From contig NZ_CP029186.1 in the NCBI RefSeq assembly GCF_003096035.1, positions 1,067,001 through 1,131,000 on the forward strand: a stretch of 64,000 nucleotides of DNA. Reading direction: 5' to 3'. The DNA comes from Flavobacterium album. Its GTDB lineage: Bacteria > Bacteroidota > Bacteroidia > Flavobacteriales > Flavobacteriaceae. How positions within the stretch are numbered: position 1 is the first letter of the stretch; each line of letters opens with the position of its first letter. Of this stretch, positions 1 to 64,000 are shown in pieces. A model generated the notes under the pieces. That model was given only the letters and a program-made list of their open reading frames with translations, searched no databases and had not been told where the DNA came from. Made by a program: the position numbers and the translations under genes.

Positions 1-131
1 CCAAAATCGATTCCCTCCGGGAAATTGAAAACTCACGAAAAGATATCACTTAGTGATTAAATTTTGGTAGAGATATTAAATTACCAATGAACATTTCCCG
101 TAGGGAATTAATGGATTTTTTGCCCTGATTC
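1..131. repeat. Left-edge palindromic repeat element
   Basis: Two self-complementary units, ATTCCCTCCGGGAAAT (10-25) and ATTTCCCGTAGGGAAT (93-108), are also inverted copies of each other (15 of 16 bases). CCAAAAT (1-7) and ATTTTGG (61-67) form further arms. No coding sequence is present. It lies downstream of upp and may stop its transcription. The element is probably cut by the window edge. Confidence 0.6.
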
Positions 132-785
132 CTACAACTTCACCCCATAAGCCAAATCCCCTGCATCACCCAACCCCGGAACAATATATTTCTTTTCGTT
201 CAGGTGGCTGTCCAGCGAGGCAACCCATAAGTGACAATTGTCCGGCAACGATTCCTGCAACAGCGCAATGCCCTCGGGCGCGGCAATAACAACAGCAATG
301 TGGAAGGATATAGGGCTTTGTCCCGGCAGTATCTTTTTAAGCACTTCGGCCAATGACATTCCCGTGGCCAGCATTGGGTCGAGCACGATGAGGTTTTTAC
401 CGGTAAAAGATGGCGCAGCCTGGTACTCCACCAATATATCAAAAAATTCATCGTTATGCGGGTGGTGCCTGTAGGCCGAGATAAACCCGTTTTCGGCATC
501 GTCGAAAAAGCTCAGGAACCCGTCATGCAGCGCCAATCCCGCCCGCAGTATAGAGCACAATACCACACCATCTTTTATTTCCATTGTTTTTTTAATTCCC
601 AAAGGGGTGTGTACATCACGGTCTTTATACTCAAGCTCCTTACTAATCTCATAAGCCATGATCTCGCCAATGCGTTCGATATTTTTACGGAACCGCATGC
701 TGTCCTTCTGCACATCCACATCACGGATCTGCGAAAGAAAATGGTTTAAGATGCTGTTATTTTCTGAAAGGTAGTGTACATGCAT
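132..785 (-). CDS. upp: Uracil phosphoribosyltransferase
   Basis: Converts uracil and PRPP to UMP in pyrimidine salvage; cytoplasmic. The 217-residue protein has the normal length. The PRPP-binding loop DPMLATGMSL lies near residues 136-145, where most homologues have GGS rather than GMS. The uracil-binding C-terminal motif GLGDAGDLAYG lies near 203-214. It is transcribed away from the DUF4254 gene, and the short gap between them holds a -7 element for that neighbour. Identification is firm. Confidence 0.95.
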   Translation of the reverse strand: MHVHYLSENNSILNHFLSQIRDVDVQKDSMRFRKNIERIGEIMAYEISKELEYKDRDVHTPLGIKKTMEIKDGVVLCSILRAGLALHDGFLSFFDDAENGFISAYRHHPHNDEFFDILVEYQAAPSFTGKNLIVLDPMLATGMSLAEVLKKILPGQSPISFHIAVVIAAPEGIALLQESLPDNCHLWVASLDSHLNEKKYIVPGLGDAGDLAYGVKL

Positions 786-825
786 GGGGTTAAAATTTGT
801 GTTAGCAGGTTAAAAGTATTAAAAC

Positions 826-833
826 TATATTTG
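826..833 (+). promoter_or_regulatory. Bacteroidetes -7 element (TATATTTG) for DUF4254 gene
   Basis: TATATTTG matches the Bacteroidetes primary sigma factor -7 consensus TAnnTTTG and lies 19 bases before the start codon at 853. A TTTG at 796-799 could be the -33 element, though the spacer is long. Confidence 0.6.
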
Positions 834-852
834 TAAAATTAAATTTAAGACT

Positions 853-1458
853 ATGTTTTCTAAAATAGCTTTCCCCATATTTGAGCAGAGCATCAATGAT
901 TATCACCAGTTTGATAATGTAGACCAGCCGGTAAACAATCCATTCAGTAAAGATAAGATAGAACACCTGTTATATGCAAAAAACTGGGTAGATACTGTAC
1001 AATGGCATTATGAAGACATAATCCGTAACCCGGCTATAGACCCTGTTGAAGCGCTCGTTCTTAAAAGAAAAATCGATGCCTCCAACCAGGTGAGGACCGA
1101 TATGGTAGAGTATATCGACAGCTATTTTTTACAGAAATACAGCAATGTAAAGGTAAAGGACAATGCCAAAATAAATTCCGAAAGCCCGGCATGGGCACTG
1201 GACAGGCTTTCGATACTTGCCCTTAAGATATTCCACATGAACGAGGAGGCTACCCGTGAAGACGCTTCGCCGGAGCACAGGGCAAAATGCCAGGAAAAGC
1301 TGAATGTGCTGCTGGAGCAGAAGAAAGACCTTTCTACCGCTATTGACGACCTTATTACTGATATTGAGAATGGCGACAAGTACATGAAGGTGTACAAGCA
1401 GATGAAAATGTATAATGACGAAGAGCTGAACCCGGTACTGTACCAAAACAAAAAGTAA
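853..1458 (+). CDS. DUF4254 family protein
   Basis: This 201-residue, mostly helical cytoplasmic protein matches the DUF4254 family, conserved in Bacteroidetes and of unknown biochemical function. There is no signal peptide or membrane segment. It ends six bases before a glycosyltransferase family 9 gene, a pairing common in the phylum, so a role linked to surface glycan synthesis is plausible but inferred only from position. The ATG at 853 follows a good -7 element. Confidence 0.8.
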   Translation: MFSKIAFPIFEQSINDYHQFDNVDQPVNNPFSKDKIEHLLYAKNWVDTVQWHYEDIIRNPAIDPVEALVLKRKIDASNQVRTDMVEYIDSYFLQKYSNVKVKDNAKINSESPAWALDRLSILALKIFHMNEEATREDASPEHRAKCQEKLNVLLEQKKDLSTAIDDLITDIENGDKYMKVYKQMKMYNDEELNPVLYQNKK

Positions 1459-1464
1459 ACTCCC

Positions 1465-2514
1465 ATGCGGGGAACCAAACATATACTGGTCATAAGGCTG
1501 TCTGCCATGGGCGATGTCGCAATGACCGTACCTGTCATTCGCGAACTGGTTGCAAGCCATGAGAACGTAAAGGTGACCGTGGTGTCAAAAGCAGCCTATA
1601 AGGCTTTCTTTGACGAAATTCCGCGCGTTTCCTTTTTTGAAGCCGATACCGAAGGCAGGCACAAGGGCTTTTTCGGCCTCCTGCGCCTTTATGGCGAACT
1701 CAAAAAACTCCATTTTTATGCGGTGGCTGACCTGCATAATGTGCTGCGGTCGAAGATCATTACCAAACTTTTTGCTTTCAGGGGCAAAAAAACCGCCACG
1801 GTAGATAAAGCAAGGAAAGAAAGGGCAGCGCTCACCAGCCTTACCAATAAGGTATTCGAACCGCTTACGCCGGTAAGCAGGAGGTATGCGGCCGTTTTTG
1901 GAAAACTGGGCTTCCCTATATCATTGGAAAACCCGGTATTCCCTGAAAAGCAAAAAATAACACTTGACCTTTTAGAACTATTAGGCCCTAAGAATGAGCA
2001 ATGGATAGGTATAGCGCCGTTTGCCCAGCACCGCAGCAAGATATACCCACGCGAACTGATACAACAGGTGATAACCAATCTGGCTGCAAATCCCAACTAT
2101 AAGCTAATGCTGTTTGGTGGCGGCAAGCAGGAAGCAAGTACCCTGAAAAAATATGCCAAAGGCCTCGATAATGTTTTTGTCATTGCCGGGAAAATGAACC
2201 TCAAGCAGGAACTGCGGCTCATCAGCAACCTCGACCTTATGCTGAGTATGGATAGCGGCAATGCACATATTGCGGCAATGTTAGGTGTTAAGGTAGTCAC
2301 GCTGTGGGGCGCCACGCATCCCTATACCGGCTTTGCACCATTCAACCAGCCGGCAGATTATGCCCTGGTATCCGACAGGGAGAAATACCCCTTGCTGCCC
2401 ACATCAGTTTACGGCAATAAGAAGGTGAAAGGCTATGATGATGCCATGCAGACCATACTGCCCGAAACAGTCGTCAGTAAAATAAATGATATACTAAAAA
2501 AGGATGCCCGTTAA
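1465..2514 (+). CDS. Glycosyltransferase family 9 (heptosyltransferase-like)
   Basis: Probable sugar transferase acting on lipopolysaccharide core or a related surface glycan at the inner face of the cytoplasmic membrane. The 349-residue protein has the GT-B fold signatures of family GT9: an N-terminal VIRLSAMGDVAMTVPV nucleotide/acceptor loop and the C-terminal donor-site motif MDSGNAHIAAMLG followed by VTLWGATHP. The donor and acceptor sugars cannot be read from sequence. It follows the DUF4254 gene by six bases and is presumably co-transcribed. A hairpin overlaps its stop codon. Confidence 0.88.
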   Translation: MRGTKHILVIRLSAMGDVAMTVPVIRELVASHENVKVTVVSKAAYKAFFDEIPRVSFFEADTEGRHKGFFGLLRLYGELKKLHFYAVADLHNVLRSKIITKLFAFRGKKTATVDKARKERAALTSLTNKVFEPLTPVSRRYAAVFGKLGFPISLENPVFPEKQKITLDLLELLGPKNEQWIGIAPFAQHRSKIYPRELIQQVITNLAANPNYKLMLFGGGKQEASTLKKYAKGLDNVFVIAGKMNLKQELRLISNLDLMLSMDSGNAHIAAMLGVKVVTLWGATHPYTGFAPFNQPADYALVSDREKYPLLPTSVYGNKKVKGYDDAMQTILPETVVSKINDILKKDAR

Positions 2515-2523
2515 AGCATCCTT
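2500..2523 (+). terminator. Hairpin overlapping the stop codon of the GT9 gene
   Basis: AAGGATGC (2500-2507) pairs perfectly with GCATCCTT (2516-2523). The eight-base loop contains the TAA stop (2512-2514), so the left arm is coding sequence. The following T-run is weak. Confidence 0.6.
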
Positions 2524-2580
2524 ATTGATATTACGTTTTTCCATTTAACGATAGGAGAAATCTTTAATTCCAATGATTAT

Positions 2581-2619
2581 CTGAGATTTCTCACTCCGCA
2601 GGCTCCATTCGAAATGAAA
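2581..2619. repeat. Dispersed repeat (GAGATTTCTCACTCCGCAGG type), copy 1
   Basis: This 39-base segment recurs in inverted orientation at 31257-31295 with only a few differences. It lies between convergent genes. Similar sequences are scattered through many Bacteroidetes genomes; function unknown. Confidence 0.6.
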
Positions 2620-2644
2620 GCAAGGTTCGGGCATTTAAAACTAC

Positions 2645-3697
2645 CTACACATCATCATAATCTACATAGATCTCCGGTGTGGTAGGGTGTGCCTGGCAAG
2701 TCAGGATAAGGCCTTCGGCGATCTCGCCGTCGGTCAGTATGGCGTTTTTCTTCATTTCAGCCTTACCGTTAGTGATGCGGGCCATACAGCTGCTGCAAAT
2801 ACCGCCCTGGCAGGAGTAAGGCGCATCGATGCCCTGTTTTAGTGCGGCATCCAGTATCGTCATTTGCTGCGACATAAGGAAAGTAACCTCCTCGTCGTCA
2901 ACCAGTACAGTTATTTTTGTCTGCCCATCTAAGTTCTCCTCGATCTTCTTCTCGGCTATCGGTGTTGAGAACAGTTCGAATTTAATATTCTTTTCGGGTA
3001 CATTATTTTCTTTCAGCACCTCATTTACCGCGAGGATCATTTCCTCCGGACCGCACAGGTAAAATTTAGCGAATTCTTTTTCCTTGTGTTTATTCCTGAT
3101 AACGAAGTTAACGGTAGAACGCTCGATCCTGCCGAAAAGCGCATCTTCGGCCCTGGCCTGGCTGAACACGAAATGCACGAAGAAGCGCCCTACATATTCC
3201 TGCTGCAGTTTATGCAGGAAGTCGTGGAAGATAGTATCGTTTGGTGTCTTGTTGCCGTATACCAGCACAAACGTGCTCTCGGGTTCGCTCTGTAAAACCG
3301 ACTGTATTATAGAAAGTACCGGGGTGATGCCGCTGCCGGCTGCAAATGCTGCATAGTTGCGCTGCCTGTCGGCTTTTGGCTCAAAAGTGAATTTTCCTTC
3401 GGGGGTGCCTACCTCCATGGTATCGCCTATGGTAAGCCTTTCGTTTGCAAAAACAGAAAAGCCGCCGTTCTTTACTGCCTTAATGGCCACACGAAGCTCA
3501 TTGCTGCCCGGCGCGGAACATATAGAATAGGCCTTGCGGATCTCCTGGCCTTCAAATTCGGTTTTGATATTGATGTACTGACCTGCGGTAAAGCTATAAT
3601 CTTCTTTTAATTTTTCGGGGATCTCAAAAGCTATGGAAACAGCCTGTGGCGTTTCCCTCCTGATATCTTTTATGACAAGCGAATGAAATGTAGACAT
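2645..3697 (-). CDS. PaaE-like ferredoxin-NAD(P)H reductase with C-terminal 2Fe-2S domain
   Basis: A 350-residue flavoprotein reductase that passes electrons from NAD(P)H via flavin to a plant-type 2Fe-2S centre. Order of domains: FAD-binding barrel with RKAYSICSAPG, nucleotide domain with GSGITPVLSIIQSVL, then a ferredoxin domain with CQGGICSSC and a final Cys in LTCQAHP. This is the layout of PaaE of the phenylacetyl-CoA epoxidase and of related hydroxylase reductases. No paaABCD genes are nearby, so the electron acceptor is unknown. It is monocistronic and divergent from the padR operon. Confidence 0.85.
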   Translation of the reverse strand: MSTFHSLVIKDIRRETPQAVSIAFEIPEKLKEDYSFTAGQYINIKTEFEGQEIRKAYSICSAPGSNELRVAIKAVKNGGFSVFANERLTIGDTMEVGTPEGKFTFEPKADRQRNYAAFAAGSGITPVLSIIQSVLQSEPESTFVLVYGNKTPNDTIFHDFLHKLQQEYVGRFFVHFVFSQARAEDALFGRIERSTVNFVIRNKHKEKEFAKFYLCGPEEMILAVNEVLKENNVPEKNIKFELFSTPIAEKKIEENLDGQTKITVLVDDEEVTFLMSQQMTILDAALKQGIDAPYSCQGGICSSCMARITNGKAEMKKNAILTDGEIAEGLILTCQAHPTTPEIYVDYDDV

Positions 3698-3713
3698 GTT
3701 TGTAAATTTCCTG

Positions 3714-3721
3714 CAAAAATA
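3714..3721 (-). promoter_or_regulatory. -7 element for the PaaE-like reductase
   Basis: On the minus strand the sequence reads TATTTTTG, matching TAnnTTTG, 16 bases upstream of the start codon at 3697. Confidence 0.55.
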
Positions 3722-3775
3722 CGCATCCTTTTGCGGAAATAAAAAAGTAACCTGTTTTTAATATACCTAAGAATA

Positions 3776-3803
3776 TTATGCATAACATTTTTATGTATAT
3801 TTG
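3776..3803 (+). promoter_or_regulatory. padR operon promoter with candidate operator
   Basis: TATATTTG at 3796-3803 is a perfect -7 element 17 bases before the padR start. The palindrome TTATGCATAA (3776-3785) lies in the spacer between the -33 and -7 positions, where a bound repressor would block RNA polymerase. Autoregulation by PadR is inferred. Confidence 0.5.
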
Positions 3804-3820
3804 TTTTGTAAAAATAACCG

Positions 3821-4165
3821 ATGAAAAATTCACAGCTTTATAAAGGCAGCCTCACCACCATAATCATGAAGCTGCTGGAAGAGAACGGCAGGATGTACGG
3901 CTATGAGATCACCCAGAAGGTAAAGCTCATTACAGCCGGCGAACTCAATATTACCGAAGGGGCGCTCTACCCGGCGCTGCACCGCCTGGAAGCCGACGGC
4001 CATTTGGATGTGGAAGTCGAAAAAGTTGACAACCGCCTGCGCAAATACTACAAGCTCACCGAAAGCGGCCAGAAAGAAACTGTGAACCGACTTAGCGAGC
4101 TCGAGGATTTCATAAAGAATATGCAGAGTTTAATGGGGAACCGTGACCTAAAATTAGGATATTGA
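3821..4165 (+). CDS. PadR family transcriptional regulator
   Basis: A 114-residue winged-helix repressor of the short PadR type. Family marks are YGYEITQKVK in helix 2, LNITEGALYPALHRLEADG covering recognition helix and wing, and RKYYKLTESG in the wing. PadR proteins usually repress their own operon and an adjacent efflux system and respond to small molecules or membrane stress. Here the downstream genes are two membrane proteins and an ABC transporter, all on the same strand and tightly spaced, so these are the likely targets. Confidence 0.9.
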   Translation: MKNSQLYKGSLTTIIMKLLEENGRMYGYEITQKVKLITAGELNITEGALYPALHRLEADGHLDVEVEKVDNRLRKYYKLTESGQKETVNRLSELEDFIKNMQSLMGNRDLKLGY

Positions 4166-4166
4166 T

Positions 4167-4778
4167 ATGAGACTTACAGAAGAGCAAATACGTTTTATCG
4201 ACTCCTACCTGAAAAATGCAGGTGTGGAATATCTGGACATTCGCTGCGAAATGACCGACCATGTTGCGGCGGCACTTGAAGAGCAGGAAGGGGAATTCAT
4301 GGATAATTTTAAAGCATACATGCTGCGGCACAAAAAAGGCCTGCTGGCATCCAACAGGAAATTTCGCAGGATCGCGGGCAGGAAAGCAGTGCTTTTGTTG
4401 TTAAGGAATCTTGCCGGGCTGCGTTTTTTGATAATGCTGGCAACAATTATTTCTGTCACCTATCTTATGGTACAGGCTTATGATTTAGAAACCGTCACCG
4501 ACAATTTCTTTACCGGCTTCATGCTGTTTTTTGTTGTGATGGTAATATATTACTGGTACATACGGCTGTCAGGGCGCTCAAAATTCTCGGTAGCTAATAG
4601 TGTAATTGGCATTTCTTCTTTTGTAATTTATCTGGCTATCATTGCTTTTCGCGCAGAACGCTGGATGGAAAACGAATTCATACCCGCTTACTACGGATTT
4701 TTCTTAGTATTCATGATTGAAGTAGTACTCACCTTCCGGCAACTGAAGAAAAAATACGAATTGCAGTATGGAAGCTAA
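4167..4778 (+). CDS. Membrane protein with N-terminal helical DH motif, paralogue 1
   Basis: Unknown function. The 203-residue protein begins one base after the padR stop. The N-terminal ~60 residues are soluble and contain EYLDIRCEMTDHVAAALEEQ. About four hydrophobic segments follow between residues 85 and 195. The next gene product shares the same layout and an E(L/M)xDH motif, so the two are diverged tandem paralogues. The N-terminal pattern recalls DUF1700/DUF1129-type proteins, which often accompany PadR regulators. A sensor or membrane-effector role with the ABC transporter is inference. Confidence 0.65.
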   Translation: MRLTEEQIRFIDSYLKNAGVEYLDIRCEMTDHVAAALEEQEGEFMDNFKAYMLRHKKGLLASNRKFRRIAGRKAVLLLLRNLAGLRFLIMLATIISVTYLMVQAYDLETVTDNFFTGFMLFFVVMVIYYWYIRLSGRSKFSVANSVIGISSFVIYLAIIAFRAERWMENEFIPAYYGFFLVFMIEVVLTFRQLKKKYELQYGS

Positions 4779-5460
4779 AAAGATCTCCACGGAACAGTTT
4801 AGCCAATTGCTTGCCTTTACCCGAAAGCATTTTGTAGAATATTACGACCTGCAGGTTGAGCTGGCCGACCATCTTGCCAATGCTATCGAACAACGCTGGC
4901 AGGCACAACCCGCCCTTACCTTTGATGAAGCATTGCACCTGGAGTTTAAAAAATTTGGAATATTCGGGTTCAGCGACATAGTAGAACAGCGGCAAAATGC
5001 GCTTTTTAAAAAATACTACAGGCTTGTACGTAAGGAATTACTGTCGGCGCTTACATTTCGTGCGGTACTTATTGCCGTTTTGGGTACCCTTGCGGTATAT
5101 GAAATAGTAATGCTTCTGCCGTGGAGCTATTTCGTGCTTTTACTGGGTTCCCTGATTGTAAGCTGCTACAGGCTTTGGCAACTGCGAAGGCAATACAAAA
5201 AGAAGCTGGACAGTACAGGCAAAAAATGGCTGTTGGAAGAGATCATTTTCAGTTGTGGCGGATTGGGAATTATGCTTAACCTGCCGTTCCAGCTGCTCCG
5301 GTATGTGTTGCAGGACAACATCCCTTCGGGTGTTGCCGCAGCCATGGCGCTTATTTTGATACTTTCTATATTGTATGGATATGTAGTGCTTTTCAGGATG
5401 CCCCGTCACGCCGAAGCTTACCTGCAAAAAGCGTATCCTGAATATGCCATGGAAAATTAA
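4768..5460 (+). CDS. Membrane protein with N-terminal helical DH motif, paralogue 2
   Basis: Unknown function. The 230-residue protein overlaps the previous gene by 11 bases, so translation is probably coupled. The N-terminus carries EYYDLQVELADHLANAIEQ and then a predicted helix ending in FKKFGIFGFSD. The rest has four or five hydrophobic segments between about residues 90 and 215. It is a paralogue of the preceding product and belongs to the same PadR-linked operon. Confidence 0.65.
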   Translation: MEAKKISTEQFSQLLAFTRKHFVEYYDLQVELADHLANAIEQRWQAQPALTFDEALHLEFKKFGIFGFSDIVEQRQNALFKKYYRLVRKELLSALTFRAVLIAVLGTLAVYEIVMLLPWSYFVLLLGSLIVSCYRLWQLRRQYKKKLDSTGKKWLLEEIIFSCGGLGIMLNLPFQLLRYVLQDNIPSGVAAAMALILILSILYGYVVLFRMPRHAEAYLQKAYPEYAMEN

Positions 5461-5527
5461 CACCGGGAAGTGTAACTTTCAGTAAAGTTAGCTGACTAAT
5501 TCAATACAACTAAACAACCACATTATA

Positions 5528-6997
5528 ATGTTCAGGAAATTTATCAGCCTCGAATGGAAAGCATTCACCAGGGCTTCTTCCTTTAAAGCCAATGTTGCCT
5601 TAAAGATCTTCATGATCATAGCGGCCATCTATTTCTCATTGGTGTTTTTGGCCTCCGGTGTTTTAGCTTACAAGCTTATCGAAGATACCGGCCAGGACCC
5701 GCTGGTCATCGTAAGCAAATACATGATCTATTATACCCTGGCAGACCTGATGATGCGCATCTTCCTGCAGAAGATCCCGGTAATGAACATCCGCCCGCTG
5801 CTGACCCTGCCGATAAAACGAAAAACCATCGTACACTTTGCCATAGGGAAAAGCGTATTGTCGTTCTTCAATTTCCTGCATGCCTTCTTTTTGGTGCCTT
5901 TCACGATAATGCTGCTCTTACATGGCTACGACCCGCTTAATTCGGTCTTATGGTACGTTGGCATTACGGCGCTTGTGTATTGCAATAACTTCCTGAATAT
6001 CCTTGCTAATAATAAAGACTGGGTGTTTGCCGTGATATTGGTGTTTTTCGTCGGCATCGGGGCATTGCAGTACTACCAGCTGTTTGACATTACCATCATA
6101 ACCTCGATATTTTACCACGGGTTTTACAGCACGTACTATATGTTCCTGATACCGATAGCCATCCTTGCAGCGCTATGGATCATCACCTTCTCCTACTTCC
6201 GTAAAAACCTGTATCTTGATACCGGCCTTAAAGGCAAACATGAAATTGCCGAAACGCAGGACTACACCTGGCTTAACCGGTTTGGCACCATGGGTACCTT
6301 CCTGAAGAACGACATCAAGCTGATACGCAGGAACAAGCGTTCTAAAACCACCGTTACCATGAGTGTGCTGTTCCTGTTTTACGGGCTGCTGTTCATGACC
6401 GGCGCTATCGAGCAGTATGATAATGATTTCTGGAAAGTATTCGCAGGTATTTTTGTTACGGGAGGCTTCATGTTCACCTTCGGGCAGTTCGTGCCGAGCT
6501 GGGACAGCGCCTATTACCCTCTGATGATGAGCCAGAACATACAGTATAAAGACTATATCGCTTCGAAATGGTGGCTGGTGGTTATCGGTACGCTTATCAG
6601 TACAGTGTTGGCAGCATTCTATCTTTACTTTGGCTTGAGTACCTATCTGATTATCCTTGCCGGTGCGGTATATAATATAGGAGTGAATTCGCACCTGGTA
6701 CTGTTGGGCGGGGCTTTCATCAAAACGCCTATCGACCTTGCCAGCAGCAAACAGGCTTTTGGGAACAAGAAAGCCTTCAACGTAAAGACCATGCTGCTTA
6801 CCATACCGAAGCTATTATTACCCATCGGGCTTTACGCCTTGGGGAATTATATTGCCGGCGCTAATGGCGGCTATGCTTTTGTAGCAGGGGCGGGCCTGAT
6901 CGGATTTGCCTTCCGTAACATGATGTTCCGGCAAATAGAGAAGGTTTACAAAAGCGAGAAATACAAAACACTGGATGCTTACAAACAAAAAGAATAA
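5528..6997 (+). CDS. DUF5687 family membrane protein (ABC-2-like permease)
   Basis: This 489-residue polytopic membrane protein matches DUF5687, a Bacteroidetes family found next to ABC ATPases. The N-terminus FRKFISLEWKAFTRASSF is amphipathic and is followed by roughly ten hydrophobic segments. The ATPase gene follows after 12 bases, so the two probably form one exporter acting in the inner membrane. The substrate is unknown. The upstream PadR and membrane-protein genes suggest drug or envelope-stress induction, which is an inference from position. Confidence 0.8.
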   Translation: MFRKFISLEWKAFTRASSFKANVALKIFMIIAAIYFSLVFLASGVLAYKLIEDTGQDPLVIVSKYMIYYTLADLMMRIFLQKIPVMNIRPLLTLPIKRKTIVHFAIGKSVLSFFNFLHAFFLVPFTIMLLLHGYDPLNSVLWYVGITALVYCNNFLNILANNKDWVFAVILVFFVGIGALQYYQLFDITIITSIFYHGFYSTYYMFLIPIAILAALWIITFSYFRKNLYLDTGLKGKHEIAETQDYTWLNRFGTMGTFLKNDIKLIRRNKRSKTTVTMSVLFLFYGLLFMTGAIEQYDNDFWKVFAGIFVTGGFMFTFGQFVPSWDSAYYPLMMSQNIQYKDYIASKWWLVVIGTLISTVLAAFYLYFGLSTYLIILAGAVYNIGVNSHLVLLGGAFIKTPIDLASSKQAFGNKKAFNVKTMLLTIPKLLLPIGLYALGNYIAGANGGYAFVAGAGLIGFAFRNMMFRQIEKVYKSEKYKTLDAYKQKE

Positions 6998-7009
6998 ATA
7001 ACTACGATA

Positions 7010-7705
7010 ATGATACAGGCACAAAACCTTAGGAAAACATATAACGGTGTAACCGTACTGAATATAGACCACCTGCAAATTCGCAAAGGCGAAAGCCTGG
7101 GGCTGGTAGGGAATAACGGCGCAGGGAAAACAACATTCTTCAGCCTGCTGCTCGACCTTATCGAGCCTTCGAACGGCGAAGTGAAGATAAAGGATATTGT
7201 GGTAAACAAAAGCGAGGCATGGAAACCGGTAACGGCGGCTTTTCTTGATGAGACCTTCCTTATAAGCTACCTTACCCCCGAGGAATATTTCTATTTCATC
7301 GGCGAGCTGCGTGGCCAGAACAAAGCCGATGTAGATGGGCTGCTGAAAAAGCATGAAGACTTTTTTAATGGTGAGATACTCAATAAGAAAAAGTACCTGC
7401 GCGACCTCTCCAAAGGGAACCAGAAGAAAGTGGGCATCATCGCCACGCTTATTGGCAATCCCGAAGTTATCGTTCTCGATGAGCCGTTTGCCAACCTGGA
7501 TCCCACCACGCAATTCAGGCTCAAAAAGATCATCAAGGAACTGGCCGATGATAAGAATGTGACCATATTGGTATCGAGCCACGACCTTATGCACACCACC
7601 GAGGTAAGCACCCGCATCGTGGCGCTGGATAAAGGACGAATTGTAAAAGACATACAAACATCGGACGAAACCCTGAAAGAGCTGGAAGAATTCTTTGCGG
7701 TGTAG
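7010..7705 (+). CDS. ABC transporter ATP-binding protein
   Basis: A 231-residue ATPase that drives transport together with the adjacent DUF5687 permease. Visible motifs: Walker A GNNGAGKTTFF (about 35-45), signature LSKGNQKKVG (about 132-141), Walker B VIVLDEPFANLDP and the switch SSHD. The signature LSKGN instead of LSGGQ is seen in ABC-2 exporters of the DrrA/CcmA/BcrA type. It is the last gene of the padR operon, which ends at the strong terminator at 7870-7910. Confidence 0.92.
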   Translation: MIQAQNLRKTYNGVTVLNIDHLQIRKGESLGLVGNNGAGKTTFFSLLLDLIEPSNGEVKIKDIVVNKSEAWKPVTAAFLDETFLISYLTPEEYFYFIGELRGQNKADVDGLLKKHEDFFNGEILNKKKYLRDLSKGNQKKVGIIATLIGNPEVIVLDEPFANLDPTTQFRLKKIIKELADDKNVTILVSSHDLMHTTEVSTRIVALDKGRIVKDIQTSDETLKELEEFFAV

Positions 7706-7736
7706 GTCACACATAATTTCCAGTTTGAGTGAAGCT

Positions 7737-7778
7737 CTTCCCCTCCTTTGGAGGGGTGCCTGAAGGGTGGGGTGGTTT
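7737..7778. repeat. Dispersed CCCCTCC-hairpin repeat, copy 1
   Basis: CCCCTCC (7740-7746), loop TTT, GGAGGGG (7750-7756), then TGCCTGAAGGGTGGGGTGG. A degraded copy of the same length is at 17767-17807. Related CCCCTCTCC hairpins occur at 23248, 41068 and 62740. Confidence 0.65.
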
Positions 7779-7834
7779 ATATTAACTAAGATTTCATTCC
7801 ATATATAAATTATATGCCTGTTATTAAAAAATAT

Positions 7835-7866
7835 CACAATTTGTGAAAATTTGTGTAATTCGTGGC
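7835..7866. repeat. Dispersed (CACGAATTACA) repeat, copy 1
   Basis: The reverse complement begins GCCACGAATTACAC and aligns with 57939-57970. The units CACAATTTGTG and AATTTGTGTAATTCGTG are internally repetitive. No gene is present. Confidence 0.55.
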
Positions 7867-7869
7867 TAA

Positions 7870-7910
7870 AACCGGAGCATGCGCTAATGGCATGCTGCCG
7901 GTTTTTTTTT
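7870..7910 (+). terminator. Rho-independent terminator of the padR-ABC operon
   Basis: ACCGGAGCATGC (7871-7882) pairs with GCATGCT (7890-7896) and CCGGT (7898-7902) with a single bulged G, and nine T residues follow. It lies 165 bases after the ATPase stop, past two dispersed repeats. Apart from these repeats and this hairpin, the 299-base gap 7706-8004 holds nothing recognisable. Confidence 0.8.
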
Positions 7911-8004
7911 GCCAAAAAACTCCCACTTAGAAAAAAGAAGCGTATTTTTACCCCTCTCTATACTAAAAAGAGATTTTAAAAGTTAAGGATAAAAAGCTTT
8001 TACA

Positions 8005-10758
8005 TTGAAAACCAGCAAGTATAAATATATTCTTCTTTGCGGGGTGCTCGGCTTTGCCATAGCCTGCTCCACCAAGAAAGACTCTTTCGTAAACCGGAAT
8101 TATCACGCAATGACTACCAAATATAATGTATTATATAATGGTGAGAATGCGCTGCAGGCTGGTATCAACGACCTTAAAACCACCTATGCCGATAATTTTT
8201 GGGATGTGCTGCCTGTAGAAAAGATGCAGCCGGCCAAAGAGGAAATGGAGCCTACCGATAAACGGAATGCCAATTTTGAAAGGGCAGAGACCAAGGCAAC
8301 CAAGGCGATACAAAAACACTCCATGAACCTTGGCGGCATTGAAAGGAACGAGCAAATGGATGAGGCCCACTTACTGTTGGGGAAATCAAGATATTACGAC
8401 AACCGTTTTATCCCTGCGCTCGAAGCCTTCAACTATGTGCTGTACAAGCACAAAGGGAGCAGCAGGATAGATGAGGTGAAAGTATGGCGCGAAAAGACCA
8501 ACATCCGCCTTGAGAATGAAGGCACAGCCATAAAGAACCTGAACCAGCTGCTGAAAGAAAAAAAGGACAAAATGGACGAGCAGATATATGCCGATGCCAA
8601 TGCAATGCTGGCGCAGGCCTATATCAATACAGGCGTGAACGACAGCGCCGTTTTTGTGCTAAAAAAAGCAATGGAATTCACGAGGGACCGCGAGCAGGAA
8701 GCCCGTTACCGCTTTATATTGGGGCAGCTTTTCGGCAAGATGAAGCAGCCCGACAGCGCGTATGCCTACTACCAGTCGGTTATAGATATGAACAGGAAGT
8801 CGCCGAGGCGCTATGTGATACAGGCGCATGCCATGCAGGCCGGGATGTTCGATCATGAAAAGGGCGATACCCTCGCCTTCATGACCAACATGAGGGAACT
8901 GCTGGAAGACCGCGAGAACAGGCCTTACCTTGATATTATCCATCACCAGGTGGCACTGTATTATGACAAGCAGGGCAATGATGAGAAAGCGGTAAAGCAT
9001 TACAACAAATCGCTCCGCACCAAATCGGCCGACAAGTACCTGATGGCTTCCAACTACAGGAATATTGCCGAAATTAATTTTGAAAAGGCAAAATACCCGA
9101 TGGCCGGTAAGTATTATGACAGTACCATGGTGTATCTTGACAACAGGGGCAGGGAATTCAAGGCCATCAAAAAGAAAAGGGATAACCTTGAGGATGTAAT
9201 AAAATATGAAGCCATTGCACAGAACAATGACAGCATACTTCATATAGTGTCGCTTTCCGAAACAGGAAGGGTCGCTTTTTTTGAGGACTATATCAAAAGG
9301 CTGAAAGAGCAGGAAGAAAAGGAAAGAAAGAGGCTTGAGGCAGAGGCGCAGAAGCAGGCCAACATAGCTGCTGCCGGGGCTCGCTCCTTTAACGATGATG
9401 ATGCATTTATCCCGGGCTCGAATGCAAATAGCAATGGGCAGGTATCGCTTCGCAAGAATTCAGGTGACGATTTCACAAATTCAGGCAAAGGTGATAATTC
9501 AAGATCCGGGGCGCCAAATATTCCTGCGGGCGCAAAGTCCCAGCCGGGAATGCCAACATCAGGCATTGGTGGTGCCTCTGGCGGAAATGGCAACAGTAAG
9601 TTTTATTTCTATACGCCGTCAACGGTTTCCTATGGCAAGCTTGAATTTAAGAAACGCTGGGGCGACAGGCCGCTGGTAGATAACTGGAGATGGTCGTCTG
9701 AAATAAAGAACAAGGGCAAAGAAAATGATGATCCCGCGGCTGCCGGAAAAGAGGGTGACACCCTTGCTGTAGCGGGTAAAGAGGGAAAAGAAGATAAAAA
9801 AATCGACGAGCGCTATACTGCCGATTTTTATATCAAACAATTGCCTACATCGCAGGTGGTGCTGGACAGCCTTGCAAAAGACCGCAACTTTGCCTACTAC
9901 CAGCTGGGTATTATTTATAAGGAGAAGTTCAAGGAGTACAAGCGCGCTGCCGACAAGCTGGAAAAGCTTTTGGTAAACAATCCTGAAGAGCGCCTTATTC
10001 TTCCGGCAAAATACAACCTGTACAAGATATACCAGATCATAGACCCATCGAAAGCAGATAAATACAAGCAGCAGGTACTGGACGAATACCCGGACAGCAG
10101 GTATGCCGAGATCATAAAGAATCCAGGAATGGATGCGGTAAACAATGCAAGCCCGGAAGCCGTGTATGCTTCGGTGTATAAAAAATATGAAGAAGGCAAA
10201 ACGAGGGAAGTAATCGCGTTGCTGGAAACCAATATTGAAACCTATACTGGCGAGGAGATCGTTTCTAAGTTCGAACTGCTGAAAGCAAGGATCGTGGGCA
10301 GGCTGCAGGGGCTTGAAGAATATAAAAAATCGCTCAACTTTGTAGCGCTTACGTATCCGAACAGCACCGAAGGCAAACTGGCCGAAACGATATTGAAAAC
10401 GGATGTTCCCAACCTTGAGAAGAACGCCTTTGGCAAGCCGTCGGTAACCTATAAAATGATCTTTAAATTTGACAGCCCGACCGATCCTAAAATTGCACCG
10501 CTAAAGGCCAAGATAGAGAAATTCATTAAAGAAGGACTTAACAACAGCATCACCATTTCGCAGGATGTTTATACTACGAATGAAGATTTTCTCGTGGTGC
10601 ACGGCTTCAACAGCAAGCTGGCTGCTGAGGATGCTGCATCGGTACTGAAAGAATATAAGGATTATAAGATCGCTGAAACGCCGATAGTAATTTCGACTGA
10701 GGACTATAAAGTGGTACAGATCAAAAAGAACCTTACCGGGTTTTTAGCCATAAAATAA
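8005..10758 (+). CDS. sprE: Gliding motility / type IX secretion lipoprotein SprE (PorW)
   Basis: An outer-membrane-associated TPR lipoprotein needed for type IX protein secretion and gliding (SprE in Flavobacterium, PorW in Porphyromonas). The 917-residue protein starts at TTG. The signal sequence has lipobox FAIACS with Cys near residue 21. TPR-like helices fill roughly residues 120-420 and 630-780. A Gly/Ser/Asn/Pro-rich stretch lies around 445-540, and a C-terminal SPOR-like segment follows. The length fits the family. It stands alone before a bactofilin gene; other T9SS genes are not in the window. Confidence 0.85.
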   Translation: MKTSKYKYILLCGVLGFAIACSTKKDSFVNRNYHAMTTKYNVLYNGENALQAGINDLKTTYADNFWDVLPVEKMQPAKEEMEPTDKRNANFERAETKATKAIQKHSMNLGGIERNEQMDEAHLLLGKSRYYDNRFIPALEAFNYVLYKHKGSSRIDEVKVWREKTNIRLENEGTAIKNLNQLLKEKKDKMDEQIYADANAMLAQAYINTGVNDSAVFVLKKAMEFTRDREQEARYRFILGQLFGKMKQPDSAYAYYQSVIDMNRKSPRRYVIQAHAMQAGMFDHEKGDTLAFMTNMRELLEDRENRPYLDIIHHQVALYYDKQGNDEKAVKHYNKSLRTKSADKYLMASNYRNIAEINFEKAKYPMAGKYYDSTMVYLDNRGREFKAIKKKRDNLEDVIKYEAIAQNNDSILHIVSLSETGRVAFFEDYIKRLKEQEEKERKRLEAEAQKQANIAAAGARSFNDDDAFIPGSNANSNGQVSLRKNSGDDFTNSGKGDNSRSGAPNIPAGAKSQPGMPTSGIGGASGGNGNSKFYFYTPSTVSYGKLEFKKRWGDRPLVDNWRWSSEIKNKGKENDDPAAAGKEGDTLAVAGKEGKEDKKIDERYTADFYIKQLPTSQVVLDSLAKDRNFAYYQLGIIYKEKFKEYKRAADKLEKLLVNNPEERLILPAKYNLYKIYQIIDPSKADKYKQQVLDEYPDSRYAEIIKNPGMDAVNNASPEAVYASVYKKYEEGKTREVIALLETNIETYTGEEIVSKFELLKARIVGRLQGLEEYKKSLNFVALTYPNSTEGKLAETILKTDVPNLEKNAFGKPSVTYKMIFKFDSPTDPKIAPLKAKIEKFIKEGLNNSITISQDVYTTNEDFLVVHGFNSKLAAEDAASVLKEYKDYKIAETPIVISTEDYKVVQIKKNLTGFLAIK

Positions 10759-10764
10759 GAAATT

Positions 10765-11163
10765 ATGTTTGAGAAGCCCCAAAAATCGTATACCGACCTG
10801 CTCGGGAAAACCAACAGGATCGTAGAAGGGACAACTATTAAAGGAGATATCATATCGCAGGCCGATTTCAGGCTGGATGGTGAGCTTACCGGCAATTTTA
10901 CTTCCAGGGGAAAGATAGTCATAGGCCCCGCCGGAAGTGTTACCGGCGATATCAAATGCAAGAATGCCGACATAGAAGGGCGCTTTAATGGTAAAATCGA
11001 GGTAGACGAACAACTTAATGTAAAATCGAAGGCGCACATAAAGGGCGAGGTCATTACCGGCAAGCTGTCGGTAGAACCGGGTGCCGAATTCAGTGCTTCA
11101 TGCGTAATGAAGACCCAGGTAAAACCTTTGCCAAAAAACAATGAGCAGCAACAAGCCGGATAA
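10765..11163 (+). CDS. Bactofilin (polymer-forming cytoskeletal protein)
   Basis: A 132-residue bactofilin, a small right-handed beta-helix protein that forms nucleotide-free filaments and organises envelope enzymes. The central core has repeating beta-helix rungs such as TTIKGDIISQADFRLDGELT and GPAGSVTGDIKCKNADIEG, flanked by short disordered tails. It starts six bases after sprE and overlaps the next gene by 23 bases, so it is translated in one unit with sprE upstream and AtpZ downstream. Confidence 0.92.
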   Translation: MFEKPQKSYTDLLGKTNRIVEGTTIKGDIISQADFRLDGELTGNFTSRGKIVIGPAGSVTGDIKCKNADIEGRFNGKIEVDEQLNVKSKAHIKGEVITGKLSVEPGAEFSASCVMKTQVKPLPKNNEQQQAG

Positions 11164-11368
11164 AAATCCCAACAAGTGGCTTGTGCTTATAAGCCTGCCC
11201 ATACAAATGGGAATCGTGATCTTCGCCTTCTCCTGGTTTGGCGGGTGGCTTGACGAAAAATACCCTAACGATAACGGGCTCTACAAAAAAATAACTACGC
11301 TGCTTGGTGTATTCCTCTCTTTATATTATGTAATCAGGCAGGTGAACAACCTCGACAAGAAAAAATAG
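11141..11368 (+). CDS. AtpZ/AtpI family protein
   Basis: A 75-residue protein with two membrane segments (about residues 13-32 and 47-65). The motif FGGWLDEKYP between them is typical of AtpI/AtpZ, small proteins encoded upstream of F-type ATP synthases and implicated in rotor assembly or magnesium supply. The start lies inside the bactofilin gene (23-base overlap). Confidence 0.82.
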   Translation: MSSNKPDKNPNKWLVLISLPIQMGIVIFAFSWFGGWLDEKYPNDNGLYKKITTLLGVFLSLYYVIRQVNNLDKKK

Positions 11369-11370
11369 AC

Positions 11371-11766
11371 ATGGCATTAAACCAGTACCGCCTACAAATT
11401 ACGGCATTACTTTTTGGTATAGTATTTTATGCAGTGAACAGGCTGATTTTTTTGCTTCCGGATTTTAGCATAAAATATACTGCATATCACCATTCATTAG
11501 AGGTTTTATATTTATTTTTCATAACCTGTGCAGTAATACTAATCACAGTCCTTTTAAAGGTATACAAACATAGCATGGACAATACGGGCTATGTTTTTAT
11601 AGGCGCAACATTGGTTCAAATGGGGCTTTGCTATTTAATGTTAAAGCCAATACTTGAAGCGGGTGAAGGAGGTCGATTTGAAAAAATGAATTTCTTTTTC
11701 ATTTTTATTCTCTTTTTGACAATTGAGACAGTCTTAACTATAAGATTATTAAATAAAAAGCAGTAA
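11371..11766 (+). CDS. DUF6168 family membrane protein
   Basis: A 131-residue protein with four predicted transmembrane helices, starting two bases after the AtpZ gene. It matches the DUF6168 family found in this position in Flavobacteriia. The position, immediately before the atp promoter, is that of the second AtpI-type protein in other bacteria. A role in F0 assembly is possible but inferred only from the neighbourhood. It is noticeably more AT-rich than the bactofilin and sprE genes. Confidence 0.65.
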   Translation: MALNQYRLQITALLFGIVFYAVNRLIFLLPDFSIKYTAYHHSLEVLYLFFITCAVILITVLLKVYKHSMDNTGYVFIGATLVQMGLCYLMLKPILEAGEGGRFEKMNFFFIFILFLTIETVLTIRLLNKKQ

Positions 11767-11812
11767 AATGGCTTTTGAACGACAATAATCAAAAAAAATA
11801 ATTTTTTGTGTA

Positions 11813-11842
11813 TTGGCTGTGTAAATAATTAGTTTACCTTTG
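11813..11842 (+). promoter_or_regulatory. Promoter of the atp operon
   Basis: TTG at 11813-11815 (-33) and TACCTTTG at 11835-11842 (-7, perfect TAnnTTTG) are separated by 19 bases, the usual Bacteroidetes spacing. Transcription should begin near 11848, giving a leader of about 33 bases before atpB. Confidence 0.75.
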
Positions 11843-11880
11843 CACCAAATTTTAGAACCGTATAAAACTAAGATAAGGCA

Positions 11881-13062
11881 ATGGTGATTTCTAATAAACC
11901 ACTTCAATTTATAATGGCAGCCATGGTTGCCTGTCTTCCGTTAACTACATCTGCAAATTCAACCCAGCATAATGACCACGCCCAAGCTGATACAACTGTT
12001 GTTGAGTCAGTTAAAGTAGTTGAAGATGAGGATGGTGCTGCAGACGATATAAAGGCGAAAAGTAAAACTCACATCCTGCACCACGTTCAGGATTCGCATG
12101 ATTTTACGTTTTTCTCTGACGAGGCTGAAGGAAAGCATTATGGTTTCCCGCTTCCTGTAATTTTGATTGATGACGGCCTTAAAGTTTTCTCTTCTTCAAA
12201 ATTCAACCATGGTGAAAGCGTTGCCGAAGTAGACGGCAACTATTACAAGCTGCACCACGGCAAAATATACAAAACGGATGCTGCAGGTGCACTTACTTAC
12301 CAAGGTGAGCACCACGAACATCCTACTAATGTAAAGCCGCTTGACTTCTCTATTACAAAAAGTGTGTTGATGATAATTATTACCGCAATTTTGATGCTTA
12401 TCATATTTAGCGGCCTTGCAAAAACATATCCTAAAAATGGCGGTATTGCAACAGGATTTGGAAGATTCTTTGAGCCATTGGTGATATATATTCGTGATGA
12501 GATTGCTATCCCGAATATCGGCGAGAAGCACTATAAAAAATACATGAGCTACCTATTAACGATATTCTTCTTTATATGGTTTCTTAATATATTTGGATTG
12601 ACACCGCTGGGAGTGAATGTTACAGGTAACCTTGCAGTAACGGCAGCACTTGCTATACTTACATACCTTATTACAACATTTACAGCCAAGAAAACATACT
12701 GGGGGCACATCTTCTGGATGCCTGGTGTGCCTGTGCCTATGAGAATCGTTCTTGCGCCAATTGAACTATTGGGCACCATCATCAAGCCGTTCTCATTAAT
12801 GATACGTCTTTATGCTAACATATTTGCGGGCCATATAGTATTGATGAGTATCATTGCTTTGATGTTTATTTTCAAAAACTGGATAGGCAGCAGCTTGTCT
12901 TTCGGACTTGCATTTGTACTTTCAATCCTTGAGATTCTTGTAGCATTATTACAGGCGTATATTTTCACGATGCTTTCAGCGCTTTATTTCGGTGCAGCTG
13001 TAGAGGAGCATCACCACGATGAGCATCATCATGAAGAAGAAGGAGTTAAAGCGCATCACTAA
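11881..13062 (+). CDS. atpB: F1F0 ATP synthase subunit a
   Basis: Forms the proton half-channels of the membrane motor. At 393 residues it is far longer than the usual ~250-270. The extra N-terminal ~150 residues comprise a cleavable-looking signal peptide (to about residue 25) and an acidic, His-rich periplasmic domain, both usual in Bacteroidetes. The conserved helix containing the essential Arg is seen in KPFSLMIRLYANIFAGH. The C-terminus is a run of His and Glu. First gene of atpBEFHAG. Confidence 0.95.
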   Translation: MVISNKPLQFIMAAMVACLPLTTSANSTQHNDHAQADTTVVESVKVVEDEDGAADDIKAKSKTHILHHVQDSHDFTFFSDEAEGKHYGFPLPVILIDDGLKVFSSSKFNHGESVAEVDGNYYKLHHGKIYKTDAAGALTYQGEHHEHPTNVKPLDFSITKSVLMIIITAILMLIIFSGLAKTYPKNGGIATGFGRFFEPLVIYIRDEIAIPNIGEKHYKKYMSYLLTIFFFIWFLNIFGLTPLGVNVTGNLAVTAALAILTYLITTFTAKKTYWGHIFWMPGVPVPMRIVLAPIELLGTIIKPFSLMIRLYANIFAGHIVLMSIIALMFIFKNWIGSSLSFGLAFVLSILEILVALLQAYIFTMLSALYFGAAVEEHHHDEHHHEEEGVKAHH

Positions 13063-13094
13063 AATTTGAATGTTTAATTTTTAATATATACATT

Positions 13095-13286
13095 ATGCAA
13101 ATCCCAGAAATTATTGGAGCAGGCCTTATCGTAATCGGTGCGGGTGTTGGTATTGGTAAAATTGGTGGTTCAGCAATGGACGCTATCGCACGCCAGCCGG
13201 AAGCTTCTGGTAAAATCCAGACAGCTATGCTTATCGCTGCCGCTCTTATTGAAGGTATTGGTTTCGCTGCGTTATTCGCAAAATAA
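13095..13286 (+). CDS. atpE: F1F0 ATP synthase subunit c
   Basis: A 63-residue hairpin of two transmembrane helices that makes the c-ring. The glycine-rich first helix contains GAGVGIGKIGG, the polar loop is ARQPEA, and the ion-carrying Glu lies in ALIEGIGF. The Gln/Ser ligands that mark Na+-binding c subunits are not seen, so coupling is probably to protons. A long perfect hairpin follows the gene at 13298-13334 and may raise atpE expression relative to the other subunits. Confidence 0.95.
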   Translation: MQIPEIIGAGLIVIGAGVGIGKIGGSAMDAIARQPEASGKIQTAMLIAAALIEGIGFAALFAK

Positions 13287-13297
13287 TCCAAACTCAT

Positions 13298-13334
13298 AAA
13301 CTATGGTTGCAACGGTTGGTTGTAACCATAGTTT
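13298..13334 (+). promoter_or_regulatory. Long hairpin between atpE and atpF
   Basis: AAACTATGGTTGCAAC (13298-13313) pairs with GTTGTAACCATAGTTT (13319-13334) around a five-base loop GGTTG, with one G-T pair, followed by TTAATTAAAA. It could act as a partial terminator or as a 3' stabiliser of atpE mRNA. Confidence 0.65.
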
Positions 13335-13376
13335 TAATTAAAACAAATAATTAACTAAGGCAACTTAATATATATT

Positions 13377-13877
13377 ATGGAAAAGTTACTCAACGATTTT
13401 TCTTTTGGTCTGTTTTTCTGGCAGATAATTATTTTCGTACTGTTAATACTGCTTCTTAAGAAGTTTGCTTGGAGACCAATTCTTACCTCTATAAATGACA
13501 GGGAGCAGGGAATTAAGGATGCATTGGCTTCTGCCGAGGCTGCCCGTAAAGAAATGCACAACCTACAGGCTGATAACCAAAGGATCCTTCAGGAAGCAAG
13601 GCTTGAAAGGGATGCTATGATGAAAGAAGCCCGTGAGATAAAAGAAAAAATGATCGCTGATGCTGAAGCTGATGCAAAAGTAAGGGGCGAGAAATTAATA
13701 GAGCAGGCTAAAACAGCTATCGAAAGCGAGAAAAACGCTGCCATGGCTGAGCTTAAGGCACAGGTATCAGGCCTTTCGCTTGAGATCGCCGAAAAATTGC
13801 TTAAAAACGAACTATCGAACAGGGAAGCTCAAACCGCTTTGGTTGAGAAAATGCTGGGCGAAGTAAAACTAAACTAA
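13377..13877 (+). CDS. atpF: F1F0 ATP synthase subunit b
   Basis: Forms the peripheral stalk linking F0 to F1. The 166-residue protein has one N-terminal membrane helix (about residues 10-30, followed by LLKKFAWRPI) and a long charged coiled coil rich in Ala, Glu and Lys. Length and layout are standard. It lies 90 bases after atpE, separated by the hairpin, and nine bases before atpH. Confidence 0.95.
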   Translation: MEKLLNDFSFGLFFWQIIIFVLLILLLKKFAWRPILTSINDREQGIKDALASAEAARKEMHNLQADNQRILQEARLERDAMMKEAREIKEKMIADAEADAKVRGEKLIEQAKTAIESEKNAAMAELKAQVSGLSLEIAEKLLKNELSNREAQTALVEKMLGEVKLN

Positions 13878-13886
13878 TCCATCGTT

Positions 13887-14420
13887 ATGACAGGTTCAAG
13901 AGCTGCAATACGATATGCAAAGGCAATACTGGAAATGGCACAGGCTTCGGGCGCTGCACAGCAGGTGAACGATGACATGGCGCTAATTGCCGCTACCCTT
14001 AAAGAGAGCGGTGAGCTTTCATCCTTCATTAATAACCCTACTATCAAGGGCGAAGTGAAAGAGTCGGCTTTGAAAGAAGTGTTTGCCAATACAGGAAACA
14101 TTACGCAGGGACTTTTCAGGCTGCTGTTTGAAAACAGGAGGTTTGAGATCCTTGGCGCAATAGCTGCCGAGTACAAGACACAGTTCGATACCATGAATGG
14201 TGTTGAGGTGGCTACCGTTACTACGGCATTCCCTATCACTCCCGAGCTTGAAGCGAAAGTGCTCGACAAGGTAAAGGAGTTTTCGGATAAAAAGATCACC
14301 CTTAAGAATATTGTAGACCCGGCGATTATCGGCGGTTTCATATTAAGGGTAGGTGATAAGCAGTTCAATGCCTCTGTGGCAAACAGCCTGCTTACGCTGA
14401 AAAGAGAATTGAGTAATTAG
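13887..14420 (+). CDS. atpH: F1F0 ATP synthase subunit delta
   Basis: Connects the peripheral stalk to the top of the F1 head. The 177-residue protein begins [15 protein letters not shown], matching the family N-terminus. Its C-terminal signature [20 protein letters not shown] is well conserved. It follows atpF by nine bases and precedes atpA by 35 bases, as usual. Confidence 0.94.
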
Positions 14421-14455
14421 AATTTTATCACAATAAGTGTTTAAACTATAATCAG

Positions 14456-16030
14456 ATGGCAGAGATCAAACCAGCTGAAATTTCAGCAATATTAAAGAAA
14501 CAATTGTCCGGTTTTGAATCGGGTGCTACATTGGAAGAAGTGGGAACAGTTCTTAATGTAGGTGATGGTATTGCCCGTGTTTACGGACTTTCCAACGCTC
14601 AATACGGTGAGTTGGTACAGTTCGACAACGGGTTAGAGGCTATTGTACTTAACCTTGAGGAAGACAATGTGGGCGTAGTATTGCTTGGCCCTTCAACGGG
14701 TATCAGGGAAGGTTCTACCGTAAAAAGGCTTGACCGTATTGCTTCGCTTAAAGTAGGCGAAGAAATGGTAGGCCGGGTGGTGAACACCCTTGGGCAGCCA
14801 ATCGACGGTAAAGGCCCAATCGGTGGCCAGCTGTATGAGATGCCGCTTGAGCGTAAAGCTCCGGGCGTTATCTTCCGCCAGCCGGTAACTGAGCCGATGC
14901 AGACAGGTATCAAGGCAATCGACGCGATGATCCCGGTAGGCCGTGGACAGCGTGAGCTTGTAATTGGTGACCGCCAGACTGGTAAGACTACCGTTTGTAT
15001 TGACACCATCCTGAACCAAAAAGAATTTTATGATGCAGGCAAACCTGTATTCTGTATATATGTAGCGGTTGGGCAAAAAGCTTCAACGGTTGCAGGTATC
15101 GCAAAAACACTGGAAGAAAAAGGCGCAATGGCTTATACGGTTATCGTTGCTGCAAATGCTTCCGACCCTGCGCCGATGCAGGTGTACGCTCCGTTCGCAG
15201 GTGCTGCGATAGGTGAGTACTTCCGTGATACGGGCCGTCCTGCCCTTATCATCTATGATGACTTGTCTAAACAGGCGGTTGCTTACCGTGAGGTTTCCCT
15301 TCTACTAAGGAGGCCACCGGGACGTGAGGCTTACCCTGGTGACGTTTTCTTCCTTCACTCAAGGCTTCTTGAGCGTGCTGCGAAGGTTATCGCCGATGAC
15401 AACATTGCAAAAAATATGAACGACCTTCCGGAATCGTTAAGGCCAATCGTTAAAGGTGGCGGATCGCTTACTGCACTTCCGATCATTGAAACACAGGCGG
15501 GTGACGTTTCTGCTTATATCCCAACAAACGTGATCTCGATCACCGACGGACAGATCTTCCTTGAGTCTGACCTGTTCAACTCGGGTGTTCGCCCTGCGAT
15601 CAACGTAGGTATCTCGGTATCCCGTGTAGGTGGTAACGCTCAGATCAAGTCGATGAAGAAAGTTGCCGGTACGCTTAAACTTGACCAGGCACAGTTCCGT
15701 GAGCTTGAAGCGTTCGCGAAATTCGGTTCCGACCTTGATGCGGCTACACTAAACGTAATCGAAAAAGGTAAACGTAACGTGGAGATCCTTAAGCAGGCGG
15801 TTAACGATCCGTTTACTGTAGAAGACCAGGTTGCGATCATCTATGCAGGTTCTAAAAACCTACTTAGGAACGTACCGGTTAACAAGGTAAAAGAATTCGA
15901 AAAAGACTATATCGAATACCTGAAAGCTACACACAGGGGAACCCTTGATGCGCTTAAAGCAGGTAAATTTACAGACGAGATAACCGACGTGCTTGAAAAA
16001 GCCGCTGCCGAGATCTCTGCGAAATATTAA
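14456..16030 (+). CDS. atpA: F1F0 ATP synthase subunit alpha
   Basis: Regulatory nucleotide-binding subunit of the F1 head. The 524-residue protein carries Walker [11 protein letters not shown] (about 169-178), Walker [11 protein letters not shown] and the alpha-subunit signature [14 protein letters not shown]. Normal length. The following 137 bases before atpG are filled by inverted and direct repeats, which is unusual inside this operon. Confidence 0.97.
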
Positions 16031-16049
16031 TTTTAGATATTAGATTTTA

Positions 16050-16161
16050 GTATTGAGAAGTGAGACTGAGCCCTCTCATTCTCACATCTCAATACTTAAT
16101 ACTATAAGAGGGGTGTTACGGGCTACGGCTCAATACTAAATTCTCACTACTCAATACTAAA
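16050..16161. repeat. Repeat cluster between atpA and atpG
   Basis: GTATTGAGAAGTGAGA (16050-16065) and TCTCACATCTCAATAC (16080-16095) form an inverted repeat with one mismatch. CTCAATACT(T)AA recurs at about 16088, 16130 and 16150. Such TCTCACnnCTCAATACTAA strings look like a dispersed intergenic repeat rather than operon-specific sequence. The hairpin could weaken transcription into atpG. Confidence 0.65.
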
Positions 16162-16167
16162 TAAAAA

Positions 16168-17031
16168 ATGGCAAACTTAAAGGAAATACGTAACAGGATC
16201 GCTTCCGTTTCATCGACCATGCAAATCACGAGCGCGATGAAAATGGTGTCGGCAGCCAAGCTTAAAAAAGCACAGGATGCCATCACTGCCATGAGGCCTT
16301 ATTCTGAAAAGCTTACCGAACTTTTGCAAAACCTTAGCGCAACCCTTGACAGCGATAACGGCGGCGCATTTGCCGAGCAGCGTGCGGTGAACAAAGTGCT
16401 TATCGTGGCGATCACCTCAAACAGGGGATTGTGCGGCGCTTTCAATGCAAACGTGATCAAGCAGATAAAAGTGCTTCAGGATGCGTATGCAGGCAAAAAA
16501 GTCGACGTACTTGCTATTGGTAAGAAAGGTAACGACGGCCTGAAGAAAACCTGCAATATTGTAGGCAATGAGAGCAGCCTGTTCGACACCCTTACATTTG
16601 AAAATGTGGCCAATGTGGCACAAATGCTTATGGACAGGTTTGCAGCCGGCGAATACGACAAGATCGAGATCGTGTACAACCACTTTAAGAATGCAGCCAC
16701 ACAGGTAGTGCTTACAGAGCAGTTCCTTCCGTTGGCCCCGGCCCAAACAACTGAAGCTGCAACAACAGCAACAGATTATATTTTCGAGCCATCTAAAGAA
16801 GAGATCGTAAAAAGCCTTGTGCCGCTTTCGCTAAAAACGCAGCTGTACAAAGCCATCCGCGATTCATTCGCTTCTGAGCACGGTGCCCGTATGACGGCCA
16901 TGCACAAAGCAACCGACAACGCCACCGACCTTAGGAACCAGCTTAAGCTTACCTACAACAAGGCCCGCCAGGCAGCCATCACCGGCGAGATCCTTGAGAT
17001 CGTAGGAGGTGCTGAGGCATTGAACAATTAA
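16168..17031 (+). CDS. atpG: F1F0 ATP synthase subunit gamma
   Basis: Central rotating shaft of F1. The 287-residue protein has the family N-terminus NLKEIRNRIASVSSTMQITS and C-terminus NKARQAAITGEILEIVGGA. Normal length. It is the last gene of the operon and ends before a clear terminator. The beta (atpD) and epsilon (atpC) genes do not follow and must lie elsewhere, as is usual in Flavobacteriia. Confidence 0.96.
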   Translation: MANLKEIRNRIASVSSTMQITSAMKMVSAAKLKKAQDAITAMRPYSEKLTELLQNLSATLDSDNGGAFAEQRAVNKVLIVAITSNRGLCGAFNANVIKQIKVLQDAYAGKKVDVLAIGKKGNDGLKKTCNIVGNESSLFDTLTFENVANVAQMLMDRFAAGEYDKIEIVYNHFKNAATQVVLTEQFLPLAPAQTTEAATTATDYIFEPSKEEIVKSLVPLSLKTQLYKAIRDSFASEHGARMTAMHKATDNATDLRNQLKLTYNKARQAAITGEILEIVGGAEALNN

Positions 17032-17055
17032 GATTACAAACAAACATAGTTGAAG

Positions 17056-17083
17056 AGGCTTCCTGAAAAGGGAGCCTTTTTTT
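17056..17083 (+). terminator. Terminator of the atp operon
   Basis: GGCTTCC (17057-17063) pairs with GGGAGCC (17070-17076) through one wobble, followed by seven T residues. Confidence 0.75.
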
Positions 17084-17111
17084 AGTATATTGGTTTACCA
17101 TTTACAAACCT

Positions 17112-17723
17112 ATGACAAAGCAAATATCCGATACAATTATTTATAAAGGTGAAGAATATTTTTTGGAAGATGAGCTATTAGCCAATTATTTGTTTGAGAA
17201 AAATATATCTCCTCCAGCTACAATGACAGCTTTATGGCGGGGTTATTTGGCTTGTTTCGAGATTAGGGATAACGAGTTGTTTTTAAATGATTTGGATCTT
17301 ATAAGTGATGAAGGCCGTGAACTATTTATAAAAGTTTTTCCATCCGGCTTCCCACAGAAACTTAGTTTTATGACACGACTTATTGTGATATACGATGGCA
17401 GTTATGAAGGAAATCCAAGACTTCCTGCTGAATTAAATATATGGGAGCGTTATTATGTATTGGAAATCACCAACGGAAACCTTACCGGTGCTAAAACATT
17501 CGATCATGCGGAAATGGAATCATTTAAGGAGGAACAGTACCAATATTATCTGCTTACAGATGAATATGCGGCTAAAAAGCTGGCATGTATAGAAGAAGAG
17601 AAAGCTATAGCCCGGAAAAATCATACTGGCATTTCAAAAAGGGCTAAGTTTAAATTTGATGAAGAAACTTTCAACCAAAACATTAAAAAGCGTATTCTCA
17701 TTGAAACCACACAATTTTTTTGA
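17112..17723 (+). CDS. Conserved protein of unknown function with WRGY motif
   Basis: Unrecognised function. The 203-residue soluble protein has no signal peptide. The N-terminal pattern DTIIYKGEEY...ALWRGYLACFEIRDNELFLND matches a family of small proteins that recur as orphans in many bacteria. The C-terminus is charged and probably helical. Base composition is more AT-rich than the atp genes, which suggests recent acquisition. Its neighbour downstream is a pseudogene, so this is an accessory spot. An immunity-type role is conceivable but unsupported. Confidence 0.6.
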   Translation: MTKQISDTIIYKGEEYFLEDELLANYLFEKNISPPATMTALWRGYLACFEIRDNELFLNDLDLISDEGRELFIKVFPSGFPQKLSFMTRLIVIYDGSYEGNPRLPAELNIWERYYVLEITNGNLTGAKTFDHAEMESFKEEQYQYYLLTDEYAAKKLACIEEEKAIARKNHTGISKRAKFKFDEETFNQNIKKRILIETTQFF

Positions 17724-17766
17724 TATATATTTCCTAATGTCATCTGTCAAGGTCAGTAAGAATATT

Positions 17767-17807
17767 CCCCTCCTTTGGACAATTGCCTGAAAGCCGGGGT
17801 GATTTAT
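17767..17807. repeat. Dispersed CCCCTCC repeat, degraded copy
   Basis: Aligns without gaps to 7740-7780, but the right arm GGGG of the hairpin is replaced by CAAT, so the stem can no longer form. It records decay of one copy of this repeat family. Confidence 0.6.
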
Positions 17808-17850
17808 CCAGCCAATTTTTCGTTACTTTTATATTGAAAAAATTACCTAA

Positions 17851-18061
17851 ATGAAAAAAGAATACTGGGATGTAACCGACGAACAGGTCATCGAAAAACA
17901 AGGAAAAATCTAGCGGAATGGATTGTGATACTGAACGACTTCAGTGTAACAGACAAAAAATCCAATGACGCTGTTGCTGTTTACAACAGGAATACAATGT
18001 GCCGAGATACTGGGCAACGACGCTTACTACATTAAAAATAAAGGGCACTTTTACTTCGTAA
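17851..18061 (+). pseudogene. DUF4287 protein, two frameshifts
   Basis: The first frame reads MKKEYWDVTDEQVIEKQGK and stops at TAG. Adding one base in the AAAAA run near 17912 restores NLAEWIVILNDFSVTDKKSN. Adding one T near 17972 restores LQQEYNVPRYWATTLTT and the end. The reconstructed ~70-residue protein matches DUF4287, a small family of unknown function. Both lesions are single-base losses in short homopolymers. The end overlaps the 3' end of the convergent peptidase gene by 11 bases. Confidence 0.75.
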
Positions 18062-20123
18062 GATGATAGAGTAAAAAGCTGTAAAATTCAGCATTGTCTT
18101 TCGTGCGCTCATCGTATGTAACTGATTTATTGTGCCCGAATTCACTGGTCTTTATATAAACCGGATTCTTTTGGGCGGGCCTGTTTTGAAGCTTTGCGGC
18201 AAACTTATATGACTGGAAAGGAGTTACACGGTCATCATTTTCACCGGCTATCAGTAAAGTTACAGGATAGTTGACATCGTCTTTTATCTTTTGATAAGGT
18301 GAGTAAGTAAGCATAGCTTCATAATCTTCCTTAATTTCGGGATTGCCATATTCATCTTTATGATAATTTCCTACAGTATGCAGCATTGCTGAAGGTATAT
18401 CTGTTAATCCCATTTCCGATATTATAACTTTAAACAAATCAGGGCGTTGGGTCATAGCGGCTGTTGCCATCAGCCCACCATTAGATGCACCTGTAAATGC
18501 TATCCTCTGAGATGAAGTATATTTTTCGGCAATAAGGAATTCGGCGGCATCAATAACATCATTTACAGAATGTATCTTATTTCTACCGCGCCCCGCTGCA
18601 TGCCACTTAAGGCCTTTCTCACCGCCACCCCGCACTTCGGCATAGGCAAAAACGCCGCCCTGCTCTAAAAAGTACAGCAGCCCGGTGTTATAGGCAGGTG
18701 TGCTTACATTACCAAACCCACCATAAGCTTTTAACAGTGTTGGGTTGCTGCCGTCCATCACAAGCCCTTTTTTATGGACTATGGTAATGGGTACATCTTT
18801 TCCGTCGCGGCTTTTATAGGTAATTGTTTTGCTTTCAAAATAATCCAGCGGAAACACTGTGGGCTTTGCTTTGAATATTGTCGAAAAGAAGGGCTTAAAC
18901 TCTCCGGTATCAAGGTTTAAGGTGTAATTTTGGGAAGAAAGAGTATACGATCTTAGGCTGATATACAGGCAATTGTTTTCTTTATTATAAAAAGACACCT
19001 CGCAGTCTGTGCCGGGCGGCAGGTCATATTTCCGGATAAAATGGACATCTTTATCGTAAAGGGAAAGGTGGTATTTGCCTAATGTTTTGTATTTGCACAC
19101 AATATAATCGCCAAACATGAGTGTGCTCCTGAGCAACTGGTTATAAAACTGCGGGATCACCACCTTTTCATCGGTGCCGTCCAGGTTTCTTGAGCGCAAT
19201 TCGCCCCAGTCATATTGCTGTGTAGAATAATAAAACCTGCCTTTGTGGTAATACTTAAAATCAAAGTCTGCGGCCACATTAGAAATAAATTTGACAGGTG
19301 ATTTCGACAGGCTGTCAAGGTGCAGGCGATAATAATTCTTGCTAGCCCCATCGTTTATCTCCTCAGTAATAAACAGGTACTCTTCATTGACACCAAAACT
19401 AAAATGGCTGTCTGACGCTGATGAATCAAATATCAATTTGTCGTCCTTCTGCGGCTTACCTATAGCATGATAATAGAGCTGATAGGTGCTGTCTGCGGCA
19501 AAGGCAGTCTTGTTTATGTTATGCTTGTAAAATATGCCTTCATCATTTTTCCACTGGATGCCGGAATACTTTATGCCGGTAAGCACATCATCTTCAAACC
19601 GGCTTTTTTTCATATCAAGAAATTTGACATCATGCTTGTCGCTTCCGTCAGGACTTATGCTGAATGCAAGATATGCCGAGTTGACTGAAGGGTAATAATT
19701 GACCACATATGCGTTGCTGCCATAATCGTTAAGCGGGTTAGGTAAAGGCTGTGGTATGCCGTCGGGCTTGTCCATATAGTGAAGTTGCGCGGGCTTGCCG
19801 GGACTCATCCGCACCATCATATAATAATACTTCTTCCGCTTTGCAGGCAGCCCATAAGAAGACCCGGCATCATATTCCTTTATTTTTTTTGTGATTGCTT
19901 TTTCGGTACCGATCTCGGTAAGATGGTTTGAAAAAAGCACATTCTGAGCCTCAACCCACGAAGTTACTTCCTTATCCTGCGTGTTTTCCAGCCAGGTATA
20001 ATCGTCAGTAAACGTTATGCCGTGTTTCGTAATATTCTTAGGCGTTTTTTTTGTAGCCGGATAGTTTTGTGCGTTAACCAGCGCTGCCATAGATATCATG
20101 GCAAATAAGAAGAAGTTTTTCAT
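18051..20123 (-). CDS. Prolyl oligopeptidase (S9A) family serine peptidase
   Basis: A 690-residue secreted peptidase that cuts after proline in short peptides; probably periplasmic. N-terminal signal peptide (AALVNAQ near residue 19), beta-propeller through about residue 420, then an alpha/beta hydrolase domain. Catalytic triad: Ser in GASNGGL, Asp in GENDDRVTP, His in SEFGHNKS. Length fits the prolyl endopeptidase group. Monocistronic, with a -7 element at 20140-20147. Confidence 0.92.
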   Translation of the reverse strand: MKNFFLFAMISMAALVNAQNYPATKKTPKNITKHGITFTDDYTWLENTQDKEVTSWVEAQNVLFSNHLTEIGTEKAITKKIKEYDAGSSYGLPAKRKKYYYMMVRMSPGKPAQLHYMDKPDGIPQPLPNPLNDYGSNAYVVNYYPSVNSAYLAFSISPDGSDKHDVKFLDMKKSRFEDDVLTGIKYSGIQWKNDEGIFYKHNINKTAFAADSTYQLYYHAIGKPQKDDKLIFDSSASDSHFSFGVNEEYLFITEEINDGASKNYYRLHLDSLSKSPVKFISNVAADFDFKYYHKGRFYYSTQQYDWGELRSRNLDGTDEKVVIPQFYNQLLRSTLMFGDYIVCKYKTLGKYHLSLYDKDVHFIRKYDLPPGTDCEVSFYNKENNCLYISLRSYTLSSQNYTLNLDTGEFKPFFSTIFKAKPTVFPLDYFESKTITYKSRDGKDVPITIVHKKGLVMDGSNPTLLKAYGGFGNVSTPAYNTGLLYFLEQGGVFAYAEVRGGGEKGLKWHAAGRGRNKIHSVNDVIDAAEFLIAEKYTSSQRIAFTGASNGGLMATAAMTQRPDLFKVIISEMGLTDIPSAMLHTVGNYHKDEYGNPEIKEDYEAMLTYSPYQKIKDDVNYPVTLLIAGENDDRVTPFQSYKFAAKLQNRPAQKNPVYIKTSEFGHNKSVTYDERTKDNAEFYSFLLYHLTK

Positions 20124-20139
20124 AGCAATTGAATCGGTG

Positions 20140-20147
20140 CAAATATA
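20140..20147 (-). promoter_or_regulatory. -7 element for the prolyl oligopeptidase gene
   Basis: Minus strand reads TATATTTG, a perfect TAnnTTTG, 16 bases upstream of the ATG at 20123. Confidence 0.6.
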
Positions 20148-20217
20148 AGCACCCGGAATTTAATAATGAAACCGCAGGTTTTACGGTAATGTAATTTCTT
20201 CGTTCCCTGAAATTTGC

Positions 20218-20225
20218 TACTTTTG
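20218..20225 (+). promoter_or_regulatory. -7 element of the flippase-dut-envC operon
   Basis: TACTTTTG matches TAnnTTTG. Transcription should start near 20232, which rules out a start codon at 20214 and supports the TTG at 20250. Confidence 0.6.
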
Positions 20226-20249
20226 TTTGTAACTAGACAAACAAACCAT

Positions 20250-21719
20250 TTGAGCCTTTACAGAAACCTTTTTAAGCAGACCGCCATATACGGCATTGCC
20301 ACCGTGGTGCCGCGGATGTTCAGCTTTTTGCTTACCCCGCTCTATACGCACCCCGATGTGATGAACAAGGCCGAATACGGGCAGGTGTCTATCATCTTCT
20401 CGTGGCTGGTGCTGTTCAATGTTATTCTGGCTTATGGTATGGAGACGGCTTTTTTCAGGTTTTACCATACCGAGAGTAAAAAGAAAGTATTGAGCACCTC
20501 GACAATATCCCTGTTTTGGTCAACACTGCTGTTTCTTGGCGGGGCTTTGCTTGCGCGTGATTTCCTTGCCAAAGCATCACACATTGATGTGGAGTATATC
20601 ACCTATACCATTTGGGTATTGGCATTGGATGCCCTGGTCATCATACCGTTCTCCAGGCTCCGGGCGGAAGGGAGGCCAATGTTTTATGCAATAGTAAAAA
20701 TAGGTAATGTCGCCCTGAACCTGGGGCTCAACCTTTTCTTCCTGCTCTACCTGCCCAAGTTGGCAGCATCCGACCCCGATAGTTTTATGGCCAGCCTTTA
20801 TGTTGAGGATTTTGAAGTAGGCTATGTTTTTGTGGCCAATATTATCGCAAGCCTCGCAACACTGATTGTATTGCTTCCGCATTACCTGCGGCTGTCATGG
20901 CATTTCGATGCAGCCCTCTGGAAGCGAATGATGAAATATTCCTTGCCGGTACTGGTAGCGGGTATGGCATTTGCTATTAATGAATCTTTCGACAGGATCT
21001 TGCTCGGTTACATCCTTCCGGCGAATATTGCCGATGGCGAGGTAGGTGCTTATTCGGCATGTTACAAGCTTGCACTGTTCATGACCTTGTTCGCTACCGC
21101 GTTCAGGCTTGGTATAGAGCCGTTTTTCTTCAGCCATGCCGGCAGCGACAGTGCCGCCCAAACCTATGCCACGATTACGAAATACTTTGTCATTTTTGGG
21201 TCAGCGATACTGCTCGGGGTAGTTGTGTTCGCCGACCTGCTAAAAGTCATTATCATACAGGACGAAAGCTATTGGGAAGCCATGAAAGTAGTTCCCCTGA
21301 TTATTCTCGCAAATTTCTTCCTTGGCATTTACCACAACCTTTCGGTGTGGTACAAGCTATCCGATAAAACAAAGATCGGAGCCTATATCTCCATAGTAGG
21401 TGCAGTTATAACATTGGCGCTCAACTTCGCATTAATACCTTACATCAGCTACATGGGCTCGGCCATTGCAACCATTGCGGCCTACGGTACCATGATGTTC
21501 ATATCCTGGAGGCTCGGCAACAAATACTACCCGATACCTTACGACATGAAAAGGATTGGGCTGTACCTTGGGGTATCCATAGCGCTTTCTGCCATAACAT
21601 TCTATGTAGACATTTTGCGTGAGACGTACCTTTTCGGGATTGCCTCGCTCATAGGTTTTATGGCCCTTATTTATAAGAATGAAAAACAGGTGCTGCAACG
21701 GTTCCTAAAGAGAAAATAA
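20250..21719 (+). CDS. Polysaccharide biosynthesis protein / oligosaccharide flippase
   Basis: A 489-residue multi-pass inner-membrane protein of the MOP flippase (Wzx-like) superfamily, with about 14 hydrophobic segments. Such proteins flip lipid-linked sugars or peptidoglycan-type precursors. The N-terminal LYRNLFKQTAIYGIATVVPR is characteristic. The TTG at 20250 is chosen because an in-frame TTG at 20214 lies upstream of the predicted transcription start. First gene of a cluster with dut, a nucleotidyltransferase, a TPR protein, a lipoprotein and an EnvC-like protein. Confidence 0.82.
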   Translation: MSLYRNLFKQTAIYGIATVVPRMFSFLLTPLYTHPDVMNKAEYGQVSIIFSWLVLFNVILAYGMETAFFRFYHTESKKKVLSTSTISLFWSTLLFLGGALLARDFLAKASHIDVEYITYTIWVLALDALVIIPFSRLRAEGRPMFYAIVKIGNVALNLGLNLFFLLYLPKLAASDPDSFMASLYVEDFEVGYVFVANIIASLATLIVLLPHYLRLSWHFDAALWKRMMKYSLPVLVAGMAFAINESFDRILLGYILPANIADGEVGAYSACYKLALFMTLFATAFRLGIEPFFFSHAGSDSAAQTYATITKYFVIFGSAILLGVVVFADLLKVIIIQDESYWEAMKVVPLIILANFFLGIYHNLSVWYKLSDKTKIGAYISIVGAVITLALNFALIPYISYMGSAIATIAAYGTMMFISWRLGNKYYPIPYDMKRIGLYLGVSIALSAITFYVDILRETYLFGIASLIGFMALIYKNEKQVLQRFLKRK

Positions 21720-21736
21720 AAATCAGAAAATAAAAA

Positions 21737-22171
21737 ATGACGGTTAAGATCATCAACAAATCATCGCACGCATTACCTAATTATGAAAGCATTGCTTCGG
21801 CAGGAATGGACCTTAGGGCCAATCTTGACGAACCTGTAACCTTGTCGCCGCTTGGCAGGGCCATTATTAAAACAGGATTATTTATTGAGCTTCCAATAGG
21901 CTATGAAGCTCAGGTGCGCCCCCGTAGCGGCCTGGCCGCCAAGAAAGGGATAACGGTGCTCAACAGCCCCGGAACAGTTGATGCGGATTACCGTGGCGAG
22001 ATTGGAGTAATTTTAGTAAATTTATCGAATGAGGCATTTACCATAGAAAATGGCGAGCGTATTGCCCAGTTGGTAATTGCCAGACACGAGCGTGCCGAAT
22101 GGCAGGAAGTGGAAGTGCTGACTGAAACAGCACGTGGTGAGGGAGGCTTTGGGAGTACGGGCGTGAAATAA
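21737..22171 (+). CDS. dut: Deoxyuridine 5'-triphosphate nucleotidohydrolase
   Basis: Hydrolyses dUTP to dUMP and pyrophosphate, keeping uracil out of DNA and supplying dTMP synthesis. The 144-residue protein has all five trimeric dUTPase motifs: [18 protein letters not shown], a central [25 protein letters not shown] and the Phe-containing C-terminal [10 protein letters not shown]. It starts 17 bases after the flippase gene. Confidence 0.96.
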
Positions 22172-22215
22172 CAATATCGAAACACTTTAACAGAAACAGG
22201 ATAACCCCAGAAACA

Positions 22216-23226
22216 ATGAAAATAATAGTACCTATGGCCGGCAGGGGCTCACGCCTGCGCCCACACACGCTTACCATCCCGAAACCGCTTATCCCAATTG
22301 CGGGCAAACCTATCGTGCACCGCCTTGTAGAGGATATCGCCGGGCTGATACACCAGGAACTCGAAGAGATAGCATTTATAATACATAAGGACTTTGGCCC
22401 TATGGTCGAGAAAGACCTTATTGCCATTGCCGAAAAGCTTGGCGCGAAAGGCTCGATCTATTACCAGGAGCAGCCATTGGGCACGGCCCATGCGATCATG
22501 AGCGCAAAGGAGTCGATGAGCGGGCCGGTGGTAGTGGCTTATGCCGATACACTATTCCGTGCCGATTTTACGTTAGATACTTCAGCAGACAGTGTGATAT
22601 GGGTAAAGCAGGTGGACGACCCTTCTGCTTTTGGCGTGGTGAAGCTTAATGATAAGAACGAGATCGTTGACTTTGTGGAGAAGCCGAAAGATTTTGTTTC
22701 CGACCTTGCCATTATCGGTATCTATTATTTCAAGAGCGGTGAAACGCTTCGCGACGAATTGCAGTACCTGCTGGATAACAACATCACGAAAGGCGGGGAA
22801 TACCAGCTTACCGACGGCCTTGAAAACATGAAAATAAAGGGCATGAAATTTGTGCCCGGTAAAGTAGACGAGTGGATGGACTGCGGCAACAAAGCCGTAA
22901 CTGTGGAGACCAACACGAGGATGCTGGGCTTTTTGCATGCCGATGGCGAGCACATGGTCTCAGCGTCTGCAACGGTGGAGAACAGTACCATTATCCCGCC
23001 GTGCTACATAGGCGAAAATGTAGTGCTGAAGAACACTACGATAGGCCCGAACGTTTCGTTAGGCAATAAGACCGTAGTAGAGAACAGTTCGATAAAGAAC
23101 AGCCTTGTGCAAACGCACTCGGTAATAAAAAATGCTAACCTGGATAATGCCATGATAGGTAACTATGCCACATTCGACGGAAAGTTTACCCACATCAGCA
23201 TCGGCGACTATTCGGTATTGGAATAA
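22216..23226 (+). CDS. Sugar phosphate nucleotidyltransferase with beta-helix domain
   Basis: Probably makes a nucleoside-diphosphate sugar for surface polysaccharide. The 336-residue protein has an N-terminal nucleotidyltransferase fold with GRGSRLRPHTLTIPKPLIP (Ser replaces the common Thr) and a C-terminal left-handed beta-helix of hexad repeats from about residue 250 (e.g. IGENVVLKNTTIGPNVSLG). The architecture matches glucose-1-phosphate thymidylyl/uridylyltransferase relatives, but the exact sugar cannot be told. It sits in the flippase operon. Confidence 0.85.
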   Translation: MKIIVPMAGRGSRLRPHTLTIPKPLIPIAGKPIVHRLVEDIAGLIHQELEEIAFIIHKDFGPMVEKDLIAIAEKLGAKGSIYYQEQPLGTAHAIMSAKESMSGPVVVAYADTLFRADFTLDTSADSVIWVKQVDDPSAFGVVKLNDKNEIVDFVEKPKDFVSDLAIIGIYYFKSGETLRDELQYLLDNNITKGGEYQLTDGLENMKIKGMKFVPGKVDEWMDCGNKAVTVETNTRMLGFLHADGEHMVSASATVENSTIIPPCYIGENVVLKNTTIGPNVSLGNKTVVENSSIKNSLVQTHSVIKNANLDNAMIGNYATFDGKFTHISIGDYSVLE

Positions 23227-23247
23227 CTAAATATTCGCTCCAACGAT

Positions 23248-23282
23248 CTCCCTCTCCTTTTGAGAGGGGGCAGGGGTGAGGC
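23248..23282. repeat. Dispersed CCCTCTC-hairpin repeat
   Basis: CCCTCTC (23250-23256) and GAGAGGG (23262-23268) form a hairpin, followed by GGCAGGGGTGAGGC. Same family as 62740-62774 and 41068-41101. Confidence 0.6.
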
Positions 23283-23288
23283 TAAAAT

Positions 23289-24587
23289 ATGAAAAAGATC
23301 CTTCTTTACACTTTATTGCTTTCAGGGATAATAGCCCCTGTGGCTCTTCATGCCCAGGCAGAGCCTGATTCGCTCGCGTTGGCCAAAGATGAGTTCCAGG
23401 ATAATTTTTACGAAGCATTAAAGCAAAAGGGGATTGAAAATTACGACAGGGCAGTACGGTCTCTTGAGAAATGCCTCGTAAGGGAACCCAACAACCCAGT
23501 ACTCTATAATGAGCTTGGGAAGAATTACCTCGGCATGAAGAATTATTCAGAGGCCGAAAAGGCATTCCTTAAAGCTACGCAGCTCGACCCTAAGAATCGT
23601 TGGTACTGGCAGGGGCTGTATGACGTGTACTACGATACGAAAAATTACAATAAATCCATTCCTATCGTGCAGAAGCTGATAGAGTGGAAAAAGGATTTTT
23701 ACCAGGAAGACCTGGTTTCGCTGTATATGTACACCCAGCAATACGACAAGGCGCTCGACCTTATCAACGAGATGGAGGCTACGGTAGGCATGTCTGAAAA
23801 AAGGGAAGCTTACAAGATGCAGATCCTAAGCGACAGTAAATACAAGAAATCGAAAAAAGAAGCCCTGGAAGAAGCAATCAAAAAGAATCCGAAGGCAGAG
23901 TCCAATTACATCGACCTGATCTACCTTTATTCGGAAAGCAATCAGGAAGCAAAAGCGGAACAGGTGGCCAAACAGCTGGAAAAGGAGATACCGGAGTCGG
24001 ACTGGGCGCAGGTGAGTATGTTCAAATTTCACCTCAATAAAAATGAAGGCGGGCAGGCAGCAGAATCGATGTTCCGTGTTTTGGGAAGCAAGAAGATAGA
24101 TAGCAAGATAAAGCACAGGGTACTGAACGAGTTCCTGATCTTCGTGAATGCCAATCCGCAATATGCACCGCAGCTTGAAAAAGCCGTTGGATATTTTGAA
24201 GATGATAAAAATGTAGATGTGGCAAAAGAGGTAGGCAAGTTCTTTTTCAATAAAAAGAAATATGCCGAGGCGTCGAAGTATTTTGAGAAAAGCCTGGGCA
24301 ATAAGGCGGATGACATTGAGGCCATAGAGTTGCTACTTTATGCCTATGCTGAAGGCGGACGTAATGATGAGCTTCTTAAAAAGGCTTCAAGGTATATCGA
24401 CCTGTATCCTACCCATGCACGGCTGTACTATTTTGCAGGTCTTGGCGCTAACGGGCTTGGGCAATATGCGAAAGCAAAAAAATGGCTTGAAGATGGAATC
24501 GACTTTGTAGTGGAAGACAATGCGCTTGAAGCCGGTTTCAAAAAGGAGCTGACAAATGCGAAGAATGGATTGGCCAAAACCAAATAA
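23289..24587 (+). CDS. Tetratricopeptide repeat protein, secreted
   Basis: A 432-residue protein with a cleavable signal peptide ending near ALHAQA and at least six TPR units over residues 45-420, e.g. PVLYNELGKNYLGMKNYSEA. It presumably scaffolds other proteins in the periplasm. Partners are unknown. It follows a dispersed hairpin repeat and directly precedes the DUF4292 lipoprotein, an order repeated in related flavobacteria, suggesting a shared envelope function. Confidence 0.85.
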   Translation: MKKILLYTLLLSGIIAPVALHAQAEPDSLALAKDEFQDNFYEALKQKGIENYDRAVRSLEKCLVREPNNPVLYNELGKNYLGMKNYSEAEKAFLKATQLDPKNRWYWQGLYDVYYDTKNYNKSIPIVQKLIEWKKDFYQEDLVSLYMYTQQYDKALDLINEMEATVGMSEKREAYKMQILSDSKYKKSKKEALEEAIKKNPKAESNYIDLIYLYSESNQEAKAEQVAKQLEKEIPESDWAQVSMFKFHLNKNEGGQAAESMFRVLGSKKIDSKIKHRVLNEFLIFVNANPQYAPQLEKAVGYFEDDKNVDVAKEVGKFFFNKKKYAEASKYFEKSLGNKADDIEAIELLLYAYAEGGRNDELLKKASRYIDLYPTHARLYYFAGLGANGLGQYAKAKKWLEDGIDFVVEDNALEAGFKKELTNAKNGLAKTK

Positions 24588-24602
24588 TTGAAGAAAGGTT
24601 AT

Positions 24603-25382
24603 ATGAGAAAAAGCATAGGGATATTGATCATGGCACTGGCATTTGCTTCCTGCAAAACAAAGCAGGCTGTAGTGCCGGAGCAGGCTGTAACGGCTGAAAC
24701 TGCCAGATCGGCTAAAGAGGTGATAGATGGGCATAACAGGATACCGAAAGATTTCCAGACCCTCTATATAAAAGCGGATGCCAGCTACAAGGACAGCAAG
24801 CAATCGCAAAATGTTTCGGCTGACATCAGGATCAAAAAAGGCGAGATGATTTTGGTGAGCGTACGTTTTTTGGGCATCACGATGGCGAAAGCGCTTATTA
24901 CCCCAAAAAAAGTCAGCTACTACGAAAAGATAAACAACACCTATTTTGAAGGTAATTATGCCATGCTGAGCCGCTGGCTGGGAACGGAGCTGAATTATGA
25001 TAAGGTACAGAACATGCTGCTTGGTGAAGCATTGGATAACCTGGAAAAAGGAAATTACCAGATGGCAGTAGAAAACGGACAATACAAATTGCAAGGCAAA
25101 GAAGCTAAAGGCATCAATAAGGAATTGTTTTTTGAGGGTGCCAATTTCCTGCTTAAGAAGCAGGTTGTAGCCCAGGGCGGGCAGGAGCCCCGCAGCCTTG
25201 ATATCCAGTACCCAGCCCACAAGGAATACCCGAAGGCGGTGCTTCCGGCGGAGATTAAGATTGAGGCCGAGCAAAAAGACAGGGTGAATTTAAAGATCGA
25301 GTATAATTCAGTTACCTTTGACGAGAAGCTATCCTTCCCGTATGATGTTCCTGAAGGCTACGAACAGATATTTATAGATTAA
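24603..25382 (+). CDS. DUF4292 lipoprotein
   Basis: A 259-residue predicted lipoprotein. Signal sequence with lipobox AFASC near residue 19; the mature part matches DUF4292, a Bacteroidetes family with a LolA/LolB-like pattern of lipid-carrier proteins. An in-frame TTG at 24588 abuts the previous stop, but the ATG at 24603 gives the better signal peptide and is preceded by AAGAAAGG. It lies between the TPR protein and the EnvC-like gene, suggesting outer-membrane lipoprotein or wall maintenance; this is inference. Confidence 0.8.
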   Translation: MRKSIGILIMALAFASCKTKQAVVPEQAVTAETARSAKEVIDGHNRIPKDFQTLYIKADASYKDSKQSQNVSADIRIKKGEMILVSVRFLGITMAKALITPKKVSYYEKINNTYFEGNYAMLSRWLGTELNYDKVQNMLLGEALDNLEKGNYQMAVENGQYKLQGKEAKGINKELFFEGANFLLKKQVVAQGGQEPRSLDIQYPAHKEYPKAVLPAEIKIEAEQKDRVNLKIEYNSVTFDEKLSFPYDVPEGYEQIFID

Positions 25383-25395
25383 GAGACAACACAAA

Positions 25396-26649
25396 ATGAC
25401 CAGATTCTTCCTTACTATTTTCCTTATCGGATGCACCGCTTTAAGCTGGGGCCAAACGGACCAGCAAAAAAAGCTGGAGCAGCGTAAAGCCCAGATCCTT
25501 AAAGAAATGAAGACGCTTCAGGGACTTGTAAAAAGCGAGAGCCAAAAGGAAAAGACCGTAGTAAGCAAGATCACTGAGAATATCGCGAAGATAAAACTCA
25601 GCGAAAAGCTGATCAATACCACCCAGAAGCAAACCAAATTGCTTACCGACGATATTTACCTGAACCAACTAAAAATAAACAAGCTCAACAGGGAACTGAA
25701 ACTGCTTAAGGAGGATTATGCCAACATGGTGGTAAAGGCCTATAAAAACAGGTCGGAACAGAGCCGTATCATGTTTATCCTGTCCTCAGAGGATTTTCTG
25801 CAGGCGTATAAAAGGGTGCAGTACATGAAACAGTATGCCAGCTTCCGGAAAATACAGGGCGATGAGATACGCAACAAAACCCTCCAGCTCGAAGAACTGA
25901 ACCGCATACTTGGCGGCCAGAAAGAAGTGAAAGAAAAACTGGTTACGCAGAGCGAGCAGGAAAAGGAGAAACTGCAAAAAGACAAGGAGGAGCAGGAAAA
26001 GCTTGTAAAGGCAATACAGAAGGACAAGAAAAAATATGCTTCCGAAATAAAGAAAATGCAGGGTGAAGCCAAAGACATCGACAGGAAGATCGATAAGCTG
26101 ATAAAAGATGCAATTGCCGAAGCCAACAGGAAAGCTGCTGCCAAAGCAACCACGGCAGAAGAGAAAAAAGAGATTGCCGCAGCAGTAAAGGCCGAACCGA
26201 ACAAAATCGCGCTTACCAAGGAAGGCAAGCTGATAGCCGATAACTTTAAGGCCAACAAAGGCAGGCTTCCATGGCCGGTTAAAGAAGGCTACATATCGGT
26301 GCCTTATGGCGACCAGCCGCACCCGCTCGACAGAACCCTTAAAATACACAATAGCGGCATCGATATCACTACAAATCCGGGAACTGCGGTACGCGCAGTG
26401 TTTGCCGGCGAGGTAGGAAAGATACAACTCATACAGGGATCGATGAATAAGATCGTGTACATCCAGCATGGTAACTATCTTACCGTATATTATAACTTGG
26501 CCAGCATCAATGTAAAATCAGGCGACAAGGTAAATGCCAATGAAACGATAGGTACGGTAGCCACAAGCCCATCCGGCAAGACAGTGCTTAAATTCTGCGT
26601 GATGCAGAATACAACGAGCTTGAACCCCTCATCCTGGGTGGCGCAATAG
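25396..26649 (+). CDS. EnvC-like murein hydrolase activator (degenerate M23 domain)
   Basis: A 417-residue periplasmic protein with signal peptide, a long coiled coil (about residues 25-250) and a C-terminal LytM/M23 fold. Active M23 enzymes use a His-x3-Asp pair and a HxH motif. Here the first site reads NSGIDIT and the second LKFCVMQ, so two zinc ligands are missing. This is the pattern of EnvC/NlpD-type activators, which switch on amidases at the division site rather than cutting peptidoglycan. Last gene of the flippase-dut cluster. Confidence 0.85.
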   Translation: MTRFFLTIFLIGCTALSWGQTDQQKKLEQRKAQILKEMKTLQGLVKSESQKEKTVVSKITENIAKIKLSEKLINTTQKQTKLLTDDIYLNQLKINKLNRELKLLKEDYANMVVKAYKNRSEQSRIMFILSSEDFLQAYKRVQYMKQYASFRKIQGDEIRNKTLQLEELNRILGGQKEVKEKLVTQSEQEKEKLQKDKEEQEKLVKAIQKDKKKYASEIKKMQGEAKDIDRKIDKLIKDAIAEANRKAAAKATTAEEKKEIAAAVKAEPNKIALTKEGKLIADNFKANKGRLPWPVKEGYISVPYGDQPHPLDRTLKIHNSGIDITTNPGTAVRAVFAGEVGKIQLIQGSMNKIVYIQHGNYLTVYYNLASINVKSGDKVNANETIGTVATSPSGKTVLKFCVMQNTTSLNPSSWVAQ

Positions 26650-26669
26650 TAAGACTGATTTTAGGAAAC

Positions 26670-26726
26670 AGATATTATATTATCTATATATCTTATTTTT
26701 AGGTATATTTGTATAATATATTATCT
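26670..26726 (+). promoter_or_regulatory. hipB promoter and candidate operators
   Basis: TATATTTG at 26704-26711 is a perfect -7 element 20 bases before hipB. AGATATTATATTATCT (26670-26685) is an imperfect palindrome. ATATTATCT occurs at 26677-26685 and again at 26718-26726, flanking the -7 element. This is the arrangement expected for an autoregulated antitoxin operon. Confidence 0.5.
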
Positions 26727-26730
26727 GATT

Positions 26731-27018
26731 ATGTCAAAATATAGCGCTGTAAAAACGCCTGCTTCCGTCATGGCTGAATTGGTTTTAAAGACCCGAAAGC
26801 TGCGTAAAAATAATGGGATATCACAACTAGAATTAGCTACAAGATCAGGTGTATCTTTTGGCAGCATCAAGCGTTTTGAAGCTACCGGGCAAATTTCGCT
26901 GGAAGCACTCTTAAAAATAGCTTACTTTTTTAACCGCCTTGATGATTTCACACCGGTATTCCAAACAGATACCAATCTGGATGCTGTCGAAAAATTATTC
27001 AGCGATAAAACCCGGTAG
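26731..27018 (+). CDS. XRE-family regulator, HipB-like antitoxin
   Basis: A 95-residue DNA-binding protein with an XRE helix-turn-helix: KLRKNNGISQLELATRSGVS, then FGSIKRFEATGQISLEALLKI. It is followed two bases later by the remains of a hipA gene, so it is the HipB-type antitoxin that would neutralise the HipA kinase and repress the operon. The reading frame is intact although its partner is broken; it may persist as a solitary regulator. Confidence 0.82.
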   Translation: MSKYSAVKTPASVMAELVLKTRKLRKNNGISQLELATRSGVSFGSIKRFEATGQISLEALLKIAYFFNRLDDFTPVFQTDTNLDAVEKLFSDKTR

Positions 27019-27020
27019 CA

Positions 27021-28251
27021 ATGGAGCCTATTAATAAAGTTATCGTCTCGATTGATCTTGGAAATCAAGAATTGCAGGTTGGGGAATAAATAAAGCAAGG
27101 CAGGGATATTTTCTTTAAATATTATACTGATTTCATCAGATCGGGTATCCAAATATCTCCTTTTCATCTCCCATTGAATGATAAGATCTATACAGCACCT
27201 TCACAAATATTCGAAGGCCTGCCGGGAGTGTTTTATGATTCCCTGCCGGATGGGTGGGGCGCTTATTACTCGACAGGGCATTAACAGCGAAAGGGATTCT
27301 GATACAGGACATTTCTCCATTACAACGATTATCCCATGTTGGCTTAAAAGGTATGGGCGCATTAACCTATCGACCACAAACAGAAACATCTCATCAGGAG
27401 ATATTGCAGGTAGAGTTGGATGCTATTTCCAGGGAAATGGCTGCGGTATTGCAGGGAGACAGTTCTTCGGTTATCGATGAATTGTATGAAATGGGCGGGT
27501 CGTCCGGAGGGGCAAGGCCTAAAATACTGGTGGGATATGATCCGGGAACAGGCTATCTGGTCCACGGAAGTGAACCGCTGCCAAAAGGATATGAAGACTG
27601 GCTTATCAAGTTCCCATCATCGAATGACAGGGGGATATTGCCCAAATAGAGTATGCATATCATAAAATGGCCTTAGCCGCAGGGATTTACATGAACCCCT
27701 GCAGGTTATTTGAGTCCGGATCAGGTAATGTTTTTTTTGGCACAAAAAGATTTGACAGGACAGAGCGAGGTAGGCTCCATATGCATTCGGCAGCAGGTAT
27801 GCTTAATGATAACTACAGGTACAGCAGCATGGATTATGGTAATTTGATGGATGCGACCTTCCGGTTGGAAAATGATGTAGCCGGTCATGAAAAAATACTA
27901 AGGATAGCTGCTTTTAATGTTTTTGCCCATAACCGTGACGATCACAGCAAGAATATCTCGTATTTAATGGATGCAGCCGGCAACTGGCAGTTGGCACCCG
28001 CTTATGACCTCACCTATTCTAATTCGTCCCACGGAATGCACAGTACGACTATAGCAGGTGAAGGTGCCAATCCTACAAGAAATCACCTGATGGCATTAGC
28101 CAAAGAATTTAGTCTGAAAAGCGGGGCTTTAATCCTGGAAAAGGTTGCCGATGCGGTATCACAATGGAAATCGTTTGCTAAAGACGCAGGTGTTACCAAA
28201 GCATCGGCCGATATCATTGAAAAGAAGATACAGGCATCCCTCAAAGCTTAG
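27021..28251 (+). pseudogene. HipA-family serine/threonine kinase toxin, disrupted
   Basis: HipA toxins phosphorylate glutamyl- or tryptophanyl-tRNA synthetase and halt growth. The frame opens at ATG 27021, stops at TAA 27087-27089 (in frame; a TTA Leu codon would read VGELIKQGRDIFFKYY), loses one base in the GGGG run at about 27256-27259 (restoring DGWGRLLLDRAL) and another in the G run 27630-27634 (restoring SSNDRGDIAQIEYAY). Both the GGARPK loop and the catalytic HNRDDHSKN loop remain but in different frames. No full-length kinase can be made. Confidence 0.88.
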
Positions 28252-28281
28252 GGGTTATAAGAACAGACTATATAATAATTA

Positions 28282-28791
28282 TTACTGGAACAATGCCTTT
28301 AGTTCCGTTGCCTCATGCGGGTTCATCTTGCCTGCCAGTACTAAGCTCAGCTGCTTCCTTCTCAGCGCGGCATCAAAGCGCTGTTTTTCAAGGTCGGTTT
28401 GCGGTTCAATAGGCGGCACTTCAACAGGGCGGCCGGTTTCATCTACCGCCACAAAAGTATAAATAGCCTCATTGGCTTTAGCCCTTGTTCCTGATTCGCG
28501 GTCTTCCGTCCAAACATCGATGAATATCTCCATAGATGATTTGAAAGTACGCGATACTTTGGCCTCGACAGTAACCACACTCCCTAACGGAATAGCACGG
28601 TTGAAGGCCACATGGTTTACCGATGCCGTTACGGTAATGCGGCGCGAATGCCTGCGTGCGGCAATGCTTGCGGCGCGGTCCATACGGGCAAGGAGCTCAC
28701 CCCCGAAAAGGTTGTTCAGCGGGTTGGTTTCTCCAGGTAGCACCAGGTCGGTCATTATACAAGCGGAATCGGAAGGATATTTTGGCTGCAT
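28282..28791 (-). CDS. Acyl-CoA thioesterase, hotdog fold
   Basis: A 169-residue cytoplasmic thioesterase of the YciA/ACOT group that hydrolyses acyl-CoA. The family motif NPLNNLFGGELLARMD contains the catalytic Asn/Asp region, followed by NHVAFNRAIPLGSVV. A start at 28806 would lie inside the -7 element at 28804-28811, so the internal ATG at 28791 (MQPKYPSDS) is chosen. Confidence 0.88.
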   Translation of the reverse strand: MQPKYPSDSACIMTDLVLPGETNPLNNLFGGELLARMDRAASIAARRHSRRITVTASVNHVAFNRAIPLGSVVTVEAKVSRTFKSSMEIFIDVWTEDRESGTRAKANEAIYTFVAVDETGRPVEVPPIEPQTDLEKQRFDAALRRKQLSLVLAGKMNPHEATELKALFQ

Positions 28792-28803
28792 CAGTTTTTT
28801 TGG

Positions 28804-28811
28804 CAAAGATA
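28804..28811 (-). promoter_or_regulatory. -7 element for the acyl-CoA thioesterase
   Basis: Minus strand TATCTTTG matches TAnnTTTG. It overlaps an upstream in-frame ATG at 28806 and thus favours the start at 28791. Confidence 0.55.
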
Positions 28812-28873
28812 GATAACAGGAAATTTCCGCGCTAAGAAATGGTTTTGTTTTTTCTCAAGTCATCTACAGAATA

Positions 28874-28993
28874 TTTCACGCAAAGGCGCTAAGACGCAAA
28901 GAGTGATCCCTGAAAATTGCGAAGCATTGCTTTGCGTCTTAAAGGTCATACATTCCGGCAGGAGTCTTGGCGTCTTAGCGCCTTTGCGTGAAA
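28874..28993. repeat. Large inverted repeat with GCGTCTTAGCG arms
   Basis: A perfect 24-base inverted repeat, 28874-28897 and 28970-28993, encloses a nested pair AAGACGCAAA (28891-28900) and TTTGCGTCTT (28931-28940). The arms contain the CGCAAAGGCGC unit also seen around 57988-58092. Two divergent-end genes flank it; no ORF is inside. Confidence 0.75.
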
Positions 28994-29020
28994 ATAATAA
29001 TCCAGGAAATTATACTGAAC

Positions 29021-29044
29021 AAAAAATCCCCCAACCGGAGGATT
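29021..29044 (-). terminator. Terminator of the HU/SPOR gene
   Basis: On the minus strand AATCCTCC, loop GGTT, GGGGGATT, then TTTTT, four bases after the gene's stop. Confidence 0.7.
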
Positions 29045-29047
29045 CAT

Positions 29048-29989
29048 CTATAATTCTTTTACCAAAAGCCATGCTTCTTTATTTACTGTGCGGTGTATCT
29101 CATTCATATTCTCATGTGCTTCGGCATACGTCGCAAAGCTGCCATAGATTACGGGGTACAATCCGAATTTGTTCTTTTCGATTACCCGTGCTTTATAGCC
29201 TTTGTCGATAAGCTGGGCTGCTGCTTTCTGCGCATTGGCCTCACTTTTAAAAGCCCCTGCCACTACATGGTACGGTAGCACTTTATATTCTTCCTTCACC
29301 GGAAGCTTTACCGCCGGCATCGGGTTCTCTATAAAAAAAGTAGCCTGCTGAATCTTCTGCTGCACTTTTTCCTGTACGGCATTTTCAACAACCAGCGTTT
29401 GGGCGGCAACTTCATTATCGCGGTACATTTTGAAGCCTGCACCTCCAACAGATGCCATTACCACAAACACCGCGGCATATTTCAGGTACGAATAATCCTT
29501 TTTCCTTTCCGGCGTAAATACTACCGGGGCCAATTCTTCGATAGCTTCGGCCTGCTGCCTGTATTCTTCCCTTTTTACAGCGGGCGATACCACAGCGGTA
29601 AGTCCGAAGGCATCCGTAAAGTAATTTATTGGCGTGTCGGGCGTAAATACAAGGCTGCCTTCAACGTTGCAGGACATCGTGCCAAGGTTCTTTAGCCCGA
29701 GGGTTTCTTTTTGCGAAAGCTTTGCGAGCCATAGGTCTACAGCCTGCTCAATGGTGGCAACAGCCTGCGGATAAGAAATTTTTTCCTGCAATGCGATATG
29801 GTTAGCCAAAAGCCCGTCATTATTTTTTAAATTCGCATTAAAGGAAATTAGTTTTTTAGGAGGATAGAAAGTATTGGCGGCAGTATCCAGCTGTGCGGTG
29901 CGGATTTCAGTAAGAAATGCGCCGAAGCCCGGAACGGTAACGCACTGGTAGCGATATAATAAAGCCGATATGTGTTTTTCTATCATCAT
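29048..29989 (-). CDS. HU-domain and SPOR-domain protein
   Basis: A 313-residue protein with an N-terminal HU/CCDC81-like domain (EKHISALLYRYQCVTVPGFG), a single transmembrane helix near residues 150-170 (YAAVFVVMASVGG), a linker and a C-terminal SPOR domain (YHVVAGAFKSEANAQKAAAQ). SPOR domains bind denuded peptidoglycan at division sites. The cytoplasmic HU-like end could contact DNA, so the protein may link nucleoid and septum; that is inference from domains. ATG 29989 is chosen over an upstream ATG because homologues begin at this point. Confidence 0.82.
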   Translation of the reverse strand: MMIEKHISALLYRYQCVTVPGFGAFLTEIRTAQLDTAANTFYPPKKLISFNANLKNNDGLLANHIALQEKISYPQAVATIEQAVDLWLAKLSQKETLGLKNLGTMSCNVEGSLVFTPDTPINYFTDAFGLTAVVSPAVKREEYRQQAEAIEELAPVVFTPERKKDYSYLKYAAVFVVMASVGGAGFKMYRDNEVAAQTLVVENAVQEKVQQKIQQATFFIENPMPAVKLPVKEEYKVLPYHVVAGAFKSEANAQKAAAQLIDKGYKARVIEKNKFGLYPVIYGSFATYAEAHENMNEIHRTVNKEAWLLVKEL

Positions 29990-30089
29990 AGAAACAAAAT
30001 TAACCATTCGTGGGTGAAACCAAAATTTTATCCACAAATTTTATTAACAATGCCAAAATGATTAATTAAACGCCTGTAAACATTTATTG

Positions 30090-31193
30090 ATGACTGACAC
30101 AGAATTACTTAACACCCTTGCGCTGCTCCGTGTGGAAGGCGTGGGCGATATTGTAGCTAAACGCCTGATAAACCATTGTGGATCGGCCGAAGCGGTCTTT
30201 AAAGCAAAAAAATCTCAGATCCTGGCGATCGAAGGTATTGGAGAAATCCTTTACAATAACCTTAAGAACACTCATGTTTTCACTTTGGCGGAAGCCGAAA
30301 TGAAATTCATTGCAACGTCAGGGATAAAGCCGCTTTTTTACCTCGAACCGAATTATCCTGAAAGGCTGAAGCATTGTATTGATGGCCCTGTACTGCTGTT
30401 CTCATCAGGCACAATAAACCTCGAAAACCGCAAAACCATCAGCATTGTCGGTACCCGGCAAATGACGTCTTACGGTAGTGATTTGTGCAGAAAACTGATT
30501 GAAGATCTCGCCCCGCTCGATCCGGTGATCATCAGTGGGTTTGCTTATGGGGTAGATATTCATGCCCATATAATTGCCATGGAGCAAAACCTCCAGACTA
30601 TTGGCGTAGTGGCGCACGGGCTCAATCAGGTCTATCCAAAAGTGCATAAAAAGTATGTGGCAAAGATGGAAGAAAACGGAGGTTTCCTTACTGAGTTTTG
30701 GAGCATTTCCAATCCTGATAAAGAGAATTTTGTACGCCGCAACCGTATAGTAGCGGGATTGTCGGAAGCTACCGTAATCATCGAAAGCGCCGATAGGGGC
30801 GGGTCGCTCATTACCGCTAACATTGCCAACGATTATAACCGTGATGTGTTTGCTGTACCGGGGCGCGTGACCGACAAGTACAGTATGGGCTGCAACAACC
30901 TTATCAAAAGCCAGCGCGCCAGCCTGCTTACTGATGCAGCAGACCTTATTTATATGCTCAACTGGCAGCTGGAAGAAAAGAAGGACAAGCCGATACAGAA
31001 ACAGCTTTTTGTAATGCTTGAGCCCGAAGAGCAAAAAGTCTATGACTACCTTCAGAAAAAAGGCAAGGAATTAATGGACATTATCGCGCTCGAATGCGAA
31101 ATGCCCATCTTCAGGCTTTCCTCTTTATTACTGACAATGGAGCTGAAAGGTGTAATCCGTCCGTTGCCGGGAAAATTGTTTGAAGCGATATAA
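30090..31193 (+). CDS. dprA: DNA-processing protein DprA
   Basis: Loads RecA onto incoming single-stranded DNA during natural transformation. The 367-residue protein has an N-terminal helix-hairpin-helix (RVEGVGDIVAKRLI), the Rossmann DprA core (VGTRQMTSYG, SGFAYGVDIHAH, AGLSEATVIIESADRGGSLI) and a C-terminal winged helix from about residue 300. A TTG precedes the ATG by one codon; ATG 30090 is preferred. Divergent from the HU/SPOR gene, convergent with trpS. Confidence 0.95.
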   Translation: MTDTELLNTLALLRVEGVGDIVAKRLINHCGSAEAVFKAKKSQILAIEGIGEILYNNLKNTHVFTLAEAEMKFIATSGIKPLFYLEPNYPERLKHCIDGPVLLFSSGTINLENRKTISIVGTRQMTSYGSDLCRKLIEDLAPLDPVIISGFAYGVDIHAHIIAMEQNLQTIGVVAHGLNQVYPKVHKKYVAKMEENGGFLTEFWSISNPDKENFVRRNRIVAGLSEATVIIESADRGGSLITANIANDYNRDVFAVPGRVTDKYSMGCNNLIKSQRASLLTDAADLIYMLNWQLEEKKDKPIQKQLFVMLEPEEQKVYDYLQKKGKELMDIIALECEMPIFRLSSLLLTMELKGVIRPLPGKLFEAI

Positions 31194-31203
31194 TAGTTTT
31201 CAG

Positions 31204-31225
31204 CCTGCCTGCCGGCAAAGGCAGG
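31204..31225. repeat. CCTGCCTGCCGGCAAAGGCAGG palindrome family
   Basis: CCTGCCT and AGGCAGG arms around a short variable loop. A second member, with arms CCTGCCT/AGGCAGG and loop ACCGC, lies at 40929-40947. Confidence 0.55.
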
Positions 31226-31256
31226 TCGCAGTCCCAGTTTTCAGACATATCCGGTA

Positions 31257-31295
31257 TTCCATTTCGAACGCAGCCTGCGGAGTGAGAAATCTCAG
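31257..31295. repeat. Dispersed repeat (GAGATTTCTCACTCCGCAGG type), copy 2
   Basis: Inverted copy of 2581-2619. It lies in the 322-base gap between dprA and trpS, which otherwise holds only the palindrome at 31204 and the terminator at 31458. Confidence 0.6.
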
Positions 31296-31457
31296 AATTA
31301 CATCTACATTATGAGCGGAAGGGCAGTGCTTTTCAGCCATCCCTATTCCTGCTGTCCGCTTTATCTGCTTCGTGCCTCCGCAGGATGCCGCTTCCATCAG
31401 GGCTAAGGGAGAAGCTTTTGGCTTATTTATTATCGCTTGGGTATTATAGTAGAACTA

Positions 31458-31493
31458 AAAGACCCCAAAGGTTTTTAAACTTTTGGGGTCTTT
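31458..31493. terminator. Bidirectional terminator between dprA and trpS
   Basis: AAAGACCCCAAAG (31458-31470) pairs with CTTTTGGGGTCTTT (31480-31493). Both strands end in A/T runs, suitable for the two convergent genes. Confidence 0.8.
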
Positions 31494-31515
31494 ATTATAC
31501 ATATACAACTGAAAA

Positions 31516-32487
31516 CTATTCGTAGCCCAGTTTTTCCCTAACTCTCGCCAATACACCATTGGCTACAGCCGAAGCCTTTGTAGCGCCAGTTTTAAGTGCG
31601 GCATCCACTTCAGGAAGGTTGGCCATGTAGTAGGCATATTTCTCCCTTACATCTTTAAATTTTTCTATAATAAGTTCGAACAGCGCCTGCTTGGCGTGGC
31701 CGTAACCATAGTTGCCGCCAAGGTAATTGGCACGCATGGCATCTGTCTGCTCCGGTGATGCCAACAGCTTATACAGCGCGAACACATTATCGGTGTCCGG
31801 ATTTTTAGGGTCTTCCAATGGGGTGCTGTCCGTCTGGATGCTCATCACCTGTTTGCGCAGCGCTTTATCATCAAGAAATATATTGATGAAGTTGTTGCGC
31901 GATTTGCTCATTTTCTCACCATCGGTGCCGGGAACTATTTTGGTGTCGTCACTGCTTATAGGTTCCGGCAGTACAAATGTTTCCCCCATCTGGTGGTTGA
32001 AGCGCGACGCTACATCCCTGGTAATCTCTATGTGCTGCAGCTGGTCTTTGCCTACAGGTACAAAGTTGGCATCATACAATAATATGTCGGCTGCCATAAG
32101 CATCGGGTAGGTAAACAATCCGGCATTCACATCTTCCAACCGGTCGGCCTTATCCTTAAAAGAATGTGCCAGCGTTAACCTCTGGAATGGGAAAAAGCAG
32201 CTCAGGTACCACGACAGCTCAGCGGTTTGCGGCACATCGCTCTGGCGGTAAAAAATCACTTTATTAATATCAAGCCCGCAGGCCAGCCATGTAGCTGCCA
32301 CGCTATAGGTGTTTTCGCGAAGGGTTTTGCCGTCTTTTATCTGTGTTGCAGAGTGAAGGTCGGCTATAAACAGGAACGATTCATTTTTTGGGTCGTTCGC
32401 CATTTCAATAGCCGGTAGTATCGCGCCCAAAAGGTTGCCTAAATGCGGGGTGCCGGTGCTTTGTATGCCGGTTAATATTTTTGCCAT
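31516..32487 (-). CDS. trpS: Tryptophan-tRNA ligase
   Basis: Charges tRNA-Trp with tryptophan. The 323-residue class I synthetase has the HIGH-type motif in GIQSTGTPHLGNLLGA near the N-terminus and KMSKS in DGEKMSKSRNN (about residue 190). The ATG at 32487 gives the standard N-terminus MAKILTGIQ; a longer frame to 32538 would cross the promoter at 32512-32519. Confidence 0.96.
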   Translation of the reverse strand: MAKILTGIQSTGTPHLGNLLGAILPAIEMANDPKNESFLFIADLHSATQIKDGKTLRENTYSVAATWLACGLDINKVIFYRQSDVPQTAELSWYLSCFFPFQRLTLAHSFKDKADRLEDVNAGLFTYPMLMAADILLYDANFVPVGKDQLQHIEITRDVASRFNHQMGETFVLPEPISSDDTKIVPGTDGEKMSKSRNNFINIFLDDKALRKQVMSIQTDSTPLEDPKNPDTDNVFALYKLLASPEQTDAMRANYLGGNYGYGHAKQALFELIIEKFKDVREKYAYYMANLPEVDAALKTGATKASAVANGVLARVREKLGYE

Positions 32488-32511
32488 TGTAACTGTGATC
32501 TGATTTTTGCA

Positions 32512-32519
32512 CAAAGGTA
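32512..32519 (-). promoter_or_regulatory. -7 element for trpS
   Basis: Minus strand TACCTTTG (perfect TAnnTTTG), 24 bases upstream of the trpS ATG. Confidence 0.65.
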
Positions 32520-32552
32520 ACGGTTTTGGGTAAAACATAGGAATTGAATTCT

Positions 32553-32560
32553 TACATTTG
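32553..32560 (+). promoter_or_regulatory. -7 element for the acyltransferase gene (leaderless candidate)
   Basis: TACATTTG, a perfect TAnnTTTG, ends six bases before the ATG at 32567, so the transcript would begin at or next to the start codon. Confidence 0.5.
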
Positions 32561-32566
32561 GCAGGT

Positions 32567-33310
32567 ATGAAAATAGTGCGGTATATTTTATGGACGCTGT
32601 GGCGCGTATGGTTCTACATCCTTATGGGTGTACCTATCATTATGCTTTCGCCATTATTGATACTTACCATACTTTCCGAAAAGACCTACCCGCAGTTTTT
32701 CATCCTTGCGCGAATCTGGGCAAAGATTATCCTTTATGGCATGGGCTTGCCTTATACAGTGGAGCGTGAGCAGGAGCTTGAAAAAGGAAAAAGCTACATG
32801 TTGGTAGCCAACCACACGTCTATGACCGACATCATGCTGATGCTGGCCATAACTAAAAATCCGTTTGTCTTTGTAGGTAAAAAAGAACTGGCCAAAATAC
32901 CCATCTTCGGGTTTTTCTATAAGCGTACCTGCATATTGGTAGACAGGAGCAGTTCTAAAAGCCGGTTTGAGGTATTCAAGCGGGCACAGCTACGGCTCGA
33001 GCAGGGGCTGAGCATCTGCATTTTCCCCGAAGGCGGGGTGCCGGATGATGAAACGGTGCTGCTCGATGAATTCAAGGACGGCGCATTCCGTCTTGCCATA
33101 GAGCACCAGATCCCGATCGTGCCGATGACTTTCCCTGACAATAAAAAACGCTTCTCGTTTAAATTCTTCAGTGGCAGCCCGGGACCGATGCGTGCTAAAG
33201 TCCATACCTTTGTGGAAACCACCGGCCTGACGCTCGACGATAAAAAAGAGCTGAAGGATAAAGTACGCCAGATTATTTACCAGCAATTGCTACGATTCTC
33301 CAAGAAATAA
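32567..33310 (+). CDS. plsC: 1-acyl-sn-glycerol-3-phosphate acyltransferase
   Basis: Adds the second fatty acid to lysophosphatidate in phospholipid synthesis at the inner membrane. The 247-residue protein has an N-terminal membrane helix region and acyltransferase motifs NHTSMTDIM (HX4D) and FPEGGVPD, with GAFRLAIEHQIPIVP after them. ATG 32567 is chosen over the upstream TTG at 32558, which lies inside the -7 element. Confidence 0.88.
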   Translation: MKIVRYILWTLWRVWFYILMGVPIIMLSPLLILTILSEKTYPQFFILARIWAKIILYGMGLPYTVEREQELEKGKSYMLVANHTSMTDIMLMLAITKNPFVFVGKKELAKIPIFGFFYKRTCILVDRSSSKSRFEVFKRAQLRLEQGLSICIFPEGGVPDDETVLLDEFKDGAFRLAIEHQIPIVPMTFPDNKKRFSFKFFSGSPGPMRAKVHTFVETTGLTLDDKKELKDKVRQIIYQQLLRFSKK

Positions 33311-33311
33311 A

Positions 33312-33340
33312 AGCGTCCCCAATTGGGGACGCTGATGCAC
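33312..33340 (-). terminator. Terminator of the anti-sigma gene
   Basis: AGCGTCCCC (33312-33320) and GGGGACGCT (33325-33333) form a perfect nine-base stem with loop AATT. On the minus strand it is followed by TTTATTT, fitting the end of the sigma/anti-sigma operon; the plus-strand acyltransferase may also use it. Confidence 0.75.
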
Positions 33341-33370
33341 TACCTAAAAGTTCTAAGCTAACCAACAAGC

Positions 33371-35026
33371 TTAAAAACTAAAACTTATGCCTGAGTAAAG
33401 GCCGATAAAGTACGGCTTAAAGTTACCCGCATCCCTGCTGTAGGCATTGACCTGGTATTTAAACGTAGGTTCAAAATTTGCCTGGAACGATTTCCAGAAA
33501 CGGTATTTAAAACCCAGGCCGACATTAGTACTGAAATGTATGCTGTTGAGGTTTTGCGCCTGTCCTACATCGGTGCTGTAGCCCTGTGTGGAAACCACGC
33601 TAACATTGTTCTCATTAAGGAAAAGAGTGCTCATACCCCCAATCACGTCGATGCCGAATTTTTTGTTTAGCAATGCATACGACATTTCTACCGGAACCTC
33701 GATGTAGCCTGTTTTTTGCACCATAGAGCCATTGAAGCTTTGGTCTGACATCGAAGTGAACGCAACGTTCGGATTGCTTATAATAGGCTGCTGGCCTCTT
33801 GGGGTGACCACTATATTTGCTGTCCTGGCATTCGCCGAAACATTACTTGTCTGATCATTTAGCGATGCGCTGAACTGTATGTCGTTGGTTGAGTAATTAA
33901 GGTTTACGGTATTGATACCCGAACGTATGGAAAGCCTGTCGTTTACCGCATAATCGATGCCGATGCCATAGCTAAGGTCGTTGTCGAAACTTTTGCTGTT
34001 CCCGGCAAATTCACCACCTATCGGCGATCCTTGCGAAAGTGAGTTATAGAATATGGGCGCCAGCTGCGGCTTGATATTCCACTTGCCTTTGTTGCTGTTA
34101 TCGGCCAGGGCTTTTTCGCTGTCTTTTTTCGCGTTGAGTTTTTCCTGAAGCAGTTTTTCAAGCTCATTTTCAGGCACCTGTACCGCTGTGGTGTCAACAG
34201 GTGCATTGGCTATTGCCCCTTCTGTCGGAATGTCTTTTTTAATGATGCCGGTTTCCTGGCCTGCTTTATTTTGTACTGAAGCGTTCTGCGATGCCGCTTG
34301 TTTGGCAGGGTTTTTTTCGCTTCCCGCTGCTATCGCATTTTCATTGCTTCCCGATTTTTCCGGAAGGCCCTGTACTGCATTATTATTTCTATTACTTCTG
34401 TTAGTTTTGTTTTTTCCGGGTTTGTTTTTTTGCGCTGAAGAACTTTGGGCAACGGCTTCGTTAGCAAGTCCACCTTCTGCCTGCCTGATATTTTTACTTG
34501 TGTGTGTGCGATTGTTGCGCTTGTTCCCGGCTGCACCAGATTTATCATCATGGGCTACAGCATTGTTTGTTTTGCCAAAAGCGGTATTGTTTTCAGGCCC
34601 TTCAGCAGAAGTATTTTCAGTTTTCGTACCAATGCCATTTGTAGTGCCGCCCTTATTGCCGGAAGCATTCTCTCCGGAAGCCACGGCAGTATTTAGATCA
34701 TTGTTGTCTTTTTGGCTTTTCCCAATAATGGTTTCGTGGTTCTGTACCGGGTTGTCGGTAGGATAAATGCGCCTGTTGCCATTTTTATCTATAACAACCG
34801 GATTCTCATTGGTATTTGTGCCGCTATAATAGGGAGACATGAAGAATGTCCCTGCTACTAAAACCGCAGCCACGCCCGAAAGCCTTATCCACAGTGGGAT
34901 AACCCTTCGTTTTTTCTTTTCCCGGAGCACTTCCTCAATGTTTTCCCAAACAAATTCTGGAGGCGCTACTTCAAAGTCCTTGAACTTTTCCCGGAATAGC
35001 CTGTCTATGTTCTTTTGTTCATTCAT
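33371..35026 (-). CDS. Putative dual membrane-spanning anti-sigma factor (TM plus outer-membrane barrel)
   Basis: A 551-residue protein with an unusual layout. Residues 1-42 are cytoplasmic (DRLFREKFKDFEVAPPEFVW), 43-63 form one transmembrane helix, 65-313 are a disordered linker rich in Asn, Lys, Ala, Ser and Thr, and 315-551 look like an outer-membrane barrel ending in SGISFSF. It overlaps the ECF sigma gene by ATGA, so the two are translationally coupled. This matches the dual membrane-spanning anti-sigma (Dma) proteins described in Bacteroides thetaiotaomicron. Sigma binding by the N-terminus is inferred. Confidence 0.72.
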   Translation of the reverse strand: MNEQKNIDRLFREKFKDFEVAPPEFVWENIEEVLREKKKRRVIPLWIRLSGVAAVLVAGTFFMSPYYSGTNTNENPVVIDKNGNRRIYPTDNPVQNHETIIGKSQKDNNDLNTAVASGENASGNKGGTTNGIGTKTENTSAEGPENNTAFGKTNNAVAHDDKSGAAGNKRNNRTHTSKNIRQAEGGLANEAVAQSSSAQKNKPGKNKTNRSNRNNNAVQGLPEKSGSNENAIAAGSEKNPAKQAASQNASVQNKAGQETGIIKKDIPTEGAIANAPVDTTAVQVPENELEKLLQEKLNAKKDSEKALADNSNKGKWNIKPQLAPIFYNSLSQGSPIGGEFAGNSKSFDNDLSYGIGIDYAVNDRLSIRSGINTVNLNYSTNDIQFSASLNDQTSNVSANARTANIVVTPRGQQPIISNPNVAFTSMSDQSFNGSMVQKTGYIEVPVEMSYALLNKKFGIDVIGGMSTLFLNENNVSVVSTQGYSTDVGQAQNLNSIHFSTNVGLGFKYRFWKSFQANFEPTFKYQVNAYSRDAGNFKPYFIGLYSGISFSF

Positions 35027-35565
35027 TTTGCTGAAGGTAAACTATTTCCCTGCTGCGTTTCAATTTTTTCCTTTAATATCATCCTTGCCCGTGCAAGGTT
35101 CGATTTCGATGTGCCGTCGCTAATGCCCAGCATCTCCCCAATTTCTTTGTGCGAGTAGCCGTCTATCACATACAGGTTAAAAACCATCCGGTACCTGTCG
35201 GGGAGCGCCTGTATGATGGAGACCAGGAACTCCATACTCACTGAGTCGTCTTCAATTTCTACATCGGGCTCATCGGGAATGTTCTCACTAACGATATCAA
35301 AAATACCTTCTGTACGGTACCGTTGCAATACGTTATTCACCATCACCCTTTTGGCCCAGCCTTCAAAAGACCCTTTGAACTGGTACTGGCCTATTTTTTT
35401 AAATATAAGCAGGAAACCATCCTGGAGGTTGTCCTGAGCATCCTCATAATTGCGCGAGTACTTCAGGCACACCGCAAACAGCTTTGGGGCAAATAGCCTG
35501 TATAACTGTTCCTGTGCCTTTATGCTGTCCTTCTGACAATTCTGTATGAGTTGCTCTAACCCCAA
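35023..35565 (-). CDS. ECF RNA polymerase sigma factor
   Basis: A 180-residue extracytoplasmic-function sigma factor. Region 2 (LYRLFAPKLFAVCLKYSRNY, then EDAQDNLQDGFLLIFKKIGQ) and region 4 (LPDRYRMVFNLYVIDGYSHK, then EIGEMLGISDGTSKSNLARA) are complete. The longer frame runs into the upstream lipoprotein gene, and homologues start with a short MxLEQLI sequence, so TTG 35565 (GLEQLIQNC) is chosen. Operon order is lipoprotein, sigma, anti-sigma/barrel. Confidence 0.88.
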   Translation of the reverse strand: MGLEQLIQNCQKDSIKAQEQLYRLFAPKLFAVCLKYSRNYEDAQDNLQDGFLLIFKKIGQYQFKGSFEGWAKRVMVNNVLQRYRTEGIFDIVSENIPDEPDVEIEDDSVSMEFLVSIIQALPDRYRMVFNLYVIDGYSHKEIGEMLGISDGTSKSNLARARMILKEKIETQQGNSLPSAK

Positions 35566-35584
35566 TGAGTTCCATTTATTTTGT

Positions 35585-36010
35585 TTATTGATGTACCGGT
35601 ACTTCCATTTCAAGAAATTGCTGGTTACCGTCTGCGTCGTCTCCCTGGTAAAATTTAAACCGGTAGCTGGTGCCTGCATAGGTAGATGAACACGTAAAAT
35701 CAAATGATGACTCATCCGGCTCCAGCCCATCCAAAGGCGTGCATTGTGCATCTTCTATAACAAGGGTTTGTACAGCTATAATCTCTGCAGAAGTATCATT
35801 GGGATCATGATAAAAACCATCAAAATAGTAGCAGTCATTCGGCCTTTTGTATTTAACTTTGATCTCATACGTTTGTCCGAAGACCATTTCTTCAGGCATT
35901 TCTACGCTTACAACCGGAACAAATGCCACATGGAATTTAAGGGTGTCAGGCTCATCGGTACAGGCTATTGCCGCACCCAGAACGGCAAATAATAGTAGCA
36001 GCTTTTTCAT
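35585..36010 (-). CDS. Small lipoprotein of the sigma operon
   Basis: Unrecognised function. The 141-residue product has a signal peptide with lipobox AAIAC (Cys near 17). The mature part looks like an all-beta domain, with four Cys residues in QCTPLDGLEP, CYYF and FTCSS. It lies 19 bases upstream of the sigma gene and downstream of a candidate ECF promoter, so it could be a surface ligand or sensor component of the same system; that is inference. Confidence 0.65.
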   Translation of the reverse strand: MKKLLLLFAVLGAAIACTDEPDTLKFHVAFVPVVSVEMPEEMVFGQTYEIKVKYKRPNDCYYFDGFYHDPNDTSAEIIAVQTLVIEDAQCTPLDGLEPDESSFDFTCSSTYAGTSYRFKFYQGDDADGNQQFLEMEVPVHQ

Positions 36011-36045
36011 AAATCGTTTCTAAATATAATTTCCACTTATGTTCG

Positions 36046-36073
36046 TTAGATGCACGAAACCCCGAAAGGTTGC
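36046..36073 (-). promoter_or_regulatory. Candidate ECF-type promoter of the sigma operon
   Basis: On the minus strand GCAACC (36073-36068) and CATCTAA (36052-36046) are separated by 15 bases. AACC at -35 with a CGTC/CATC-like -10 about 16 bases away is the typical ECF promoter form. No TAnnTTTG is nearby. Confidence 0.45.
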
Positions 36074-36087
36074 GTGTTTAAACAAAA

Positions 36088-36110
36088 AAAACCCGAAATA
36101 TTCGGGTTTT
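36088..36110 (-). terminator. recA terminator
   Basis: AAAACCCGAA (36088-36097) pairs with TTCGGGTTTT (36101-36110). On the minus strand it runs into eight T residues. It lies just after the recA stop. Confidence 0.82.
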
Positions 36111-36114
36111 AAAT

Positions 36115-37119
36115 TTACGATGCATTTTCTTTGATTACATCTTTTATTTTAAGTTCCAGCTCGTCGGCCAGTTCGGGGTTGTCTTTGATGAGCGCTTTCA
36201 CGGCATCACGTCCCTGCCCGAGCTTGGTATCGCCGTAGCTGAACCACGATCCTGATTTCTTGATGATCTCGAATTCTACTGCCAGGTCGAGTATTTCTCC
36301 GGTTTTCGAAACCCCTTCGCCATACATGATGTCGAACTCAGCGGTCTTGAACGGTGGTGCTACTTTGTTCTTTACGATCTTCACTTTGGTGCGGTTACCT
36401 ATTACATTCTCACCATCCTTGATCTGGGCGGCACGGCGGATATCGATACGTACCGAAGCATAGAACTTCAGCGCGTTACCACCCGTTGTTGTTTCCGGGT
36501 TACCGAACATCACACCGATCTTTTCACGAAGCTGGTTGATGAAGAACACCGTACAGTTGGTCTTGCTTATAGTAGCAGTTAATTTTCTTAGTGCCTGGCT
36601 CATAAGGCGTGCATGAAGGCCCATTTTAGAGTCGCCCATTTCGCCTTCGATCTCGCTCTTTGGCGTAAGTGCCGCAACCGAGTCGATAACCACGATATCT
36701 ATTGCTCCCGAACGGATAAGGTTCTCGGCGATCTCTAACGCCTGCTCACCGTTATCCGGCTGTGATATGATAAGGTTCTCTACATCCACATTCAGCTTTT
36801 CGGCATAGCTGCGGTCAAAAGCATGCTCCGCATCGATGAAAGCTGCGATACCACCTGCCTTTTGCGCTTCGGCAATGGCATGCAATGTCAGGGTGGTTTT
36901 ACCCGATGATTCCGGCCCGTAGATCTCTATGATTCTGCCGCGCGGGTAGCCATTTACCCCAAGGGCAAGGTCAACCCCCAATGATCCCGAAGGTATCGAT
37001 TCTACTTCCTCAACGGCACGGTCACCCAATTTCATCACGGTGCCTTTACCGTAGGCTTTATCCAGTTTATCTAATGTTAGCTGTAAGGCTTTTAATTTTG
37101 CTTCTTTTTCTCCGCTCAT
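36115..37119 (-). CDS. recA: Recombinase A
   Basis: Forms filaments on single-stranded DNA for strand exchange and SOS induction. The 334-residue protein has Walker [12 protein letters not shown], Walker [11 protein letters not shown] and loop L2 around [13 protein letters not shown], with FFINQLREK before it. The ATG at 37119 is chosen because the promoter (-7 at 37165-37172) overlaps an upstream in-frame ATG at 37167. No SOS (LexA) box was recognised. Confidence 0.97.
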
Positions 37120-37164
37120 GTTATATAGTATATGAATGTAAAAGTAACATTTTATTTGATGAGA

Positions 37165-37172
37165 CAAATATA
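37165..37172 (-). promoter_or_regulatory. -7 element for recA
   Basis: Minus strand TATATTTG, perfect TAnnTTTG, 45 bases upstream of the recA ATG. Confidence 0.65.
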
Positions 37173-37210
37173 AGAATATTTTCTAATAAATAAATTTATT
37201 TTGAAGAAAA

Positions 37211-37218
37211 TATTTTTG
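37211..37218 (+). promoter_or_regulatory. -7 element for the AT-rich orphan pair
   Basis: TATTTTTG, a perfect TAnnTTTG, 43 bases before the GTG start at 37262. It is divergent from the recA promoter. Confidence 0.5.
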
Positions 37219-37261
37219 TAGGTTTGATTCTACTTTTTATATAACTTATTTGCAATACACT

Positions 37262-37831
37262 GTGAGAAAGACTTTTTGGGTTTTGATGATATCTGTATCT
37301 TATTGTTCCGGTCAAGTATCGGGTGATTACTCTATTTTTTCTAAAGAATATAGTAAAGAAATAGCATTATTTGACGCGAAGGAATTTCTTTTTAGGGAGG
37401 TGTTGAAGACTTCTGATAAACCATTGAAGTTTGAAGTTGATCCTTTGGCTGCTGCTTCATCGGGAGAATTAACCACACTTAGTTATAAGTGTGAAGAAAG
37501 AGAAAAAGAAGGTCTGGTACTTGGATTTTATGGGACGTATTGGAATGAACACGGTGTTATACACACAGGTTTTGGTTTTAAACATCTTGATAGAGAAAAG
37601 GCGACCGAGTTTCTTGACAAAATTCAGCAAATCATTGATAGTGAACAAAAGTATTTACACGATGGTACAGGAACCAACAATATTGTCTTCACATATGATG
37701 ACATAGACATACTGATTACCTACGATGTAGTAACCAAAATAAGATTATTCTGGAAAAATTTTGATTCAACATGGGAAAGAACAGCTTTCGAAAGATCACA
37801 CAGAAGATTTGAAAGAAAAAAAACTAAATAG
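37262..37831 (+). CDS. Secreted protein of unknown function (AT-rich)
   Basis: Unrecognised. The 189-residue product from GTG 37262 begins RKTFWVLMISVSYCSGQ, a plausible signal peptide; a TTG four codons upstream is possible. The body is mixed alpha/beta with no Cys cluster or known motif; the C-terminus is strongly basic. Base composition is much more AT-rich than recA or trhO on either side, suggesting acquisition. It overlaps the next orphan gene. Confidence 0.55.
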   Translation: MRKTFWVLMISVSYCSGQVSGDYSIFSKEYSKEIALFDAKEFLFREVLKTSDKPLKFEVDPLAAASSGELTTLSYKCEEREKEGLVLGFYGTYWNEHGVIHTGFGFKHLDREKATEFLDKIQQIIDSEQKYLHDGTGTNNIVFTYDDIDILITYDVVTKIRLFWKNFDSTWERTAFERSHRRFERKKTK

Positions 37832-38237
37832 GTTATTATTGCTAAATAAAAGGAAGCAAGCATCAATCATATTGATTTTAATATCAATAGGAATGTTATA
37901 CAATATTTGGTACGATAGGAAGATCGATGCATTTGAATTCTTTTCTAGCATAATTTTATCTGGCTGTTTCATATATTGTATACCATATTTAAATTCAAAA
38001 GAATCTCTAATTGATAAAGAAAGTTCATATTCAGAAATATTTAATTTTATTTCAAAGGATGTGTTTAAAAACAGTGTTTTAATCAGTAGTATACTCTTAG
38101 CAGTTTATATAATAATGGGAATTTATATTAACATTATCGGTGAAAAAAACTCCCCTAAGATTCCCAAATTGTTATTATGTTCTTTAATTTACGCAATATT
38201 ATTTAGAGCCCAGTATAATAATGGTTTTAAGAAATAG
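37809..38237 (+). CDS. Small membrane protein of unknown function (AT-rich)
   Basis: Unrecognised. From TTG 37809 the product has 142 residues with about four hydrophobic helices (near 16-36, 41-60, 86-107 and 120-135) and a basic N-terminus KEKKLNRLLLLNKRKQ. No ATG start exists in this part of the frame; an ATG at 37761 would give a longer overlap. It overlaps the preceding gene by 23 bases and shares its low GC. Confidence 0.5.
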   Translation: MKEKKLNRLLLLNKRKQASIILILISIGMLYNIWYDRKIDAFEFFSSIILSGCFIYCIPYLNSKESLIDKESSYSEIFNFISKDVFKNSVLISSILLAVYIIMGIYINIIGEKNSPKIPKLLLCSLIYAILFRAQYNNGFKK

Positions 38238-38377
38238 GCCTATAAACTATAATGAATGCTATTACTCTATCGAAAGTATGAAACACTAATTAAGATGGAG
38301 CAAGATGATATTGCTTTTGCAGGCTCATTCTGATGAAGACCTTAGAGCATCAGACCCCCGACTAGCTTAAATAGCCC

Positions 38378-38430
38378 TTGCACAATTCACATTTTTCCCT
38401 ACCTTTGCCCCGGTTTCACCAATTGAAACC
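38378..38430 (+). promoter_or_regulatory. trhO promoter and leader hairpin
   Basis: TTG (38378-38380), 19-base spacer, TACCTTTG (38400-38407, perfect -7). The leader then contains the perfect hairpin GGTTTCA (38412-38418), loop CCAAT, TGAAACC (38424-38430), which would sit at the very 5' end of the mRNA. Confidence 0.65.
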
Positions 38431-38463
38431 TTTACATAACTTTCTCACTTAAAATTGTATAGC

Positions 38464-39810
38464 ATGCAACTGTTCAACACTTTAAGCGCGGAAGAAAGAG
38501 CCGAACTCATAGACCAGTCCGGCAAGCAGCGCCTTACGCTGTCTTTCTACGCTTACGCACACATCGAAGACCCAAAACAATTTCGCGATTCTCTATTCCT
38601 GGCCTGGGACCCGCTCGAGGTACTCGGACGTATCTATGTCGCTACCGAAGGCATCAACGCACAGCTGTCGCTTCCCGCGGATAACTTCTATGCATTCAAA
38701 GACCATTTGGACACCATACCGTTCCTCAACGGCATCCGCCTGAACGTGGCGGTGGAACAGGACGACCACTCCTTCCTGAAGCTGACCATTAAAGTCCGCA
38801 ATAAAATCGTAGCCGACGGCCTTAACGATGCCACATTTGACGTAACCAATAAAGGCATACACCTTGGCGCGAAAGATTTCAACACCATGCTGGAAGACCC
38901 GAACACAATTGTGGTCGACTTCCGTAACCACTACGAGAGCGAAGTAGGCCATTTTACAGGAGCTATTACTCCCGATGTGGACACCTTCCGCGAGTCGCTG
39001 CCAATCATCGAAGAGCAGATCGCCGCGCACAAGGAAGACAAGAACCTGCTGATGTACTGCACCGGCGGCATCCGTTGCGAAAAGGCTTCGGCATTCTTTA
39101 AGCACAAAGGCTTTAAAAACGTGTACCAGCTCGAGGGCGGCATCATCGAATATACCCGCCAGGTAAAAGCTGAAGGACTGGAAAGTAAATTCATAGGCAA
39201 GAACTTCGTGTTCGACCACCGCCTGGGCGAGCGCATTACCGACGATATTGTTTCCAACTGCCACCAGTGCGGCAAGCCGTGCGACAACCATACCAACTGC
39301 GCTAACGAAGCGTGCCACCTACTGTTCATACAGTGCGATGACTGCAAAGAGATCATGCACAACACCTGCTCGGTAGAGTGCCTCGATTATATACAGCTTC
39401 CGTTGGATGAGCAGGTAAGGCGCCGCCGCGGCATCATGAACGGCAATATGATCTTCAAGAAAGGCCGTTCAACAAATATTTCCTTAAAAGAAATCGGTGA
39501 AGCAGCTGATATCGCCATAGCGCCAAAAGTAAAGCCGTCGCCAAGGCAGCGCATCAAAAAAGTGCTGGTGGGCAAAGGCGAGCATTACTACCCTAAAGCA
39601 GGCGTAGGGCAATTCTCTGTTGAGGGTGAACTGAAACTGGGCGATACCGTGCTTATTTCGGGCCCGACTACAGGCGACCATAAGCTGGTAATTGACAAAA
39701 TGTTCGTAAACGGTAACGAAGCTGATACCGCATCTGCCGGCGACAGGGTAACGTTAAACCTGCCGTTCAGGATACGCCTTTCGGACAAATTGTTTAAATT
39801 GCCGGGATAA
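38464..39810 (+). CDS. trhO: tRNA uridine(34) hydroxylase TrhO with extra C-terminal barrel
   Basis: TrhO hydroxylates C5 of uridine 34 in tRNA using oxygen. The 448-residue product has the N-terminal acylphosphatase-like domain, a rhodanese domain with active-site loop YCTGGIRCEK (about 198-207), and a Cys-rich segment (about 266-306). Usual TrhO proteins end near 320-350. Here a further barrel (about 365-448; VGKGEHYYPKAGVGQFSVEG) resembles the C-terminal domain of U32 peptidases. ATG 38464 is chosen over a TTG three codons upstream. Confidence 0.88.
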   Translation: MQLFNTLSAEERAELIDQSGKQRLTLSFYAYAHIEDPKQFRDSLFLAWDPLEVLGRIYVATEGINAQLSLPADNFYAFKDHLDTIPFLNGIRLNVAVEQDDHSFLKLTIKVRNKIVADGLNDATFDVTNKGIHLGAKDFNTMLEDPNTIVVDFRNHYESEVGHFTGAITPDVDTFRESLPIIEEQIAAHKEDKNLLMYCTGGIRCEKASAFFKHKGFKNVYQLEGGIIEYTRQVKAEGLESKFIGKNFVFDHRLGERITDDIVSNCHQCGKPCDNHTNCANEACHLLFIQCDDCKEIMHNTCSVECLDYIQLPLDEQVRRRRGIMNGNMIFKKGRSTNISLKEIGEAADIAIAPKVKPSPRQRIKKVLVGKGEHYYPKAGVGQFSVEGELKLGDTVLISGPTTGDHKLVIDKMFVNGNEADTASAGDRVTLNLPFRIRLSDKLFKLPG

Positions 39811-39820
39811 TCAAACATGT

Positions 39821-40855
39821 ATGGATAATTATAAGCTGTTAAGGTTCAACCAGTCCATAAAGAGCCACAGGGTCAAATTCCTTGGGCTATGGCTGCTTTC
39901 GGTCTTAAATAAGCGGTACTTGTCTATACAAATGGATCCTGTGCTGGCCTGTAACCTGCGCTGTAAAATGTGCTACTTTACCGATGATGATTTTGTTCGG
40001 AAGAACATGAAGGGCACGTTTAAGGAGGAAGACCTGGAACCCATAGCTGAGGCAACTTTTAAGAATGCGCTCAAGCTCCAGATAGGCTGTGGGGCTGAGC
40101 CTACTTTATTTAAGCATAACCTGCAGCTAATAGGGCTTGCCAAAAAGCACAGGGTTCCCTACATTAGCATGGTAACCAACGGTAACCTGCTGAAAGATGA
40201 GGACATTGCAGCGTTTGCCAATGCAGGGCTTAATGAAATTATCATGTCACTGCACGGCGTTTATAAAGAGTCGTATGAAGATCTTATGGACAAAGGGAAC
40301 TATGAGAAATTCCATGCTGTGCTGAAGGCAATCACCGAGCAAAAAAAGCACACACCGGGGTTAAGGCTTCGGATTAATTATACTTTTAATAAAGATAATT
40401 TCCATGAGCTGGCCGACTTCTTTAACGTATACGGAAATTATGCCATCGATATTATACAACTGCGCCCAATAGACAAAATAGGGGAGACTGCCTATAATGA
40501 TTTTAGCCTCAGGACCATCGAAAAAGATTTCCCGGGCATCCTCAAAGTGATGAGAGAAGAATCAGCCAAAAGGCACATTACATTACTGGCGCCCGCGTCA
40601 GTCGTCCGCAATGAGGAGGAATCGCTCAAGGTACGATCGGGCAACGACAGTTCCTACCTCAAACCCTACACCTATTTTTATATTTCACCGAAATATTCGT
40701 GGAAGGATGACTACGACTGGCGTACCGAAACTTTTGCCAGTTGGCAAAAGCGCAACAGCTGGAATATGGAATTGCTGCGAAACGTCTTCCGTTCCCGTAA
40801 AAGCCTGGAGCAGGTAAACCGTAATATGCTCAATTACTCGGTGGATATCAATTAA
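39821..40855 (+). CDS. Radical SAM protein
   Basis: A 344-residue radical S-adenosylmethionine enzyme. The [4Fe-4S] motif CNLRCKMC (CxxxCxxC) lies near residue 45. GCGAEPTLF and TNGNLL follow, as in the radical SAM barrel. There is no clear C-terminal SPASM Cys cluster. Substrate unknown. It starts 10 bases after trhO and is probably co-transcribed, so a link to tRNA modification is possible but unproven. Confidence 0.82.
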   Translation: MDNYKLLRFNQSIKSHRVKFLGLWLLSVLNKRYLSIQMDPVLACNLRCKMCYFTDDDFVRKNMKGTFKEEDLEPIAEATFKNALKLQIGCGAEPTLFKHNLQLIGLAKKHRVPYISMVTNGNLLKDEDIAAFANAGLNEIIMSLHGVYKESYEDLMDKGNYEKFHAVLKAITEQKKHTPGLRLRINYTFNKDNFHELADFFNVYGNYAIDIIQLRPIDKIGETAYNDFSLRTIEKDFPGILKVMREESAKRHITLLAPASVVRNEEESLKVRSGNDSSYLKPYTYFYISPKYSWKDDYDWRTETFASWQKRNSWNMELLRNVFRSRKSLEQVNRNMLNYSVDIN

Positions 40856-40860
40856 TTTTA

Positions 40861-40960
40861 GGCGTGCCGCTTCCGCTGCGCTCCGCGTCGGGCCATCCGC
40901 TGTATCCCTCCTGCATCGGGGATGCCGCCCTGCCTACCGCAGGCAGGTACTGTCCCTCAC
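40861..40960. repeat. Composite intergenic repeat with CCTGCCT palindrome
   Basis: GGCGTGCCGCTTCCGCTGCG begins a GC-rich block that recurs in similar form in many flavobacterial genomes. It contains CCTGCCT-ACCGC-AGGCAGG (40929-40947). It fills part of the 367-base gap before the RicT-like gene; no gene is seen there. Confidence 0.55.
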
Positions 40961-41067
40961 GCGTACGTTTTCAATTCAGATATAGTATTGTATAACTTTA
41001 ATGACTTGCTATACTATTTAATATAGTATAAATCTACCAATAATCACGTACTGTCGGCACGCTTCGC

Positions 41068-41101
41068 TCCCCTCTCCTTGGGAGAGGGGTCGGGGGAGAG
41101 G
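41068..41101. repeat. Dispersed CCCCTCTCC-hairpin repeat
   Basis: CCCCTCTC (41069-41076) and GAGAGGGG (41082-41089) form a hairpin, followed by TCGGGGGAGAGGA. It closes the gap 40856-41222, which also holds the composite repeat at 40861 but no gene. Confidence 0.6.
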
Positions 41102-41222
41102 ACTTAGGAACACATATTAACAATTTCCTGTTCATAAAAAAATACTATCTTTACCCACAAAACGTTTTACAAGTAATTAACAAGATCCGTAGCGGCCAGG
41201 CCGCGATCTATATACACACACT

Positions 41223-42629
41223 ATGGCATGTACCAACTGTTCCACCGGGTCCAAGGACGGAACCCCGAGAGGATGTAAAAATAATGGGACCTGCGGAACC
41301 GACAGCTGCAACAAACTGACGGTTTTCGACTGGCTTTCCAACATGAGCCTGCCGGGCGGGCAGGCACCCTTTGACGCTGTTGAGGTGCGCTTCAAGAACG
41401 GGCGCAAGGAATTTTACCGCAATACCGAAAAGCTTACGTTAAGCATTGGCGACATTGTTGCAACAGAAGCTTCTCCGGGCCATGACATTGGTATCGTTAC
41501 CCTGACAGGCGAATTGGTAAAGATACAAATGAAGAAAAAAGGGGAGAAGCCCTATGGCGACCTTCCCAAAATATATCGTAAAGCCAGCCAGAAGGATATC
41601 GATATCTGGAGTGCGGCCCGCGACAAGGAAGAACCCATGAAGGTAGTTGCCCGCGAGCTGGCTATCAAGCTTAAGCTCGAAATGAAAATTTCGGATATTG
41701 AGTTCCAGGGTGATGGCTCAAAGGCCACTTTCTACTACACGGCCAATGACCGGGTGGATTTCAGGCAGCTTATCAAGGATTTTGCGCGCGTTTTCAGCAT
41801 CAGGATCGAGATGAAGCAGGTGGGCTTCCGCCAGGAGGCATCGCGCCTTGGAGGCATAGGGTCGTGCGGACGTGAATTGTGCTGCTCTACCTGGCTGACC
41901 GATTTCAGGAGCGTGAACACTTCTGCAGCGCGCTACCAGCAGCTGTCCCTCAACCCGCAAAAGCTGGCAGGGCAGTGCGGCAAGCTGAAATGCTGCCTTA
42001 ACTACGAACTGGATACCTATCTGGATGCACTGAAAGGCCTTCCGGATATGGATACGAAACTGTATACCGAAAAAGGCGATGCCTTCTGCCAGAAGGTAGA
42101 TATCTTCAAAGGGCTGATGTGGTTTGCCTATACCGATAATATGGCGCACTGGCATGTTTTAACTGCCGAGAGTGTAAAGGAAATGATAGCCATAAACAAG
42201 CAGAAGGAAAGAGTAACTTCGCTTGAGGATTATGCTGAAGAAGTTACAGCGATAGAGCCTGAAAAGACTTTCCAGAACGCCATGGGCCAGGACAGCCTTA
42301 CCCGTTTTGATGCACCTAAGCGTAAGAACAGGAAAAAACCGGGTGGCGGCAAAGACAAGAATAAAGTTACCGCAAATGCCGATGGCCCAAGGGATAAAAA
42401 GCCGCAGGACAAAGCAAGGAATAACAATAAGCCAAACCGTGAGCAGGGCCAGGGCCAGAAGCCCCAAAACGCAGAGCGCCAACAGGGGCCAAAACCCGAA
42501 GGTGCAGCAAACGCAGGGCCAAACCCTAATGCCAACCGAAACAAGGATAAGAACCGCAACAGGAATAAGAACCGTAACCGCCCTCCGAGGGATAACAATA
42601 ATGCAGGTAATGCAGAGAACAAAGATTAG
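41223..42629 (+). CDS. PSP1/RicT-like protein with disordered C-terminus
   Basis: A 468-residue homologue of RicT/YaaT, the Fe-S complex subunit that in Bacillus supports RNA maturation through RNase Y. A Cys-rich N-terminus (CTNCSTGS...CKNNGTCG), the PSP1 core and the Cys motif GSCGRELCCSTW...CGKLKCCLNY are present. The last ~110 residues are Asn, Lys, Arg, Gln and Pro-rich, suggesting RNA or ribosome contact. It overlaps gldH by 20 bases. Confidence 0.85.
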   Translation: MACTNCSTGSKDGTPRGCKNNGTCGTDSCNKLTVFDWLSNMSLPGGQAPFDAVEVRFKNGRKEFYRNTEKLTLSIGDIVATEASPGHDIGIVTLTGELVKIQMKKKGEKPYGDLPKIYRKASQKDIDIWSAARDKEEPMKVVARELAIKLKLEMKISDIEFQGDGSKATFYYTANDRVDFRQLIKDFARVFSIRIEMKQVGFRQEASRLGGIGSCGRELCCSTWLTDFRSVNTSAARYQQLSLNPQKLAGQCGKLKCCLNYELDTYLDALKGLPDMDTKLYTEKGDAFCQKVDIFKGLMWFAYTDNMAHWHVLTAESVKEMIAINKQKERVTSLEDYAEEVTAIEPEKTFQNAMGQDSLTRFDAPKRKNRKKPGGGKDKNKVTANADGPRDKKPQDKARNNNKPNREQGQGQKPQNAERQQGPKPEGAANAGPNPNANRNKDKNRNRNKNRNRPPRDNNNAGNAENKD

Positions 42630-43101
42630 CCTGTCGCTCCTTGGCGCGTTGATGCTCTTTTGCTCGTGCGACAGGCAACGGGTATTCGATGAGTACAAGT
42701 CGCTGGACGGCAAGTGGAATAAAGACAGTATCGTTTCCTTTGAATTTGAGCAAAAGGATACCGTGTCGAAATATAATTTATTTGTGAATATAAGGGACAA
42801 CAACAGTTACCCCTATAATAACCTTTTCCTTATCGTGCAGATGCAGGAGCCGGGTACCAGGGTGGTAAAGGTAGATACGCTGGAATACCAGATGGCCAAC
42901 CCTGACGGCTCGCTTTTAGGCGATGGCTTTAGCGATATAAAGGAAAGCAAGCTTTGGTACAAGGAGAAAGTTAATTTCCCTAAACCGGGTAAATATAAGG
43001 TGAGCATCCAGCAGGCTGTAAGGCAGGGCGGAAAGGTACCCGGCGTGCAGGAGCTGGAGGGCATAACAGATGTAGGTTTCAGGATTGAGTCAATTGAATA
43101 A
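42610..43101 (+). CDS. gldH: Gliding motility lipoprotein GldH
   Basis: A 163-residue lipoprotein needed for gliding motility in Flavobacterium. The signal peptide LSLLGALMLFCSC ends in a lipobox, and the mature protein is a beta-rich GldH domain. An ATG at 42601 is an alternative. The start lies inside the end of the RicT-like gene, and the PBP1A gene follows seven bases after the stop, so the three are one unit. Confidence 0.88.
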   Translation: MQRTKISLSLLGALMLFCSCDRQRVFDEYKSLDGKWNKDSIVSFEFEQKDTVSKYNLFVNIRDNNSYPYNNLFLIVQMQEPGTRVVKVDTLEYQMANPDGSLLGDGFSDIKESKLWYKEKVNFPKPGKYKVSIQQAVRQGGKVPGVQELEGITDVGFRIESIE

Positions 43102-43108
43102 AAATAAT

Positions 43109-45427
43109 ATGGCAAAAAACAATAGCAGTAACAACGAAGATTATTCAAAGTATGTAAGGAAGTTCTGGAAGATATTCGGTATCGGCTTCCTGTCGGTAAT
43201 CCTGTTTTTCCTGTTGGCATCATGGGGCGTTTTTGGCGCCATGCCATCGTTTGACCAGTTGGAGAACCCGGATTCGAATGTAGCGACAGAGATCATTTCA
43301 TATGATGGGGAGACACTCGGAAAATTCTATCTTGAAAACAGGACTCCTGTAAAATATGCCGACCTGCCGAAGCATCTTGTGGATGCATTGATCTCCACCG
43401 AAGATGAGCGTTTCTATGAGCACTCTGGTATCGACTCAAAAGGTACGCTGCGGGCTATCGTTACCCTTGGGGGCAGCGGTGGTGCAAGTACCATTACACA
43501 GCAGCTGGCAAAAAACCTTTTCCACGGCGAAGGTTCTCATTTTTTCCTTTTCAGGATCGTTCAGAAGGCTAAGGAATGGATTATCGCCACAAAATTGGAA
43601 AGGCAGTATACCAAAGATGAGCTTATCGCGATGTACCTGAATACTGTGGATTTTACGCACAACGCGGTGGGTATACGCTCTGCCTCAAAAACATATTTTG
43701 GCGAAGAGCCTAAGGACCTGAAAGTAGAAGAAGCAGCAGTGCTGGTGGGAATGCTTAAAAACCCGTCGTTGTATAACCCGGCAAGCCAAAGTGAAAAACG
43801 GAGAACGCTGGTTTTTAACCGCCGTAATACTGTGCTTCACCAAATGGTGAAAAACAATAAGCTTACCGAAGCAGAAAAAGTAAAACTTCAGAAAGAGCCT
43901 ATAAAGCTTCACTATACGCCTGAGAGTCACAAAGAAGGTGTTGCTACCTATTTTAGGGAATACCTAAGGGAATACATGAAGCAATGGCTAAAGGAAAATA
44001 AGAAGGAAGACGGTACAGAATATGACCTGTATACGGACGGACTAAAGATCTATACAACTATCGATTCTAAAATGCAGAAGTATGCGGAAGAAGCGGTAGA
44101 TGAACACCTTGCCAACCTGCAGGAACAATTTTACATCGACCAGAAGAATAATAAGAATGCTCCATTTGTAAAGCTTTCGGATGCTGAAACGCAAAAGATA
44201 TTGGAGAGGGCAATGAAGAATTCTGAGCGCTGGAGAATGATGACGGAAGAAGGAAAGAGCGAACAGGAAATTAAAGCATCATTTAAGAAAAAGACCCGCA
44301 TGTCGGTATTTACCTGGAAAGGGGAAAAGGATACTTTGATGACCCCGCTTGATTCCATAAGGTACTATAAGCATTTCCTGCAATCGGGTATGATGTCGAT
44401 GGAACCGCAGACCGGCTATGTAAAAGCATGGGTAGGGGGTATTAATTACAAGCATTTCCAATACGACCACGTACAGCAGGGTGCAAGGCAGGTAGGATCT
44501 ACCTTTAAGCCGTTTGTATATGCAACTGCCATTGAGCAGCTGCATTATTCGCCATGCGACTCCATCCGTGATGAGCCTTTCAGCATGCCTAAAGGTAAAT
44601 ATGGTATTGATGCCGACTGGAATCCGCAAAACTCTAACGGCAAATACCTGGGCACCGTTACCCTTAAGAAAGCGCTTGCCCTTTCGATCAATACCGTATC
44701 GGCCAAGCTGATCGACCGTGTGGGTCCAAAGGCTGTTGTAGACATGACCCACAAGCTGGGTGTGGAATCGAATATTCCGGAACAGCCGGCTATTGCACTG
44801 GGCGCAGTAGAAATTACCGTTAGCGACATGGTAGCGGCATACAGCACCTTTGCCAACCAGGGGATGTATGTAAAACCTATCATAATTACCAAGATAGAGG
44901 ATAAAAATGGCGTGGTATTATTCCAGCCAAAAGTAGAGACACACGAAGTAGTGAGCAAAGATATTGCCTACGCTATCATAAAGCTGCTCGAAGGCGTTAC
45001 CGAAAGCGGCTCGGGCGCGAGGCTGAAATGGGGCGGCGGTGGCGGCAATGGCTACGACCGTATGACCGGTTATCCGTATGCCATCATCAACCCGATTGCC
45101 GGTAAAACCGGTACGACACAGAACCAGTCCGACGGTTGGTTCGTAGGGATGGTGCCCAACCTTGCTACCGGGGTCTGGGTGGGTAACGAGGACCGTTCGG
45201 CCCACTTTAAGAGCCTTACCTACGGGCAAGGCGCTACGATGGCGCTGCCGATATGGGGCCTTTTCATGAAGAAATGCTACGCTGATGACAGCCTGGTTTA
45301 TAAAATTTCAGAAAAGCCGTTTGAGCGTCCGGCCAACCTCTCCATCAAAGTGGACTGCTGGAAAGCGCCTGTCGTTGATACCACAGCCGTAGACAGTACG
45401 GCAATAGACTCCGAATTTGATTTTTAG
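43109..45427 (+). CDS. Penicillin-binding protein 1A (class A, bifunctional)
   Basis: Polymerises and crosslinks peptidoglycan at the periplasmic face. The 772-residue protein has one N-terminal membrane helix (about 20-42), a glycosyltransferase domain with [12 protein letters not shown], and a transpeptidase domain with GSTFKPF (SxxK), SINTVSAK (SxN) and [16 protein letters not shown] (KTG). ATG 43109 (MAKNNSSNN) is chosen; a start at 43085 would overlap gldH. Confidence 0.94.
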
Positions 45428-45432
45428 TATAT

Positions 45433-45459
45433 AACGCCTTCGAAAGAAGGCGTTTTTTT
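45433..45459 (+). terminator. Terminator after PBP1A
   Basis: AACGCCTTC (45433-45441), loop GAAA, GAAGGCGTT (45446-45454), then five further T residues. Confidence 0.85.
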
Positions 45460-45492
45460 ATATATTTATACGCGAAAATTAAATTCTGTTGT

Positions 45493-46194
45493 ATGATTAA
45501 TAAAAAAGTACAAAACGTTGAAGAAGCGTTGCGTGATATAAACGACGGCGTGACCATTATGCTGGGCGGTTTCGGCCTTTCCGGTATTCCCGAGAACAGT
45601 ATTGCCGAGCTTGTAAAAAAAGGGACGACTAACCTTACCTGCATTTCGAACAATGCAGGCGTGGATGATTTTGGCCTGGGCCTGCTGCTCCAAAAGAAAC
45701 AGATAAAAAAAATGATATCGTCCTACGTGGGTGAGAATGCCGAATTTGAAAGGCAAATGCTTAGCGGCGAGCTGGATGTGGAGCTCACGCCACAGGGCAC
45801 GCTGGCAGAAAAATGCCGTGCCGCACAGGCGGGTATCCCTGCATTCTTTACGCCTGCGGGCTATGGTACCGAAGTAGCTGAAGGCAAGGAAGCACGCGAA
45901 TTTAATGGGAAAATGCACATTATGGAAGAAGCCTACAAAGCTGACTTTGCTATAGTAAAAGCATGGAAAGGCGATGAGGCGGGCAACCTTATCTTTAAAG
46001 GTACGGCGCGCAACTTTAATGGATGTATGGCAGGCGCGGCAAAAATTACCATTGCTGAGGTAGAGGAACTGGTTCCGGTTGGAGAACTGGACCCGAACTT
46101 CATCCACATCCCGGGTATTTTTGTGCAGAGAATATTCCAGGGTGAAAAGTATGAGAAAAGAATTGAGCAACGTACTGTAAGGCAAAGAAGTTAA
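45493..46194 (+). CDS. 3-oxoacid/acetate CoA-transferase subunit A
   Basis: Alpha subunit of a family I CoA-transferase that moves CoA between short acids such as succinate and acetoacetate. The 233-residue protein has the glycine-rich [12 protein letters not shown] motif near residue 23. The B subunit follows two bases later, so the enzyme is made as a 1:1 pair. Homology is to ScoA; substrate range is not readable. Confidence 0.9.
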
Positions 46195-46196
46195 TT

Positions 46197-46856
46197 ATGG
46201 CATTAGGTAAAGAACAAATCGCAAAGCGGATAGCTAAAGAAGTAAAAGACGGTTATTTTGTAAACCTTGGTATCGGTATACCAACCCTGGTAGCCAACTA
46301 CGTGAGGCATGATATATCAGTGGAATTCCAAAGCGAGAATGGCGTACTGGGTATGGGCCCGTTCCCGTTTGAAGGCGAGGAAGACCCGGACGTTATCAAC
46401 GCAGGCAAGCAGACGATCACCACGCTGCCGGGCGCATCATTCTTTGATTCGGCCATGAGCTTCGGGATGATACGCGCACAAAAAGTAGACCTTACCATTC
46501 TTGGCGCTATGGAAGTTGCAGAGAATGGTGACATTGCCAACTGGAAAATTCCGGGCAAGATGGTAAAAGGCATGGGCGGCGCGATGGACCTTGTAGCTTC
46601 TGCAGAGAACATCATCGTGGCCATGATGCATGTGAATAAGGCAGGCGAATCGAAGCTATTGAAACGCTGCTCACTGCCGCTTACAGGCGTAGGCTGCGTA
46701 AAGAAAGTAGTAACTGAACTTGCTGTGCTCGAGATAGTGCCTGAAGGTTTCAAATTGCTGGAACGTGCACCGGGCGTAACTGTAGAAGATATTAAAAATG
46801 CCACCGAAGGCAACCTTATCATTGAAGGCGAAATACCGGAAATGGTTATCGATTAG
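46197..46856 (+). CDS. 3-oxoacid/acetate CoA-transferase subunit B
   Basis: Beta subunit carrying the catalytic glutamate of the CoA-transferase, seen in SENGVLGMGPFP (about residue 43). The 219-residue protein also has LGIGIPTLV near the start. Co-transcribed with the A subunit. Normal length for ScoB/AtoA relatives. Confidence 0.9.
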   Translation: MALGKEQIAKRIAKEVKDGYFVNLGIGIPTLVANYVRHDISVEFQSENGVLGMGPFPFEGEEDPDVINAGKQTITTLPGASFFDSAMSFGMIRAQKVDLTILGAMEVAENGDIANWKIPGKMVKGMGGAMDLVASAENIIVAMMHVNKAGESKLLKRCSLPLTGVGCVKKVVTELAVLEIVPEGFKLLERAPGVTVEDIKNATEGNLIIEGEIPEMVID

Positions 46857-46899
46857 ATTTCATTCGTAGCCAAAAAATAGATCAACAAGCATTAGCATT

Positions 46900-47691
46900 A
46901 TGAAATTAAAATATTTCAGCATTTCATTTTTACTTTCTCTTTCGGTATTTACAACATCTGCCCAAAATATTTACAGTGCTTTACATCATGATAATCCTTA
47001 TGATATAAAAAAGGATGTGCCCGTTAGTCAGGTAACTACTAAAACCGTATTTTATAACCAGTCTGGTACTGAAGTTAAAAAAGAGGTATTCTCGTTCAAC
47101 GATAAGTTTAAGGTTACAACAGAAATACGCTATGATGGCACCGGAAAGATGACTGACCGGCTGACATGGATGTATGATGCAACAGGATCTAAAAGTATAG
47201 CCAGAAAATATGAGCGCTGGATGAATGCATTAGGTTATATAAGTGAAACAGCATATTATGAATATGATGCTAATGGTTTTCAGGTTAAGGTGATCGATAA
47301 AGACCAAAACGGTAAAGTAACCAGTACGACAACGATCATTAATGATGAAAAAGGGTATCCTATAGAAGTAACGGTAGTTACTAAAAATGCTGTTGACTAT
47401 GGAAAAGAAACTGCACAATACGATATTGAGAACAATATAGTTACAATCACTTCTTTTGGACCATATGGAAATATATTATCAACTCATAGTGAAAAAATAG
47501 ATTTTTCGAAGTATGATGATGATGAAGTTGTAAATGAAAATGGGGATCCGGTAAGGTCTGACGGCTATGAATTTACATATGTATATGATAAAAACTTAAA
47601 CTGGATAAAGCAGACACGCTATAGAATAGTGAACGGCAAACAAGTTAAAAATGCAGAGTTTACCAGAGATATAAAATATTCGAAGAAATAA
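46900..47691 (+). CDS. Secreted protein of unknown function with YD-like repeats
   Basis: Unrecognised. The 263-residue product has a signal peptide ending at TTSAQ. The mature part repeats short beta units such as YYEYDANGFQVKV and YVYDKNLNWIKQ, which resemble Rhs/YD repeats found in envelope or wall-associated proteins. The gene is more AT-rich than its neighbours. It stands alone between the CoA-transferase genes and a terminator. Confidence 0.6.
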   Translation: MKLKYFSISFLLSLSVFTTSAQNIYSALHHDNPYDIKKDVPVSQVTTKTVFYNQSGTEVKKEVFSFNDKFKVTTEIRYDGTGKMTDRLTWMYDATGSKSIARKYERWMNALGYISETAYYEYDANGFQVKVIDKDQNGKVTSTTTIINDEKGYPIEVTVVTKNAVDYGKETAQYDIENNIVTITSFGPYGNILSTHSEKIDFSKYDDDEVVNENGDPVRSDGYEFTYVYDKNLNWIKQTRYRIVNGKQVKNAEFTRDIKYSKK

Positions 47692-47710
47692 ACATTTTTT
47701 CTGATTTATA

Positions 47711-47746
47711 AAGCCCAAAGGTTTCAAATCCTTTGGGCTTTTTTTT
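47711..47746 (+). terminator. Terminator after the YD-like gene
   Basis: AAGCCCAAAGG (47711-47721) pairs perfectly with CCTTTGGGCTT (47730-47740), followed by six T residues. Confidence 0.85.
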
Positions 47747-47841
47747 AAAATCATTCGCGAAAGCCAAGCCTTGCCCCATATAAAACAGCGTTACAATAGG
47801 AAACGCAATAATGGACTGAAAACAGCGACTGCGACTGAAAA

Positions 47842-49524
47842 CTAATGAGGTATAGCCGCTATCAGTTTCTTTGTATACTCTTTCTGCGGATGTTCATACA
47901 AGGCATCGGCTTCGTTCATTTCCTCGATCTTTCCTTTGTTCATTACCAGCACCTGGTCGCTCATGTATTTTACCACGGCAAGGTCGTGTGATATGAAGAT
48001 ATAGGTAAATCCGAAGTTTTCTTTTAGCTCATTAAGCAGGTTGAGCACCTGCGCCTGTACCGAAATATCCAGTGCGGAAACCGACTCATCACAAACAATT
48101 AACTTAGGCTGTAACGCTATGGTACGCGCTATCCCTATCCGCTGCCTCTGCCCCCCGGAGAACTCGTGCGGATAGCGGTTGAAGTGCTCTTCGCCCAACC
48201 CCACGCGGTTCAGGATCTCAATAGTTTTAGCCCGGCGCTCCTTGACGTTTTTATAAAGATTATGCACCTGCATGGGTTCCATAATTGCTTTGCCAACAGT
48301 TATCCTCGGATTAAGCGATGAATACGGATCCTGGAAGATGATCTGTATCTCTTTGCGCAGCTCCCTAATCTCTCTATTGGATAATTTTAGCAGGTCTTTC
48401 CCGCGGTACAAAATTTTCCCTGAAGTGGCTTTATCCAATTGGAGTATGGCATTGCCAAGGGTCGATTTACCGCAGCCGGATTCACCGACAAGCCCAAGCG
48501 TTTCGCCTTCGTATATTTTAAAGCTTACGTCGTTGACGGCCTTGAATTTTATATCTTTCCCAAACAGGCCGGCATTGGAAACATATTCTTTTTCGACATT
48601 GATAACCTCCAGCAAGGGTGCCTGGCTATATAATTTAGAATGCCTTTCGGTGCGTTGCGTAGTTGTCACTTCCTTATTGTTAACTGTCCCGTCCAGGTAA
48701 TCTTTTATAGTTGGGAGCCTTTCCAGGCGTACATCCAATGATGGGCGCGAACTGATAAGCGCTTTGGTATAGGTATGCTTTGGATTTGTAAATATGGCTT
48801 GCGCATCGCCCTGCTCCACGATCTCGCCGCGATACATCACGATCACCCTGTTGGCGATTTCCGATACCAGCGACAAGTCGTGCGAAATGAACAGTATGCT
48901 CATCTTTGTTTCCTGCTGCAGTTCCTTCAGCAACAATATGATTTCCTTTTGCACGGTTACATCCAGCGCTGTGGTGGGCTCGTCAGCAATGAGTATTTTG
49001 GGTTTGCAGGCAATGGCCATAGCGATCATCACGCGCTGTTTCTGCCCTCCGGATATTTCGTGTGGATAGCGATTATAAATCGCTTCAGGGTTAGGCAGCT
49101 TCACCTTTTCGAAGAGCGAAAGCACCTTTGCCTTTATTTCTTTTTTGGAAAGTGATGTGTGCTCCATGAGTATCTCCTCAACCTGGAAGCCGCATTTTAG
49201 CGACGGGTTTAGCGAACTCATAGGTTCCTGGAAGATCATCGCAATTTCGTTGCCACGAAGGTTCCGGAGCTCTTTTTGGCTTAAAGCCGAAATATCCCTG
49301 CCTTCAGATTCGATTTTTCCGGAAGTGATCTCCAGCACGCCTTTCGGCAAAAGCCCCATAAGCGCCAGCGAGGTAACCGACTTCCCGGAACCCGATTCGC
49401 CCACGATACCAAGTATCTCGTTTTGATTGAGGGTAAAAGACGCGCTTTTTACAATAGGCACCCACTGACCTTCTTTTTTGGCAGAAATGGTCACATTATC
49501 GAGATGGAGCAAAGGGTTGTTCAT
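47842..49524 (-). CDS. Fused dipeptide/oligopeptide ABC ATPase (DppD-DppF type)
   Basis: A 560-residue protein with two complete ABC ATPase domains, equivalent to DppD and DppF joined. First domain: Walker A GESGSGKSVTS, signature SGGQKQR. Second domain: GESGCGKSTLG, signature SGGQRQR. It should energise peptide (or nickel) import at the inner membrane, but no permease or binding-protein gene lies nearby, so its partners are encoded elsewhere. Monocistronic; divergent from the kdpD-like gene. Confidence 0.9.
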   Translation of the reverse strand: MNNPLLHLDNVTISAKKEGQWVPIVKSASFTLNQNEILGIVGESGSGKSVTSLALMGLLPKGVLEITSGKIESEGRDISALSQKELRNLRGNEIAMIFQEPMSSLNPSLKCGFQVEEILMEHTSLSKKEIKAKVLSLFEKVKLPNPEAIYNRYPHEISGGQKQRVMIAMAIACKPKILIADEPTTALDVTVQKEIILLLKELQQETKMSILFISHDLSLVSEIANRVIVMYRGEIVEQGDAQAIFTNPKHTYTKALISSRPSLDVRLERLPTIKDYLDGTVNNKEVTTTQRTERHSKLYSQAPLLEVINVEKEYVSNAGLFGKDIKFKAVNDVSFKIYEGETLGLVGESGCGKSTLGNAILQLDKATSGKILYRGKDLLKLSNREIRELRKEIQIIFQDPYSSLNPRITVGKAIMEPMQVHNLYKNVKERRAKTIEILNRVGLGEEHFNRYPHEFSGGQRQRIGIARTIALQPKLIVCDESVSALDISVQAQVLNLLNELKENFGFTYIFISHDLAVVKYMSDQVLVMNKGKIEEMNEADALYEHPQKEYTKKLIAAIPH

Positions 49525-49623
49525 GAAGTAAAAATACTAAAAAGTTTTCATCCGCAGTTACAGTTTTAGTTGAGGCAATGCAGTGATATGCCGCTTAGGC
49601 AGCAATATTTGAGAAGGCGAATC

Positions 49624-49658
49624 TTTATAAAATCTTTACACCTTTCTCCGTATTTTTG
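49624..49658 (+). promoter_or_regulatory. KdpE-box and promoter of the kdpD-like gene
   Basis: TTTATA-AAATC-TTTACA (49624-49640) fits the E. coli KdpE site TTTATA-N5-TTTACA exactly. TATTTTTG (49651-49658) is a perfect -7 element, so the box overlaps the expected -33 region. The same box recurs before kup. Confidence 0.65.
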
Positions 49659-49663
49659 AAGGT

Positions 49664-50737
49664 ATGAAGCACCCCATGTACATGAACCCGGGAAAACCCC
49701 CGCAATACTTTATCAGTTGCGGGATTGTACTTGCAACAGCGCTGGTATGCTATGCCTTTAGCGATTATATATCCTATCATATAGCTGCCCTGCTGTTGGT
49801 ACTTGCGGTTTCGGCAATAGCAATGGTGTATGAGGTGTACCCTGTGCTGCTGTCAGCTACACTCAGCGCGCTGCTGCTCAATTTTTTCTTTATGCCACCG
49901 TTGTACACCTTCCACGTTAATACGCATGAGGACCTGCTCATGCTGCTCATTTACTTTGTGATAGCCGTAGTGAATGCGGTGTTTACCCTGCGCCTGAAAC
50001 GCGAGGAACGCAAGACCCGCGAACGTGCCGAGCGACGCAATACGCTAAAGCTGTACACCACTTTATTCAACTCGCTTTCGCATGAGCTGAAAACGCCCAT
50101 TGCCACTATTATTGGCGCAACCGACACGCTCAGGGAGAATCACTCTTTGAGCGAAGGAAACAAAGAAAAGCTGTTGGCCGAAATAAGTACAGCCGGACTG
50201 CGCCTGAATACCCAGGTGGAAAACCTCCTGAACATGGGGCGGCTGGAAAGCGGCATGCTAAAGATCAACCCCGACTGGTGCGATGTCAATGAGCTGTTGT
50301 ATTCGATGGCAAGGGAGGCGAAGGCATCAACCCATAGTATTGAGGTTGTCCCCAACGAAAATCTGCCGTTAGTAAAACTGGATATCGGGCTGATACATCA
50401 GGCACTTTATAACCTGGTAAAAAACGCAGTAGCCTACACGCCTGCGGGTTCGCAGATAAAGCTCTCGGGAAATCATACAGGCGGTATGATTAGTATTTCT
50501 GTGGAAGATAATGGCCCCGGGCTGCCGGAAGATTCACTCCTGGAGATATTCGATAAATTTTACCGTGTACCCAATACCGCCGCAGGGGGCACAGGTCTTG
50601 GGTTATCTATCGTAAAAGGCTTTGTGGAAGCCCATGGAGGTACTATTACCGCTAAAAATGTGCCTGCAGGCGGGGCATTATTCACCCTGTTGCTGCCTGC
50701 AGAAGCCAATTACCTAAATAAGCTTAAAAATGAATAA
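49664..50737 (+). CDS. KdpD-like sensor histidine kinase, short form
   Basis: A 357-residue potassium/turgor-type sensor kinase. It has four transmembrane helices in a DUF4118 domain (about 15-115), then a dimerisation helix with phospho-acceptor in NSLSHELKTPI and a catalytic domain (NLVKNAVAYTP, GGTGLGLSIVKGF). The N-terminal KdpD and USP domains of E. coli KdpD are missing, as in other short homologues. Eight bases overlap the response regulator gene. Confidence 0.85.
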   Translation: MKHPMYMNPGKPPQYFISCGIVLATALVCYAFSDYISYHIAALLLVLAVSAIAMVYEVYPVLLSATLSALLLNFFFMPPLYTFHVNTHEDLLMLLIYFVIAVVNAVFTLRLKREERKTRERAERRNTLKLYTTLFNSLSHELKTPIATIIGATDTLRENHSLSEGNKEKLLAEISTAGLRLNTQVENLLNMGRLESGMLKINPDWCDVNELLYSMAREAKASTHSIEVVPNENLPLVKLDIGLIHQALYNLVKNAVAYTPAGSQIKLSGNHTGGMISISVEDNGPGLPEDSLLEIFDKFYRVPNTAAGGTGLGLSIVKGFVEAHGGTITAKNVPAGGALFTLLLPAEANYLNKLKNE

Positions 50738-51407
50738 AGCCGAAATACTGATTATAGACGATGAGCCGCAGATACGCAAACTGCTCGAGATCACCCTTGA
50801 GAGTAACGATTACAAAGTAATACAGGCGGCCACCGGTAAGGAAGGTATTGTTATGGCAGCCACCCATACCCCCGCGCTCATTATCCTTGACCTTGGCCTG
50901 CCCGATAAGAGCGGACATGAAGTGCTTAAAGAGCTACGCAGCTGGTACAGCCGCCCTGTCATTATAGTATCTGTGCAAAATAGCGAGCAGGATATTGTAA
51001 AAGCGCTTGACAACGGCGCTACCGATTACCTCACCAAGCCTTTCCGGAGCGGGGAGCTGCTGGCCAGGATGCGGTCGGCGCTCCGGCGCAACCCTAATGA
51101 AGATGCTGAACCCCTATTAGCATTTGGAACATTGGAAATTGACCTTCCGGCCCGTACTGTAAAAAAGAATGGCGCTACTGTAAAGCTCACGGCAACCGAA
51201 TATAACCTTCTTTCATTGCTTGCCATCAACGAAGGGCGTGCGCTTACCCATCAGTTTATCTTAAAAGAAATATGGGGTGTAGGCTACCAGGCCGAAACGC
51301 AATACCTCCGTGTATTTGTAGCCCAGCTCCGCAAAAAGCTGGAAGACGACCCAAACAATCCAAAACATATCATTACGGAGAGCGGGATAGGCTACAGGTT
51401 TGTTTAG
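50730..51407 (+). CDS. KdpE-like response regulator
   Basis: A 225-residue OmpR-family regulator. Receiver: acidic pocket IIDDEP, phospho-Asp in ILDLGLPDKSG (about residue 52), Thr/Lys in DYLTKPF. The C-terminal winged helix begins near residue 130 and ends in IGYRFV. It overlaps the kinase by eight bases. A KdpE-like target box precedes the kinase gene and the nearby kup gene. Confidence 0.87.
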   Translation: MNKAEILIIDDEPQIRKLLEITLESNDYKVIQAATGKEGIVMAATHTPALIILDLGLPDKSGHEVLKELRSWYSRPVIIVSVQNSEQDIVKALDNGATDYLTKPFRSGELLARMRSALRRNPNEDAEPLLAFGTLEIDLPARTVKKNGATVKLTATEYNLLSLLAINEGRALTHQFILKEIWGVGYQAETQYLRVFVAQLRKKLEDDPNNPKHIITESGIGYRFV

Positions 51408-51485
51408 ACGTTGATATGCTGGGTTATTTTTGTGTCATATGTGGCATCCGTTGTCATCCTATAATCAGCGTTACCCGTATCCTTT

Positions 51486-51503
51486 CTTTATAAAATCTTT
51501 ATG
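51486..51503 (+). promoter_or_regulatory. KdpE-box upstream of kup
   Basis: TTTATA-AAATC-TTTATG (51487-51503) shares the 16-base string CTTTATAAAATCTTTA exactly with the box before the kdpD-like gene. A weak -7-like GAAATTTG lies at 51545-51552. Confidence 0.6.
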
Positions 51504-51570
51504 TCCCTGCTCAAATCCTGATATTTCCCTTATGCATTGCGCCGGAAATTTGCATCACAAATAATTCGTT

Positions 51571-53538
51571 ATGCAAATTACAAAAAGCACTGCCAACAAA
51601 GTTACCGCCGCCTCACTGCTGGTGGCTCTTGGCATTATTTATGGCGACATTGGCACCAGCCCGCTGTATGCCCTCAGGGCTGTAATGGGCGAAAGGCCGA
51701 TTGAGCAAACCCTGGTTTACGGCGGGGTGTCGTGTATCTTCTGGACGCTCGTTTTCCAGACCACCATCAAATATATCTGGCTTACGCTAAAAGCAGATAA
51801 CCACGGCGAAGGCGGTATTTTCTCGCTATATGCGCTGGTGCGCCGCTATGGCAAAAAGCTTGTTATACCTGCTATATTGGGCGCCACAACCCTGTTGGCC
51901 GACGGTATCATCACACCACCCATATCGGTAGCCTCTGCCATAGAAGGATTGGGAATGGTAAAAGGCCTTGAGACCGTGTTTACGCCGGGCGGGATGATTA
52001 CTGTCATTATCGTGATCGCCATATTATCAATACTGTTTTTCTTCCAGCGCTACGGCACACAGGTTATCGGGAAGTTCTTTGGGCCCATAATGGCATTGTG
52101 GTTTACCATGCTGTTGGTATTGGGCGTAAGCCAGGTCGTGCAGCATCCCGGTGTACTCGCAGCTTTCAACCCCTATTATGCTTATAACCTGTTGGCTAAT
52201 TATCCGCAGGGGTTCTGGCTGTTGGGTGCGGTATTCCTTTGTACAACCGGCGCCGAAGCGTTATACAGCGACCTGGGGCATTGCGGCATCAAAAACATCC
52301 GCATTACATGGGTTTACGTAAAAGTGTGCCTCATGGCGAGCTACATGGGCCAGGCGGCATGGCTGATGAGCCAGGGCGAAGCTACACTGCACGGACGCAA
52401 CCCGTTCTTTGAGATCGTGCCGGAATGGTTCCTCCTCCCCTCGATACTTATTGCGGCATCGGCTGCCATCATTGCGTCCCAAGCCCTGATAAGCGGGTCG
52501 TTTACCCTGATAAGCGAAGCCATGAACCTGAACTTCTGGCCACGCGTTGCAACCAAACAGCCCACCGAAACCAAAGGCCAGGTGTACATTCCCAGCGTCA
52601 ACACCATACTCTGGACAGGCTGTGTGCTGATGGTGGTTTATTTCGAAAAATCGGAACACATGGAAGCAGCATATGGATTTTCAATTACTATTACCATGAT
52701 GATGACCACATTGCTGCTAAGTTACTTTTTATATTACCGGCTCAAATGGAAAAGGCCTTACGTTATTGGGCTGCTTATGCTTTTCGGTTCTATTGAGGTT
52801 GCCTTTTTCGTAGCCAATATCGTCAAGATCAAAGAGCGCTGGATGTTCCTTTTCTTCGAGCTGTTCATTTTCATGGTGATGTACACTTGGTACTATGCCC
52901 GCAGGGTGAAAAACCGCCTGACAAATTTTACAGACATCGGGAAATACTCCGACAGGATAGTTGAGCTGAGCGCTGATAAAGATATCCCAATGTATGCCAC
53001 GCACCTCATTTACCTTACCAAAGCCAACACCCGCCACCAGGTGGAGGAAAAAATCATCCGGTCGATATTCGCTAAAAAGCCCAAACGCGCCGAAGTATAC
53101 TGGTTCCTGCACCTGAACCGCACCGAAGACCCTTATACACTAAATTATGAAGTGTCTGAACTGGTAGATGACAAACTCATAAAAGTAACCATCAATATCG
53201 GGTTCAGGTTGCAGCCGAAGACAGAGCTCTACTTTAAGCAGATCGTACAGGACCTTGTGAATAATAAAGAGCTGAACCTCCACAAGCGCCCGGATGGCTC
53301 AACCAAATACAATCCTGAACCGGACTTCCAGTTTGTGATCATAGAAAAATTCCTTTCGCAGGAAAACGAATTCGCATTGCGCGAAGGCCTGCTGCTTAAC
53401 GGTTATTTCTGGCTTAAGCGGATGGGGCAGAAAGATGAAAGGGCATTCGGCATCGACCGCCACGACATTACCATCGAGAAGGCACCGCTGATTTACCAAC
53501 CCGCAAGCCCCTTTACACTTACACGAAAAAACGACTAA
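51571..53538 (+). CDS. kup: Potassium uptake protein Kup
   Basis: A 655-residue proton-coupled potassium transporter with 12 predicted membrane helices in the first ~430 residues and a soluble C-terminal domain. The family signature GIIYGDIGTSPLYALR is near residue 21. It has a KdpE-like box upstream and is followed two bases later by an outer-membrane barrel gene, so the two form a potassium-uptake operon under KdpDE-like control. Confidence 0.94.
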   Translation: MQITKSTANKVTAASLLVALGIIYGDIGTSPLYALRAVMGERPIEQTLVYGGVSCIFWTLVFQTTIKYIWLTLKADNHGEGGIFSLYALVRRYGKKLVIPAILGATTLLADGIITPPISVASAIEGLGMVKGLETVFTPGGMITVIIVIAILSILFFFQRYGTQVIGKFFGPIMALWFTMLLVLGVSQVVQHPGVLAAFNPYYAYNLLANYPQGFWLLGAVFLCTTGAEALYSDLGHCGIKNIRITWVYVKVCLMASYMGQAAWLMSQGEATLHGRNPFFEIVPEWFLLPSILIAASAAIIASQALISGSFTLISEAMNLNFWPRVATKQPTETKGQVYIPSVNTILWTGCVLMVVYFEKSEHMEAAYGFSITITMMMTTLLLSYFLYYRLKWKRPYVIGLLMLFGSIEVAFFVANIVKIKERWMFLFFELFIFMVMYTWYYARRVKNRLTNFTDIGKYSDRIVELSADKDIPMYATHLIYLTKANTRHQVEEKIIRSIFAKKPKRAEVYWFLHLNRTEDPYTLNYEVSELVDDKLIKVTINIGFRLQPKTELYFKQIVQDLVNNKELNLHKRPDGSTKYNPEPDFQFVIIEKFLSQENEFALREGLLLNGYFWLKRMGQKDERAFGIDRHDITIEKAPLIYQPASPFTLTRKND

Positions 53539-53540
53539 CT

Positions 53541-54908
53541 ATGAGAACGATATTTTTTGCTTTGGCCTTTATGGCAAATTTCCTGCACGCGCAGGACACG
53601 ATTAAAAAAATCCCTTTTGACGGAATGGACCTGACCTGGATAAACGGGCAAAACCGCCAGAAAAATTTCCCGCTTACGCTAAAAGACAAGGACGGCGAAA
53701 CAATACTTACAGGGGTTGCTTATCTCGATGGCTATTACAACTATAACTTTGCCAATCCGGCAGATAATACCCAAACGATATCCTCAACCATAGGGCGGCA
53801 TAATGAGTTTACGCTCAACCTGGCGAGCATCGGGATCGAGACGAACTACAAGAATATAATAGGAAGGATATGGCTGCAAACAGGACAGATGGCCTCTATT
53901 ATACAAGACCTGGACGGCTCAGTAAACCGTGGGCGCAATACCAGCATCAATAACCTGAAAAATATTCGCGAAGCCGCAGCAGGCTATCATTTTGACAAAT
54001 GGCACGGCATCAATGTCGAGCTAGGGATATTCATGAGCTACATTGGCCTGGAAAGCTATATAACACAGGAAAACTGGAGTTACCAGCGCAGCATGGTATG
54101 CGACTTTACGCCTTTCTATTTCAGTGGGGCAAGGGTACAGATGTTCCCTGCCAAAAACCTGAAAACCGAGATATGGCTGCTCAACGGTTGGCAGAGCTAC
54201 AACAGCTACAGCAACAGCCCGGGATTGGGAAGTTCGACCTATTACCGTCCCAATGAAAACCTGCAGTTGGTTGCGAATTTTTACTTTGGCCATGATACCC
54301 AAAATCCCGATGCAGGGGGCAACCAAAGCAAAAGGCTTCGCTTTCACCATGATAACAGCATAGTGCACCGGTATTATAAAAACACCGGGGCTGCAGGCGT
54401 TTCGCAGATGGCATTCAGCCTTAATAACCACTACGGCTTCCAGAGCAATAATGAAGAGGGCGATGAGGTAAAGCCATCACAGAATTTTATGCTGGGCACA
54501 TCGCTTGCAAATCGCATCTGGTTCAATAAAAATAAGATGGCGCTTACGCTAAGAGGCGATTATATGACAAACCAGTCGGTCATTAATGGCGTAAATACTT
54601 CGCCTTACCTTGCTTTTACACCGGCAGCGACAAGCGATTTACCTAATAATTATGACACGGCAATTGCCAATGGAGAGAAGCTGAGGCTGTTTCAGTTCAC
54701 TTCGACATTCGACATCATGCCGACTGACTTTGTAACTTTCAGGCTGGAGTATGGGTATCGAAACAGCAGCATCCCTTATTTTACGGGCAGGGGAGGTACT
54801 ACCTCGCCAAGTGGCTGGGTCAATGGGCCGACAGACGGAACTCCCTGGGCTGCAGAACTGAAAAAGTACGAACACAGGGTAACACTTGCGGTTAATTTCA
54901 GGCTATAA
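53541..54908 (+). CDS. Outer-membrane beta-barrel protein (putative potassium-linked porin)
   Basis: A 455-residue secreted protein with signal peptide ending at FLHAQ and alternating beta-strands to the end; the last strand reads YEHRVTLAVNFRL, typical of an outer-membrane barrel C-terminus. It belongs to the DUF1597/BBP2-type barrel family. Its start is two bases after the kup stop, so the transporter and barrel are surely co-transcribed. Passage of potassium or other cations across the outer membrane is inferred from this position. Confidence 0.75.
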   Translation: MRTIFFALAFMANFLHAQDTIKKIPFDGMDLTWINGQNRQKNFPLTLKDKDGETILTGVAYLDGYYNYNFANPADNTQTISSTIGRHNEFTLNLASIGIETNYKNIIGRIWLQTGQMASIIQDLDGSVNRGRNTSINNLKNIREAAAGYHFDKWHGINVELGIFMSYIGLESYITQENWSYQRSMVCDFTPFYFSGARVQMFPAKNLKTEIWLLNGWQSYNSYSNSPGLGSSTYYRPNENLQLVANFYFGHDTQNPDAGGNQSKRLRFHHDNSIVHRYYKNTGAAGVSQMAFSLNNHYGFQSNNEEGDEVKPSQNFMLGTSLANRIWFNKNKMALTLRGDYMTNQSVINGVNTSPYLAFTPAATSDLPNNYDTAIANGEKLRLFQFTSTFDIMPTDFVTFRLEYGYRNSSIPYFTGRGGTTSPSGWVNGPTDGTPWAAELKKYEHRVTLAVNFRL

Positions 54909-54980
54909 GTATTCAGTTGAAGCTGCAATTTCAAGGCCTTAGTACTAACTTTGAAAAGTAACCTAGGAGATATATACAGG

Positions 54981-55008
54981 AAAGCCGGGAATATTAATTC
55001 CCGGCTTT
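54981..55008. terminator. Bidirectional terminator after kup operon
   Basis: AAAGCCGGGAAT (54981-54992) pairs perfectly with ATTCCCGGCTTT (54997-55008) around loop ATTA, between convergent genes. Confidence 0.82.
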
Positions 55009-55024
55009 TATATAGTATAAATTG

Positions 55025-55564
55025 TTATTTAACTATGTCAGGATTGTCAAGAGAAATTACATAATATTCAAAGTCGGGATCATCTTTTAACCCATCGATA
55101 ACCGGCAATATTTTGGCTTTCGTTAATCCTCCCAACTTATAGGAATATAATATAACCATGGTTTTTTTTACCGGATTAAAATGCAGGTTCCTCAGATATT
55201 CGAAAGAAGATATCTCTGATTTTAAAAACTGTCCTTTATCCGGGATGGCACGATATAATTGGATAATCTGCCCCTGGCAGCTTTTTATATTTAGCTCATT
55301 GGCGCTGATAATTTCGGATTTATAGGCAATTCCGTAATAAGTGCTCAATCCATCTCTTACTATATCAGTTGCTATACTTTTAAATTCAGCATCCTTCAAA
55401 ACAATAATTCTGCTAGCGTCCAGCCCTGTTTCCTTTGCTGTCGTGTCAATATAGGACTGCACCGATGGAAAAGTCTTTTGTTGGTTGGTATTATAATAAC
55501 CTGACTGCAATGTATTGCAGGATAAAAAAACAAATACGATGAAAAGAAGGATTGTATATTTCAT
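55025..55564 (-). CDS. Lipoprotein of unknown function
   Basis: Unrecognised. The 179-residue product has a signal sequence with lipobox FVFLSC (Cys near 16). The mature part is mixed alpha/beta with no known motif. It is AT-rich relative to kup. No co-transcribed neighbour. Confidence 0.55.
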   Translation of the reverse strand: MKYTILLFIVFVFLSCNTLQSGYYNTNQQKTFPSVQSYIDTTAKETGLDASRIIVLKDAEFKSIATDIVRDGLSTYYGIAYKSEIISANELNIKSCQGQIIQLYRAIPDKGQFLKSEISSFEYLRNLHFNPVKKTMVILYSYKLGGLTKAKILPVIDGLKDDPDFEYYVISLDNPDIVK

Positions 55565-55868
55565 TTTTAAGTACTAAATTAACGTCTACCTGAATTTCAG
55601 TAGCTGCCAACACAAAAAACGCAAATTTTTTTTCAAAAGGTAATTGGTTGATTTTAGCCAACTCTTTCGTTTTTCGGCATCCGCGGTATCGCTAATGTAA
55701 GTTTTAATGTGCTAACTTTTAGTCTTTTAATAATTTTAGCGACGAAAAGCAGTTTTTCCTGTTAAAGTGTAATTTACTGATATGAAGCATGATGAGTGAA
55801 TCACATTCAGGTCATTGTACCGCTATGGGAGCGATTTTGTGCCCAAATAAATACTGGTTAGTGGGCCC
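55565..55868. other. Intergenic region, nothing recognised
   Basis: No plausible gene, hairpin terminator or -7 element stands out in this 304-base gap. A short minus-strand frame of about 26 codons has no visible support. Confidence 0.4.
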
Positions 55869-56582
55869 TTAAACATGAATAATCTCATCCTCTACTAACA
55901 AATCCTCACGGCGGAAACGCAGCAGTACCTGGGCTACGGCAATCACGTCTTTTTCGCAGTAGGTCACAATGCGGTCGATGTCTTTTTCGATATGATACAC
56001 CTGGCCAACCTGGCTGCCGTCGATATCACCTTTCGGGGAAGGGATGCCGAGTATCTTTGTAAGCAGCTTTAAGGAGGTAAAGCTTTTATAGTCGCCAAAT
56101 TTCCAAAGCTCCATGGTATCGAGATGCGGCACTTCCCACGGTTTTTTGCCAAACAGATTAAGCTTTGCAGGTATAGGAATGTGATTGATGATCATCCGGC
56201 GGGCAATGAATGGGAAATCGAATTCCTTGGCATTGTGTCCGCAAAGTACATGCTGCGGCTGGTTGAAATGATTATTGATCAGGTTATTGAAGTCTTTGAG
56301 GATCTGCACTTCCTCACCGCAAAAAGAAGTAACGCGGAAATGCCGTATATCGCCGCGGAAAGTGAAATATCCAACCGACAGGCATACAATCTTCCCAAAC
56401 TCGGCCCAGATGCCGGCCCGGTCATAAAACTCGTCGGGCTGGAATTCGTCCTTACGCTGGTATTGGGTCTTAAGCGCGAACAGCTGTTGGGTCTCTTCAT
56501 CGAGCAGCCCAAAATGCTTGTGTTCCGATACGGTTTCTATATCAAGGAAAAGGATATTTTCCAGTTTTATTTTTTCGATCAT
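55869..56582 (-). CDS. PolB-like 3'-5' exonuclease, DEDDy family
   Basis: A 237-residue predicted exonuclease related to the proofreading domain of family B DNA polymerases, without a polymerase domain. Metal-binding acids: DIET (about 14-17), Asp in GHNAKEFDFPF, and Asp in YCEKDV with the Tyr of the DEDDy class. Its substrate is unknown; DNA repair or tRNA-like substrates are both possible. Confidence 0.82.
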   Translation of the reverse strand: MIEKIKLENILFLDIETVSEHKHFGLLDEETQQLFALKTQYQRKDEFQPDEFYDRAGIWAEFGKIVCLSVGYFTFRGDIRHFRVTSFCGEEVQILKDFNNLINNHFNQPQHVLCGHNAKEFDFPFIARRMIINHIPIPAKLNLFGKKPWEVPHLDTMELWKFGDYKSFTSLKLLTKILGIPSPKGDIDGSQVGQVYHIEKDIDRIVTYCEKDVIAVAQVLLRFRREDLLVEDEIIHV

Positions 56583-56594
56583 TATGTTTGGTTT

Positions 56595-56669
56595 CCTGCA
56601 AGGTTTTCAAAACCTTGTAGGTATTGAATATTTTTAAACCTGCAAGGTCAGAGGAAGACCTTGCAGGTT
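56595..56669. repeat. Tandem CCTGCAAGGT hairpins
   Basis: CCTGCAAGGTTTT (56595-56607) pairs with AAAACCTTGTAGG (56609-56621), and AACCTGCAAGGTC (56637-56649) with GACCTTGCAGGTT (56657-56669). Both hairpins use the same core, so this is a two-unit repeat. The second could terminate the serine hydrolase gene. Confidence 0.7.
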
Positions 56670-56674
56670 GGTCG

Positions 56675-57892
56675 TTATTTCATACTATTCACTTCGGCTT
56701 CCTTAGTCATTGGGAGGCCATTTCCTTTCCCTTCATTGGGCTTCATCAGCCCCATCATTTTATAGGCTTCATCTACGTAAACATAAAAGTCGTTGCTGTG
56801 CGCATCGGTAGTGGTTTGCAGGCCTTTGGTATGCCCCAGCCTTACAATGATGACATTGTCTTCAGGGATTACAATAACGAACTGGCCCAGGTGGCCGCGC
56901 ATGTAATACATTTTTTTGCCCAGATAATCATTAAGCCACACGCCATAGCCATATTGTGGCGATGCAGGGAAACGCGGTGTTATCATTTTTTTTACGGCGG
57001 CGCTGTCAATGATCTGGTTGCCGTTCCAGTTGCCCATGTGTTCGAACAATTTGCCAAAGCGGGCAAAATCGCGTGCATTGCTGCCAATACAGCAGTAGGC
57101 TTTCTCAATCCCGCCTTCATGGTCAAGTTGCCAGAGTGCATCATTCTCTGCGCCCATAGGCTGCCAGAAATGCTTGGAAACATAGTCGGACAAATGTTCG
57201 CCTGTGGCTTTTGTAATTACCATATCCAGCAGCTGGGTTGCCCCGCTAACATATTCGAATTCCTTTCCCGGCTCTCTTACAATTGGCACATCGAGCACTG
57301 TTTTTTCGAGGTTGTCGCCAAAATAGGCCCTTGTGGTTACCGAAAAAGCGCTGCTGTATTGCTCGCCCCAGTCCATCCCGGTCGCCATTGACGAAAGGTC
57401 GCCAACGGTAAGCTTTGCCGCAAGCCTATCTTTATATTCCGGAAAGAAATCCGATACCGGCTGGTCCAGGCTTTTGATCTTGCCTTCCATTATAGCCTTG
57501 AACATAGCTGCCGTAACCACCGTTTTTGCCATGGAGAAAGAGTTCGACTTAGAATCTTTATTATAACCGTCATAGTAGCTTTCGTGCCAGATGCTGTCAT
57601 TCTTTATGATGAGGTACGCCACTGTACCCAGCTGTTTGTGCACATCTTCCAGTCGCTTTGTGGCTTTTACTTTATTATAATCTTTATGCATTGCCCAGGG
57701 CTGCCCAGTGCCTTTTTTGATCTCGCGGTTATCGAAATGGGTATAATCATCGAGGTAGGCCGTGGTCTTTCCGTGGAGGTACACTACGCGGACAGCCTTA
57801 AACAGGTAATCGACATCAAAAAGATAAGCCAGTATGGTGATAAAAGAAAGTACGATGGCAAGCCACAGCAGGAAGTTTTTCAGGGATCTCAT
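56675..57892 (-). CDS. Serine hydrolase of the class C beta-lactamase family
   Basis: A 405-residue membrane-anchored or periplasmic serine hydrolase. An N-terminal hydrophobic helix (about 8-30) is followed by the fold with SMAK (SxxK) and C-terminal RGHLGQ at the KTG position. Related proteins include esterases, 6-aminohexanoate hydrolases and D-peptidases; the substrate is unknown. ATG 57892 is chosen because the signal helix begins there; an ATG at 57943 is further upstream. Confidence 0.82.
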   Translation of the reverse strand: MRSLKNFLLWLAIVLSFITILAYLFDVDYLFKAVRVVYLHGKTTAYLDDYTHFDNREIKKGTGQPWAMHKDYNKVKATKRLEDVHKQLGTVAYLIIKNDSIWHESYYDGYNKDSKSNSFSMAKTVVTAAMFKAIMEGKIKSLDQPVSDFFPEYKDRLAAKLTVGDLSSMATGMDWGEQYSSAFSVTTRAYFGDNLEKTVLDVPIVREPGKEFEYVSGATQLLDMVITKATGEHLSDYVSKHFWQPMGAENDALWQLDHEGGIEKAYCCIGSNARDFARFGKLFEHMGNWNGNQIIDSAAVKKMITPRFPASPQYGYGVWLNDYLGKKMYYMRGHLGQFVIVIPEDNVIIVRLGHTKGLQTTTDAHSNDFYVYVDEAYKMMGLMKPNEGKGNGLPMTKEAEVNSMK

Positions 57893-57938
57893 AATGCAAT
57901 GGTTAATGGACTGGTACGAATTTACATAATTTTTCTTT

Positions 57939-57970
57939 GCCACGAATTACACGAATTACACTAATTCCAC
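57939..57970. repeat. Dispersed (CACGAATTACA) repeat, copy 2
   Basis: GCCACGAATTACACGAATTACACTAATTCCAC is a direct-repeat array, and the reverse complement of 7835-7866 belongs to the same family. Confidence 0.6.
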
Positions 57971-57987
57971 TGCTGTAAGAGAAGCTG

Positions 57988-58092
57988 TATCGCAAAGATG
58001 CGCAAAGAAGACACAAACGTTCACTAAGAAAAAGTGTTTAAGCCCGCAAAGTTTTTATTTAAAACTTTGCGGGACATTGTGCCTTCTTTGCG
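57988..58092. repeat. CGCAAAG repeat with hairpin
   Basis: CCCGCAAAGTTTT (58043-58055), loop TATTT, AAAACTTTGCGGG (58061-58073) forms a perfect 13-base stem, within a run of CGCAAAG/CTTTGCG units (57991-58093). It is related to the arms at 28874-28993. It lies between the ends or starts of the serine hydrolase and ogt genes. Confidence 0.6.
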
Positions 58093-58101
58093 GATAAAAT
58101 T

Positions 58102-58575
58102 TTAAAATAAGCTCTGCTGTATTGGCGGGGTCTCGTGCTCTAATAGCCATTTTTTGCGCCACAACCCTCCTGAATAGCCGGTAAGCGACCCATCGCTGCC
58201 GATAACGCGATGGCAGGGTACAACGATCCAGAGCGGGTTTTTGCCATTAGCAGCAGCCACGGCGCGGATGGCTTTTACATCGCCCAGTTTTACCGATAGC
58301 TCGTGGTAGGACATTGTTTTGCCAAAGGGTATTTCCAACAGGGCTTCCCATACTTTCTTCTGGAAACCGGTACCGGCGGGATTTAATTTAAAGTCAAATG
58401 ATTGTCGTTTTCCGTTAAAATAATCGTATAGCTGTTCCACTGCTTCATCAAGTTCCGCCGGAATTTCCAATGATAATTCCTGTGGCTCATCAAGCACATG
58501 TATTTTAGATACGCCCGCTGCATCACCTTCAATAAGGCAACGGCCAACGGGCGTATGTATAATGGCTTTTTGCAT
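58102..58575 (-). CDS. ogt: Methylated-DNA-[protein]-cysteine S-methyltransferase
   Basis: Repairs O6-methylguanine in DNA by a suicidal transfer of the methyl group to its own cysteine. The 157-residue protein has the active-site motif PCHRVIG and a C-terminal helix ending near KKWLLEHE. Length fits the Ogt type without an N-terminal Ada domain. The -7 element sits only four bases from the ATG (58580-58587). Confidence 0.92.
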   Translation of the reverse strand: MQKAIIHTPVGRCLIEGDAAGVSKIHVLDEPQELSLEIPAELDEAVEQLYDYFNGKRQSFDFKLNPAGTGFQKKVWEALLEIPFGKTMSYHELSVKLGDVKAIRAVAAANGKNPLWIVVPCHRVIGSDGSLTGYSGGLWRKKWLLEHETPPIQQSLF

Positions 58576-58579
58576 TTTT

Positions 58580-58587
58580 CAAATATA
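58580..58587 (-). promoter_or_regulatory. -7 element for ogt (leaderless candidate)
   Basis: Minus strand TATATTTG ends four bases before the ATG at 58575, so transcription would start at or just after the start codon. Confidence 0.45.
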
Positions 58588-58600
58588 TAAATAGAAAATG

Positions 58601-58688
58601 AAACACGGATGACGCAAATTCTACGCAACTAGACTTTCACACATACAATAAAATCCGTAGTTATCCGCTCGATCCGCGTCATTCGCGC
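58601..58688. repeat. Dispersed ACACGGATGACGC / ATCCGCGTCATTCGCG repeat pair
   Basis: ACACGGATGACGC near 58602 and its approximate inverted form ATCCGCGTCATTCGCG near 58672-58687 flank AT-rich sequence. Such ACGGATGACG strings recur in many Bacteroidetes intergenic regions. Confidence 0.45.
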
Positions 58689-58702
58689 TCCATCTTTTCG
58701 AA

Positions 58703-58903
58703 TCAATCCCCTTCTTCCAAATCAAATATCTCATTCACATTTTTGCCAAACAATCTGGAAAGTTTTAGAGCCAGAACCGTAGACGGCACATATTTCCCAG
58801 CCTCGAGCGCATTGATGGTCTGCCTGCTTACGCCGATCTTTTCCGCAAGGTCCTGCTGTGTGAAGTTGAATATGGCACGCTGTACTTTTATGTTATTCTT
58901 CAT
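58703..58903 (-). CDS. Small XRE-family transcriptional regulator
   Basis: A 66-residue protein that is almost only a helix-turn-helix: VQRAIFNFTQQDLAEKIGVS, then RQTINALEAGKYVPSTVLAL. Proteins of this size usually occur with a small membrane protein, as here, and control the pair. It overlaps the upstream membrane-protein gene by 11 bases. Confidence 0.85.
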   Translation of the reverse strand: MKNNIKVQRAIFNFTQQDLAEKIGVSRQTINALEAGKYVPSTVLALKLSRLFGKNVNEIFDLEEGD

Positions 58904-59369
58904 CTTGCCGGGAATTATAGAAATGGTACATTTTGAAACGGAAAAGGATTATAAAGATAACCAGTTGCGAGAACATGGCGCCCATCAGTATATTTAAAAA
59001 AGGAAAGCCATAGATAAAAAGGTAGCAGAACAGCAGTATACTATAATTGGCAATGGTAGCCCATGCAAGGCTGTTCAGGCGTATGGCCGATACCATTTCG
59101 TCTTCCTGCTTTTCTTTGGAGAACGCAAAAATGATCCCGAAAGGAATTAACAGCAACATAAGGAGCTCATCGGTGATGCTGTCTTCAATAACACTAAAGA
59201 AAATGTTATCCGACAGGTCCTGCTGCCCAATGATGGCAAACACATTGGCCCTGATCTCAAAGTCGGCCTTATCAAAAAAGAATACAAGGCACAGGCAGGC
59301 AAAGCTCAGGGTAAATACGATACCGCTGGCAGCTTTCCATTTGTAAGGAAACAGATAATTCGTTTTCAT
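58893..59369 (-). CDS. Membrane protein paired with XRE regulator
   Basis: Unrecognised function. The 158-residue product has four predicted transmembrane helices (roughly 13-32, 63-83, 94-114, 120-142). Its coding pair is the XRE regulator that follows with an 11-base overlap. Two TGTAAAATAAAA repeats lie upstream and may be the operator. This arrangement recalls DUF2178-like membrane proteins. Confidence 0.65.
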   Translation of the reverse strand: MKTNYLFPYKWKAASGIVFTLSFACLCLVFFFDKADFEIRANVFAIIGQQDLSDNIFFSVIEDSITDELLMLLLIPFGIIFAFSKEKQEDEMVSAIRLNSLAWATIANYSILLFCYLFIYGFPFLNILMGAMFSQLVIFIILFRFKMYHFYNSRQDEE

Positions 59370-59394
59370 GATAATTAATTTAAATTAAAACGAA

Positions 59395-59448
59395 TGTAAA
59401 ATAAAATTTCCAATATGACAAACAAACTTTACATTTTGTAAAATAAAA
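59395..59448 (-). promoter_or_regulatory. Paired TGTAAAATAAAA repeats upstream of the membrane/XRE operon
   Basis: TGTAAAATAAAA occurs at 59395-59406 and again at 59437-59448. The second copy is joined to an inverted TTTACA-TTT-TGTAAA (59428-59442). It is a candidate operator for the XRE regulator. Confidence 0.45.
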
Positions 59449-59474
59449 AAGCCATCGGTTTACGGATGGCTTTT
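59447..59474 (-). terminator. Terminator of the DUF1573 gene
   Basis: AAAAGCCATC (59447-59456) pairs with GATGGCTTTT (59465-59474); on the minus strand it is followed by T residues. Confidence 0.8.
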
Positions 59475-59500
59475 CAAACTACTATATATAAGAGAACTGA

Positions 59501-60046
59501 TTACTGGTGAGTAGCCGGTGCAGGAGCAGCTTCGCCTTCCGGCGCAATCACTTTGCCTTTGATGGTAAGGATCTTGTTCACGTCACTGTCGTTTGTAGTA
59601 ACAGTAACAGTTTTAGAGAAGGTACCTGCGTTAGCAGCGTTGTAAGTAGCGGTAACTGTACCAGACTCTCCCGGTTTGATAGGGGTTTTAGTATAGTTAG
59701 TAGCAGTACAGCCGCACTGAGCTTTTACGTTTGTAATAAGGATCGTTTGTTTTGTAGTGTTTTTGAAAGTGAAATCGTGCGATGCAGGTTTTCCTTTTTC
59801 AATGTCGCCAAAAGTGAAAGTATCCTCTTTCCAGGTAATTCCTGAAGGAGTCATGTTTTTTGGAGCTTCAGTACCGTCAGCAGCTTTCATAGCAGGAGCC
59901 GCTTTTACAGCAGGAGCCGGTTTTGCTTCAAGTTTTGCAGTAGTTGCTTTTCCTTTTTTAGCTACAGTTGTTTGTTGTGCATTTGCAGAGAACGAAAGCA
60001 TAAGTGCGCCGGCAACTGCAAATAGAGAAAGTTTTAAAGTTTTCAT
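59501..60046 (-). CDS. DUF1573 domain secreted protein
   Basis: A 181-residue periplasmic or surface protein. Signal peptide to about residue 23 (SANAQ), an Ala/Lys-rich linker (about 30-60), then a DUF1573 immunoglobulin-like domain with FTFKNTTKQTILITNVKAQC and the conserved CGC motif. Function unknown; DUF1573 proteins are common in Bacteroidetes envelopes. Its promoter region is shared with a two-component operon reading the other way. Confidence 0.85.
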   Translation of the reverse strand: MKTLKLSLFAVAGALMLSFSANAQQTTVAKKGKATTAKLEAKPAPAVKAAPAMKAADGTEAPKNMTPSGITWKEDTFTFGDIEKGKPASHDFTFKNTTKQTILITNVKAQCGCTATNYTKTPIKPGESGTVTATYNAANAGTFSKTVTVTTNDSDVNKILTIKGKVIAPEGEAAPAPATHQ

Positions 60047-60093
60047 AGTTTAATAATTAATATAGTTAATAAATTTTTCGACTTGTAACGATA

Positions 60094-60101
60094 CAAATAT
60101 A
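60094..60101 (-). promoter_or_regulatory. -7 element for the DUF1573 gene
   Basis: Minus strand TATATTTG, perfect TAnnTTTG, 47 bases upstream of the ATG. Confidence 0.6.
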
Positions 60102-60121
60102 TTTACTTAATCGCACAAAGT

Positions 60122-60165
60122 TGTTAACCCGTTTCAAAGTATTGTTAATAACATGTTAACGGGTT
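60122..60165. promoter_or_regulatory. Candidate response-regulator site in a divergent promoter
   Basis: TGTTAA occurs at 60122-60127, 60143-60148 and 60154-60159, spaced 21 and 11 bases, which places them on one face of the helix. AACCCGTT (60126-60133) and AACGGGTT (60158-60165) also form a perfect inverted repeat. OmpR-type regulators bind direct repeats with about 10-11-base spacing. Confidence 0.45.
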
Positions 60166-60235
60166 GTGCCTTAGCGTTATTTATTACGTTACGTGTCATA
60201 ATTTTATCCCTGTAATAGCAAACGGCGTTCCAAAA

Positions 60236-61513
60236 TTGAAATTCAATAAGTTAAATATAATCGTCTTTATTGGACTGCTCGCCATAGTGGGGGTGCTTAC
60301 TATGCAGTTGGTGATGCTCAACCAGGCGTATATGTTTGAAAAAAAGGAACTTGGCGAGAAAATACATTTTGCCCTGCAGGACGTTGTAAAGAAAATATAC
60401 CGCGATAATAAAAGCGAGCCGCCTGCTGCCAGCCCCATAAAAAAAGTGTCCGAAGACTATTATGTTGTGGATGTGCAGGACGATTTTGAGGCAGAAATCC
60501 TCGAATTTTACCTCAAGACCGAATTCCAAAAGGTAAAGCTCGACATGGATTATGAGTATGCCATGTACGACTGCTCCTCTGATGAAATGGTGTATGGCGA
60601 ATATGTAACCATGAGCGGTAAGACGGCTTCTTCGGAAAAGATGCAGTGCGAGAACTGCTTTACCAAGCGCCCCGGCCTTGTATATTACTTTGCGGTGCGT
60701 TTTCCCCAACTGCGCCACAGCTATATCAATTCGCTGCAACAGTACTGGATCTATACCGGTGTGCTGCTGCTGGTACTTGTCATCTATGTGTACTCGGTAT
60801 TCCTGCTGCTGAAGCAAAAGAAATATACCGAACTGCAAAAGGACTTCATCAATAATATGACGCACGAATTTAAGACACCGCTTTCGTCGATATTGATTGC
60901 ATCGAACTATGCCGTGAAGCAGCATGAGATCGAGGCGAACCCCAAACTCAACAAATACCTGCGCATCATTATTGAACAGAGCAACAAGCTCAACCAGCAT
61001 GTAGAGCGCATACTCTCTGTAGCAAAGACCGACTCCAACATCATTACGCTTGAGAAAAAGCGTTTCAATATTGTCGATACACTCGAACTGGTAAAGGAGA
61101 ACGCATTGCTCAAATTTGAGCAGGCATCGGTAAAGATAGTATCCGATAAACCGGAATACTTTGTAAAAGCAGATGAATTCCATTTTTACAATATTGCTTA
61201 TAATATCGTGGAGAACGCGGTGAAATACGGGAATGTCTCACCCGAAGTGGTCGTCTTGATAACGGAAAACAAAGGGCTTGACCTGCAGTTCTCTGATAAC
61301 GGCCCCGGCATCCCGCAGGAACATATCGATTATGTGTTCGACCGTTTTTACCGTGTACCGCGCGAAAACGCAAAGGATGTTGAAGGTTTCGGTATAGGGC
61401 TTTTTTATGTAAAAAAGATTTGTGAACTTCACGGCTGGAAGGCATCGATAAAAAATAATGCAGGGCAGGGCATGACAGTAACCCTGCACATTCCTAAAAA
61501 GAGCATGGCATGA
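60236..61513 (+). CDS. Sensor histidine kinase (RprX-like)
   Basis: A 425-residue inner-membrane kinase with two transmembrane helices (about 8-28 and 176-198) enclosing a periplasmic sensor domain. The HisKA box MTHEFKTPLSS and the catalytic NIVENAVKYGN and GFGIGLFYVKKI are intact. TTG 60236 (KFNKLNIIVFIG) is chosen since it gives a normal N-terminus; no ATG lies near it. It overlaps the regulator gene by four bases. Layout resembles RprX of Bacteroides. Confidence 0.85.
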   Translation: MKFNKLNIIVFIGLLAIVGVLTMQLVMLNQAYMFEKKELGEKIHFALQDVVKKIYRDNKSEPPAASPIKKVSEDYYVVDVQDDFEAEILEFYLKTEFQKVKLDMDYEYAMYDCSSDEMVYGEYVTMSGKTASSEKMQCENCFTKRPGLVYYFAVRFPQLRHSYINSLQQYWIYTGVLLLVLVIYVYSVFLLLKQKKYTELQKDFINNMTHEFKTPLSSILIASNYAVKQHEIEANPKLNKYLRIIIEQSNKLNQHVERILSVAKTDSNIITLEKKRFNIVDTLELVKENALLKFEQASVKIVSDKPEYFVKADEFHFYNIAYNIVENAVKYGNVSPEVVVLITENKGLDLQFSDNGPGIPQEHIDYVFDRFYRVPRENAKDVEGFGIGLFYVKKICELHGWKASIKNNAGQGMTVTLHIPKKSMA

Positions 61514-62190
61514 GGAAAAAGTTACTCTATGTAGAAGACGATAATACGCTGGCGTTCCTTACGGCTGATAACCTGGAGCAATACTATGACGTGGCCCATT
61601 TTGCCAACGGAAAGGATGCATTTGAGGCATTTAAGCAGCAGGATTTCGACCTTTGCATACTGGATGTGATGCTCCCTGAAATGGACGGGTTTGAGCTGGC
61701 CGCCGCCATACGCGAACGGAATGTTGAGGTGCCGATCATTTTTCTTTCGGCGAAAACGCTCAAGGAAGACCGTATTAAAGGCCTGAAGCTGGGTGCTGAT
61801 GATTACCTTATAAAGCCTTACAGCATTGAAGAACTGATATTAAAAATCGAAATCTTCCTGCAACGCAGCCAGAAGCAGGCACCGGTAAAGAATATGACCT
61901 GCACCATTGGGTCTTTTACTTTCGACCCGCAGAATTATGCGCTTACCAAAGGCAGCGAAACCATTATGCTTACCGAAAGGGAGTCGGCGCTGCTAAAGCT
62001 GTTCATCGATAATAAGAATGCCATCCTGAAAAGGGAAAAGATACTCACCGCCCTTTGGGGCACTGACGATTATTTTATGGGGCGAAGCATGGATGTATTC
62101 ATTTCCCGCCTTCGCAAAATATTCAAGGACGACGAGACCATTCGCATAGAAAATATCCCAAGGATAGGGTTTAAGCTTGTGGCTCCGTAA
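61510..62190 (+). CDS. OmpR-family response regulator (RprY-like)
   Basis: A 226-residue regulator. Receiver with YVEDD, phospho-Asp in CILDVMLPEMDGF (about 53) and Lys in DYLIKPYS; C-terminal winged helix from about 135. ATGA overlap with the kinase couples their translation. Likely sites are the TGTTAA repeats in the divergent promoter at 60122-60159, which also serves the DUF1573 gene; that is inference. Confidence 0.88.
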   Translation: MRKKLLYVEDDNTLAFLTADNLEQYYDVAHFANGKDAFEAFKQQDFDLCILDVMLPEMDGFELAAAIRERNVEVPIIFLSAKTLKEDRIKGLKLGADDYLIKPYSIEELILKIEIFLQRSQKQAPVKNMTCTIGSFTFDPQNYALTKGSETIMLTERESALLKLFIDNKNAILKREKILTALWGTDDYFMGRSMDVFISRLRKIFKDDETIRIENIPRIGFKLVAP

Positions 62191-62289
62191 GCCCCCTAAC
62201 CCCGAAGGGGGAACAGCTTTCAGGAACGACATAGAAATCGCCAGTCGTTTTAAGCAAGAGTGGCGTTCCCCCTTTGGGGGTTAGGGGGC
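62191..62289. repeat. Composite element with 24/25-base inverted ends
   Basis: GCCCCCTAACCCCGAAGGGG begins the left end (62191-62214), and the right end (62265-62289) is its reverse complement with one added base and one mismatch. The ~50-base core has no ORF. It lies between the convergent two-component and cytochrome genes. Confidence 0.7.
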
Positions 62290-62682
62290 TAAACTATAAA
62301 TATAGGCTTCCACTGCCTTCAGTTCTTCATCACTGAAATTTTTGGTGATGTAAAAATTGGTTTTCATCGTTTCATATTGCGACGGATCCACAATCGGTTC
62401 GCCTTTGCCCTTCAGGAATGTTGGAATATCGCCTTTTTTCTCTTTGTAAACTTTGGCTATTTCCTTTATGCTTGGCCCGATGGCTTTTTGCTTCGGCTTG
62501 TGGCAGGTAAAGCAGTTGCCTTTACCATCAAAGATCTCCTGGCCCATCTGTTGTGCGGGCGTGAGGCTGGAAACTTCGCCTTCGGCAGATGATTCGCTGC
62601 CTGTTGTGATCTGTTCTTTTTTCTCTTCGGTCTTGCAGGAGAAGAGTGTAAGCGTAAGAAAAAGTAAAAAGATGTTTTTCAT
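62281..62682 (-). CDS. Cytochrome c lipoprotein
   Basis: A 133-residue class I c-type cytochrome. Lipobox LTLFSC (Cys near 16), an acidic linker, then the haem motif CFTCH near 58. A possible axial Met is in YETMKTNF. A single-haem electron carrier anchored to the envelope membrane is likely. The 3' end overlaps the composite repeat, so the last codons (YIYSLAP) lie in or next to it. Confidence 0.85.
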   Translation of the reverse strand: MKNIFLLFLTLTLFSCKTEEKKEQITTGSESSAEGEVSSLTPAQQMGQEIFDGKGNCFTCHKPKQKAIGPSIKEIAKVYKEKKGDIPTFLKGKGEPIVDPSQYETMKTNFYITKNFSDEELKAVEAYIYSLAP

Positions 62683-62739
62683 TATAGTTTGTATTTAACG
62701 GCTTAGCTGTTTAAACAACATGAGTGCATCGGTATGAGT

Positions 62740-62774
62740 TCCCCTCTCCTTCGGAGAGGGGTTAGGGGTGAGGC
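62740..62774. repeat. Dispersed CCCCTCTCC-hairpin repeat
   Basis: CCCCTCTCC (62741-62749), TTC, GGAGAGGGG (62753-62761), then TTAGGGGTGAGG: the cleanest member of this family in the window. It touches the 3' end of hemB. Confidence 0.65.
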
Positions 62775-63770
62775 CTATTTATTCAAAAGTATCGCAGCTT
62801 CTTTAGCAAAATAAGTCGATATCAAATCGGCACCCGCACGCTTGATGCAGTACAGCTGTTCGATCATAACCCGGTCGTGGTCGAGCCAGCCCCTTTCGGA
62901 TGCCGCCTTGATCATGGCATATTCTCCCGACACATGAAATACCGATACCGGCACGTTCACCGCATTTTTCACTTCGCGCACAATATCCAGGTAAGCGATA
63001 CCGGGTTTCACCATCACGATATCCGCGCCTTCTTCCACATCGTGAACCGCCTCTTTAATAGCCTCGATGCGGTTGGCGTAGTCCATCTGGTAGGTTTTCT
63101 TGTCTTTCGGTACTTCAATCTCTGCATCCTTAGGCGCACTGTCCAGCGCATCGCGGAACGGCCCGTAGAATGACGAGGCATACTTGGCGCTATAGCTCAT
63201 GATGCCTACCTTCTGGTGCCCTGCGCTATCCAGCCCTTCGCGAAGGCGCAGCACCCTGCCGTCCATCATATCGCTTGGCGCTGCAAAATCGGCACCGGCA
63301 TCAGCATGCGATACGGCCATGCGTACCAATGCTTCTACAGTTTCATCGTTAGCAACATCGCCATTCTTGATAATGCCGTCGTGCCCGTAAATAGAGTAGG
63401 GGTCGAGTGCTACATCTGGCATCACGATCATTCCCGGCACAGCATCTTTAATGGCTTTTATAGCGCGCTGCATGAGCCCGTCGTGATTCCACGCTTCTTT
63501 GCCGGTGTTGTCTTTCAGTGTGTCATCTACTTTTACATAAATGTTCACTGCCTTTATGCCAAGGCTCCAAAGCTCTTTTACTTCCTTAACCGTAAGGTCG
63601 AGCGAGCGGCGGTAAATGCCGGGCATCGACGGGATGGGTATTTCTACATTGGTCCCTTCTGCAATGAACATCGGGAACATAAAGTCATTGGGTGTTACTA
63701 TCGTTTCACGAACGAGCGAACGTATGGAATCGTTGGTTCTTAGTCTTCTATTTCTGTGTAATGGGAACAT
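62775..63770 (-). CDS. hemB: Delta-aminolevulinic acid dehydratase (porphobilinogen synthase)
   Basis: Condenses two 5-aminolevulinate molecules to porphobilinogen in haem synthesis. The 331-residue protein has both active-site lysines: SYSAKYASSFYGPFRD and MVKPGIAYLDIV. The metal site reads DVALDPYSIYGHDG, lacking the Cys residues of zinc enzymes, so it is probably a magnesium-dependent type. Normal length. Confidence 0.95.
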   Translation of the reverse strand: MFPLHRNRRLRTNDSIRSLVRETIVTPNDFMFPMFIAEGTNVEIPIPSMPGIYRRSLDLTVKEVKELWSLGIKAVNIYVKVDDTLKDNTGKEAWNHDGLMQRAIKAIKDAVPGMIVMPDVALDPYSIYGHDGIIKNGDVANDETVEALVRMAVSHADAGADFAAPSDMMDGRVLRLREGLDSAGHQKVGIMSYSAKYASSFYGPFRDALDSAPKDAEIEVPKDKKTYQMDYANRIEAIKEAVHDVEEGADIVMVKPGIAYLDIVREVKNAVNVPVSVFHVSGEYAMIKAASERGWLDHDRVMIEQLYCIKRAGADLISTYFAKEAAILLNK

Positions 63771-63791
63771 TTTTTATTGCGATTTTTTTAT

Positions 63792-63799
63792 TATCTTTG
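63792..63799 (+). promoter_or_regulatory. Orphan -7 element
   Basis: TATCTTTG, a perfect TAnnTTTG on the plus strand, just upstream of the hemB start but pointing away from it. A 17-codon frame starting at GTG 63803 follows; no real gene is evident. Confidence 0.35.
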
Positions 63800-63842
63800 C
63801 AGTGAACCACTTGAACCCTGAATGGGGTGTAGGGTGGTGTTT

Positions 63843-64000
63843 TTATTTTGGGTAATATACTATACCAAACTTATTATTTTTATTAGCTTTAGTATTTAGC
63901 TTTCCTTTTTCCAGCAATATATCGAGAAAGCCTTCATCATCACCGTATTTTAGCACCTGCTGCACTCTTTTTGGCCATGACAAAGGATTTTCAACCAACT
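63843..64000 (-). CDS. C-terminal part of an unidentified protein, cut by the window edge
   Basis: About 52 codons are visible, from the window edge to the TAA at 63843-63845. The readable part includes ENPLSWPKRVQQVLKYGDDE and ends FGIVYYPK. Codon pattern looks genuine, but no family is recognised. It lies upstream of hemB on the same strand. Confidence 0.45.
   Translation of the reverse strand, partial: LVENPLSWPKRVQQVLKYGDDEGFLDILLEKGKLNTKANKNNKFGIVYYPK

Follow-up and report, generated by a model that had tools for sequence, protein, structure and literature searches.

A lipoprotein-led ECF sigma operon with a Dma-type anti-sigma protein in Flavobacterium and a candidate promoter for its regulon

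An operon of Flavobacterium album encoding a small lipoprotein, an ECF sigma factor and a 551-aa protein probably constitutes an autoregulated envelope-stress switch (we put the probability at about 0.7). In this switch the 551-aa protein would be a double-anchored inhibitor of the sigma factor, the regulon would be defined by promoters of the form CGCAACC-N15/16-ATCT and the lipoprotein would be an output. The layout of the 551-aa protein is not new as such since Dma anti-sigma factors are already known. What is new concerns the surroundings: genome comparison suggests that CGCAACC-N15/16-ATCT is a candidate promoter read by the operon sigma, it suggests that the same promoter also fronts other lipoproteins and a small RNA, and sequence statistics identify a spaced A-[V/I]-A array in the Dma tether. 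Coordinates below are those of the window, the whole 64,000-nt stretch analysed (NZ_CP029186.1, 1,067,001 to 1,131,000).

Results

The host genome consists of a single contig of 3.98 Mb. On the minus strand recA is followed by the genes for a 141-aa lipoprotein (35585-36010), the ECF sigma factor (35023-35565) and the 551-aa protein (33371-35026), with a convergent plsC behind the trio. The order lipoprotein, sigma, 551-aa protein given in the preliminary description is borne out by this arrangement and by its conservation in relatives, and the ATGA overlap of the last two genes is indeed present (35023-35026). The intergenic region between recA and the lipoprotein gene contains a terminator-like stem-loop on the minus strand (36090-36108; AACCCGAA..TTCGGGTT, followed by a T run on that strand). 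Comparable stems occupy this position in many of the relatives inspected, and it is probably the end of the recA transcript. Between the stem-loop and the lipoprotein gene lies the putative ECF promoter of the operon, CGCAACC-N16-ATCT (36048-36074, minus strand), with the -35 element at 36068-36074 and the -10 element ending at 36048.

The sigma protein, identified with Pfam and NCBIfam, carries sigma-70 regions 2 and 4 (Pfam). Its mechanically delimited ORF, starting at 35751, is overlong; because the orthologues start with GTG or TTG we set the start at the TTG at 35565, 19 bases past the lipoprotein stop codon. Among the 80 named loci described below, the 12 commonest start-codon classes listed for sigma, which cover 76 loci, use GTG or TTG only, the gap between lipoprotein stop and sigma start has a median of 21 bases, and in the classes listed the exact 4-base overlap with the Dma gene occurs in 52 of 75 loci. 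A conserved weak start of this kind probably keeps sigma below the level of its inhibitor, which would fit a need for scarce sigma. The same genome encodes a paralogous sigma factor (45%; L002/L146), beside a gene that we take to be rpoD. Its anti-sigma-like partner, of 239 aa and with a basic C-terminus, is too short for a tether and a barrel.

For the 551-aa protein a Dma layout had been proposed, with a short cytoplasmic N-terminus, one membrane helix, a linker and a C-terminal barrel, and this proposal is supported by Pfam, a structure model, Foldseek and the operon context. The model, built on a 45-sequence alignment, contains helices at residues 3-18, 24-39, 46-67 and 288-310. The first two belong to the presumed cytoplasmic N-terminal domain (residues 1-42; 34901-35026, minus strand), which is conserved in the 45 sequences with the consensus NIDRLFxEKFKDFEVAPPEFVWENI; the third, hydrophobic in sequence, is the predicted single membrane helix (34826-34891, minus strand). 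Residues 68-284 (34175-34825, minus strand) have a pLDDT below 50 and presumably form a disordered periplasmic tether. For the C-terminus, where a barrel had been expected, the model yields eight long strands between residues 317 and 550, and the putative outer-membrane barrel of residues 317-551 (33374-34078, minus strand) ends, as previously noted, in a Phe, which is invariant in the 45 sequences. The match to OMP_b-brl (PF13505) scores 32.2 bits, above the cut-off of 28.7. The mean pLDDT of the whole model is only 48.8, so that only its layout is to be trusted, and with values of 37-78 in ten-residue blocks our confidence in the barrel is low to moderate. Among the best 50 of 671 Foldseek matches, 49 are outer-membrane proteins or complexes, including FhuA, OmpW and OmpA, the sole exception being a gasdermin pore at rank 40; an E value below 0.001 was reached by only one of the 671. 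A protein search in which 7995 candidates were scored returned at least 1323 relatives at E 0.001. In NCBIfam the 551-aa protein had a single match, weak and unrelated, and the Dma profile retrieved three weak matches from the PDB. By its layout, compared with the Bacteroides thetaiotaomicron Dma proteins by their description, the 551-aa protein is a new member of the Dma class, and according to the model it appears to reach from the outer membrane into the cytoplasm.

The tether contains the tripeptide A-[V/I]-A at residues 114, 156, 191, 231 and 271. Over 120 homologues the motif occurs 3.95 times per linker versus 0.42 times in shuffled linkers; it is preceded most often by NN, NT or NS (144 of about 474), and 206 of 356 spacings fall between 30 and 44 residues. 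With other linker boundaries the values are 1.96 versus 0.18 for 51 loci grouped as Flavobacterium and 1.17 versus 0.06 for 29 loci outside that group, AVA and AIA being the top enriched linker tripeptides in both sets. A spaced array of this kind, in a single chain that seems to span both membranes, is what one might expect if the 551-aa protein directly sensed the width of the periplasm or the stretch of its tether, and a direct report of periplasm width to the sigma factor had been suggested earlier. However, linker length varies from 221 to 344 residues (with the boundaries of the 120-homologue count) and the contour length of the tether far exceeds the width of the periplasm, so the tether should be slack. 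Direct reporting of width is unsupported, and we regard width or stretch sensing as highly improbable.

The homologue search and operon comparison envisaged in the preliminary description were carried out on two scales. A survey of 249 Flavobacterium genomes (cut-offs of E 0.001 for the lipoprotein and E 1e-10 for Dma, the latter including distant paralogues) found a lipoprotein match in 116 and a Dma match in 125. Ninety-seven of the 119 lipoprotein matches adjoin a Dma match and 22 do not; in all 97 adjacent pairs the lipoprotein is upstream on the same strand, the Dma partner in G110 being only a fragment. On these counts the adjacency is more than chance. The wider Flavobacteriaceae set comprised 80 named loci, taken from the matches listed and anchored on their BLAST match: the lipoprotein is found in 76, in every case in the order lipoprotein, sigma, Dma.

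Of 20 regions fetched from the Flavobacterium survey, 18 carry a lipoprotein match; the other two hold a Dma-only operon and a Dma fragment, respectively. The lipoprotein gene still follows recA in 16 of these 18 regions, sigma being gone together with the whole or nearly the whole of Dma, and it precedes plsC except in L077, where plsC gave no match. Fragments survive in two of them, of Dma in L062 and of sigma in L063; the remaining two regions, L078 and L079, matched none of the genes tested. At L062 and L081 only the last 60-65 Dma codons are left beside plsC, in a context with stop codons, and judged by their sequence these ends are leftovers of the loss of sigma and Dma.

The candidate promoter follows the sigma gene. 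All 45 sigma-bearing loci (distinct loci only, duplicates and those with fewer than 100 bases upstream having been dropped) have the pattern GCAACC, 14-16 bases, ATC ahead of the lipoprotein gene, versus one of 16 sigma-less loci, namely G110 with its Dma fragment. GCAAC is still present in the upstream stretch of eight of the 16. Among the wider Flavobacteriaceae the pattern precedes all 76 lipoproteins, versus 72 of 4000 random 150-base windows from the same loci. In two Winogradskyella loci with no lipoprotein match the promoter is retained, 177 (L371) and 154 (L374) bases ahead of sigma. A match lies 793 bases before sigma in L366, and L348 bears sigma with a different 250-aa lipoprotein and no promoter match. 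On a RecA tree of 66 rows, nine changes of sigma status are needed, three of them forced by well supported branches; the promoter tracks sigma in a mean of 2.9 of three independent supported pairs, which are too few for significance. At three sigma-less loci (L065, L070, L072) the lipoprotein promoter consists of GCAACC and a GTCT-like -10 element, and it has perhaps been handed over to another ECF sigma factor. A literature search of partial coverage returned no paper on a CGCAACC-N15/16-ATCT promoter or on a small RNA of the kind described below, and the accessible parts of PMC12596196, PMC10994844, PMC12611786, PMC12045153 and PMC12578637 contain nothing on the lipoprotein/sigma/Dma operon.

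Genome-wide, CGCAACC-N15/16-ATCT occurs at 429 sites versus 108 for the reversed pattern in the 100 genomes with a long Dma match, at 22 versus 15 in the 19 genomes with the lipoprotein but without a long Dma match, and at 396 versus 160 in the 130 genomes with neither lipoprotein nor Dma match. The last excess, in genomes that do not carry the operon, raises the question whether the motif belongs to a paralogous ECF sigma factor, the operon sigma differing in specificity or merely sharing the regulon. The motif also precedes paralogous operons of lipoprotein, small protein, sigma and Dma-like gene in G042, G244, G102 and G109 (L184-L187); these account at least partly for the excess, and some targets may be shared with the paralogues or belong to them. 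However, three genomes that lost the operon sigma while keeping the lipoprotein and a 45-48% paralogue have no motif excess (sites versus control: G005, 2 versus 3; G051, 2 versus 2; G191, 0 versus 0), and of the 16 loci without the operon sigma, 15 lack the motif in front of the lipoprotein. Ownership of the motif by a paralogue therefore seems to us unlikely, and we favour the operon sigma as its reader.

In the window's genome the motif occurs at 13 sites, one of which lies within a 566-codon frame. The 11 that were read are all intergenic: they precede the operon itself, four further lipoproteins, a leucine-rich protein with a T9SS tail and, at a distance of ~200 bases, a SusC-like gene, and four have no long ORF close downstream. 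One of these four adjoins a convergent gene, presumably deoC. One of the four lipoproteins belongs to a regulon family that can be aligned with the lipoprotein of the operon (hhalign 96.5%; identity 18%, counting the signal peptide). Reading was extended to 55 sites over ten genomes, made up of the 11 from the window's genome, six each from five genomes with 10-14 sites each, and 14 hand-picked from four other genomes with a leaning to promoter-like ones; in this sample 45 sites lie between genes, and at 23 the ORF that follows has a lipobox as judged by a loose pattern. More of the same target families turned up in a second set of motif regions.

Two further observations concern individual sites. 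At L106 (3096478 of the window's genome) a promoter-like site with CGTCT is followed by an ORF of 35 codons whose start resembles a signal peptide and which itself directly precedes a lipocalin-like target. Upstream of the SusC-like gene (L160:1362-1460, L117, L129) a terminator-like hairpin is flanked by an inverted repeat, one arm of which is the -10 element of the promoter. The arms covary over three species (GTATC/GATAC, GCATC/GATGC); this was not seen at three more distant loci.

In the small RNA, RNA X, TTGYTAYGAAAAAGA or a close variant of it occurs two or three times, and a terminator follows. A covariance model built from five genomes with the promoter excluded was run on the 249 genomes and gave nine matches at E < 1e-6, namely the five model genomes and G087, G024, G227 and G130, all nine of which have lipoprotein and Dma matches. 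CGCAACC and CATCT stand just upstream in nine of nine; as the model genomes had been found through the promoter, the independent test of the promoter is four of four. Eight weaker matches, of many, were read and none has the promoter within 150 bases. RNA X was also considered as a coding sequence and this was dropped, the ATG in the first repeat not being conserved. Two other candidate RNAs are clade-limited, RNA Z to three genomes and RNA W to two. A genus-wide RNA Z family was rejected, strong matches being confined to the model genomes G000, G208 and G033; the 19 weaker loci read have no promoter within 50 bases and many are gene ends with terminators. Finally, another exact TTGCTATGAAAAAGA without a long ORF is found at 15460 of the window's genome (L287) and is possibly a second X-type RNA with a different promoter.

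The operon lipoprotein has its lipobox cysteine at position 17 and is predicted to fold as a beta sandwich. It has no Pfam domain above cut-off, nothing in NCBIfam and no PDB relative at E < 0.1. At E 10, 16 members matched 10 Pfam families between them, none of which is a NigD family, and the similarity to the NigD-like fold is a weak fold match only. The preliminary description had called the lipoprotein an additional, unexplained part in first place; the first place stands (76 of the 80 named loci), whereas the part is no longer unexplained, its promoter marking it as a likely direct target of sigma. One could also imagine the lipoprotein as a sensor partner of the anti-sigma protein, binding tether or barrel and setting the signal, much as RseB is the sensor partner of RseA. 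Its place ahead of sigma and Dma in those loci would be in keeping with such a role, as would Cys60, Cys90 and Cys107, which are invariant in 16 sequences and suggest a conserved structure or surface. However, the lipoprotein persists behind recA in the 16 loci described above, where sigma and the whole or nearly the whole of Dma are missing, and the two Winogradskyella loci that have sigma, Dma and promoter gave no lipoprotein match. A sensor role is for these reasons rather unlikely, and the lipoprotein is probably an output of the circuit.

Discussion

The switch that we consider probable would work as follows. The barrel would anchor the 551-aa protein in the outer membrane and helix 46-67 would anchor it in the inner membrane, while by the Dma precedent the N-terminus would hold the ECF sigma factor and keep it inactive. 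If the barrel is misassembled or no longer held, the hold on sigma would be lost, by unfolding or by proteolysis of the tether, and the freed sigma would transcribe from CGCAACC-N15/16-ATCT promoters. Genome comparison suggests as its outputs its own lipoprotein-led operon, several other small lipoproteins and a small RNA, the last of these in one clade. The operon lipoprotein would be an effector or an envelope-repair product and not an obligate part of the sensor.

More tentatively, and with somewhat less than even odds in our estimation, Flavobacteriaceae may possess an RpoE-like envelope regulon governed by an anti-sigma protein spanning both membranes. In such a regulon one sigma reading CGCAACC-N15/16-ATCT would induce small lipoproteins together with small RNAs, the latter readjusting the expression of outer-membrane genes, and the signal would be released through the A-[V/I]-A array of the tether, whose motifs would serve for docking or cleavage. 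Dma proteins were recognised as a class only recently, and little is known about their signal and direct targets. The candidate promoter, the conserved lipoprotein output and the small RNA offer direct reporters of the circuit across a large environmental family, the promoter's position before lipoproteins and a small RNA makes the circuit testable, and the array in the tether is a concrete place to seek the signal-release step.

Dma1/Das1 and Dma2/Das2 of B. thetaiotaomicron combine an anti-sigma N-terminus, one membrane helix, a long disordered tether and a C-terminal barrel, as described in the accessible parts of the report (PMC13088901), and the operon of the window shares with them this layout and the neighbouring ECF sigma factor. 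In the dma2 mutant the operon neighbours are among the most induced genes; the Dma2 operon includes a DUF4943 gene, and NigD1 is needed for the Dma1 effect (the same parts of PMC13088901). In contrast, it is a lipoprotein that leads the Flavobacterium operon, the NigD1 family is only a weak fold match to this lipoprotein, and the circuit proposed here includes a promoter and a small RNA. A role of the Flavobacterium operon in vesiculation could be suggested only by analogy with B. thetaiotaomicron. In F. psychrophilum the SM6 ECF promoters have a -10 CGT box and serve T9SS genes, and one drives the putative regulatory RNA Rfp11 (accessible parts of PMC9723704). They resemble the promoters described here in being of ECF type, in the same genus and in one case before a regulatory RNA; they differ in the -10 element, which is CATCT here, a sequence not mentioned for SM6 in those parts of the report, and in the T9SS genes that they serve.

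Closer to hand, the paralogous ECF operons L184-L187 likewise begin with the promoter, followed by a lipoprotein and a small protein, then sigma and a gene with a Dma-like start, the likeness being that of the start only as this last gene runs past the fetched stretch. Unlike the operon of the window they have a different lipoprotein, of 291-292 aa, and a sigma factor that is 44-45% identical. In enterobacteria the envelope ECF sigma factor RpoE, controlled by RseA, drives envelope genes and the small RNAs MicA and RybB. The circuit proposed here would resemble it as an envelope ECF sigma factor with envelope-gene and small-RNA targets. It would differ in its inhibitor: RseA ends in the periplasm, whereas the Flavobacterium protein seems to reach the outer membrane.
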